Source: Bacteroidota bacterium (GTDB taxonomy: Bacteria; Bacteroidota; Ignavibacteria; UBA10030; UBA8401). From it: a stretch of 34,401 nt of DNA. The first letter of the stretch is position 1, and every line of letters begins with the position of its first letter. This document shows, piece by piece, positions 1-34,401 of this stretch. The position numbers and the translations under genes are program-made. The notes below the pieces were generated by a model, which saw only the letters and a list, made by a program, of their open reading frames with translations, did no database searches and was not told where the DNA came from. Location: contig WBUG01000034.1 of assembly GCA_008933835.1 (NCBI GenBank), positions 1 to 34,401 of the forward strand, given 5' to 3'.

Positions 1-691
1 ATCCTCCACCGCCGATTCCGCCACCTCCCCACCACCAGTCGTTATGACGCCGGTATCCCTTGGAACTGATGGCGTACCCGCGCCGGCGTGACGCCGCCGC
101 AACGGAGACGGCCAGGACCGCGATGATGATGACGACCGGTATCCATCCGGAGCTCTTGCGGCGTTTCTTTCCGCCGGTGAACTCACCCTGCGACGCCGTC
201 ATGAGGGCTGTGAGAGCTTCGGAGATGCCTCCGTAATAATCGTCACGCCGGAAGGCGGGACGCAATTCGTTCCGGATGATGCGGTCGCACACGGCGTCCG
301 TGACGGCCCCTTCAAGACCGTACCCGACCTCGATGACGACCTTCCGGTCATCCTTCGCAATGAGCAGCAGGATGCCGTTGTCCTTCCCCTGCTGCCCGAG
401 TTTGCTTTGTTCCAGGATGCGGATGGCGGTCTCGCGGATATCGCCGCCGTCGAGCGTGGGAATGATGAGAACGGCGATCTGGTTGGAGGTGCTGTCCTCG
501 TACCGCAGGATGCGTTCACGAAGTTCTGAGGCCTCGCCTCTGGACAACGCACCGGTGTTGTCGATGACAGGGTCCGTGATGCGCGGTGTCCGTCCCGGTG
601 TCTGCGCCGAAAGGGACAGGAACAGCAATGCGCCGGCGGCAAGGAGCACCGCGGCCCTCGCAGCGAGCGCGTGTCGGTGACGCCGGAACAT
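1..691 (-). CDS. TPM-domain (YgcG-like) secreted/membrane protein, C-terminus cut by window edge
   Basis: The frame read leftward from ATG 691 is open to the edge of the window, so the C-terminus is missing. The N-terminus is a signal peptide (MFRRHRHALAARAAVLLAAG, then a hydrophobic run ending SLSAQ). A TPM domain (DUF477/YgcG family) follows from about residue 35, with the family landmarks ITDPVIDNTGALS, NQIAVLIIPTLDG, KDNGILLLIAKDDRK and EVGYGLEGAVTDA. After it come a basic stretch, one transmembrane helix (WIPVVIIIAVLAVSVAAA) and a Gly-rich tail (WWWGGGGIGGGG), the usual order in this family. The start shares one base with the lemA stop (TGATG), so the two are translationally coupled. LemA-TPM pairs are common in bacteria; members have been linked to membrane protein quality control or phosphatase activity, but the role here is not known. 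Confidence 0.88.
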   Translation of the reverse strand, partial: MFRRHRHALAARAAVLLAAGALLFLSLSAQTPGRTPRITDPVIDNTGALSRGEASELRERILRYEDSTSNQIAVLIIPTLDGGDIRETAIRILEQSKLGQQGKDNGILLLIAKDDRKVVIEVGYGLEGAVTDAVCDRIIRNELRPAFRRDDYYGGISEALTALMTASQGEFTGGKKRRKSSGWIPVVIIIAVLAVSVAAASRRRGYAISSKGYRRHNDWWWGGGGIGGGG

Positions 692-1284
692 CAGAACTGG
701 ACTTTCGGAGCGGTCTCAGCGCCCGCGGTCGCCTGGAAGTACTGTTTCGGACCGAAGCCGCCGAATCCGGCGATGAGCGAGTTCGGGAAGGTGCGCACGG
801 AGGCGTTGAACTCCTGCACCACTTCATTGAACCGTTTCCGCTCGACCGAGATACGGTTCTCGGTCCCTTCAAGCTGAGACTGCAATTGCAGGAAGTTCTC
901 GTTCGCCTTCAGGGTCGGATACTGTTCCACGGTGACGAGCAGACGCGACAGCGCCGAGCCGAGCGAACCCTGGCTCTGTTCGAACCGCTGGAACGCCTGC
1001 GGATCGTTCAGCAGCTGCGGCGACAGGGTCACCTGCGTCGCTTTGGCGCGCGCTTCGATGACCGCCTGCAGCGTCGACTTCTCGAAGTTGGCGACCCCCT
1101 GAACGGTGGCCACGAGGTTCGGAATGAGGTCCATACGCCGCTGGTACTGGTTCTGCACCTGCGCCCAGGCGCCGTTCACCCCTTCGTCCATCCGCACCAT
1201 TCCGTTGTACTTTCCGACGCCCCACATGACGCCCATGACGAGAACGGCGACGATGGCGAGCGCGATGATGGTTCCCTTTTTCAT
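691..1284 (-). CDS. lemA: LemA family protein
   Basis: This 197-residue protein has the standard LemA form. An N-terminal membrane helix (MKKGTIIALAIVAVLVMGVM) is followed by the YNGMVRMDEGVNGAWAQVQNQYQRR segment region and a helical bundle carrying DLIPNLVATVQGVA, RLLVTVEQYPTLKANENF and EGTENRISVERKRFNE. An in-frame upstream ATG at 1338 exists, but ATG 1284 is preferred because GGGAG lies about 6 bases before it and because it gives the family N-terminus. It lies 50 bp downstream of the acyl-CoA dehydrogenase gene and is coupled to the TPM-domain gene by a TGATG overlap. LemA is an inner-membrane protein of unclear biochemical function. I see no separate promoter, so it may be read through from the fatty-acid genes. 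Confidence 0.93.
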   Translation of the reverse strand: MKKGTIIALAIVAVLVMGVMWGVGKYNGMVRMDEGVNGAWAQVQNQYQRRMDLIPNLVATVQGVANFEKSTLQAVIEARAKATQVTLSPQLLNDPQAFQRFEQSQGSLGSALSRLLVTVEQYPTLKANENFLQLQSQLEGTENRISVERKRFNEVVQEFNASVRTFPNSLIAGFGGFGPKQYFQATAGAETAPKVQF

Positions 1285-1334
1285 GTCTTCTCCCGCTGAA
1301 TGTTGATGATTGTCTATGTCGAAAGCGGCACCGC

Positions 1335-2477
1335 TCACTCCTTGAGGAGTGCACGGGAAATAACAATGCGCTGTATCTCGGAGGTTCCCTCGTAGATCTC
1401 GGTGATCTTCGCGTCACGCAGGTACCGCTCGACCTTGTATTCGCGCACGTATCCGTATCCGCCGTGGATCTGGATGGCCTCCAATGCCGCGTTCACCGCC
1501 ACGCGGGACGCGTGCAGTTTCGCCATGGCGGCCTCTTTCCCGAACGGTTTGCCGGCGTCCTTCAGTGCGGCGGCCTGATGGACGAGCAACCGCGCCGCTT
1601 CGATGTCGGTGGCCATGTCTGCCAGTTTGAACTGAATGGCTTGCAGGTTGGCGATCGGTTGGTCGAACGCTTTCCGCTGCTTCGAGTACGCGACGGAGGC
1701 CTCCAACGACGCCTGCGCGATGCCGAGCGCCTGAGCGGCGATGCCGATGCGTCCACCTTCGAGCGTCATCATGGCGAACTTGAATCCGAACCCCTCGTCA
1801 CCGATGCGGTTCGTGGCGGGGATCTTCACGTTCTCGAAGAGGAGCGACACGGTGTCCGAACTGCGGATGCCCAGTTTACGCTCCTTCTTGCCGTACGTAA
1901 AACCGGGAGTTCCCTTCTCCACTATGAACGCGCTGATCCCTTTCGGCCCTTTGGACGGATCGGTCTGCGCGATGACGAGGACGACATCGGCAGTAGTGCC
2001 GTTCGTGATCCAGTTCTTGATGCCGTTCAAGACGTAGTGGTCCCCCTCTTTCACCGCAACGGTATGCTGGTTGCTGGCATCGCTGCCGGCTTCCGGTTCC
2101 GAGAGGGCGAACGCCCCGAGTTTCTCCCCCTTCGCCAGCGGTATGAGGTACTTCTGCTTCTGCTCTTCGGTGCCGTACTTGTTCAGTCCGTAACAGACGA
2201 GCGAATTATTGACCGACATGATGACACCGCACGACGCGTCCGCTTTCGAGATCTCCTCCATCGCCACGGCGTACGAGACGGTGTCGAGGCCCGCTCCTCC
2301 GTACTCTTCGGGGACCATCATTCCCATGAATCCGAGTTCGCCGAGCTGCTTCACCTCCTGCGCCGGGAAGGTCTCCTTATCGTCCCGCTCGTCCGCCGTC
2401 GGCAGGAGGACATCGGCGGCGAACTGCCGCGCGGTATCGCGGATCATCGTATGGGTCTCGTTCAGAGCGAAGTCCAT
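1335..2477 (-). CDS. Short-chain acyl-CoA dehydrogenase (butyryl-CoA dehydrogenase type)
   Basis: A full-length 380-residue FAD acyl-CoA dehydrogenase that oxidises acyl-CoA to trans-2-enoyl-CoA and passes electrons to ETF. The N-terminal helical domain starts MDFALNETHTMIRDTARQFA. The FAD/substrate segment AFALSEPEAGSDASNQHT is present, and WITNG lies in the beta domain. The C-terminal signature IHGGYGYVREYKVERYLRDA precedes the catalytic base, Glu363 in IYEGTSEIQR. Length and sequence match the SCAD/Bcd branch. The gene is third in a minus-strand operon after thiolase and 3-hydroxyacyl-CoA dehydrogenase (25 bp gap), which suggests reversible C4 beta-oxidation. Chain-length specificity cannot be read from sequence alone. 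No etfAB is in the window. Confidence 0.95.
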   Translation of the reverse strand: MDFALNETHTMIRDTARQFAADVLLPTADERDDKETFPAQEVKQLGELGFMGMMVPEEYGGAGLDTVSYAVAMEEISKADASCGVIMSVNNSLVCYGLNKYGTEEQKQKYLIPLAKGEKLGAFALSEPEAGSDASNQHTVAVKEGDHYVLNGIKNWITNGTTADVVLVIAQTDPSKGPKGISAFIVEKGTPGFTYGKKERKLGIRSSDTVSLLFENVKIPATNRIGDEGFGFKFAMMTLEGGRIGIAAQALGIAQASLEASVAYSKQRKAFDQPIANLQAIQFKLADMATDIEAARLLVHQAAALKDAGKPFGKEAAMAKLHASRVAVNAALEAIQIHGGYGYVREYKVERYLRDAKITEIYEGTSEIQRIVISRALLKE

Positions 2478-2502
2478 GTCGGTACCTGTCGTTGGTGAAC
2501 GT

Positions 2503-3360
2503 TCATTGCTGCTGCGTGTACTCGTAGAATCCCTTGCCGCTCTTCCGGCCGAGATGTCCCGCCGCGACCATCTTCTTGAGGAGCGGACAGGGGCGGTACT
2601 TGGTATCGCCGAGTCCGTCGTGCAGGACGTTCATGATGGAAAGACAGACGTCCAGTCCGATGAAATCGGCCAGCGTGAGCGGTCCCATCGGATGGTTCAT
2701 CCCGAGCTTCATCACGGTATCGATCGCCTCCGGCGTCGCGACCCCCTCCATCACGCAGTACATCGCCTCGTTGAGCATCGGCAGGAGGACCCGGTTCGAG
2801 ACGAATCCGGGGTAGTCGTTGACTTCGACCGGCGTCTTCTCGATGCGTTCCGAGAGCGACTTGACGGCGGCATAGGTCTCGTCCGACGTGGCGAGCCCGC
2901 GGATGACTTCGATTAGCTTCATCACGGGGACCGGGTTCATGAAATGCATCCCGATGACCTTGTCCGGCCGTCCGGTGACGGCGGCGATCTCGGTGATGGA
3001 GATCGACGAGGTGTTCGTGGCGAGGATGGCGCCGGCCGGAGCGGAGGCGTCCATCGTGCGGAAGATCTCCTTCTTCACCGCCGCATTCTCGGTCGCCGCC
3101 TCCACGACGAGGTCCGCGGCGCGCACCGAATCCGCAAGGTCGAGCGAGGCCGTGATACGGCCGAGCGTCTCGGTCTTCTGCTGGTCGGTGAGGGTCCCCT
3201 TCTTCACCTGCCGGTCGAGGTTCCCCGCGATGGTCTTCAGTCCGCGGTCGAGGAACTCCTGTTTGATGTCTGTGAGCGTGACAACGAAACCGAACTGCGC
3301 GAAGACGTGCGCGATACCGTTGCCCATGGTGCCCGAACCGATGACGGTGATGTTCTTCAT
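2503..3360 (-). CDS. hbd: 3-hydroxybutyryl-CoA dehydrogenase
   Basis: This 285-residue protein is the single-domain 3-hydroxyacyl-CoA dehydrogenase that interconverts 3-hydroxybutyryl-CoA and acetoacetyl-CoA with NAD(P). The Rossmann loop [17 protein letters not shown] is at residues 8-24. The catalytic His139 sits in [16 protein letters not shown], followed by the family segment [20 protein letters not shown]. The C-terminal domain has [24 protein letters not shown] and ends [11 protein letters not shown]. It has normal family length and shows no fusion to enoyl-CoA hydratase. It is the middle gene of the thiolase-Hbd-AcD operon, 20 bp after thiolase. A crotonase gene, needed to join this step to the dehydrogenase, is not present nearby. 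Confidence 0.95.
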
Positions 3361-3380
3361 GCGTCTCTCCGCTGGTGTGT

Positions 3381-4565
3381 TCAGAGCAGTTCCACGATGA
3401 GGGCGCTCGCTTCGCCGCCGCCGATGCAGATGGCCGCGAGTCCGCGCTTCTTTCCGCGCTGCCGCAGCGCATGGAGCAGCGACACGAGGATGCGGGCACC
3501 GCTGGCGCCGATGGGATGTCCGAGCGCGACGGCGCCGCCGTTGACGTTCACCTTCTCCATATCGAGTCCGGCGAGTTTACCGACGGCCAGACAGACGAGC
3601 GCGAACGCTTCGTTGACCTCGAACAGGTCGATGTCCTTCACGTCCATCCCCGCCTTCTTCAGCACCTTCGTGATGGCATCGGCCGGAGCGGTGGTGAACT
3701 GCTCCGGATTCTTCGCCGATGACGCCTGGGCGACGATGCGGGCGAGCGGCTTGACGCCGGAGGCCTTCGCGGCATCCGCCGACATCAACACGAGCGCCGC
3801 GGCACCGTCGTTGATCTTGGAGGAGTTCGCTGCGGTGGCCGTCCCTTCTTTTGAGAACGCCGGTTTTAGCTGGGGGATCTTGTCGAAGTTCGTCTTGAAC
3901 GGTTCCTCGTCGAGTTCGACGAACGTGACCTCGCCCTTCTTCCCGGGTACGCCAACCTTCACGATCTCTTCGGCGAAGCGTCCGGTGCTCTGCGATTCCT
4001 GCGCCCGGCGGTAGCTGAGCACGGCGAACTCGTCCTGCGATGAGCGCGCGATCTGATGTTCGATGGCGGTCGCATCCGAGAAGGTCCCCATCGCCACCGA
4101 TTTGAAGGCGTCCAGAAGACCGTCGCGCATCAGCACATCGTGGACCTCTCCGTTCCCCATCCGGTACCCGAACCGCGCCTTGTCCAGCAGGAACGGCGCG
4201 TTGGACATCGATTCCATTCCGCCGGCGACGACCGTATCGGCATCACCGGTCTGAATCGCCTGCGCAGCGAGCATCACCGCCTTCAGTCCGGACCCGCACA
4301 CCTTGTTGACGGTCATCGTTTCGACCGACGTCGGGAGTCCGGCGAGCAGCGCCGCCTGCCGCGCCGGCGCCTGTCCCACGCCCGCCTGCAGCACGTTGCC
4401 CATGATGACCTCGTTCACCCCCTCTTTGGCGATGCCGGCCCGGCGGACCGCTTCGTCGATGACGACGGCCCCAAGCTTCGGCGCGGGGATGGAACTGAGG
4501 TTGCCGCCGAACGACCCGATGGGCGTGCGGCAGGCACTGACAATGACGACTTCCTTGGTGTTCAT
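3381..4565 (-). CDS. Acetyl-CoA acetyltransferase (thiolase)
   Basis: A 394-residue degradative/biosynthetic thiolase that condenses or cleaves acetoacetyl-CoA. Cys90 in [10 protein letters not shown] is the acyl-accepting nucleophile. His350 ([11 protein letters not shown]) and Cys380 ([10 protein letters not shown]) complete the active site. The C-terminal [12 protein letters not shown] block is intact. ATG 4565 ([17 protein letters not shown]) is chosen over upstream in-frame ATGs because it matches thiolase N-termini and has GAAGG 8-9 bases before it. It is the first gene of the operon with hbd and acd. A promoter is proposed 25-55 bases upstream, and the rho terminator separates the operon from rho. 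Confidence 0.95.
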
Positions 4566-4591
4566 GACGATGGCCTTCGATAGTGTCGTGA

Positions 4592-4620
4592 AAGGTACTG
4601 GGAATTGACCGTACTTCCAA
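4592..4620 (-). promoter_or_regulatory. Promoter of the thiolase-hbd-acd operon
   Basis: Read on the minus strand this is TTGGAA, 17 bases, TACCTT, followed by TC. Transcription would start near 4585, giving a leader of about 20 bases that contains GAAGG before the thiolase ATG. The site lies directly after the rho terminator hairpin, where a new promoter is expected. Its geometry (TTG-N20-TA) is the same as that of seven other proposed promoters in the window. Confidence 0.55.
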
Positions 4621-4622
4621 TA

Positions 4623-4654
4623 CAGAAAAGCCATCCGGGGGGATGGCTTTTCTG
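4623..4654 (-). terminator. Intrinsic terminator after rho
   Basis: A perfect 14-bp inverted repeat (CAGAAAAGCCATCC / GGATGGCTTTTCTG) with a 4-base loop, starting 4 bases after the rho stop codon. On the minus strand the stem has A-rich bases first and TTTTCTG on the 3' side, as in an intrinsic terminator. It separates rho from the thiolase operon. Confidence 0.85.
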
Positions 4655-4658
4655 CGGG

Positions 4659-5912
4659 TCAGCTGTTCATCGACTTGAGGAACTCCTTGTTCGCCTTCGT
4701 CCCTCGGAGCTTCTCGAGCAGCAGTTCCATCGCCTCCACGGGGGTGAACTCGTTGAGGAACTTCCGAAGGATCCAGACGCGGTTGAGCTCGTCCTCGGGC
4801 ATGATGATCTCCTCGCGGCGCGTGCCGGATCGGTTCACATCGATGGCCGGGAAGACGCGGCGGTCCGCCAGCTTCCGGTCGAGCACGATCTCCATATTGC
4901 CCGTTCCCTTGAACTCTTCGAAGATGACCTCGTCCATACGGCTGCCGGTCTCGACGAGCGCCGTCGCGATGATGGTGAGGCTGCCTCCCCCTTCGATGTT
5001 GCGGGCGGCGCCGAAGAAGCGCTTCGGACGGTGGAGCGCCATCGCGTCCACGCCGCCGGAGAGGATCTTGCCGGAGTGCGGAACGACGGTGTTGTGGGCG
5101 CGCGCGAGGCGCGTGATGCTGTCCAGCAGGATGACGACGTCGTGCCCCGTTTCGACGAGGCGCTTCGCCTTCTCGATGACCATGTCCGCCACCTGCACGT
5201 GCCGTTCCGGCGGTTCGTCGAACGTGGAGGCGACGACCTCGGCGGAGACGTTGCGTTCCATGTCCGTCACTTCTTCCGGCCGCTCGTCGATGAGGAGCAT
5301 CAGCAGCTTCACTTCGGGATGGTTGCGCGCGATGCTGTTGGCGAGCTTCTGCAGCATGATGGTCTTACCGGCCTTCGGCGGCGAGACGATGAGACCGCGC
5401 TGTCCTTTTCCGACGGGGGCGAGCATATCGAGGATGCGCATCGAATATTCGCCCGGCGCGGTCTCCAGCTTCAGCCGCTCTTCGGGATACAGCGGCGTGA
5501 GGTTGTCGAACAGCACGCGGTCGCGCACCTTTTCGGGATCCTCTTCGTTCACCGCCTCCACGCGCAGCAGCGCGAAGAACCGCTCCCCTTCTTTCGGAGG
5601 CCGGACCTGTCCGTTGACGGTATCGCCGGTGCGCAGCGCGAACTTCTTGATCTGCGAGGGAGAGACGTAGATGTCGTCCGGCGACGGAAGATAGTTGTAG
5701 TCGGTGGAGCGGAGGAAACCGTAGCCGTCCGGCAGCACTTCGAGCACACCCTTGCTGAAGGTCTGCCCGTCCTTGGCGCTCTGCGCCTCGAGAATCTTGA
5801 AGATGAGTTCCTGCTTGCGGAGATCGCTCACCCCGGTGAGGCCGAGGTCCTTCGCGATCTTGTTGAGGTCGGCGATTTTCTTGGACTTCAGTTCAGAAAT
5901 GTCCATTGGCAT
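4659..5912 (-). CDS. rho: Transcription termination factor Rho
   Basis: A 417-residue hexameric RNA helicase/ATPase that ends transcription at C-rich rut sites. It has an N-terminal Rho_N helical domain ([15 protein letters not shown], residues 11-25) and a cold-shock-like RNA-binding domain ([15 protein letters not shown] to about residue 122). The ATPase core has Walker A (SPPKAGKT, 177-184), Walker B ([15 protein letters not shown], about 203-217) and the Q-loop region ([19 protein letters not shown]). The length is close to the Escherichia coli protein, and there is no long disordered insertion after the N-terminal domain, unlike many Bacteroidota Rho proteins. It is transcribed alone from a promoter just past folC, with a leader of about 140 bases, and is followed by a strong hairpin terminator. 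GGGGAGG lies about 12 bases before the ATG, and a second ATG two codons later is possible. Confidence 0.97.
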
Positions 5913-5933
5913 AGAAGAAGAGAACCTCCCCTT

Positions 5934-6016
5934 GGAAGAGATTGATGCGGATGATGGGTGAATTGTTGTGCGTTACGTTGAGACCGTCGTGGAGATGGAG
6001 AAAGACTGTTGGGAAA
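5934..6016 (-). promoter_or_regulatory. C-rich, G-poor rho leader, candidate rut site
   Basis: On the minus strand these 83 bases contain about 33 C and 7 G by hand count, with many evenly spaced YC dinucleotides and no obvious stable hairpin. That composition is what Rho binds. It lies in the untranslated leader of rho itself. Autoregulation by Rho-dependent attenuation in the rho leader is established in E. coli; its use here is inferred from composition. Confidence 0.45.
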
Positions 6017-6059
6017 CCGGCCAGGTGGATGAGCTTCAGAAAGGCGTTACAACGGCTTA

Positions 6060-6088
6060 AAAATATGCGAAATAAGGAGCAATGTCAA
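6060..6088 (-). promoter_or_regulatory. rho promoter
   Basis: The minus strand reads TTGACA, 17 bases, TATTTT. The -35 box matches the sigma-70 consensus exactly, and the -10 box matches at four of six positions. The site begins 7 bases past the folC stop codon. The predicted start near 6053 leaves a 140-base leader before rho. The spacer end carries TTTCGCATATTT, one base different from a 12-mer found at three other promoters in the window. Confidence 0.65.
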
Positions 6089-6094
6089 GCCCAA

Positions 6095-7300
6095 TTATCC
6101 CGGCAGAACGGTCAGTGCTGCACCCGCGACCATATGCGAACCGGTGATGATGACGGTCCCCCTGTGGCGATTCCGGCGGAGCGCCGTTCGAACCGCCTGC
6201 GGGACCGTTCCGCCATCGTAGGCGGGGATGCTCAAAGAGCGGCAAAGGGAGGAAACCTCTCCGGACGGCATGGCCCGCTCCCCTTCCGCGCTGCAGGCGA
6301 TGATGTGCGGACGGAGTCTTTTCAGGCGGAGGAGCATGCCGCGAACATCCTTATCGCGCATCGCTCCGAAGACGATCGTGACCGGCGCGGGAGCGTTCCG
6401 CAACGAACGCACGAGCGGCGAGATGCCGTCGGGATTGTGCGCCACATCGATGATGATACGCGGTTCGTCGGACAGCCGTTCGAGCCGGGCCCGAAGGCCT
6501 GAAAGTTCGGACGTGTCCGCGAGTCCCCGGCGGACGGCCTCATCGCCGATGATGAAACGGTCGGGGAGGAGCGTGACCGCGGCGACCGCGCACTTCGCAT
6601 TGCTGCGCTGATGGCGGCCGGACAGTTCCGGCTCCATGCCGCGGCCAAGACGGAACCGTTCCGCCAGGAGCAGCGGTGCGTTCCGTTGGCGGGCCGTGCG
6701 GCGAAAGAGCCGCTGCACCGGCGGACGCACCGGACCGAGCACGGCCGGAACGCCCCGCTTGATGATGCCCGCCTTCTCACCGGCGATCTCTAGCAGCGTC
6801 TCTCCGAGCTGCTCCCGATGGTCGAGTCCGATGGAGGTGATGACCGAAACGAACGGCGTGATGACGTTGGTGGAATCGAGCCGGCCTCCCAATCCCGTCT
6901 CGATGACGGCGATGTCGACCTTCTGCTCCGAGAAGTACCGGAACGCCATCGCCGTCGTCGCTTCAAAGAAGGTCGCACGGTGCCGGTCGATGGCCGGACG
7001 AAGGAGACGCACGAGCCGGACGACATCGCGGTCCGCGATCTCCCTGCCGCCGATGCGGATGCGTTCATTGAAGCGGACGAGATGCGGGGACGTATAGAGC
7101 CCGACGCGGTATCCCGCCGCCGTGAGGATTGCGGCGATCATTGAGGCCGTGGAGCCCTTGCCGTTGGTCCCGGCGACGTGAACGGACGGAAATGTGCTGT
7201 GCGGATCTCCCGACTCGCGCAGGAGCGCCCGGATGTTGCGGAGTCCGAACTTCATGCCGAACTTCTGCAGCGCGAAAAGATAGGCGATGGGGTCGTGCAT
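6095..7300 (-). CDS. folC: Folylpolyglutamate synthase / dihydrofolate synthase
   Basis: This 401-residue Mur-ligase family enzyme adds glutamate to (dihydro)pteroate or folate using ATP. The N-terminus (DPIAYLFALQKFGMKFGLRNI) is typical. The P-loop HVAGTNGKGSTASM is at about residues 41-54. GLYTSPHLVRFNERIRI, ETGLGGRLDSTNV, SIGLDHREQLGETL and AGEKAGIIKRGVPAVLG follow. The C-terminal domain has IIDVAHNPDGISPLV, VFGAMRDKDV and a final VIITGSHMVAGAALTVL. The middle region (GRGMEPELSGRHQRSN) is rather short but in frame. Folate genes folB and folK lie about 7 kb upstream on the same strand. It follows asnS by 33 bp. No Shine-Dalgarno is visible because a hairpin (7307-7330) occupies the leader. 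Confidence 0.94.
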   Translation of the reverse strand: MHDPIAYLFALQKFGMKFGLRNIRALLRESGDPHSTFPSVHVAGTNGKGSTASMIAAILTAAGYRVGLYTSPHLVRFNERIRIGGREIADRDVVRLVRLLRPAIDRHRATFFEATTAMAFRYFSEQKVDIAVIETGLGGRLDSTNVITPFVSVITSIGLDHREQLGETLLEIAGEKAGIIKRGVPAVLGPVRPPVQRLFRRTARQRNAPLLLAERFRLGRGMEPELSGRHQRSNAKCAVAAVTLLPDRFIIGDEAVRRGLADTSELSGLRARLERLSDEPRIIIDVAHNPDGISPLVRSLRNAPAPVTIVFGAMRDKDVRGMLLRLKRLRPHIIACSAEGERAMPSGEVSSLCRSLSIPAYDGGTVPQAVRTALRRNRHRGTVIITGSHMVAGAALTVLPG

Positions 7301-7306
7301 GATGAA

Positions 7307-7330
7307 CGATGCCCGCCGGAGCGGGCATCG
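7307..7330 (-). terminator. Hairpin with C(UCCG)G loop between asnS and folC
   Basis: A perfect 10-bp stem (CGATGCCCGC / GCGGGCATCG) closed on the minus strand by a UCCG loop between C and G, which is a UNCG-type very stable tetraloop. It sits between the asnS stop and the folC ATG, ending 6 bases before the ATG. No T-tract follows, so full termination is doubtful. It may act as a 3'-end stabiliser for asnS mRNA or as a block on folC translation. It shares the core CCGCTCCGGCGG with two other hairpins in the window. Confidence 0.5.
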
Positions 7331-7333
7331 AAA

Positions 7334-8632
7334 TTATGGAGTGATGCGGTAGATCATCCGCGGGAACGGGATGGTCTCGCGGACGTGGTCCAGTCCGCAG
7401 ATCCACGACACGGTGCGTTCGACGCCGAGTCCGAAACCGGAATGCGGGACGGAACCGAACCGGCGAAGGTCGAGATACCAGTCGAACGCTTCCTGCGGAA
7501 GATTGTGCTCCTTAATGCGGCCCAGCAGCACGTCATAGTCGTCTTCGCGCTGGCTGCCGCCGATGATCTCGCCGTATCCCTCCGGCGCGAGCACGTCCAC
7601 GGCGAGCGCGACCTTCGGGTTCTGCGGATCGCGTTTCATATAGAACGCCTTCACTTCCGCCGGATACCGGTGGACCATCACCGGCCGGTCGAACTGTTCG
7701 GAGATGACGGTCTCGTCGGTGCCGCCGAGGTCGTTCCCCCATTCGAAAGGCAGGCCTTTGGAATGCAGGATGTTCACCGCCTCATCGTAGGTGATGCGCG
7801 GAAGGGGTTTCTTCACGTTCTCCAGGAACGCGATGTTCCGCTCCAACGCTTTCAACTCCGCCGAGCGGTTCTTCAGCACATTGGAAACGATATGGACGAG
7901 GAAATCCTCCGCCAGGTCCATATTGTCGTTCAGGTCGTTGAACGCGACCTCCGGTTCCACCATCCAGAATTCGGTGAGGTGCCGGCGGGTCTTCGACTTC
8001 TCCGCACGGAACGTCGGTCCGAACACGTACACCTTGCCGAGCGCCATCGCGCCCGCTTCGCCGTAGAGCTGACCGGACTGTGTTAGGTACGCTTTGCCGA
8101 GGTCGAAGTAGTCGGTTTCGAACAGCGTCGACGTCCCCTCGCAGGCGGCCGGCGTGAAGATGGGAGCGTCGAGCAGCGTGAACCCCCGTCCGTCGAAGAA
8201 CTCGCGGATGGAACGGATGATCTCGTGCCGCACCCGCATGATGGCATGCTGACGTGACGAGCGGAGCCATAGGTGCCGCCGGTCCGCCAGGAATTCGACG
8301 CCGTGCTCCTTCGGTGTGATGGGATACTCCTTGGCGACGGAGATGATCTCGACCGCGGTGACGTCCATTTCGAATCCGCCGGGTGCCCGCTGTTCGGCGC
8401 GGACGGTGCCGGTCATCCGGAACGAGGATTCCTGCGTCAACTGGTCGCACATCGCGAAGAGCTCTTCGCCGACGGCGGCCTTCACCAACACTCCCTGACA
8501 GATCCCGGTTCCGTCCCGAAGCAGCAGGAACTTGATCTTGCCGCTCGACCGCATGTTATAGAGCCAACCCTGAAGCGTCACGCTCTCTCCCGTGTGCCGG
8601 GACAGGTCTTCGATGTACACTTTCGTTGCCAT
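7334..8632 (-). CDS. asnS: Asparaginyl-tRNA synthetase
   Basis: A 432-residue class IIb aminoacyl-tRNA synthetase that charges tRNA-Asn. It has an N-terminal OB-fold anticodon-binding domain ([27 protein letters not shown]). The catalytic domain has motif 1 around [19 protein letters not shown]. Motif 2 is [20 protein letters not shown]. Motif 3 is [17 protein letters not shown] near the C-terminus. The segment [14 protein letters not shown] and the ending [11 protein letters not shown] are typical of AsnRS and differ from AspRS. ATG 8632 is chosen over an upstream ATG because AGGA lies 6 bases before it and it gives the family N-terminus ([10 protein letters not shown]). A direct AsnRS implies the cell need not rely on the tRNA-dependent amidation route for asparagine. 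Confidence 0.96.
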
Positions 8633-8679
8633 GGTTATCCTATGACGGTTCAATGTCCGCGAAACGATGTTTGCGGAGA

Positions 8680-8709
8680 AAATATACGAAATATCCCTCC
8701 CCTAGAAAA
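8680..8709 (-). promoter_or_regulatory. asnS promoter (tentative)
   Basis: The minus strand has TATATT at 8686-8681 inside the 12-mer TTTCGTATATTT, which also lies before both tRNA genes. The matching -35 position holds only TTT and no TTG. The predicted start near 8674 gives a 42-base leader. It lies directly after the terminator of the VIT/VWA gene, a sensible place for a new promoter. Confidence 0.4.
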
Positions 8710-8739
8710 GCAAAAATCCCGCCGGAGCGGGACCTTTGC
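8707..8739 (-). terminator. Intrinsic terminator after the VIT/VWA gene
   Basis: On the minus strand, GCAAAGGTCCCGC, loop UCCG, GCGGGATTTTTGCTTTT. The inner 6-bp stem (8717-8722 / 8727-8732) is perfect, an outer GCAAA/TTTGC pair adds to it, and a T-rich tail follows. The loop is the same C(UCCG)G tetraloop as at 7307 and 29841. It lies 15 bases beyond the VIT/VWA stop codon. Confidence 0.75.
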
Positions 8740-8753
8740 ATGACACCGGAAGG

Positions 8754-10922
8754 TCATTTCATCAGCATGAGCTTCATCGAATGCCGGTACCCCGGAGCGG
8801 TCAAGACCGCAAGGTAGATGCCCGAAGCGACAGGACGTCCAGCATCGTCCGTGCCGTTCCACTGCACATCGGTGGAACGGTCAGCGGACAGCCCGCCGGC
8901 ATCCAGGCGGCGGATGGACTGTCCGAGCACGTTCACGATGGTCAATGCTGCGTCCGCCGCTTTGACACCCTGAGGCAGCCGAACTCGCAGCGTGGTCGCC
9001 GGATTGAACGGGTTCGGGAAGGCGGCGAGGAGCGAATCGGCGGCCGGAACGGCGAGCGGAGGTTCCTCACGCACGGACACGAGGCCGGACTCATCACGGC
9101 AGGTGACGCAGGCCTTCAGCGTGTCATTCGGTTCCAGTGCGAGGAAAGCGGTGGACTGCCCGAGCACGCGGTACGTCAAGCTGAGATGGATGGCTTTCTT
9201 CGTCGCGCTATTGTTGTACTGGGATTCGAGCGCCGCTATGGCATGTCCGGCCCAGACGCTGGCGACCGTGCTGTCACCCGGGATGGCATCGTCAGCATTG
9301 ACCGTCATTTTTGCGCCGATGGTTGAACCTTTATAGATTCCGGCGATCTCAACGATGAACGGGAACTGCCCGTTGAACTGGCCGACCTGCGTGACCGTGC
9401 GGTCCACCGGAAGGTCCGTACCTCCCGCGGAGCCCGACACCGCGAACCGGTTGGAGCAAAAACCGGTCTCGACCCGTGTGATGAGGTCGAACGATTGGAT
9501 GGTCCCGCGCACCTGGTCCATCACGGTCGTCAGGTTGTTCTGCAGGTTCGAATTGAAACGGTACGCGGTATGGAATCCGCCGGACAGACGGGACAGATTC
9601 TCATAGAAGTACTCATTGCCGTAATAGTACCGTCCGTTGATGTAATAGTAGTTGACGCTCCAGTTCGAAAGGTCCGTGATGTGCACCGGCACGGAGGCGG
9701 GAAGGACATCCCGCAGCGACAGCAACAGAGGGTTTGCGACGGCGTAGTTCCCGAACTTGTCCGTACCGGCCATGAGCCAGAGGGAACCAGTCCCTCCGTT
9801 CGCTTTGAGGTACGACGCGCCGTCCGTGATGAGCGCCTGCATGTTGTCGGCGTTGAGGATGGCGTTCAACGACACCTGTGAGAAGGCGCTCTCGATGGAG
9901 GCGGAATCGCCACCGAACCAGCCCGATGCGCGGATGCGCTTGATCGGGCTCCCGGAGAAGATCAGGTTGAACGAATCCTTCGCGGAAAGGTTCGAAAGGA
10001 TGAACGACTTGAAGGTGTTGATGAAGGAGAGACTGGAATATCCGCTCTTCGATTCGTCGAACTCGAACAGAAAGACGATCTTCTGGCCGGTGTTCATATT
10101 GAACACCGTTGACGGCACGAACGACACCTGGTAGAACCCTTCCGACGGTGCCGACGGCTTGACATACCGCGACACGAACACCGATCGACCCGCTTTCGTC
10201 TTCACCGACATCGTCACCGCCGTCGAGAGAGCGCTCGACGGGACCTCGCCGTAGTAGTACTGCTGCTGTGTGAGAGAATCAAACCGGATCACCGGCTGGA
10301 ATCCGTTCTTCACCTGCTGGAATACGGGCGCCGTCACGTCGTCGGACTTCCAGACGAGGGTCGTCATCTTCGTCAGCGGTACGGAAGAGACGCGGACGAT
10401 ATGCGTGGGAATGGATGTCATCGCACTTCCCTCCCGCAGCGTCATCGGGACGAGGTACGATATCTTCACCTTCCGCGAACCGGTGCCGGGCAAGGGATAG
10501 ATGCGAAGACTGTACTGACCGGTGCCGTTCTTCATCAGCAGTGCAGGGTCGCGACGCCTCTTCACGATGTTCTCGTAGATGTTCGACGCGGTCCACCGGT
10601 CCATGATGAGCCCCTGCATGATGGTCTTATCGTCCATCCACAGCCAGAGATCGTTCACCATCGCCTCCGCCGGCAGGGAGAAGTTCATCTGCACCTCTAC
10701 GCTGTCCGCCGACGTGAAACCGAGGCCGGTCGCGGCGATGGTGAGGTACAGGTCGTGCTGGAAGTACGCCCCCTTCTGCCGAACAGCGAGGGTCGCCTGT
10801 GTGATGGTACCGGTCCCACCCCGCCACGTCTGCTGGGGATGCTGGATATAGAGGGAATTGTTTTGCGCCGTGAGACCGACGGCGGACACTGCCGTCATGA
10901 GGAAGAACATCATGGTTCGCAT
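8754..10922 (-). CDS. Secreted VIT/VWA-domain protein with type IX-like C-terminal sorting domain
   Basis: This is a 722-residue exported protein. A signal peptide (MRTMMFFLMTAVSAVGLTAQ) precedes a VIT-like domain (about 25-170; DRWTASNIYENIVKRRRDPALL and LPGTGSRKVKISYLVPM are typical). A von Willebrand A-like region (about 280-480) starts KIVFLFEFDESKSG, so a DxSxS metal-site motif is present at 289-293, though the rest of the MIDAS is not obvious. Residues 640-722 form a FlgD-like/Por-type sorting domain: FPNPFNPATTLRV, IVNVLGQSIRRLD, DVQWNGTDDAGRPVASGIYLAVL, ending KLMLMK. Such tails direct export through type IX secretion in FCB bacteria. A Tyr-rich stretch (NYYYINGRYYYGNEYFYEN) is unusual. 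The function is likely surface adhesion or protein interaction and is not known. CGGAG lies 5 bases before the ATG. It is 60 bp after nadA and may be co-transcribed. Confidence 0.82.
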   Translation of the reverse strand: MRTMMFFLMTAVSAVGLTAQNNSLYIQHPQQTWRGGTGTITQATLAVRQKGAYFQHDLYLTIAATGLGFTSADSVEVQMNFSLPAEAMVNDLWLWMDDKTIMQGLIMDRWTASNIYENIVKRRRDPALLMKNGTGQYSLRIYPLPGTGSRKVKISYLVPMTLREGSAMTSIPTHIVRVSSVPLTKMTTLVWKSDDVTAPVFQQVKNGFQPVIRFDSLTQQQYYYGEVPSSALSTAVTMSVKTKAGRSVFVSRYVKPSAPSEGFYQVSFVPSTVFNMNTGQKIVFLFEFDESKSGYSSLSFINTFKSFILSNLSAKDSFNLIFSGSPIKRIRASGWFGGDSASIESAFSQVSLNAILNADNMQALITDGASYLKANGGTGSLWLMAGTDKFGNYAVANPLLLSLRDVLPASVPVHITDLSNWSVNYYYINGRYYYGNEYFYENLSRLSGGFHTAYRFNSNLQNNLTTVMDQVRGTIQSFDLITRVETGFCSNRFAVSGSAGGTDLPVDRTVTQVGQFNGQFPFIVEIAGIYKGSTIGAKMTVNADDAIPGDSTVASVWAGHAIAALESQYNNSATKKAIHLSLTYRVLGQSTAFLALEPNDTLKACVTCRDESGLVSVREEPPLAVPAADSLLAAFPNPFNPATTLRVRLPQGVKAADAALTIVNVLGQSIRRLDAGGLSADRSTDVQWNGTDDAGRPVASGIYLAVLTAPGYRHSMKLMLMK

Positions 10923-10982
10923 AGGGACTCCGTTGGCAGGTATGTACGGGAGCGGCGGGATGTCGAAAACGACGGCAACTCG

Positions 10983-11933
10983 TCAGCTCATGGAAAGCAT
11001 CCGGTCGATCGGCTTCCGGGCCTTTTCCAGAAGTGCCGATTCCATTTCGATCTGCGGATGCATATCCCGCAGACAGCGATACAGTTTTTCGAGCGTATTG
11101 CGTTTCATGTGCGGACATTCATTGCACGAACAGCTCGCGTCCGGCGGCAGCGGGATGAAGCTCTTGCCCGTCGTCGTCCGTTCCATCTGGTGGATGATGC
11201 CCGCTTCGGTGGCGACGATGAACGTATTCCGGGGGGATGACTGCACATACCTGAGCAGCATGCTCGTTGAACCGATGAACGAGGCCTTCCGCAGGATGAC
11301 CTCCTCGCATTCCGGATGAGCGATGAGCTCCGCCTCGGGATGTTCGAGCTGGAGCGTGACGAGCTTCCGCTCGCTGAACGTCTCATGGACGATGCAGCTC
11401 CCGTTCCAGAGCAGCATCTCGCGGCCGGTCTTCCGGGCGATGTACGCTCCGAGGTTCTTGTCCGGCGAGAAAAGGATGGGTGTGTCGCGCGGTATCTGTG
11501 CGACGATCCGTTCGGCGTTGCTCGAGGTGCAGATGATGTCGCTGAGCGCCTTCACTTCGGCGCTGCAGTTGATGTACGTGACCGCCACATGCTCCGGATG
11601 CGCTTCACGGAACTTTCGAAAGAGGGAGGGCGGACAACCATCGGAGAGCGAGCATCCCGCATCCAGGTCCGGCAGCAGCACCGGTTTGTGCGGATTGAGG
11701 ATCTTCGCGGTCTCGGCCATGAAGTGAACGCCGCAGAAAACGATGACGTCCGCACTGGTGGAGGCGGCTTTTCGTGAGAGTTCGAGACTGTCACCGACGA
11801 AGTCGGCGAGGTCCTGGATCTCGGATTCCTGGTAGTAGTGCGCCAGAATGACGGCGTTGCGCTCCGCTTTCAGCCGGAGGATCTCCTCTTCCATCCGTTC
11901 CGCCGTCAAGACCGTGCGTGCTTCGTCGTTCAT
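10983..11933 (-). CDS. nadA: Quinolinate synthase A
   Basis: A 316-residue [4Fe-4S] enzyme that makes quinolinate from iminoaspartate and dihydroxyacetone phosphate for de novo NAD. Motifs seen include [74 protein letters not shown] and TEAGIIHQM. By alignment from memory with E. coli NadA, the cluster cysteines correspond to Cys94 (AGCSLSDGC), Cys180 (NGSCIVHE) and Cys273 (NECPHM). ATG 11933 overlaps the glycosyltransferase stop by four bases (ATGA), so the longer frame extending to 12305 is not used. No nadB or nadC is present in the window. Confidence 0.95.
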
Positions 11934-13072
11934 ATCGTACTTTCCGGACGCGGACTCAATCCGATGCGTCCCATCTGTTCCCTCACTGCCGCCATGACCT
12001 CGTCCGGTTTGATGGACCCGATGCGGCGGTCCGCAGCCCGGAGTCCGATATGCCGTTCGTGCGGCGGCTTCCACTGCGCCGGCTCGCTGATGCTGTGGAA
12101 CGACACGGTGGGGGTCCTCACCGCAGAAGCGATGTGCATCGTACCGGTGTCGTTGCAGAGCAGCAGATTCATCTTCCGGATGACCGCCGCGGCGGTCCGG
12201 AGCGGCATGAGCGGCAGCACCCGCACGGAGCGCCGGTCCACTTTCGTCAAAAGCTGGTCGCACAGCGATGCATCGTGCGGTCCGTGGAAGACCGCCACCT
12301 CGCACGTAAACTCTTTCTTGATGCGCGCGATGACGTGCGCCAGCGTATCGAGCGGAAGCCGTTTCTCTCGGTTGAGCGCTCCGAGATGAACCCCCACGAG
12401 CGCTTCGGCTGACCGTGCACCGGCGTCGTACAGCATCTTTTCGGCCTCCGCCGCCTCCTCATCCGTCACCACGTAATCGTACTCCATGCCGTCCGGTGCG
12501 GCGCCGATGGCGCGGACGATGTCCAGGTAATGCTGGATCTCGGACTGCACTCCCTTCACCCGCGGAGTGACCGAATTGTAGATCCGTTCGGGCTCGCCGG
12601 GCATCAGCGAGAGGTGGTTCGGTCCCACGATGTACTTCGCACGGCTGAGAAGGGCGATGACGTCCGACGACATCGAACGGGAGACGGAGTTGAGGACCAC
12701 CGCACAATCGAACCCTCCCCCGTCCCTCAGCTGTCCGAGGAACTGCCGAACCCAGCCGAGGTCCCACCGCTTCACCTTCTCGCGGAAGACGATGATGTCG
12801 TCCACGTTCGGGTTCTCCCACATGAGGGGCGCGGTGTATTCCCGCACGACGACGGCGATGAACGCTTCCGGGTACCGTTTCCGCAGCGCGCGGATGGCGG
12901 GAGTGGTGACCAGCAGGTCGCCGAGCTGGTCGTGCTGTTTCACGACGAGGATACGGCGGAACATCTTGAGGGGCAGCGACGCCGGAGGGAGCGGCCGCAC
13001 CGGGCGGAGCGCGCCGATGACCGAGAGGAAGAACCGCTTACCGAACCGTTCGATGTCGGCGGCGCCGGCCAT
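11930..13072 (-). CDS. Glycosyltransferase family 9 (heptosyltransferase-like)
   Basis: A 380-residue GT-B protein of the ADP-heptose:LPS heptosyltransferase family. The N-terminal domain begins [30 protein letters not shown]. The C-terminal domain has [15 protein letters not shown] and the family signature [15 protein letters not shown], the nucleotide-sugar binding segment. An N-terminal extension of 36 residues ([15 protein letters not shown]) may attach it to the membrane. The start is supported by AAGGAG six bases before the ATG. It begins 3 bases after the stop of the small membrane protein and overlaps nadA by ATGA, so it is embedded in the folate/dNK/NAD operon. It probably acts in lipopolysaccharide or surface glycan assembly; the donor sugar is unknown. 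Confidence 0.88.
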
Positions 13073-13075
13073 GAT

Positions 13076-13264
13076 TCACTCCTTCGAAACGTCTTCGTAC
13101 GGGATGTCGTCCACCTGGCGGCGGGCGAAGGGATGGCGGCGGGGAGGAACGGACCCGATGTGCGAGTTGGGCGTGAGGAGCGTGCGGAGCGCCCGGAGGA
13201 CGGTGCCGACGAACTTCACCGCGATGAACGTGATGATCATCCAGATGATGAACCGGAGCAGCAT
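13076..13264 (-). CDS. Small membrane protein (DUF4834-like)
   Basis: A 62-residue protein with one N-terminal transmembrane helix (LLRFIIWMIITFIAVKFVG), a basic linker (LRALRTLLTPNSHIG, PPRRHPFARR) and an acidic end (VDDIPYEDVSKE). Its start shares one base with the kinase stop (TGATG), and its stop lies 3 bases before the glycosyltransferase ATG. The tight coupling supports it as a real gene. The form is like DUF4834-type small proteins of Bacteroidota, which also end in an acidic D-Y/F-E-x-I/V motif, but this assignment is by resemblance only. Confidence 0.7.
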   Translation of the reverse strand: MLLRFIIWMIITFIAVKFVGTVLRALRTLLTPNSHIGSVPPRRHPFARRQVDDIPYEDVSKE

Positions 13265-13935
13265 CAGCCTTTCGCTTTCGATTTCGGGTTGTAGTATTCG
13301 ACCGGCGCCTTGTCCTTCCGCATGATCTGATGCATCAGGTCCTCGAAGTCCTCCGGATTGTTCACGAAGTCGATCTCGGTGGCGTTGATGATGAGAAGCG
13401 GCGCGTTCTTATAGCGGAAGAAGAAGTAGTTGTAAGCGTCGTTAAGGTCCTTGATGTACTCGGCCGACATGTTCTCCTCGTACGTCCGGCCGCGCATCTT
13501 GATGTTGGCCATCAGACGGTCCACGCCCGACTGCAGGTACACGACGAGGTCCGGCACCGGGATGTTCTTCTCGATGGTGCCGATGAGGGTCTCGTACAGC
13601 TTCAGTTCGTCGTCCTGCAGCGTGAGGTAGGCGAAGATCTTATCCTTGTCGAAGATGTAGTCCGACACGAGGAAGGAATGGAAGAGGTCCCCCTGGAACA
13701 GTTCCTGCTGCTGCTTGTACCGCGACAGGAGGAAGAAGATCTGCGTCTGGAACGCGTAGTGGTCCGGGTCCTCGTAGAACTTCGGAAGGAAGGGGTTCTC
13801 CTCGAACTTCTCAAGGACGAGCTTTGCGTCGAGCCGCTCCGCCAGCATCCGCGAGAGGGTCGTCTTCCCCGCCCCGATCACTCCTTCGATGGCGATGTAC
13901 CGAACGTCAGACGGTCGGGTGTGCAATTGAATCAT
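13264..13935 (-). CDS. Deoxynucleoside kinase
   Basis: A 223-residue kinase of the dNK/dGK family that phosphorylates deoxynucleosides for salvage. The P-loop GVIGAGKTT is near residues 18-26. Further family segments are FYEDPDHYAFQTQIFFLLSRY (substrate side), SDYIFDKDKIFAYLTL (the D-R/Y-type motif), DLVVYLQSGVDRLMANIKMRGRTYEE (LID region) and a C-terminal NDAYNYFFFRYKNAPLLIINA. Base preference cannot be read safely. The only usable ATG lies inside the end of folK, so the two genes overlap by 29 bases. No good Shine-Dalgarno is visible, which fits translational coupling. A folK-dNK neighbour pair is common in FCB genomes as far as I recall. Confidence 0.9.
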   Translation of the reverse strand: MIQLHTRPSDVRYIAIEGVIGAGKTTLSRMLAERLDAKLVLEKFEENPFLPKFYEDPDHYAFQTQIFFLLSRYKQQQELFQGDLFHSFLVSDYIFDKDKIFAYLTLQDDELKLYETLIGTIEKNIPVPDLVVYLQSGVDRLMANIKMRGRTYEENMSAEYIKDLNDAYNYFFFRYKNAPLLIINATEIDFVNNPEDFEDLMHQIMRKDKAPVEYYNPKSKAKG

Positions 13936-14452
13936 TGATCAGGGACATTAGGTGATGGGTATGGACCTCATGGACGTCCGCGGCGTGCCGGTCGGCCGAC
14001 GCCGCGTTCAGTTCGGTGACGCTCTTCCGGAGGAGCGGATGAACGGCGTTCGGTGCGATCTCGGCGAGCGGGCGCAGGACGAAGTTCCGGTTCACCATCT
14101 CACGGTGCGGGATGTGAAGACGCTCGTCGTTCCGGACGGTTTGACCGAAGAGCAGAATGTCGATGTCGATCTCCCTCGGACCCCACCGGACCGAATCGTT
14201 CCGCCCGATGGCCCGTTCCAGCTCCTTGATATGTCGGTGGAACGATTCCACTTCGAGCGAGGTCTGTGCTGAGAGACAGAGGTTGAGATACGGAGGCTGC
14301 GGCACATCGCCGACCGGTTCCGTTTCGTACACCGACGACACATCGTCCACCACTGTCCCCGGCATGTCCGCGATGCCGCGGACGGCGGCAGCGAGGAACG
14401 CGATACGGTCGCCGACGTTCGTCCCAAGACCGAGCAGGACCGTCTGCATCAT
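13907..14452 (-). CDS. folK: 2-amino-4-hydroxy-6-hydroxymethyldihydropteridine pyrophosphokinase
   Basis: A 181-residue HPPK that transfers pyrophosphate from ATP to 6-hydroxymethyl-7,8-dihydropterin in folate synthesis. The family motifs are present: LLGLGTNVGDRIAFL at the start, SSVYETEPVG, PPYLNLCLSAQTSLE, ERAIGRNDSVRWGPREIDIDILLFG (the signature with the Mg-binding D-x-D) and IPHREMVNRNFVLRPLAEIAP. A tail of about 30 residues past the usual end is partly the region overlapping the kinase gene. It starts with an ATGA overlap on the folB stop. Confidence 0.95.
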   Translation of the reverse strand: MMQTVLLGLGTNVGDRIAFLAAAVRGIADMPGTVVDDVSSVYETEPVGDVPQPPYLNLCLSAQTSLEVESFHRHIKELERAIGRNDSVRWGPREIDIDILLFGQTVRNDERLHIPHREMVNRNFVLRPLAEIAPNAVHPLLRKSVTELNAASADRHAADVHEVHTHHLMSLINDSIAHPTV

Positions 14453-14823
14453 GCCTTCTCCTCTCCGCGACGGTTCTCCACTTCCACCTCCACCGTGTCC
14501 ACCACGCCGTGAATGGGAGCCCCCGGTTTCCGGATGCGGACCACGGTGCGGAGCACCTGCGGGAATCCGTCGAGAATGCCTCCGCCGATGGCGTGTCCCA
14601 GCGCTTCGATGAGGTAGAACTTCCGTCCGGTCACGGTCCGCTTCATCAGTGCGTACACCTGCTCGTAGTTCACCGTCCGTTTGAGATCGTCGCTCGCCTT
14701 CGCTTCGGCCAGATCACAATAGAGCTCCACATCGATCTCGAACTTACCGCCGAGGTTCTGTTCGTCGGTCAGCGCGCCGTGATAGGCGTAGAAGACGGCG
14801 TTATGCAGCTTGATGACATCCAT
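14449..14823 (-). CDS. folB: Dihydroneopterin aldolase
   Basis: A 124-residue FolB that splits dihydroneopterin to 6-hydroxymethyldihydropterin and glycolaldehyde. It has the family pattern: IKLHNAVFYAYHGAL, EQNLGGKFEIDVELYCDL, TVNYEQVYALMKRTV, FYLIEALGHAIGGGIL (with the catalytic-region Glu) and VRIRKPGAPIHGVVDTVEVEV. Another in-frame ATG exists at 14835, but a promoter -10 box ends at 14838, which would put transcription start near 14831, downstream of that ATG. ATG 14823 also gives the normal family start (MDVIKL). It is the first gene of the folB-folK-dNK-GT9-nadA group. Confidence 0.93.
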   Translation of the reverse strand: MDVIKLHNAVFYAYHGALTDEQNLGGKFEIDVELYCDLAEAKASDDLKRTVNYEQVYALMKRTVTGRKFYLIEALGHAIGGGILDGFPQVLRTVVRIRKPGAPIHGVVDTVEVEVENRRGEEKA

Positions 14824-14837
14824 AGAGTCGTACATCC

Positions 14838-14866
14838 AATATATCGAAGCGTCGTCCGAGAATCAA
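14838..14866 (-). promoter_or_regulatory. Promoter of the folB operon
   Basis: The minus strand reads TTGATT, 17 bases, TATATT, GG. It starts 3 bases after the DUF6265 stop codon. The predicted transcript start (about 14831) leaves only around 8 bases before ATG 14823, so the folB message would be nearly leaderless. Confidence 0.55.
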
Positions 14867-14868
14867 TT

Positions 14869-15324
14869 TCACCGGCCGGCGCGGCGGAAGAAGAAATCCA
14901 CACCGGAGGCCCGGCCGTTCATCGTCCCTTCGATGCGCGCGTGGATGGAATCCGCCGTGACGCGCCGGTAGACGATGCGCTGGGGAAAATCGTGCGCCGG
15001 ATTCTCGAAGACGGCCAGCCGGTCCGTGACCGTCACCGCCGGGAAAGTACCGCCGGGCTGGCCGGACGGGGACGCAGTGAACACGACCCGTCCCGCGGAA
15101 TCCGTTGCGATGACCATGAACTCATGGGCGGTCCGGCCGTTCGTCATCACCGTCCGGCTCATGCCCACCATCGACTCCGAAATGGGCGACAGCCACACTT
15201 CCGTCGTCGTCAGCGTGCGTGTGGTCCGTTCCCATGTCCCCTCCAGCCACGCCAATGACGAGACGGGACCGGTCTGTCCGGCGGCGTTCATACTAACCAC
15301 GATGAGGAGGAACAGGGCTCTCAA
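14869..15324 (-). CDS. DUF6265 family exported protein
   Basis: A 151-residue protein with an N-terminal signal sequence (LFLLIVVSMNAAGQTG) and a lipocalin-like DUF6265 domain. The family pattern is clear: LAWLEGTWERT, EVWLSPISESMVGMSRTV, EFMVIATDSAGRVVFTASPSGQPGG, AVFENPAHDFPQRIVYRR and DSIHARIEG. The start is TTG at 15324, overlapping the gltX stop in TTGA, with GGAGAG six bases upstream; the first in-frame ATG would remove most of the signal peptide. It is probably periplasmic. The function of the family is unknown. It is coupled to gltX and followed by the folB promoter. Confidence 0.83.
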   Translation of the reverse strand: MRALFLLIVVSMNAAGQTGPVSSLAWLEGTWERTTRTLTTTEVWLSPISESMVGMSRTVMTNGRTAHEFMVIATDSAGRVVFTASPSGQPGGTFPAVTVTDRLAVFENPAHDFPQRIVYRRVTADSIHARIEGTMNGRASGVDFFFRRAGR

Positions 15325-16745
15325 CCGAGTCTCTCCACGGCCGCATGCAGCCGCCGTATGACGGATTCTTTGCCGAGCACTTCGAGCATGTGGAAGAGCG
15401 ACGGACCGTTGGAGACGCCCGATACCGCCAGACGGACCGGGTGGATGAGTTTGCCGGCGCCGACGCCGAGGCTCTCCGCAACGGTTCGTAGCGCCGCTTC
15501 GAGCGACGCCGCATCGAACGACGGAGAGGCCGAGAACGCATCGGTCACGATCCGCACATGCGCGCCGGTCTCCGGTTTCCAGTTCTTGTTCTTCGCTGCT
15601 TCATCGTACGTCTCCGGATCGCGGAAGAAGTATCCTGCCGCATCCGAAAAATCGTTCACGAGCACGATCCGTTCTTTCAACAGCCCGATGACCTTCACGA
15701 GGTACGCATCGTCCGTCACCGCATAACCTTTGGCCGCCAGCAGCGGACGCACCAGCGGCAGCAGATCGGCATCGTGCTTCAGTTTCAGGTGCTGCTGGTT
15801 CATCCAATTCAGTTTCTCAATATTGAACACCGCTCCCGCCTTGCCGACGCGATCCAGAGAGAACTCCTTCACCAGGCCTTCCAGGGTGAAGATCTCCCGT
15901 TCATCCCCCGGATTCCATCCGAGGAAAGCCACGAAGTTGACCAGCGCTTCCCTGAGATAGCCCTTGTCACGGTAATCTTCGACGGCGACATCCCCCTGAC
16001 GTTTGCTCAGTTTGGAACGGTCCGGATTGAGCAGCAGCGGGAGATGTGAGAAGGAAGGAACGTCCCAACCGAAGTACCGATAGAGCAGGACGTGTTTCGG
16101 CGTGCTGGGGAGCCACTCCTCTCCGCGAATGACATGAGTGACTCCCATATGGTGGTCGTCCACCACCACTGCGAGATGGTATGTGGGAAAGCCGTCGGAC
16201 TTCAGCAGCACCTGATCGTCGAGGAGGTCCATGGCGAACGATACGTCGCCGCGGATCTCGTCATGCAGCAACACTTCTCCGCCGTCGGGGATGACCATGC
16301 GGACGACATGCGGCTCGCCGGCTTCCGCTCTCTTTCTGGATTCGTCGGTCGTGACGGAGCGGCAGAGTCGGTCGTACTTCGTCGCGCCGGCGGAGCGCAT
16401 CGTTTCCAACCGTTGCGGGGTGCAGAAGCAGCGGTACGCTTTCCCTTCGGCGATGAGCCGGTCCGCATGTTCCCGGTACAACGGAAGACGCTGAGATTGA
16501 ATGTACGGTCCGGCCGCTCCACCTTTGCCCGGACCCTCATCGTACTGCAATCCGGACCATTCGAGCGCTTCGATGAGGCGCTCCATTGCGCCGTCAACCT
16601 TACGGGACTGGTCCGTGTCCTCGATGCGGAGGATGAACGTTCCGCCGTGCTGACGCGCGAAGAGGTACGCGTACAACGCCGTCCGCAGACCGCCAACGTG
16701 GAGGTATCCGGTGGGAGACGGGGCGAAGCGGGTGCGGACCGGCAT
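15321..16745 (-). CDS. gltX: Glutamyl-tRNA synthetase
   Basis: A 474-residue class I synthetase for tRNA-Glu. The HIGH-type motif is FAPSPTGYLHVGGLRTALY (residues 7-25), and the KMSKS-type motif is KLSKRQGDVAVEDY. Between them lie ILRIEDTDQSR, YQSQR-type IQSQRLPLYREHADRL, RCFCTPQRLE and HVIRGEEWLPSTPKHVLLYRYFGW. The C-terminal helical anticodon domain ends LHAAVERLG. ATG 16745 is chosen since it starts at MPVRTRFAPSPTG and has AAAGGT upstream; the longer frame to 16796 would begin inside the promoter. The CFC in the zinc-site region suggests only part of a Cys site is kept. Transcription is divergent from the rRNA methyltransferase. Confidence 0.96.
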   Translation of the reverse strand: MPVRTRFAPSPTGYLHVGGLRTALYAYLFARQHGGTFILRIEDTDQSRKVDGAMERLIEALEWSGLQYDEGPGKGGAAGPYIQSQRLPLYREHADRLIAEGKAYRCFCTPQRLETMRSAGATKYDRLCRSVTTDESRKRAEAGEPHVVRMVIPDGGEVLLHDEIRGDVSFAMDLLDDQVLLKSDGFPTYHLAVVVDDHHMGVTHVIRGEEWLPSTPKHVLLYRYFGWDVPSFSHLPLLLNPDRSKLSKRQGDVAVEDYRDKGYLREALVNFVAFLGWNPGDEREIFTLEGLVKEFSLDRVGKAGAVFNIEKLNWMNQQHLKLKHDADLLPLVRPLLAAKGYAVTDDAYLVKVIGLLKERIVLVNDFSDAAGYFFRDPETYDEAAKNKNWKPETGAHVRIVTDAFSASPSFDAASLEAALRTVAESLGVGAGKLIHPVRLAVSGVSNGPSLFHMLEVLGKESVIRRLHAAVERLG

Positions 16746-16786
16746 TACGAAGACCTTTCGACGCATGGAGTGAAAAAAGACAACAA

Positions 16787-16815
16787 AAAATACCAAACTT
16801 TTGCTATACTTCCAA
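16787..16815 (-). promoter_or_regulatory. gltX promoter
   Basis: The minus strand reads TTGGAA, 17 bases, TATTTT, with start near 16780 and a leader of about 35 bases to gltX. The spacer contains, on the opposite strand, the -10 box of the divergent methyltransferase gene, so the two promoters overlap. Confidence 0.6.
16802..16810 (+). promoter_or_regulatory. Extended -10 promoter of the rRNA methyltransferase gene
   Basis: The plus strand has TGCTATACT, an extended -10 (TGn plus a five-of-six TATAAT box). No TTG is found at the -35 position. Transcription would begin near 16817, 34 bases before the ATG. It lies within the gltX promoter spacer. Confidence 0.45.
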
Positions 16816-16850
16816 CGTCACCGACCCCTCCGGACCGTTTTGCGTACCGT

Positions 16851-17663
16851 ATGATCACCTCCATCACCACCGTCACGACCCTTGACCTTCCGCCGCTGGA
16901 ACCGTACCGCACGCTCAAGCGTCCGCTCGACCATCTGCGCCGGGGGATCTTCGTGGCGGAAGGAGAGAAAGTGGTCGTCCGGCTTCTGCAGAGCGGCGTG
17001 CGGACGTATTCGCTGCTGCTGACCGAACGCTGGTTCGAACGATACCGGGGCGAACTGGAGCGTCATACCGATCCGCTCGACATTTACATTGGTGAGCGGG
17101 ACCTCATCAATACCATCGTGGGGCACGATCTGCATCAGTCCATGATGGCGGTCGCTAAAGTACCAGCACCTTCTTCGATCGTCGAACTGACCGATATGCT
17201 TCGAGTGCGGAAGACGGCGACGTTCGCGCTGCTGGACGGCATCGTGAACGCGGAGAACATGGGGGTGATCCTGAGGAATTGTGCGGCTTTGGGGGTGGAG
17301 GCGGTGTTGGTGCTTCCCTCCTGTTGCGATCCGTTCCTGCGCCGGTCGGTGCGCAACTCGATGGGGAACGTCTTCTCCCTCCGTATCGCGCGTCCGGAAC
17401 GGCCGGCGGACATCGAACCGCTCAGGCAGGCGGGGATGAAATTCCTCGCCGCCGACCCGAAGGACGGGAGCAGAGACGTCCGCACAATCCCCCTTCCCTC
17501 TCTCCGCTGTTTGGTGCTCGGCGCGGAAGGGAACGGCATTTCTACCGGGGTGCTCGAACGATGTGACGGTTCCGTCATGGTGCCGATGGCCCCCGGCGTG
17601 GATTCGCTCAATGTGGCGAGCGCCAGCGCCGTCCTTCTGTACGAACTGGCACGGCGCCGCTGA
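16851..17663 (+). CDS. SpoU/TrmH-family RNA 2'-O-methyltransferase
   Basis: A 270-residue SPOUT methyltransferase that probably modifies ribose 2'-OH in rRNA or tRNA with S-adenosylmethionine. An N-terminal substrate-binding domain (about residues 15-105; HLRRGIFVAEGEKVVVRLL is typical of SpoU_sub_bind) precedes the knotted catalytic domain. That domain has motif 1 NAENMGVILRNCAALGVEAVLV (key Asn and Arg), motif 2 LGAEGNGIS and motif 3 VPMAPGVDSLNVASASAVLLYE. ATG 16851 is chosen because it follows the extended -10 promoter at a sensible distance; the frame is open far upstream through gltX, but that is antisense shadow. No Shine-Dalgarno is seen. The exact target nucleotide cannot be told from sequence. 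It converges on the epimerase gene with a 3-base gap. Confidence 0.9.
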   Translation: MITSITTVTTLDLPPLEPYRTLKRPLDHLRRGIFVAEGEKVVVRLLQSGVRTYSLLLTERWFERYRGELERHTDPLDIYIGERDLINTIVGHDLHQSMMAVAKVPAPSSIVELTDMLRVRKTATFALLDGIVNAENMGVILRNCAALGVEAVLVLPSCCDPFLRRSVRNSMGNVFSLRIARPERPADIEPLRQAGMKFLAADPKDGSRDVRTIPLPSLRCLVLGAEGNGISTGVLERCDGSVMVPMAPGVDSLNVASASAVLLYELARRR

Positions 17664-17666
17664 CGG

Positions 17667-18794
17667 TCAGCGTTTCTCGATGCCGATGCCGGGGCGGTTC
17701 GAGAGGACCAGTTTCCCCTCTTCCACCGTCGTCCCTTTGTAGAGATCGTTCTTGATGAGCAGCATCCCGTCCAGGTCCGCCCAGTCGCACATCGGCGAAA
17801 GATGCGAAGCGGCGGAGATGGCGCAGGAGGTTTCGGTCATGCAGCCGATGAGCACCTTCATGTTGTTGGCCTTGGCCATCATCAGCATCTTATGCGCTTC
17901 GCGCATGCCGGTGCACTTCATCAACTTGATGACGATCCCGCTGTACGCCCCCTTCACCTTCGGAATGTCGGAAAGGCGCTGACAGCTTTCGTCCGCCAGG
18001 ATGGGAAGCGGGCTCCGTTCGGTGAGCCAGGCGTGGTCGTCGAACCGCTCTTTCGCCATCGGCTGTTCGACGTACTGGACCCCCTTCTCCTTCAGCCAGT
18101 GGATCATATCCAGGGCGTAGAACTTGTCCTTCCATCCCTGGTTCGGGTCCGCGGTGAGCGGAACGTCCGTGACCGAGCGGATGGTCTCGATCATCTCCTT
18201 GTCGTTCCCCTTGCCGAGCTTCACCTTCAGGATCTTGAACCCTCCCGCCTCTTTCGTCTTCACCCGCACCACGTCCGCCGTATCGATGCCGATCGTGAAC
18301 GTCGTGGCGGGCGCTTTCGATGCGTCGAATCCCCAGATATTGTACCACGGCTGTCCGAGCAGTTTGCCGACAAGGTCGTGCAGCGCGATGTCCACCGCCG
18401 CTTTCGCCGCAGTGTTGTGGAACGCCAGCGCGTCGATATCGGACAGGATGGTCTCGAGATCGTACGGATTGTCATACTTCGACAGATCGACGCGCTTCAG
18501 GAACGCCATCGCACTTTCCTGCGATTCCCCGAGGTACGGCGGCATCGCCGCTTCGCCGTATCCGACGACGCCGTCGTATTCGATCTCCGTCAGCACGACG
18601 GGGGTCGTCGTCCGGCTCATGGCGGAGACGGTGAAGACATGTTTCAGTTCGAGCGTGTAGGGGCGGAACGAGAGCTTCATGCGTTTCTGTCCTTTCGGAG
18701 TCACACCGGCGGCGAACGCCGAAACGGGAGCGGCGATGGATGCGGCGCCGGCAAGGAAGGCGGAACGGACGAAATCGCGGCGGGTGGAGTTCAT
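17667..18794 (-). CDS. Tat-exported dipeptide epimerase (L-Ala-D/L-Glu epimerase type)
   Basis: This 375-residue enolase-superfamily protein belongs to the muconate lactonising subgroup. The N-terminus is a twin-arginine signal (MNSTRRDFVRSAFLAGAASIAAPVSAFA). The catalytic pieces are KVKLGK (Lys of KxK), ADPNQGW and VEQP and ADES (three metal ligands), and GIVIKLMKC (second catalytic Lys). Near the end, WADLDGMLLI contains the D-x-D motif that in L-Ala-D/L-Glu epimerases binds the dipeptide amino group. ATG 18794 gives the Tat signal, with AAAGG upstream; the longer frame to 18875 starts before the promoter. It probably epimerises murein-derived or other dipeptides outside the cytoplasm. The substrate is inferred from family motifs. 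The neighbours give no peptide-recycling genes. Confidence 0.87.
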   Translation of the reverse strand: MNSTRRDFVRSAFLAGAASIAAPVSAFAAGVTPKGQKRMKLSFRPYTLELKHVFTVSAMSRTTTPVVLTEIEYDGVVGYGEAAMPPYLGESQESAMAFLKRVDLSKYDNPYDLETILSDIDALAFHNTAAKAAVDIALHDLVGKLLGQPWYNIWGFDASKAPATTFTIGIDTADVVRVKTKEAGGFKILKVKLGKGNDKEMIETIRSVTDVPLTADPNQGWKDKFYALDMIHWLKEKGVQYVEQPMAKERFDDHAWLTERSPLPILADESCQRLSDIPKVKGAYSGIVIKLMKCTGMREAHKMLMMAKANNMKVLIGCMTETSCAISAASHLSPMCDWADLDGMLLIKNDLYKGTTVEEGKLVLSNRPGIGIEKR

Positions 18795-18828
18795 ATCATG
18801 CCTTTCGATGGGATGGAGGTGCCGTGTG

Positions 18829-18857
18829 AAGGTACCGTAAAATAGAGGCAATATCAA
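18829..18857 (-). promoter_or_regulatory. Dipeptide epimerase promoter
   Basis: The minus strand reads TTGATA, 17 bases, TACCTT. The start near 18822 leaves a leader of about 28 bases to ATG 18794. The same TTG-N20-TA geometry and the same TACCTT box occur before the thiolase operon. Confidence 0.55.
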
Positions 18858-18888
18858 ATTCGTTAACAATTCCATAACACGGCGATTC

Positions 18889-18917
18889 TTTCATCTCTCT
18901 GAACGGTTCCGTACTTT
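18889..18917 (+). promoter_or_regulatory. DUF47-pit promoter (tentative)
   Basis: The plus strand has TACTTT at 18912-18917 with TTT at the -35 position 20 bases earlier and no TTG. The start would be near 18924, about 42 bases before the ATG. No Pho-box-like direct repeat is obvious. Confidence 0.35.
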
Positions 18918-18965
18918 TACCGCGCAATCGCCTTCCATTCCCCACTCACAACCGACAATCGACCT

Positions 18966-19610
18966 ATGCGCTTCGACCGGATCATTCAATCGCTCATCCC
19001 GCACGACGAGAAGTTCTTCGTGCAGTTCGACAACCTCGCCCGCGTGATGGTGGAAGCGGCGGACACGCTCCGCACGCTGCCGAGCCTCTCCAAGACCGAA
19101 CGGCAGGCAGTGGTGGACCGCATCAAGGACCTGGAACACAAGGCGGACTCCATCACACACGAGGTGTTCACCGAACTGAACAAGACCTTCGTCACACCGC
19201 TGGACCGCGAAGACATCCACGTGCTCGCCTCCACCCTGGACGACGTCATCGACTACATCGACGGCAGCGCCAACCGGTTCCACCTCTACAAGATCAAGAA
19301 GAACTCCGCCAACATCCAGCGCCTCACGGACATCATCTACCAGGCCGCGGTGGAGATCCAGCGGGGCATCTCCATCCTCGGTCAGCCGCGGCGCGTCGAA
19401 GAGCTCGCCGGTATCCTCCAGCGCATCAATCAGTTCGAGAACGATGCGGACGACATCTTCAACGAGGCGATCGCCGAACTGTTCGACATCGAGGAGAACG
19501 CCATCGAGCTCATCAAGAACAAGGAAGTGCTGGTCTCGCTCGAGACCGCGACGGACAAATGCGAGGATGTGGCGAACGTGCTGGAGAGCATCATGATCAA
19601 GAACGCCTGA
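18966..19610 (+). CDS. DUF47 / PhoU-like phosphate transport accessory protein
   Basis: A 214-residue all-helical protein of the DUF47 (TIGR00153, Pit accessory) family. It starts LIPHDEKFFVQFDNLARVMVEAADTL and continues with IKDLEHKADSITHEVFTELNKTFVTPLDREDIHVLASTLDDVIDYID, the helical metal-binding core with conserved D/E-rich turns. The second repeat carries INQFENDADDIFNEAIAELF and TATDKCEDVANVLESIMIKNA. It is cytoplasmic and thought to gate or support the Pit permease. It lies 16 bp before pit in the same operon, the standard pairing. No ribosome binding site is clear before the ATG. Confidence 0.94.
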   Translation: MRFDRIIQSLIPHDEKFFVQFDNLARVMVEAADTLRTLPSLSKTERQAVVDRIKDLEHKADSITHEVFTELNKTFVTPLDREDIHVLASTLDDVIDYIDGSANRFHLYKIKKNSANIQRLTDIIYQAAVEIQRGISILGQPRRVEELAGILQRINQFENDADDIFNEAIAELFDIEENAIELIKNKEVLVSLETATDKCEDVANVLESIMIKNA

Positions 19611-19626
19611 CGGGAGGCGTCACAGC

Positions 19627-20616
19627 ATGGAACTCTACGTCATCTTCATCATCATCGTCGCTCTCGCGTTCGATTTTTTGAACGGGATGAACGACGCAGC
19701 CAACTCCATCGCCACCATCGTTTCGACCCGGGTCCTTTCCCCGAAGATGGCGGTGCTCTGGGCCGCATTCTTCAACTTCGTCGCCGCCTTCGGGTTCGGC
19801 GTCGCCGTCGCAACCACCATCGGAAAGGGGATCATCGACCCGAAGATCGTCACGCCGGATCTCATCTTCGGTTCGCTGGTCGGCGCCATCGTGTGGACGC
19901 ACCTCTGTACGCACTACGGATACCCCATCAGCGTCTCACACGCCCTCATCGGCGGACTGGCCGGTGCGGGATTGTATAAAGGGGGATTCGATGTCCTGAA
20001 CATGGGGGGCATTGAACGGGTCCTGCTCTTCATCTTCCTCTCCCCGACCATCGGCATGATCATGGCGTTCTTCCTGATGATCGCCGTCTATTGGATCTTC
20101 AAGGATTGGAACTCGCGCCAGGTGGACAAAGTCTTCCGCGTCGGCCAGCTCGTCTCCTCCGCGGCGTACAGCCTCGGACACGGTACGAACGATGCGCAGA
20201 AGACGATGGGCATCATCACCATCCTGCTCTACTCCACCGGTTACTTCCAGGGAGGCGAGATGTACGTTCCGTGGTGGGTCATCATCTCAGCGCACACCGC
20301 CATCGGACTCGGGACGCTGATGGGGGGATGGAAAGTGGTGGGCACGCTCGGCGTGAAACTGACGCATCTGAAACCGGTGCACGGATTCTGCGCGGAAGGG
20401 GCCGGATCGCTCGTGCTCCTCGGTACCGCGATGTTCGGCATTCCGGTCAGCACGACGCACACCATCGCCGGAGCCATCATGGGTGTCGGCGCCACACGCC
20501 GGCTCTCCGCCGTCCGCTGGGGCATCGTCGGGAAGATCGTGATGGCGTGGGTCTTCACCATTCCGACCTCCGCCGCCATCGGCGCCCTCTCCTACTGGCT
20601 CATCGATCTGTTCTAA
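19627..20616 (+). CDS. pit: Low-affinity inorganic phosphate transporter
   Basis: A 329-residue PiT-family membrane permease that symports phosphate (as metal phosphate or with protons). The two family repeats are both present: FLNGMNDAANSIATIVSTRVLSP in the first helix pair and LGHGTNDAQKTMGI in the second half. GIPVSTTHTIAGAIMGVGATRR near the C-terminus is a further hallmark. About ten hydrophobic helices can be counted. GGGAGG sits nine to ten bases before the ATG. It is co-transcribed with the DUF47 gene. Its stop overlaps that of the convergent phosphoesterase gene. Confidence 0.95.
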   Translation: MELYVIFIIIVALAFDFLNGMNDAANSIATIVSTRVLSPKMAVLWAAFFNFVAAFGFGVAVATTIGKGIIDPKIVTPDLIFGSLVGAIVWTHLCTHYGYPISVSHALIGGLAGAGLYKGGFDVLNMGGIERVLLFIFLSPTIGMIMAFFLMIAVYWIFKDWNSRQVDKVFRVGQLVSSAAYSLGHGTNDAQKTMGIITILLYSTGYFQGGEMYVPWWVIISAHTAIGLGTLMGGWKVVGTLGVKLTHLKPVHGFCAEGAGSLVLLGTAMFGIPVSTTHTIAGAIMGVGATRRLSAVRWGIVGKIVMAWVFTIPTSAAIGALSYWLIDLF

Positions 20617-22436
20617 GGTCCTGTCGCGAGCATCGTCACCGTGCCGTCCAGGTCGGTGACGATGACCCGCCCTCCTCCGAGCGGCACCGCCGTGTTCGTC
20701 ACGCCGACGCCGGTCCGGTGCCTCCACCGTACCGCGCCCGTCTCCGCATCCACCGCCAGCATCACTCCGTTCTTCGTCGGATAGTACAGCGTTCCGTCCC
20801 GCTCCTTGATCATCGCCGAATTGATGTCATACCCGAATCCCGCGTCGATGCCCCAGAACACGTCCGGCTCGGCTGCACGCGTACCGAGCGCATAGAGCGA
20901 ATCGTTCATCGTCCGCACGAACACCGTCCGGCCGTCTGCCGAACCGCCGATGGTCTCGCGGACGCGGAATCGGTTTGTGCGCCACACCGTCTCCCCGGAG
21001 ATGAGGTCGATGGCGGTCATGAACCGGTCCGGTGCGACGATGAAGACCCTTCCTTCCGCAATGACCGGTTCACATGCGGCCGGTGAGAGCAGCGTTCCCC
21101 TGCGTCCGGAGTTCCATTTCCACATCAGCTCTCCGTTCTGCGCATCAAGGCAGTACAGATGTTCATCCCATGCGCCGAACACGACACGGTCGTCCGTGAC
21201 CGCGGGGACGCATTCGACGAATCCGCCGACGCTCCGGTAGGACCACCGGACCGCCCCCGTCCGGATGTCCAGAGCACGGAACACTCCGTCACTTGCACCG
21301 ACGTATGCGACCCCCTTCCGGATGACCGGACATGCCACCACCGCGGCGCCGGTCTTCACTTTCCACCGCACTTTTCCGTTCTTCGCATCCAGTCCATAGA
21401 GACAGCTGTCCGTGGAACCGAACACCACGATCCCATCCGCCGCTGCCGGTGACGAATAGACCGGTCCGCCGGTCATCGTCTTCCACAACCGGCCTCCTGT
21501 CCCGGCATCGTAGGCATACATCGCTCCGGAAGCGTCGCCGACGAAGAGCGCGTTCCGAAACACCGCCGGTGTCGATGCGATGGTGAAACCGGTCGAGAGC
21601 TTCCACGCCGGCCGGACACGCGGGAACGAATCATTGACAGCGAACGAGGGACGCGGTGCCGCCGCAACAGGTGTGCGGGAAAGCGGATGCGTCAGCCAGA
21701 GAGTCTCCCGCTTCGACACCGGCGACCGTTCACGGTAGCGGATGGTGTCGCGCGTCATCTCGACGATGTTGTATCCCCCCTCCTCCTGCCGTGCCCGCAG
21801 GTTCGAGCGCCCCATGATGCCGGTGATCCCTTCGAACGATCTCACGCGGTTCGCATGTCCGTGGCCGTACAGCACCGCCTTCACATCGTGCGGCTTCAGA
21901 AGGTCGAGCACCTCGTACCAATTGTCGATCTCGTCATCGAGCGGATAATGGGTGAAGAAGATGACGGGCATCCCGGACGGGATGCCGGCGAGCACGGAGC
22001 GCAACCAGGCGACATCCTGCGGTGCGAAGTGTCCGTCCCCCATCTTGAGCACCGGCCCTTGATGCAGTCCGATGAACCGCACGCCGTCATGATCGAAATG
22101 GATCCGTTCGTACCCGAAGATACGGGCGAAGGAGGCGCCGCCGGAGCCGGACCACTTCATGTCGTGATTCCCCGGGATGATGTACCAGGGAACGGTGAGA
22201 CTGTCCAAGATCCTCTTCGCGATGCGCAGTTCGTCGTCGAACCCCGCTTCGGTGATGTCGCCGGTGAAGAGCGCGAAGGCGAGCCCCTGCTGCGCGTTGA
22301 TGTCCGCGACCGTCCGACGCAGGTCCTCCTCCGCCGTGACGTTGCCGATGTGCGTGTCCGTGACATGGGCGAACCGGATGGGACCGCTCCCGTACACCAG
22401 GAACGGGAGGAGCGAGAGCAGGGCGATAGTTCTCAT
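20613..22436 (-). CDS. Exported metallophosphoesterase fused to a PQQ-type beta-propeller
   Basis: A 607-residue exported protein. A signal peptide (MRTIALLSLLPFLVYGSG) is followed by a calcineurin-like phosphoesterase domain (about 20-250) with all metal motifs: VTDTHIG (Asp27, His29), FTGDI (Asp60), IPGNHD (Asn90, His91), FFTHYPL and YGHGHANR. From about 285 to the end come repeated blades of the PQQ/PQQ-like type: MYAYDAGTGGRLWKT, LYGLDAKNGKVRWKV, FRALDIRTGAVRWSY, LYCLDAQNGELMWKW, MTAIDLISGETVWRT and MLAVDAETGAVRWRH. This suggests six to seven blades. The blades may bind substrate or another protein; a quinone cofactor is not implied. The phosphatase substrate is unknown. It ends in a 4-base convergent overlap with pit. 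Proximity to phosphate transport is suggestive only. Confidence 0.87.
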   Translation of the reverse strand: MRTIALLSLLPFLVYGSGPIRFAHVTDTHIGNVTAEEDLRRTVADINAQQGLAFALFTGDITEAGFDDELRIAKRILDSLTVPWYIIPGNHDMKWSGSGGASFARIFGYERIHFDHDGVRFIGLHQGPVLKMGDGHFAPQDVAWLRSVLAGIPSGMPVIFFTHYPLDDEIDNWYEVLDLLKPHDVKAVLYGHGHANRVRSFEGITGIMGRSNLRARQEEGGYNIVEMTRDTIRYRERSPVSKRETLWLTHPLSRTPVAAAPRPSFAVNDSFPRVRPAWKLSTGFTIASTPAVFRNALFVGDASGAMYAYDAGTGGRLWKTMTGGPVYSSPAAADGIVVFGSTDSCLYGLDAKNGKVRWKVKTGAAVVACPVIRKGVAYVGASDGVFRALDIRTGAVRWSYRSVGGFVECVPAVTDDRVVFGAWDEHLYCLDAQNGELMWKWNSGRRGTLLSPAACEPVIAEGRVFIVAPDRFMTAIDLISGETVWRTNRFRVRETIGGSADGRTVFVRTMNDSLYALGTRAAEPDVFWGIDAGFGYDINSAMIKERDGTLYYPTKNGVMLAVDAETGAVRWRHRTGVGVTNTAVPLGGGRVIVTDLDGTVTMLATGP

Positions 22437-22508
22437 GGCGCTTTGCTTTTTGAGGGATGTTTACGGATACTGCGGTACAAAGTGTGAAAAAAAGAAGGGT
22501 CATTCAAC

Positions 22509-24956
22509 ATGAAATTCTTCCTTCCCGCCCTCCTGCTGGTCTCGTCCGCCTTCGCTCAGGAATGGATCCGGGTCAACCAGCTCGGGTACACGCCCTCCTC
22601 TCTGAAACCGGCGGTCTTCGTCAGCGCCTCGACCGGCCGCGTACCGCAGCTCTTCACCGTCCATGATGCCCTGACGGACCGCACCGTCTATGCTTCCTCC
22701 CGCATCACTTCCTTCGGACCGTACGGACCGTTCCACAGCACTGCCCGGTTCGATCTCTCCGGGTTCAAGGAACCGGGAACCTACTATATTAAGACCGACA
22801 CGGTCCGCTCGCCGGTCTTCCGCATCAGCGAAACGGTGTATGACGGAACGGCCGATTTCCTGCTCCGCTACATGCGCCAGCAGCGGAGCGGGTACAATCC
22901 GTACCTGGACGATTCCTGTCACACGCAGGACGGGTTCATCATCTATCACCCATCGCTCGACTCGACGCGCATCGACGTCTCGGGGGGCTGGCATGATGCA
23001 TCCGATTATCTTCAATATGTGACGACGAGCGCGACGGCGGTGTACCAGATGCTGACCGCATACGAACGCCGCCCGGCCTCCTTCGCAGACCGGCATCTCT
23101 CCAACGGCCGGCCCGGACGGAACGGCATACCGGACATTCTGGACGAAGCACGATGGGGACTCGAATGGCTGGTGAAGATGAACCCGGGACCGGACCTGAT
23201 GTTCAATCAGCTCGCGGATGACCGCGACCATCGCGGATTCCGTCTACCGACGGAGGACACGGTGTACTACGGTTTGGGCCGGTCCCGTCCGGTGTACACC
23301 GTCACCGGCAGGCCGCAGGGGATCTACCAGCACAAGAACCGTTCGACCGGCACCGCGTCGACCGCCGCGAAGTTCTCCTCCTCCTTCGCGCTCGGCGCGA
23401 GGCTGCTGAGCGGATACGATACGGCGTTCGCGTCCATCCTTCGACGGAAATCGGCCGATGCGTACCGGTTCGGCGAGCGTTCTCCCGGCGTCTGTCAGAC
23501 GGCTCCGTGCGGCGCACCGTATTTCTATGAGGAGGACAACTGGAGCGACGACATGCAGCTCGCCGCGGCGGAGCTCTTCCGGCAGACAGGCGACCCGCGG
23601 TATTCGTCCGAAGCCGTACGGTACGGACGAATGGAACCGGTCACTCCCTGGCTCGGAGCGGACACGGCACGGCATTATCAATGGTACCCGTTCGTGAACC
23701 TTGGCCATGTCCGAACGGCAAACATCGCCGGTGCCCGGAAGGAATTCATCGGCTATCTACGGCAAGGGATCGACAGCGTGTACCGGAAAGGGCGCGGCAA
23801 CGCGTTTTCATTTGGCATCCCGTTCATCTGGTGCTCGAACAATCTCGTCAGTTCCTTCCTGACCCAGGTGATGCTGTACCGTGAACTGAGCGGTGACCGG
23901 ACGTATGACATGATGGAAGCGTCGCTGCGGGACTGGCTCTTCGGCTGCAACATCTGGGGAACGAGCATGGTGTACGGTCTGCCCGCCTGGGGGGACACGC
24001 CGACCGATCCGCATTCCGCCTTCACGCACGTGTACGGGTATCCAATCGACGGTGGACTCATCGACGGCCCGGTCCGCTCCACCATCTTCGACCAGCACCG
24101 GCGGTACATCCGTCTCACGAAGCCGGACCCGTACGCCGCCCTGCAATCACCTCTGGCGGTCTATCATGACGACTGGGGCGATTACACGAACAATGAACCG
24201 ACGATGGACGGTACGGCTGGATTGACGATGGTACTCTCGGCACTGGAGAGCGGACGGAAGGCACCAGATCACCGGCTGAGTTCCCACGGCGGTATCGTCC
24301 GGTTCGATACGACAAAGCGGGAAGTGTATCTCGTCTTCACCGGACATGAGTACGCCGACGGCGGGGAGAGCATCCGGCGAACACTGAAGAAGCATTCCGT
24401 GAAAGCCTCCTTCTTCTTCACCGGCGATTTCTACCGGGAATCGCGATTCCGTCCTCTCATCGCGTCGCTCCGCAAGGAGGGTCACTACCTCGGTGCGCAT
24501 TCGGACCGACATTTGCTCTATGCGGATTGGGAACGGAGAGATTCACTGCTGGTGGACCGTGCGGCGTTCGAAGAGGACCTGCGTGGGAACTACCGCGCGA
24601 TGGAGGGGTTCGGGATTCGTCCCGGAGAAGCGCCGTATTTCCTTCCGCCGTACGAATGGTACAACCGGACCATCAGCGAGTGGACTGAAGGACTCGGGCT
24701 TCAGTTGGTGAACTTCACCGGAGGCACGACGTCGAACGCGGACTATACGACGCCGTCCATGAAGAACTACGTCCCGTCGGACACCATCGTCTCGCGCATC
24801 CTTTCATACGAGCGGCGTTCGACGAACGGACTCAACGGTTTCCTTCTTCTCTCCCATATCGGGACAGCGCCGGAACGGACGGATAAGCTGTACGACCGTC
24901 TCGGAGATATCATCCAGGAACTGAAGCGGCGGGGATATTCGTTCCGCAGATTATGA
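22509..24956 (+). CDS. Secreted GH9 glycosidase fused to a NodB-like polysaccharide deacetylase domain
   Basis: An 815-residue exported enzyme. It has a signal peptide (MKFFLPALLLVSSAFA), an N-terminal Ig-like domain (EWIRVNQLGYTPSSLKPAVF) and a family 9 catalytic barrel (about 110-580). In the barrel, GGWHDASDYLQY gives the nucleophile/base pair Asp163/Asp166 and YTNNEPTMDG gives the general acid Glu563. GNAFSFGIPFIWCSNN and WGTSMVYGLPAWGD match GH9 blocks. From about 600 to the end is a NodB-like domain (VKASFFFTGDFYRES, GHYLGAHSDRHLLY with HSxxH). Its first motif reads FTGHEYADGG in place of TFDDG, so metal binding may be altered. GH9 enzymes cleave beta-glucans such as cellulose; the second domain may act on acetylated or amino sugars or serve another role. 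AAGGG precedes the ATG. The gene overlaps HrpB by six bases at the 3' end. Confidence 0.88.
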   Translation: MKFFLPALLLVSSAFAQEWIRVNQLGYTPSSLKPAVFVSASTGRVPQLFTVHDALTDRTVYASSRITSFGPYGPFHSTARFDLSGFKEPGTYYIKTDTVRSPVFRISETVYDGTADFLLRYMRQQRSGYNPYLDDSCHTQDGFIIYHPSLDSTRIDVSGGWHDASDYLQYVTTSATAVYQMLTAYERRPASFADRHLSNGRPGRNGIPDILDEARWGLEWLVKMNPGPDLMFNQLADDRDHRGFRLPTEDTVYYGLGRSRPVYTVTGRPQGIYQHKNRSTGTASTAAKFSSSFALGARLLSGYDTAFASILRRKSADAYRFGERSPGVCQTAPCGAPYFYEEDNWSDDMQLAAAELFRQTGDPRYSSEAVRYGRMEPVTPWLGADTARHYQWYPFVNLGHVRTANIAGARKEFIGYLRQGIDSVYRKGRGNAFSFGIPFIWCSNNLVSSFLTQVMLYRELSGDRTYDMMEASLRDWLFGCNIWGTSMVYGLPAWGDTPTDPHSAFTHVYGYPIDGGLIDGPVRSTIFDQHRRYIRLTKPDPYAALQSPLAVYHDDWGDYTNNEPTMDGTAGLTMVLSALESGRKAPDHRLSSHGGIVRFDTTKREVYLVFTGHEYADGGESIRRTLKKHSVKASFFFTGDFYRESRFRPLIASLRKEGHYLGAHSDRHLLYADWERRDSLLVDRAAFEEDLRGNYRAMEGFGIRPGEAPYFLPPYEWYNRTISEWTEGLGLQLVNFTGGTTSNADYTTPSMKNYVPSDTIVSRILSYERRSTNGLNGFLLLSHIGTAPERTDKLYDRLGDIIQELKRRGYSFRRL

Positions 24957-27443
24957 GCGGTCCATCGCCTTCTTGGTGCGGCGGGTCGGCGGAGCGGTGA
25001 GCGGGTCTTCGGGCCAGAAATGTTTCGGATACTGTCCTCGCATGTCCTTCCGGACGCCGGGGTAGGCGTTCCTCCAGAAGCTCGGCAGGTCCTGCGTGAT
25101 GGCGAGCGGCCGGTGTGCTGGCGAGAGCAGATGGAGGACGACGCTGACCTTGCCTCCGGCCACCGCTGGCGTCCGTTCTTCACCGAACATCTCCTGCAGC
25201 CGGACCGCCACCACCGGAGGATCGGACGAGTAGTCCACCGGTATTCGCGAACCGGTCGGAACGACGATGTGCGTCGGCGCCAACCGTTCAATGGTCCGTT
25301 TCTGCGCCGGTCCGATGAGCGATGCGAGAATGACGGCCATGTCCAGCCGCGTCAACTGTGACAGACGGCGGATGCCGGTGAGGAACGGCAGGAGCCACTC
25401 ATCGGTACTCCGGGCCAGTGCATCGTCACCGACGTCCCTCCAATCCCCTTCGGCGAATCCGTTCCGCCGCAGCCATTCGCTCCGTGACCGGAGCGAGAGC
25501 GAACCGGCATCCCACGGCAATATCCCGACCCCTTTCCGACGGACGGCTTCCGAAAGGAGTTCCGCCGCACGATCGGCGTCCGGTTCGATGTCCCGCCGTT
25601 CAAGTTCGATGCTCCACAACCGTTTCACCGACCGTGAGACGATGCATTCCTGCCGTTCATCCCACCACATCTCGCTCCGTTCCACATACCGTTCTCCGTA
25701 CAGCGCATCGAGCTGCGCCCGTTCGATGGGAGCGGCGCGGAGGATCCGCACCTCCGCTCCGGCGCCGTCCACTTCGGCGACGGCAAGGAGCGGATGCCGT
25801 GCCAGCGTGCTGCCGCGCTGGAGCACACCGACGGTGTTGCCGCTGAGCTGATACCGTTCCGTGCCGGGACGCTGCTTCGCGATTCGGTCAGGATAGGCGA
25901 GCGCGATGCACATGCCGATGTTTTCCGCATCCCGTTCTGTGCTTCGCTCCGCCGCCGGAAGGCCGAGTCTCGTGCGGTACTGCGCCGATTGCTCCGTCAC
26001 CCGCCGGTCCGCCCCCGGTTTCGATCCGTTGCCGCGTTTCCAACGAAGAAAACGCTCGGACAGGTCATCGCCGAACGCGTTTGCATCACCACCCGCATCC
26101 CGCTCTTCCAGAAGGGCGGCCATGTCGCACGCCGCCGCTCCGAACCCGTGTTCCATGGCAACGGTCAGCATGTGCGCGTACCGCGGATGCGTCCCGAGTC
26201 CGGCGAGCGACCTCCCGTGCGTCGTGAGCCTCCCTTCCGCGTCCAGCGCACCGAGTCGCACGAGCAAGTCACGTGCCGCGTTGAAGTGCTTTTCCGGGGG
26301 AGCATCCAGCAGTTTCAGCGTCCGGAGCTCCGGATCACCCCAGACCGCCGCTTCCAAGGCGAACGCTGTGAGGTCAGCTGTGGCGATCTCGGGGAGCGTG
26401 AACGGCGCGAGCATGCTTTGTTCATGTTCCGTCCACAGGCGATAACAGATTCCCGGCGCCTGCCGTCCGGCCCGACCGCGCCGCTGGTCCGCCGACGCCT
26501 TCGAGACGTTCACGGTGACGAGACCGGACATTCCGCGTGCCGGGTCGAACGCCGACGTGCGCGCAAGTCCGGCATCCACCACGACGCGCACGCCGTCGAT
26601 GGTGACGCTCGTTTCGGCGACGCTGGTGGCGAGGATGACCTTCCGGCGACCGGGTGTACGCGACAATGCCGCTCTCTGCCGTTCCGGCGGAGCTTCGCCG
26701 TAGAGCAGGTGGACATCGGTCTCCGGCGGCACACTCCTCCGTGCAAGTTCCTCTTCCGTTCGGCGGATCTCGCGCTGACCCGGCAGGAACACCAGTACGT
26801 CACCTTCGCGGTCTCGCAGCGCCTCCGAGACAGCGGCAGCGCACTCAGATTCCACCGAGCCGGACCGCGGCAATGAGCGGTAGATCGTTTCGACCGGATA
26901 CTCCCTCCCTTCGCTGACGACGACCGGCGCGCCGTCCAGCAGTCGGGAAACGGCGGCGCTGTCCATTGTCGCGGACATCACGAGCACCTTCAGGTCCGGC
27001 CGTATATGCTCACACACGTCGAGAACGAACGCCAGACCGAGGTCCGCATGGATGCTCCGTTCGTGGAACTCGTCGAAGATGATCAGTCCCGCCCCATCGA
27101 GCGACGGATCGTGCTGCAGCATCCGCGTCAGGATCCCTTCCGTCACCACTTCGATGCGCGTCGAACGGCCGGTCCTCTTTTCGCCGCGGATGCGGTATCC
27201 GACCGTTTCCCCCGCTGATTCACCGAGCGATAGCGCCATGTACTCGGCGGAACGGACCGCCGCGATCCGTCTGGGCTCGAGCATGATGATGGAGCGGTCG
27301 CCGGCCGTCCCGGCGCGAAGGAGTTCCAGCGGGACGCGCGTGGTCTTGCCTGCGCCGGGCGCGGCGCAGAGCACAGCGGCACGGTTCGTCCGCAATGCGT
27401 TCACGAGCTCAGGGATCGCCGGTCCGATCGGGAGCGTGGTCAC
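24951..27443 (-). CDS. hrpB: ATP-dependent helicase HrpB
   Basis: An 830-residue DEAH-box helicase with normal HrpB length. Motif I is APGAGKTTRVPLELL (about 28-42). MLEPRRIAAV (Ia), VVTEGILTRML (Ib), DEFHERS (II), MSATMD (III), LVFLPGQREI (IV), LATSVAETSVTIDGVRVVVD (V) and DQRRGRAGRQAPG (VI) follow. HA2 and OB-like regions come next, and a long HrpB C-terminal domain ends around YPGVRKDMRGQYPKHFWPEDP, a conserved HrpB tail. Its role in most bacteria is not settled. No promoter is clear; it follows the YciH gene by 75 bp and may be read with it. It converges on the GH9 gene. Confidence 0.94.
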   Translation of the reverse strand: MTTLPIGPAIPELVNALRTNRAAVLCAAPGAGKTTRVPLELLRAGTAGDRSIIMLEPRRIAAVRSAEYMALSLGESAGETVGYRIRGEKRTGRSTRIEVVTEGILTRMLQHDPSLDGAGLIIFDEFHERSIHADLGLAFVLDVCEHIRPDLKVLVMSATMDSAAVSRLLDGAPVVVSEGREYPVETIYRSLPRSGSVESECAAAVSEALRDREGDVLVFLPGQREIRRTEEELARRSVPPETDVHLLYGEAPPERQRAALSRTPGRRKVILATSVAETSVTIDGVRVVVDAGLARTSAFDPARGMSGLVTVNVSKASADQRRGRAGRQAPGICYRLWTEHEQSMLAPFTLPEIATADLTAFALEAAVWGDPELRTLKLLDAPPEKHFNAARDLLVRLGALDAEGRLTTHGRSLAGLGTHPRYAHMLTVAMEHGFGAAACDMAALLEERDAGGDANAFGDDLSERFLRWKRGNGSKPGADRRVTEQSAQYRTRLGLPAAERSTERDAENIGMCIALAYPDRIAKQRPGTERYQLSGNTVGVLQRGSTLARHPLLAVAEVDGAGAEVRILRAAPIERAQLDALYGERYVERSEMWWDERQECIVSRSVKRLWSIELERRDIEPDADRAAELLSEAVRRKGVGILPWDAGSLSLRSRSEWLRRNGFAEGDWRDVGDDALARSTDEWLLPFLTGIRRLSQLTRLDMAVILASLIGPAQKRTIERLAPTHIVVPTGSRIPVDYSSDPPVVAVRLQEMFGEERTPAVAGGKVSVVLHLLSPAHRPLAITQDLPSFWRNAYPGVRKDMRGQYPKHFWPEDPLTAPPTRRTKKAMDRS

Positions 27444-27518
27444 GGCGCAGTACGGCGGGATGTGTCGGTGCAGTGGAACGGAAGGAAACGGCGGGGTCGG
27501 GAACGGGTCAGCATGCGG

Positions 27519-27845
27519 TCAACGGACCCGATAGTTCAAGGCGAGCAGCTTCTCTTTCGCTTTGGGGCGCTGGTCTCCCTGTATCTCGATGAGGCCATCC
27601 TTGACGGTCCCTCCCGCACCGCAATGCTGTTTCAGTAATCTGGCGAGCTCCTCCATCGTCTGCGGATTGTGCTGCAGGTCCGCCACGATGGTCACCGTCT
27701 TCCCTTTGCGGTTCCGGTTGTCCAGGTACACGCGGACGCTCCTTCCTTTTCCGTCATGTCCTTTGACCGCGACCGCGGTGCGGAGGGCGTAACGTTCGTC
27801 GTCCGTCAGCAGCTTTTCGAGCTCCGCCAGCGTGTTCATCTTCAT
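27519..27845 (-). CDS. SUI1/YciH-family translation factor-like protein
   Basis: A 108-residue protein with a C-terminal SUI1 (eIF1-like) domain: VRVYLDNRNRKGKTVTIVADL, then ELARLLKQHCGAGGTVKDGLIEIQGDQRPKAKEKLLAL. The turn CGAGGTVKDG is the family hallmark. The bacterial homologue YciH is a non-essential factor that may affect start-codon selection under stress. ATG 27845 overlaps the acyl-CoA ligase stop (ATGA); a second ATG two codons later is also possible. The gap of 75 bases before HrpB contains no clear terminator. Confidence 0.92.
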   Translation of the reverse strand: MKMNTLAELEKLLTDDERYALRTAVAVKGHDGKGRSVRVYLDNRNRKGKTVTIVADLQHNPQTMEELARLLKQHCGAGGTVKDGLIEIQGDQRPKAKEKLLALNYRVR

Positions 27846-29755
27846 TCGAACCGCCTCACGATGGTCATGTTCTGGTGATTGTGGATGTTCTTCCCTTCCG
27901 GCGTGAAGAGGTAGTCGATACGGTCCTGATAGAACGCCGCGATCTTTCCCCGCACCATTTTCAGCGTGCTGTTCAGGAAGTGGTTCTGCTCCGTGAAGCC
28001 GTCTCCCAGCACGGCGATAGCAGCGGGAAGCCAGCGCTCGGGGAATTCGCCGGCGTACCGGCCTCCCGCGCGGTATTCCGCGAACTCGCGCTCCAACAAT
28101 GTCAATGCCTCCTTCTGTCCCTGCTCGGTGGAGGGAGAGAGTCCGGCGGAGCGGAGCGTACGAAGGACCGCCTCCTTGTTCGGGACAACGAGCGCGACGG
28201 TGTATTGGGACTGGTTGTTGTAGAGCATCACCTGGTCGATGTACGGCGAATTCCCGACGACGGCCTCTTCGATCCCTTCCGGACTGTACTTCTCTCCGTC
28301 ATGGGAGATGAGCAGGCTCTTCGCCCGTCCGAGCACGTACAGGAACCGCTCCTCATCGAGATAGCCCAGGTCGCCGGTGTAGAGCCAACCGTCCCGAAGC
28401 GCTTCGGAGGTCGCCTTCTCGTTCTTCCAGTATCCCGCCATCACGTTCTCGCCTCGGACGACGATCTCACCCTGTGCGCCCGCCGCCAGTTCCTTCCCAT
28501 CTTCGTCGCAGATCTTCACGTCCAGGCCGGCGACGATGGCGCCGGAGGAACCGAGCTTGTGCCGCTTCGGAACGTTGGCGGAGATGATGGGCGCCGCTTC
28601 GCTCAGGCCGTATCCCTGGTACATCGGAATGCCGACGGCGTAGAAGAACCGCTGCAGTTCGATGTCCAGCAGCGCACCGCCGCCGATGAAGAACTCGAGA
28701 CGTCCTCCGAACGACTGCCGTATCTTCCGGAAGAGGAGCGCGTCGATGAGACGGTACTGCAGTTTCTGCAACACGCTCCCCTGCTTCCCCCGGTCCCGTC
28801 CGTTCCCGTTGATGCGATATCCGAGTTCGAGCCCCTTCCGGAACAGACGCGCGACCTTCTCACCCTTCTCCTCGACCCCTTTCTCGATGTTCTTCCGGAA
28901 GTTCTTGGCGAGCGCCGGAACGCTCAGCAGGAACGTGGGACGAGTTTCGCGGATGTTGACCGGTACATTCTTCAGGGTCTCCAGGGGAGTGCGTCCGGTC
29001 TGGACGGAGGCCATGCTCGCTCCGTTCTTCATTAGCGTGTAGATGCCCGCGGTGTGGGCGAACGAATGGTCCCACGGAAGCACCAGCAGCGAACAGTACG
29101 ATTCCGGAATGGGGAGCAGCGATGTCGCCTGTTCGACGTTCGCGGTGTAGTTGCGGTGCGTCAGGATGATGCCTTTCGGATCAGCGGTGGTGCCGGACGT
29201 GTAGCAGATGTTCGCGGCATCGTTCTCCTGCACGGAGGTCCAGCGGGCGGTGAATTCGCCGGAGGAACGGGAAAGGAACTCCGCACCGCGCTCCATCACG
29301 GCATCGTACGTCAACTCATCGTCGGAAGAAGGGGCTCCGTCGAGCAGGATGATGCGTTCCAGTTCCGGCAGGTCCTGCCGGACCGACCGCACCTTGTTCA
29401 CATGATTCCCGGAAACGACGACCATCCTCGCTCCGGAGTGCGCGAGCCGGAACTTCAGGTCGTTCAGTTCGTCGACCTTCACCGAGATCGGGACGTTCAC
29501 CGCTCCGGCATACAGGATGCCGAGTTCTGAGACCACCCAGGCGTTCCGTCCCTCCGAGATGAGCGCCGCCCGGTCGCCGTGCCGGAGTCCGATCGCGATC
29601 AATCCGGCAGCGAACCGGTGCACCAATTCCCGTACTTCGCGGTAGGTCGTTCCCGCATAGGCATCGGTCCGCTTCTCCCACAAGAGAATGTTCTGTGGAA
29701 ACCGGTCGGCACTGCTTTCGAGCAGCTGCGGCAGGGTTCGCTGATGCTGTGTCAT
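27842..29755 (-). CDS. Long-chain acyl-CoA synthetase (AMP-forming)
   Basis: A 637-residue ANL-superfamily ligase that makes acyl-CoA from fatty acid, ATP and CoA. The phosphate loop ICYTSGTTADPKGIILTHRN, the adenine-site motif YQGYGLSEAAPIIS, the YTGDLGYLDEERFLYVLGR hinge motif and the C-terminal ISHDGEKYSPEGIEE are all present. The length and SVPALAKNFRKNIEKG segment fit the FadD15/long-chain branch. ATG 29755 is chosen because a promoter lies 35-63 bases upstream and the longer frame to 29893 reads through the tRNA-Lys gene. There is no Shine-Dalgarno. It is coupled to the YciH gene. Substrate chain length is not known; the beta-oxidation-type genes elsewhere in the window could use its product. 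Confidence 0.92.
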   Translation of the reverse strand: MTQHQRTLPQLLESSADRFPQNILLWEKRTDAYAGTTYREVRELVHRFAAGLIAIGLRHGDRAALISEGRNAWVVSELGILYAGAVNVPISVKVDELNDLKFRLAHSGARMVVVSGNHVNKVRSVRQDLPELERIILLDGAPSSDDELTYDAVMERGAEFLSRSSGEFTARWTSVQENDAANICYTSGTTADPKGIILTHRNYTANVEQATSLLPIPESYCSLLVLPWDHSFAHTAGIYTLMKNGASMASVQTGRTPLETLKNVPVNIRETRPTFLLSVPALAKNFRKNIEKGVEEKGEKVARLFRKGLELGYRINGNGRDRGKQGSVLQKLQYRLIDALLFRKIRQSFGGRLEFFIGGGALLDIELQRFFYAVGIPMYQGYGLSEAAPIISANVPKRHKLGSSGAIVAGLDVKICDEDGKELAAGAQGEIVVRGENVMAGYWKNEKATSEALRDGWLYTGDLGYLDEERFLYVLGRAKSLLISHDGEKYSPEGIEEAVVGNSPYIDQVMLYNNQSQYTVALVVPNKEAVLRTLRSAGLSPSTEQGQKEALTLLEREFAEYRAGGRYAGEFPERWLPAAIAVLGDGFTEQNHFLNSTLKMVRGKIAAFYQDRIDYLFTPEGKNIHNHQNMTIVRRFE

Positions 29756-29789
29756 GACGGCGGGGTCTGGTGAGGAATGGTGCAGCAGA

Positions 29790-29818
29790 AATGTAGAGCA
29801 AAAGTGCCGCAGAAGCAA
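29790..29818 (-). promoter_or_regulatory. Acyl-CoA synthetase promoter
   Basis: The minus strand reads TTGCTT, 17 bases, TACATT, TC. The start near 29783 gives a 28-base leader to ATG 29755. It lies just after the tRNA-Lys terminator. Confidence 0.5.
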
Positions 29819-29831
29819 CGAGGAGGGCTTT

Positions 29832-29860
29832 AAAAAAGCGATCCCCGCCGGAGCGGGGAT
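29832..29860 (-). terminator. Intrinsic terminator after tRNA-Lys
   Basis: A perfect 8-bp stem (ATCCCCGC / GCGGGGAT) with a C(UCCG)G loop on the minus strand, followed by CGC and six T. It starts nine bases beyond the tRNA 3' end. The flanking bases (GTCATCCCCGCTCCGGCGGG) resemble a dispersed hairpin unit that in other genomes translates as VIPA-x-AGI. Confidence 0.8.
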
Positions 29861-29869
29861 GACCGTTTG

Positions 29870-29941
29870 TGAGCACGGATGGGCTCGAACCATCGACCCT
29901 CTGCTTAAAAGGCAGATGCTCTACCACTGAGCTACGCGCTC
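29870..29941 (-). tRNA. tRNA-Lys (anticodon UUU)
   Basis: On the minus strand a 72-base cloverleaf can be drawn. The acceptor stem GAGCGCG/CGTGCTC has one G-T pair, and TA follows at positions 8-9. The D arm is GCTC-AGTGGTA-GAGC. The anticodon arm TCTGC-CTTTTAA-GCAGA gives UUU. The variable loop is GGGTC, the T arm is GATGG-TTCGAGC-CCATC, and A is the discriminator. The CCA end is not encoded (CAA follows). Confidence 0.95.
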
Positions 29942-29960
29942 TCACATTGCAGTGAGGTGA

Positions 29961-29989
29961 AATATACGAAAAATCTCCGCGCAGCGCAA
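29961..29989 (-). promoter_or_regulatory. tRNA-Lys promoter
   Basis: The minus strand reads TTGCGC, 17 bases, TATATT, TC. The start near 29954 gives a 13-base leader before the tRNA. The -10 lies in the 12-mer TTTCGTATATTT, which also precedes tRNA-Ala and asnS. Confidence 0.6.
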
Positions 29990-30004
29990 CGATGAGCGTT
30001 CCGT

Positions 30005-30295
30005 TCAGGCGGCCGGTGCGGAAGCGGTATCGTCCGCCGCGGGAGCGGTGTTGCGTTTTCGGTACATAATGCCGATCGGTACGATGACGCAGTAGCCGAG
30101 CACGAGCAGAACGGGTGCGACCGTCAGTGCGATGGGATTGTCCCATGGTGTCGCCGACAACGCGACGTATCCGGCGATGATGACAGCGAGTCCGGCGGCA
30201 AGTATGCGGTAGTTGACCGCATCAAGGACGAGAACGTCCTGTTTACGGGATTTCTTACGGACGGCCTGTTTATCTTTGACGAGCTGTTTGGACAT
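30005..30295 (-). CDS. DUF3098-like small membrane protein
   Basis: A 96-residue protein with a lysine/arginine-rich start (MSKQLVKDKQAVRKKSRKQD) and two transmembrane helices (ILAAGLAVIIAGYVALSA and TVAPVLLVLGYCVIVPIGIMY). The Ala/Asp-rich tail is AADDTASAPAA. The helix-turn-helix layout with a short loop between, ending PVLLVLGYCVIVPIGI, is like DUF3098 proteins of FCB bacteria. ATG 30295 is chosen because GAAGGA lies seven bases before it; the frame extends to 30367 but through a hairpin. Function is unknown. Confidence 0.75.
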   Translation of the reverse strand: MSKQLVKDKQAVRKKSRKQDVLVLDAVNYRILAAGLAVIIAGYVALSATPWDNPIALTVAPVLLVLGYCVIVPIGIMYRKRNTAPAADDTASAPAA

Positions 30296-30313
30296 GATGG
30301 TATCCTTCATAAT

Positions 30314-30346
30314 AAAAAGCCAGACGTTGGGGGGTCCGTCTGGCTT
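30314..30346 (-). terminator. Terminator-like hairpin before the DUF3098-like gene
   Basis: A perfect 10-bp stem (AAGCCAGACG / CGTCTGGCTT) with a 10-base loop, followed on the minus strand by a run of T (CTTTTTATT). It could end transcription of the GH13 gene that stops at 30424. It also lies inside the leader made from the promoter at 30400-30427, 19 bases before the DUF3098-like ATG. Confidence 0.75.
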
Positions 30347-30399
30347 GACCGTTACAGCCTGCAACACTCAGGGGAGGAAATGTCGCAGTGGTCAAGTGC

Positions 30400-30427
30400 A
30401 ATATACTGAGAAATAACAAAAAATCAA
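30400..30427 (-). promoter_or_regulatory. Promoter of the DUF3098-like gene
   Basis: The minus strand reads TTGATT, 16 bases, TATATT, GC. The -35 box overlaps the last codon and stop of the GH13 gene. The start near 30393 gives a leader of about 98 bases that includes the hairpin at 30314-30346. Confidence 0.45.
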
Positions 30428-33400
30428 CGGTCTTTTCGCCGCCGTGTGACCTTTTTCACATTGGACGGAGCACCGTGTTTTTTTGTTCCCTTGACCTCTG
30501 AGCGTACCATACTGCTGATTTTCGCTTTTTTTCCGCTGTCCTTCTTCCCGGAATTCTCCTCAAGCAGGTCCTGGAGACGATCCACTTTATATCCGGACCG
30601 TTCGGCGGACCGAATGACGCTCTTCACCCTCTCCTTCATGGCATCAAGATGCCGGTCGAACGGATTGTCGGTCTTCGTGCTGCTCATCGTACCGATGAAA
30701 CGAAGCGCGGCCATCCAGTGATACAGCCGTTCGAACGACTCTTTATTGAAGTACCATTGCAGTTCATGCTGATTCATGCCGAGGTGGTCCGCCGTTTCAA
30801 AATCGTTGAAGAGATGTTCCACAAGACCGGCATCGTCACCGGTGTCCATGGCGGCGTGCCGGTGGTTCCGCAGCAGCATCACCATGAGTTCCGGCGTCAT
30901 GCCAGTGTCGAGCTTCCCGCGGTTCCAGCGGGCACAGAGGTCATGGAGCGGGGCATCGAGCAGAAGTTCGGTCACGACGGACACGCCGGGGCTTCCCTTC
31001 ACCCCCTCCGGAACACCCGCGGCAATGTCGGTCAGCAGGTGATGGAGCACGATGATGGGAACGAACGATGGATGCGTCCAGGGTCCCGACTCCGTTCCTG
31101 CCGTGCGCGGGCGTTTCGACGTTATCCGTACCGCACAATCGATGCGCTGACGGAGCGTGAGCAGGAACTCCGTCCGGCCCCCGGCCACCGGCGTGAAGGG
31201 CACCGCGGCGTTCCGAGCATCATCGGCTGCGGTGACGAGTTCATCGGCGGTCACGGCATCGCCGAGACGCCGAACGGCGGCATGGAACGGTTCGAGGCGG
31301 ACCGAACGGACGAGACGTTCGACGCTCTCGACGCCGCCGGTGCCGACACGTTCCGCTGCCGCACGGATGACGCCGTCGGTGTCCGTCATTTCCGCGAAAT
31401 CGGTGAACACGGCGTACTGGAACGCATGGAGCCGCATCCGCCAGCCTTCCTCAGCGATGCGTCGGCCCGTGACGAGATGTTCGAGGTTGGTGCGGAGCTC
31501 ACGGAAGCGGTAGTACACTCCCTCGTCCGTCCGGAGGCCGAGAGCGTGCGCGAGCGAGACCGAACGCAGGGCGCCCCCCTCATGGTCCACCCGCTGCAGC
31601 GAGTGACGGAACGAGCCTTCGGTCTCCGCATACGCGTTATGGAACACGACGAACGCCCGTTCGTTCCCCGCCCGGTTCGAGAAGACGAAGACGTTCTCGT
31701 CCGGTCCGTCTCCGTCCCGCACGAAATCGAACAGCTCGAAGTGTTCGACGCCGCTGAAGAGCCACCGCTTGTGCATCAGCGGGAAGAGCTCCCGTTCATG
31801 CCGCCGCACGAGCCATTCGTCCGGCGTCTCCTGATAGTACGCCCGCTGGTACTCCATCCCGTACTTCTCGCGGTACCCCTCCACCTGGCCGTGCGCGAAC
31901 ATCGGCAGTCCCGGCAGCGTGACCATCAGCAGGGCGACACCGAAGTACTTGTCGTCCTTCCCGAACTGTTCGACGGCGGTCTGTTCGTCCGGATTGCTCA
32001 TGAAGTTGACGTACCGCTTGAGGATCTCGGGATTGAACTCCAGCGTGTTCCGGAGCAACGCCCGGAACTTCCCGTTCTCCTCCTTCATCAGCATGTGCAT
32101 GAACGCGCTGTTGTAGACGCGGTGCATGCCGAGCGTGCGGACGAAGTACCCTTCCATCAGCCAGAACGCCTCCGCCAGAAGGAGCGTCTGCGGCATCTCG
32201 CGGTTGATGCGGTCCACCACTTCGCGCCAGAACTCGTTCGGGAAGAGCGCGTCGAACTCGGCGCGGCTCAGCGCATGGTCCTGGCGGGACGGGACGCCGG
32301 AGGTGCCCGGCATCGGGTACCAGAGCCGCTGATAGTGCTTCTTCGCGAGCGTCATGGCCGCATCGAAGCGGATGACGGAGAACTTGCGAGCGACGTGGAA
32401 GATGGTGCCGATGACCGCCTCTCGCACATCGGCGCGGATGAGGTTCAGTTGCGCGGTGTCGTTCCACGGCATGCTGGTGCCGTCGTTCCCGTGGTAGAGG
32501 TAGCGCACTTCGCCGTTCCGTTTGTCCAAGCGCTGGAAGACCACCGCGGCGTCGCTGCGGGACCAGTAGCCGTCCTCGATGCGCAGTTCGACGTCGTGCT
32601 GCTCGGAGAGGTCCGGTCCGGTGAAGCGGTAGCTCGGATACGGCGGGTGTTCGCTCTGGATGAAGAACTCGGGATGTTCGATGACCCACTTCGAGTAGAT
32701 GCCCATATGGTTCGGCACCATATCTCCGGCCAGGCGGATGCCACGCTGCCAGGCGCGCCGGTTGAGGTCCTGGAACGCCTCCTCACCTCCCAGTTCCGCG
32801 GCGATCTCGTAATCATAGAGCGAATAGGCGGAGGAGACCGCATCGCTGTTCCCGTTGATCTGCTTGATGCGCTTCGACGCGCTGCTCCGCTCCCACACGC
32901 CGATGAGCCACAGTCCGGTGAAGTTCCATCGCGCGAGCTGGTCGAGCTCTTCGTCCGGGATCTCGTTCAGCCGCCGGATGGGGCGGGCATACTTCTTCGA
33001 GAGCTGGTCCAGCCACACGTAGGTGTTCTTGGCGATGATGACGACGTTCGGCATCCAGTCGATGTCCGCCGTGAACCGCTGCGGCTCTTCATAGAGGTAG
33101 TCCTCGGGACGCACCGGGATGCTGCGGCGTTCTGCACCGGACGCGCCGCCGCGCGGATAGACGGGCACGAACGTTTCGGCGGCCGGGGTTCCGCCCGGCG
33201 GGTGCATCACGTTCCACAGATAGCGCTCTTCCTCTTCGGAGAAGGCCGCTCCCCCCTCGATTCGTTCGAGCAGTTCTCCCGTCAGCACGATGCCCCACCG
33301 CTCTTTTAGAAAACCGATCTGCGCTTCGATGCTCTCCGGATGGGACAACATCGGCGCCCGCAGCGCGGTGAGGAACGGCTGCCGGTCCGGTCCGAACGGT

Positions 33401-34038
33401 CTCTCCTTCGCGAAGAAGTCGTCGAGGTGGGCGAAGAGGGCATGGTACGGCGTCGCAGAGGCGATGGAGGAGTCGTCGAAGAGTTCCCGCAGCGGACGAA
33501 GGGCGGGGTTCTGATTCGCCAGGTACAGCATGATGAGCTCTTCGAGCGTCACCTCCGTATGCCGGCGTCCGGCGGTTGTTGCATCGAGGTACCGCTCCGC
33601 GGTGATGACACCGCTAAAGACCGGCATCGGCGGGAACTCGGCGATGAATGCGAGGAGCGTCCGCCGCACTTCCGCCGTTCCCGATGTTTTCTTCAGGAAC
33701 GCCAACGCACGGCCGACCGCTCCCGGATTCTCCACTTCATCATAGATGCGAACGAGGAAATGTGCGATCTCATCGAGCAGACCGGCAGCGTTCACATACC
33801 CCGCACGGAGCCGCTGCTGCGGATCGTTCGCGATCCCGCGGACCCTGTTCATCTCGGCGGTAAGTTCATGCACCGCCCGGTAATTCGGGAACACAAGATT
33901 GCCGGTGGAGCGGAACAACGCCGTATTGACGGAGAACCTCTTCCGGGCCTTGAGCGAGACGTGGAATTCGTAGAGCGGGAACGGCGATGGACGCAGCGCG
34001 TGTCGGAGGGAGCGGATGGAGAGAGCGGACAACGGCAT
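30424..34038 (-). CDS. Large GH13 (alpha-amylase family) protein with unassigned N- and C-terminal regions
   Basis: A 1204-residue protein without a signal peptide, so probably cytoplasmic. A glycoside hydrolase family 13 barrel lies in the middle (about 345-790): region I GDMVPNHMGIYS, region II SVIRFDAAMTLA with nucleophile Asp559, region III LLAEAFWLMEGYF with acid/base Glu623, and region IV VNFMSNPDEQT with Asp684 where NHD is usual. About 340 residues before it and some 400 after it match no domain I can name. The end is very basic (EENSGKKDSGKKAKISSMVR to RRRKDR). It is likely an alpha-glucan hydrolase or transglycosylase in storage polysaccharide metabolism; the reaction is not certain. 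No Shine-Dalgarno is seen. The promoter is divergent from tRNA-Ala and holds an 18-bp palindrome. Confidence 0.85.
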   Translation of the reverse strand: MPLSALSIRSLRHALRPSPFPLYEFHVSLKARKRFSVNTALFRSTGNLVFPNYRAVHELTAEMNRVRGIANDPQQRLRAGYVNAAGLLDEIAHFLVRIYDEVENPGAVGRALAFLKKTSGTAEVRRTLLAFIAEFPPMPVFSGVITAERYLDATTAGRRHTEVTLEELIMLYLANQNPALRPLRELFDDSSIASATPYHALFAHLDDFFAKERPFGPDRQPFLTALRAPMLSHPESIEAQIGFLKERWGIVLTGELLERIEGGAAFSEEEERYLWNVMHPPGGTPAAETFVPVYPRGGASGAERRSIPVRPEDYLYEEPQRFTADIDWMPNVVIIAKNTYVWLDQLSKKYARPIRRLNEIPDEELDQLARWNFTGLWLIGVWERSSASKRIKQINGNSDAVSSAYSLYDYEIAAELGGEEAFQDLNRRAWQRGIRLAGDMVPNHMGIYSKWVIEHPEFFIQSEHPPYPSYRFTGPDLSEQHDVELRIEDGYWSRSDAAVVFQRLDKRNGEVRYLYHGNDGTSMPWNDTAQLNLIRADVREAVIGTIFHVARKFSVIRFDAAMTLAKKHYQRLWYPMPGTSGVPSRQDHALSRAEFDALFPNEFWREVVDRINREMPQTLLLAEAFWLMEGYFVRTLGMHRVYNSAFMHMLMKEENGKFRALLRNTLEFNPEILKRYVNFMSNPDEQTAVEQFGKDDKYFGVALLMVTLPGLPMFAHGQVEGYREKYGMEYQRAYYQETPDEWLVRRHERELFPLMHKRWLFSGVEHFELFDFVRDGDGPDENVFVFSNRAGNERAFVVFHNAYAETEGSFRHSLQRVDHEGGALRSVSLAHALGLRTDEGVYYRFRELRTNLEHLVTGRRIAEEGWRMRLHAFQYAVFTDFAEMTDTDGVIRAAAERVGTGGVESVERLVRSVRLEPFHAAVRRLGDAVTADELVTAADDARNAAVPFTPVAGGRTEFLLTLRQRIDCAVRITSKRPRTAGTESGPWTHPSFVPIIVLHHLLTDIAAGVPEGVKGSPGVSVVTELLLDAPLHDLCARWNRGKLDTGMTPELMVMLLRNHRHAAMDTGDDAGLVEHLFNDFETADHLGMNQHELQWYFNKESFERLYHWMAALRFIGTMSSTKTDNPFDRHLDAMKERVKSVIRSAERSGYKVDRLQDLLEENSGKKDSGKKAKISSMVRSEVKGTKKHGAPSNVKKVTRRRKDR

Positions 34039-34051
34039 GAGGTTTTTTTAT

Positions 34052-34080
34052 AGTATAAAGAAAATATTTTCTTTGTTCAA
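34052..34080 (-). promoter_or_regulatory. GH13 gene promoter
   Basis: The minus strand reads TTGAAC, 17 bases, TATACT. The -10 box matches the sigma-70 consensus at five of six positions. The start near 34045 leaves about 7 bases to ATG 34038, so the message is nearly leaderless unless a different start is used. The spacer is almost entirely the palindrome 34057-34074. Confidence 0.6.
34057..34074. repeat. 18-bp perfect palindrome, candidate operator
   Basis: AAAGAAAATATTTTCTTT is a perfect inverted repeat with no central spacer. It lies between the -35 and -10 boxes of the GH13 promoter and touches the upstream part of the tRNA-Ala promoter. Its place suggests a repressor or regulator site, though AT-rich palindromes also occur by chance in AT-rich promoters. 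Confidence 0.5.
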
Positions 34081-34095
34081 TTTCTTTCGTATATT
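34067..34095 (+). promoter_or_regulatory. tRNA-Ala promoter
   Basis: The plus strand has TATATT (34090-34095) followed by TG, inside the 12-mer TTTCGTATATTT. The -35 position has only TTT. The start near 34102 gives a 5-base leader to the tRNA. Confidence 0.5.
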
Positions 34096-34106
34096 TGAAG
34101 CCCAAA

Positions 34107-34179
<73 letters not shown>

Positions 34180-34181
34180 CA

Positions 34182-34401
34182 ATGTTCCAGGTGTATATCC
34201 TCCGCAGCCTCCGCACCGGGCGTTACTACGTTGGTCACACCAACGACCTTCCTCACCGCCTCCATCAGCACAATAGCGGATACAGTATTTCCACCAAATC
34301 CGGGATTCCCTGGAAATTGGTTTATTCTGAACAGTTCCAGAAGCGGTCTGAAGCGATGATTCGAGAGCGGGAGATCAAACGGCAAAAGAGCCGTTCAGCC
34401 A
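34182..34401 (+). CDS. GIY-YIG nuclease-domain protein, C-terminus cut by window edge
   Basis: From ATG 34182 the frame stays open to the right edge (73 residues). It begins MFQVYILRSLRTGRYYVGHT, which has the GIY-YIG pattern (VYI then YYVG), followed by NDLPHRLHQHNSG with the conserved Arg and by WKLVYSEQF and EAMIREREIKRQKS, as in small UPF0213/YhbQ-type single-domain proteins of about 80-100 residues. It starts 3 bases after the tRNA-Ala 3' end with no room for a ribosome binding site. It may be a DNA-repair-type or orphan nuclease; function is unknown. Confidence 0.82.
   Translation, partial: MFQVYILRSLRTGRYYVGHTNDLPHRLHQHNSGYSISTKSGIPWKLVYSEQFQKRSEAMIREREIKRQKSRSA

Follow-up and report, generated by a model that had tools for sequence, protein, structure and literature searches.

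The window, meaning the whole stretch of 34,401 nucleotides analyzed here, carries at 22509..24956 of the plus strand an ATG-initiated open reading frame encoding a GH9-NodB fusion protein of 815 amino acids plus stop, with full-length relatives in other genomes. All features of this protein described below lie on the plus strand. The polypeptide starts with a probable signal peptide, judged by eye from the sequence (residues 1-16, 22509..22556), and continues with a CelD_N Ig-like domain (residues 17-100, 22557..22808; Pfam PF02927, 5.4e-17), the GH9 catalytic domain (residues 111-576, 22839..24236; PF00759, 1.1e-66), a linker (residues 577-591, 24237..24281) and a NodB/CE4-fold domain (residues 592-815, 24282..24953; PF01522). 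The Polysacc_deac_1 match spans residues 601-733 (3.9e-9, 37 bits for a curated cut-off of 23.1), the Glyco_hydro_9 match scores 226.5 bits for a curated cut-off of 27.7, and all three Pfam matches, CelD_N included, exceed their cut-offs. That a GH9 is joined to a NodB-like domain, as proposed in a preliminary description, is therefore borne out by domains above cut-off in a single frame. Modeled with AlphaFold2, the full-length protein reaches a mean pLDDT of 87.4, with a weak point of low confidence at residues 584-586, in the linker between the two domains; the NodB domain alone reaches 95.0.

The fusion gene is surrounded by housekeeping genes, there is no polysaccharide-utilization locus, and no murein-recycling genes were found within the window itself. 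The divergent neighbor (20613..22436, minus strand) encodes a metallophosphoesterase with a PQQ-type beta-propeller, as identified by Pfam. Further away lies an enolase-superfamily gene (17667..18875, minus strand), most similar to models of N-acetyl-D-Glu racemase and L-Ala-D/L-Glu epimerase, although below their cut-offs; we regard it as a weak contextual lead. The window also holds a 722-residue protein with VIT and FlgD_ig domains (8754-10922, minus strand) and a 1204-residue protein with a weak partial alpha-amylase match (30424-34038, minus strand; PF00128, 36.8 bits). In the genome from which the window comes, the fusion gene is the sole GH9 gene found. It is one of five PF01522 matches there, and one other of these carries an ordinary TFDDGP motif.

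Both families are already known; what is new is a variant, the coupled subfamily with its rebuilt NodB site. Among the matches listed in a search of open-licence PMC articles, covering titles and the starts of abstracts, no paper dealt with a GH9-NodB fusion or with a peptidoglycan-acting GH9. In the parts consulted, PMC5238381 describes GH9 and CE4 as separate genes on one Bacteroides clone, and PMC4071793 deals with a different family.

Catalytic site of the GH9 domain

Residue conservation was analyzed in 79 linked GH9 sequences, partial ones covering 540 query residues or fewer being left out; three of the 79 have no NodB gene in the stretch covered. The catalytic residues Asp163 and Asp166 (22995..23006) and Glu563 (24195..24197) are invariant in all of them, and the GH9 active site is complete, exactly as first described. 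A DDRDH sequence at residues 237-241 (23217..23231) is likewise found in 79/79, and this stretch, like D519, H553 and D567, is conserved in at least 78 of the 79 sequences. Parts of DDRDH also occur in control GH9s from the window's class (D240 in 20/20), so this feature is wider than the link with NodB.

Another change concerns residues 501-507 (24009..24029), which read PHSAFTH where the endoglucanases 3x17 and 5u2o have PHHR, which we read as a PROSITE-like motif. According to the alignments and columns, H502 is kept and is followed by S/T/L/A and then by A/S/P, with neither His nor Arg at these positions in any of the 79 sequences. This altered subsite motif goes beyond what the preliminary description had reported.

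The predicted model shows the (alpha/alpha)6 fold of GH9, and its nearest solved structure is the endoglucanase 3x17 (Z 38.5, rmsd 2.9, 510 residues aligned), with which it shares about 29 % identity. The CelD_N GH9 endoglucanases (3x17, J30 5u2o/5u0h, CelD 1clc and BoGH9A 6dht) have the same domain order, fold and Asp/Asp/Glu set; they differ from the present protein, in which PHSAFTH replaces the PHHR-type motif, DDRDH is inserted and a NodB domain is added. The GH9 glucosaminidases 5dgq and 6gdt are farther by fold (Z 29.2-29.7 versus 38.5 for 3x17), and phmmer gives 5.8e-6 for 6gdt versus 1.6e-34 for 3x17.

Predicted catalytic site of the NodB domain

The motif columns were derived from 106 non-identical NodB-domain sequences, one identical row of 107 having been dropped; they comprise an 80-locus set (the best 80 of 540 confirmed relatives), sequences from other genomes and the window. 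As previously noted, residues 610-619 read FTGHEYADGG instead of TFDDG, and HSxxH is retained as HSDRH at 664-668. The altered MT1 (FTGHEYADG, residues 610-618, 24336..24362) has essentially the consensus F[TS][GA][HDG][ED]xx[DE]G in the 106 sequences. Position 611 is T or S, position 612 is G or A with a single S, and position 613 is H in 52, D in 41, G in 12 and A in one. Position 614 is E in 91, D in 14 and R in one, which makes it acidic in 105/106, the exception being L070. Position 617 is D in 83, E in 21 and N in two, and position 618 is G in 104. The canonical TFDD, which provides both the base and the metal Asp, is absent, as T/S and G/A occupy both positions.

The other motifs are affected to different degrees. 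In MT2 (HSDRHLLY, residues 664-671, 24498..24521), H664, S665 and H668 are each present in 106/106. MT3 (PPYEWYN, residues 713-719, 24645..24665) is altered as well, which the preliminary description had not recognized: the usual Arg is gone, position 712, the MT3 Arg site of CE4 proteins, being L/M/I/V in 106/106, and Glu716 is invariant (106/106). D745 in the MT4 region (SNADYTTP, residues 742-749, 24732..24755) and both H783 and R790 in the MT5 region (residues 781-793, 24849..24887) are also found in all 106 sequences. The suggestion of a changed metal site with a new role is half supported: MT1 is altered, but the MT2 His pair, the MT4 Asp and the MT5 His, kept in 106/106, favor a working site in which an acidic ligand has been replaced. 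Decay, chance or a sequencing error behind the motif was ruled out, because the motif is conserved in 106 homologues and the family is discrete.

It had also been proposed that an alignment with CE4 structures would reveal the substitute for the catalytic Asp. When the domain is aligned with 2j13 and 1ny1 (PdaA) by HMMER, Thr611 and Gly612 fall on the MT1 Asp and Asn, followed by one inserted residue. As position 614 is acidic in 105/106 and position 617 varies (D83/E21/N2) and aligns with Asn78-type positions of 2j13/1ny1, Glu614 would be a better candidate for the replaced acidic ligand than Asp617, the Asp of ADGG, which is less likely to bind metal.

Positions 613 and 614 appear to vary together: the pairs are HE in 51 sequences, DE in 40, GD in 12, and AD, HD and DR in one each, so that H or D precedes E in 91/93, and G or A, neither of which is a metal ligand, precedes D in 13/13. 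On a tree built without these two columns, each site changes eight times. An independent-pairs test found only two pairs on supported branches and was not significant; as there are just these two, the co-variation is suggestive only.

Structural relatives of the NodB domain

The solved structure nearest to the NodB model is BA0150 (4m1b; Z 24.0, rmsd 1.7, 191 residues aligned), closely followed by BA3943 (Z 23.4 and 23.3), Bc1960 (23.0) and PdaA (22.1), and acetylxylan esterases are also among the fold matches. The best profile matches are 2j13 and PdaA. In the consulted part of PMC10967932, the latter two are grouped as MurNAc peptidoglycan deacetylases, and BA0150 and BA3943 are described as pseudoenzymes. 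The MurNAc-group deacetylases (BsPdaA 1w17/1ny1 and BaCE4 2j13) and BA0150 share the fold, MT2, the MT4 Asp and the MT5 His with the present domain at about 22-27 % identity. In contrast to the TFDN-type MT1 of the MurNAc group, the present domain has FTG[HDG][ED] with a one-residue insertion, and the MT3 Arg of that group is replaced here, with Glu716 in addition.

Distribution of the subfamily and linkage with GH9

A profile search with the NodB domain in 395 sampled genomes of the phylum (limit 1e-30) retrieved 42 genes of the altered subfamily in 41 genomes, the weakest match being 1.3e-83. The altered motif marks a discrete, conserved subfamily. Among the 42 genes, 23 are in frame with GH9, eight adjoin a GH9 gene and the other 11 are located elsewhere. 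In the 80-locus set, which is biased to close relatives because it holds the best 80 of 540, there are 37 fused genes, 19 that share the locus with GH9 and 24 without GH9 in the stretch; contig-end loci were kept, and these 24 include truncated loci and L042. The latter has a 327-residue open reading frame (L042:7692-8672) that starts like the GH9-NodB protein and lacks most of GH9.

Adjacent pairs occur in both orders, GH9-NodB and NodB-GH9 (the latter in L049, L054, L058 and L092). The best tree requires at least 27 changes of arrangement, some of which may be contig ends.

MurQ was found in 40 of the 41 carrier genomes versus 236 of the 354 others (Fisher p 3.4e-6, counted by genome), and in 33 of 34 carrier genera versus 115 of 137 others (p 0.03); this association is confounded by ancestry. 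The sole exception among the carriers is the window's own genome, in which the MurQ match is partial and lies at the end of a contig.

Gene neighborhoods

Each neighbor family owes its name to the Pfam or NCBIfam match of a single representative and was extended to other loci by BLAST similarity. Six kinds of murein genes were considered, namely MurQ, GHL10, BadF/MurK-like, Amidase_2, SpoIID and AmpG-like, with queries drawn from the 80-locus set itself; the BadF representative is under the Pfam cut-off and the AmpG-like one under the NCBIfam cut-off. Murein-recycling genes are present in 18 of the best 80 of 540 loci, with two or more kinds in 17 of them. These 18 loci belong to five lineages: nine Pontibacter, four Prolixibacteraceae-type, three Proteiniphilum-type, one Cyclobacteriaceae and one Ignavibacteriae. 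The other 62 of the 80 have none of these kinds, and the gene is often solitary.

In the Pontibacter loci, SusC, SusD, GHL10, GH9, NodB, amidase, phosphoesterase, MurQ and SSF genes follow each other, mostly in one direction. In the Prolixibacteraceae-type loci, MurQ and a BadF-type kinase, present in all four, run divergently to GH9-NodB, and next come transglutaminase, GHL10 and/or SSF, DUF5009 and Golvesin genes; an SSF symporter is present in three of the four. The Proteiniphilum-type loci comprise GH9-NodB, Golvesin, GT2, SpoIID and AmpG-like genes. GHL10, which we take to include DigH, is common, with seven matches in the window's own genome, and DUF5009 is presumably NagX/HGSNAT-like. 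DigH is described as a hydrolase specific for denuded glycans in the consulted part of PMC12288456.

These arrangements recall MurNAc scavenging by Tannerella forsythia (murT, murK, murQ, ampG). As far as the consulted parts of the two sources go, its murTKQ operon comprises an SSF symporter, a BadF-type kinase and MurQ (PMC5790795), and the AmpG gene sits in the same cluster (PMC7670621). Some of the present relatives have SSF, a BadF-type kinase and MurQ, and some have AmpG-like and SpoIID genes beside the gene; no GH9-NodB protein is mentioned in those parts of PMC5790795 and PMC7670621.

The murein context is not universal, since none of the six kinds was found in 20 further linked loci (19 fused and one adjacent, out of 31 fused or adjacent genes). 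Nor was any found in 40 control GH9 loci, of which 20 come from the window's class, with about 26-31 % identity, and 20 are more distant, and one of which has no usable GH9. This control (0/40) makes a chance neighborhood unlikely, but it is imperfect: it comes from other lineages, and the epimerase-like gene is commoner in it (12/40) than in the best 80 of 540 loci (3/80), for which reason that gene was dropped as an argument. In a 4.5-Mb genome, a single-copy gene would be expected to fall within about 8.7 kb by chance in about 0.4 % of cases.

In 10 of the best 80 of 540 loci, the gene is accompanied by a relative of the phosphoesterase-propeller protein, in differing orientations: eight Pontibacter loci, plus L034 and L037 in two orientations. 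The phosphoesterase-propeller protein is a possible functional partner. SusC-type receptor genes occur in 16 of the same 80 loci. A large Golvesin_C protein adjoins GH9-NodB in L063 (8667-11672) and seven other loci, that is in 8/80 of this set and in 1/20 of the further loci.

The control loci form two groups with contexts of their own. In L137-L156, a second GH9 class from the window's taxonomic class (26-31 % identity) forms part of a conserved block that also contains a KaiC-like ATPase as well as TPR and GT2 genes, with the epimerase-like enolase-superfamily gene in 12/20 and an NlpC/P60 gene in eight. In L157-L176, which hold the third, more distant GH9 class, some loci lie in exopolysaccharide-type clusters, and eight contain glycosyltransferase, GNAT-type and ordinary PF01522 deacetylase genes.

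Discussion

We predict that the fusion protein is secreted and combines two catalysts acting on beta-linked amino-sugar glycans, with peptidoglycan fragments as the likeliest substrate, and give this reading a probability of roughly 45 %. Peptidoglycan is favored because of the profile matches to the MurNAc group, as grouped in the consulted part of PMC10967932, and because of the murein neighborhoods; the frequency of MurQ in carrier genomes, although confounded by ancestry, also counts for it. We hold it tentatively, since the murein context is absent from the 20 further loci and since two of the nearest folds are pseudoenzymes in the same source. That the GH9 fold is nearest to an endoglucanase (3x17), and that nine of the 18 murein loci come from one genus, also count against it. 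The earlier proposal of an attack on an acetylated or amino-sugar-containing polymer is thus supported by the MurNAc-deacetylase matches and by the 18 loci with murein genes among the best 80 of 540, and weakened by the absence of such genes in the 20 further loci.

We infer metal binding, the roles of Glu614, Glu716 and Arg790, the order of the steps and the substrate, as follows. The NodB domain would remove an N-acetyl group using a metal coordinated by His664, His668 and an acidic residue of MT1, for which Glu614 is the first choice. With the MT1 Asp lost, a different invariant acid, for which Glu716 is the candidate, would act as the base, and His783 with Asp745 would form the acid relay. 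R790 or R677, located elsewhere, could substitute for the MT3 Arg. The GH9 domain would then cut the neighboring beta-glycosidic bond with its inverting Asp/Asp/Glu set and a changed substrate cleft, and the products may enter sugar uptake and MurQ-type catabolism. This assignment is proposed because MT2, MT4 and MT5 are kept and because there are precedents in the consulted parts of two sources: CE4 proteins that lack the MT5 His show no activity, whereas atypical ones in which this His is kept are capable of metal binding or activity and can function with altered ligands (PMC11713874), and the MT3 Arg can be replaced by an Arg from another location (PMC10967932).

The invariance of these residues also bears on whether the NodB domain could be catalytically dead and merely bind or position the substrate for GH9. 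Both MT1 Asp positions are indeed Thr/Ser and Gly/Ala, the MT3 Arg is lost, and two of the nearest folds are described as pseudoenzymes in the consulted part of PMC10967932. However, all 106 sequences retain the MT2 His pair, the MT4 Asp and the MT5 His, and 105/106 have E/D at 614, which points to a working metal site with a replaced acidic ligand and is in line with the metal binding or activity possible in atypical CE4 proteins that keep the MT5 His, as reported in the part of PMC11713874 consulted. We therefore consider a dead domain quite improbable. The same two-step chemistry could instead be directed at another amino-sugar polymer, such as chitin or chitosan oligosaccharides or an exopolysaccharide. 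In Vibrio, a CE4 deacetylase is paired in one pathway with a GH9 exo-beta-D-glucosaminidase. Such glucosaminidases exist within GH9, as the PDB titles of 5dgq and 6gdt attest, and the Vibrionaceae enzymes have the GH9 fold and amino-sugar activity; their glucosaminidase and deacetylase are two separate proteins, whereas the present domains form one chain. In loci L109 and L092, genes for a ROK kinase, an MFS transporter and a sugar isomerase occur without any of the six kinds of murein genes, L071 has ROK and MFS, and the SusC-type receptors in 16 of the best 80 of 540 loci would also fit. Nevertheless, other GH9 folds are nearer than the glucosaminidases (Z only 29.2-29.7), and no chitinase is among the neighbor families named, many neighbors being unannotated; we consider a substrate of this kind less probable than peptidoglycan.

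Activity on a plant or algal polymer, with a GH9 endo-beta-glucanase or hemicellulase joined to an O-acetyl esterase, is unlikely. It would resemble published xylanase-CE4 fusions, in which, according to the consulted parts of PMC4928363 and PMC6626019, a glycosidase and a CE4-type domain likewise share one chain, the glycosidase there being GH10 or GH11 instead of GH9. The endoglucanase as the nearest GH9 structure and the acetylxylan esterases among the NodB fold matches agree with it, but the PHHR-type motif is missing, DDRDH is new and invariant, the genome has a single GH9 gene in housekeeping surroundings with no polysaccharide-utilization locus, and 18 of the best 80 of 540 loci contain murein genes.

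Returning to peptidoglycan fragments as the preferred substrate, a more far-reaching version, which we regard as doubtful, is that this would be the first GH9 specialized for the peptidoglycan glycan, combined with a NodB deacetylase of new catalytic make-up: the MT1 Glu/Asp ligand shifted, the base on the MT3 Glu and the Arg supplied from another loop. Together they would constitute a murein-scavenging unit distributed across MAGs of Bacteroidota, Ignavibacteria, KSB1, Marinimicrobia and Acidobacteria type. If this is true, a large family annotated as cellulase and xylan/chitin deacetylase would move to amino-sugar and cell-wall recycling, and a NodB site in which both MT1 Asp are replaced and the rest is kept would indicate how far this metal center can be rebuilt.
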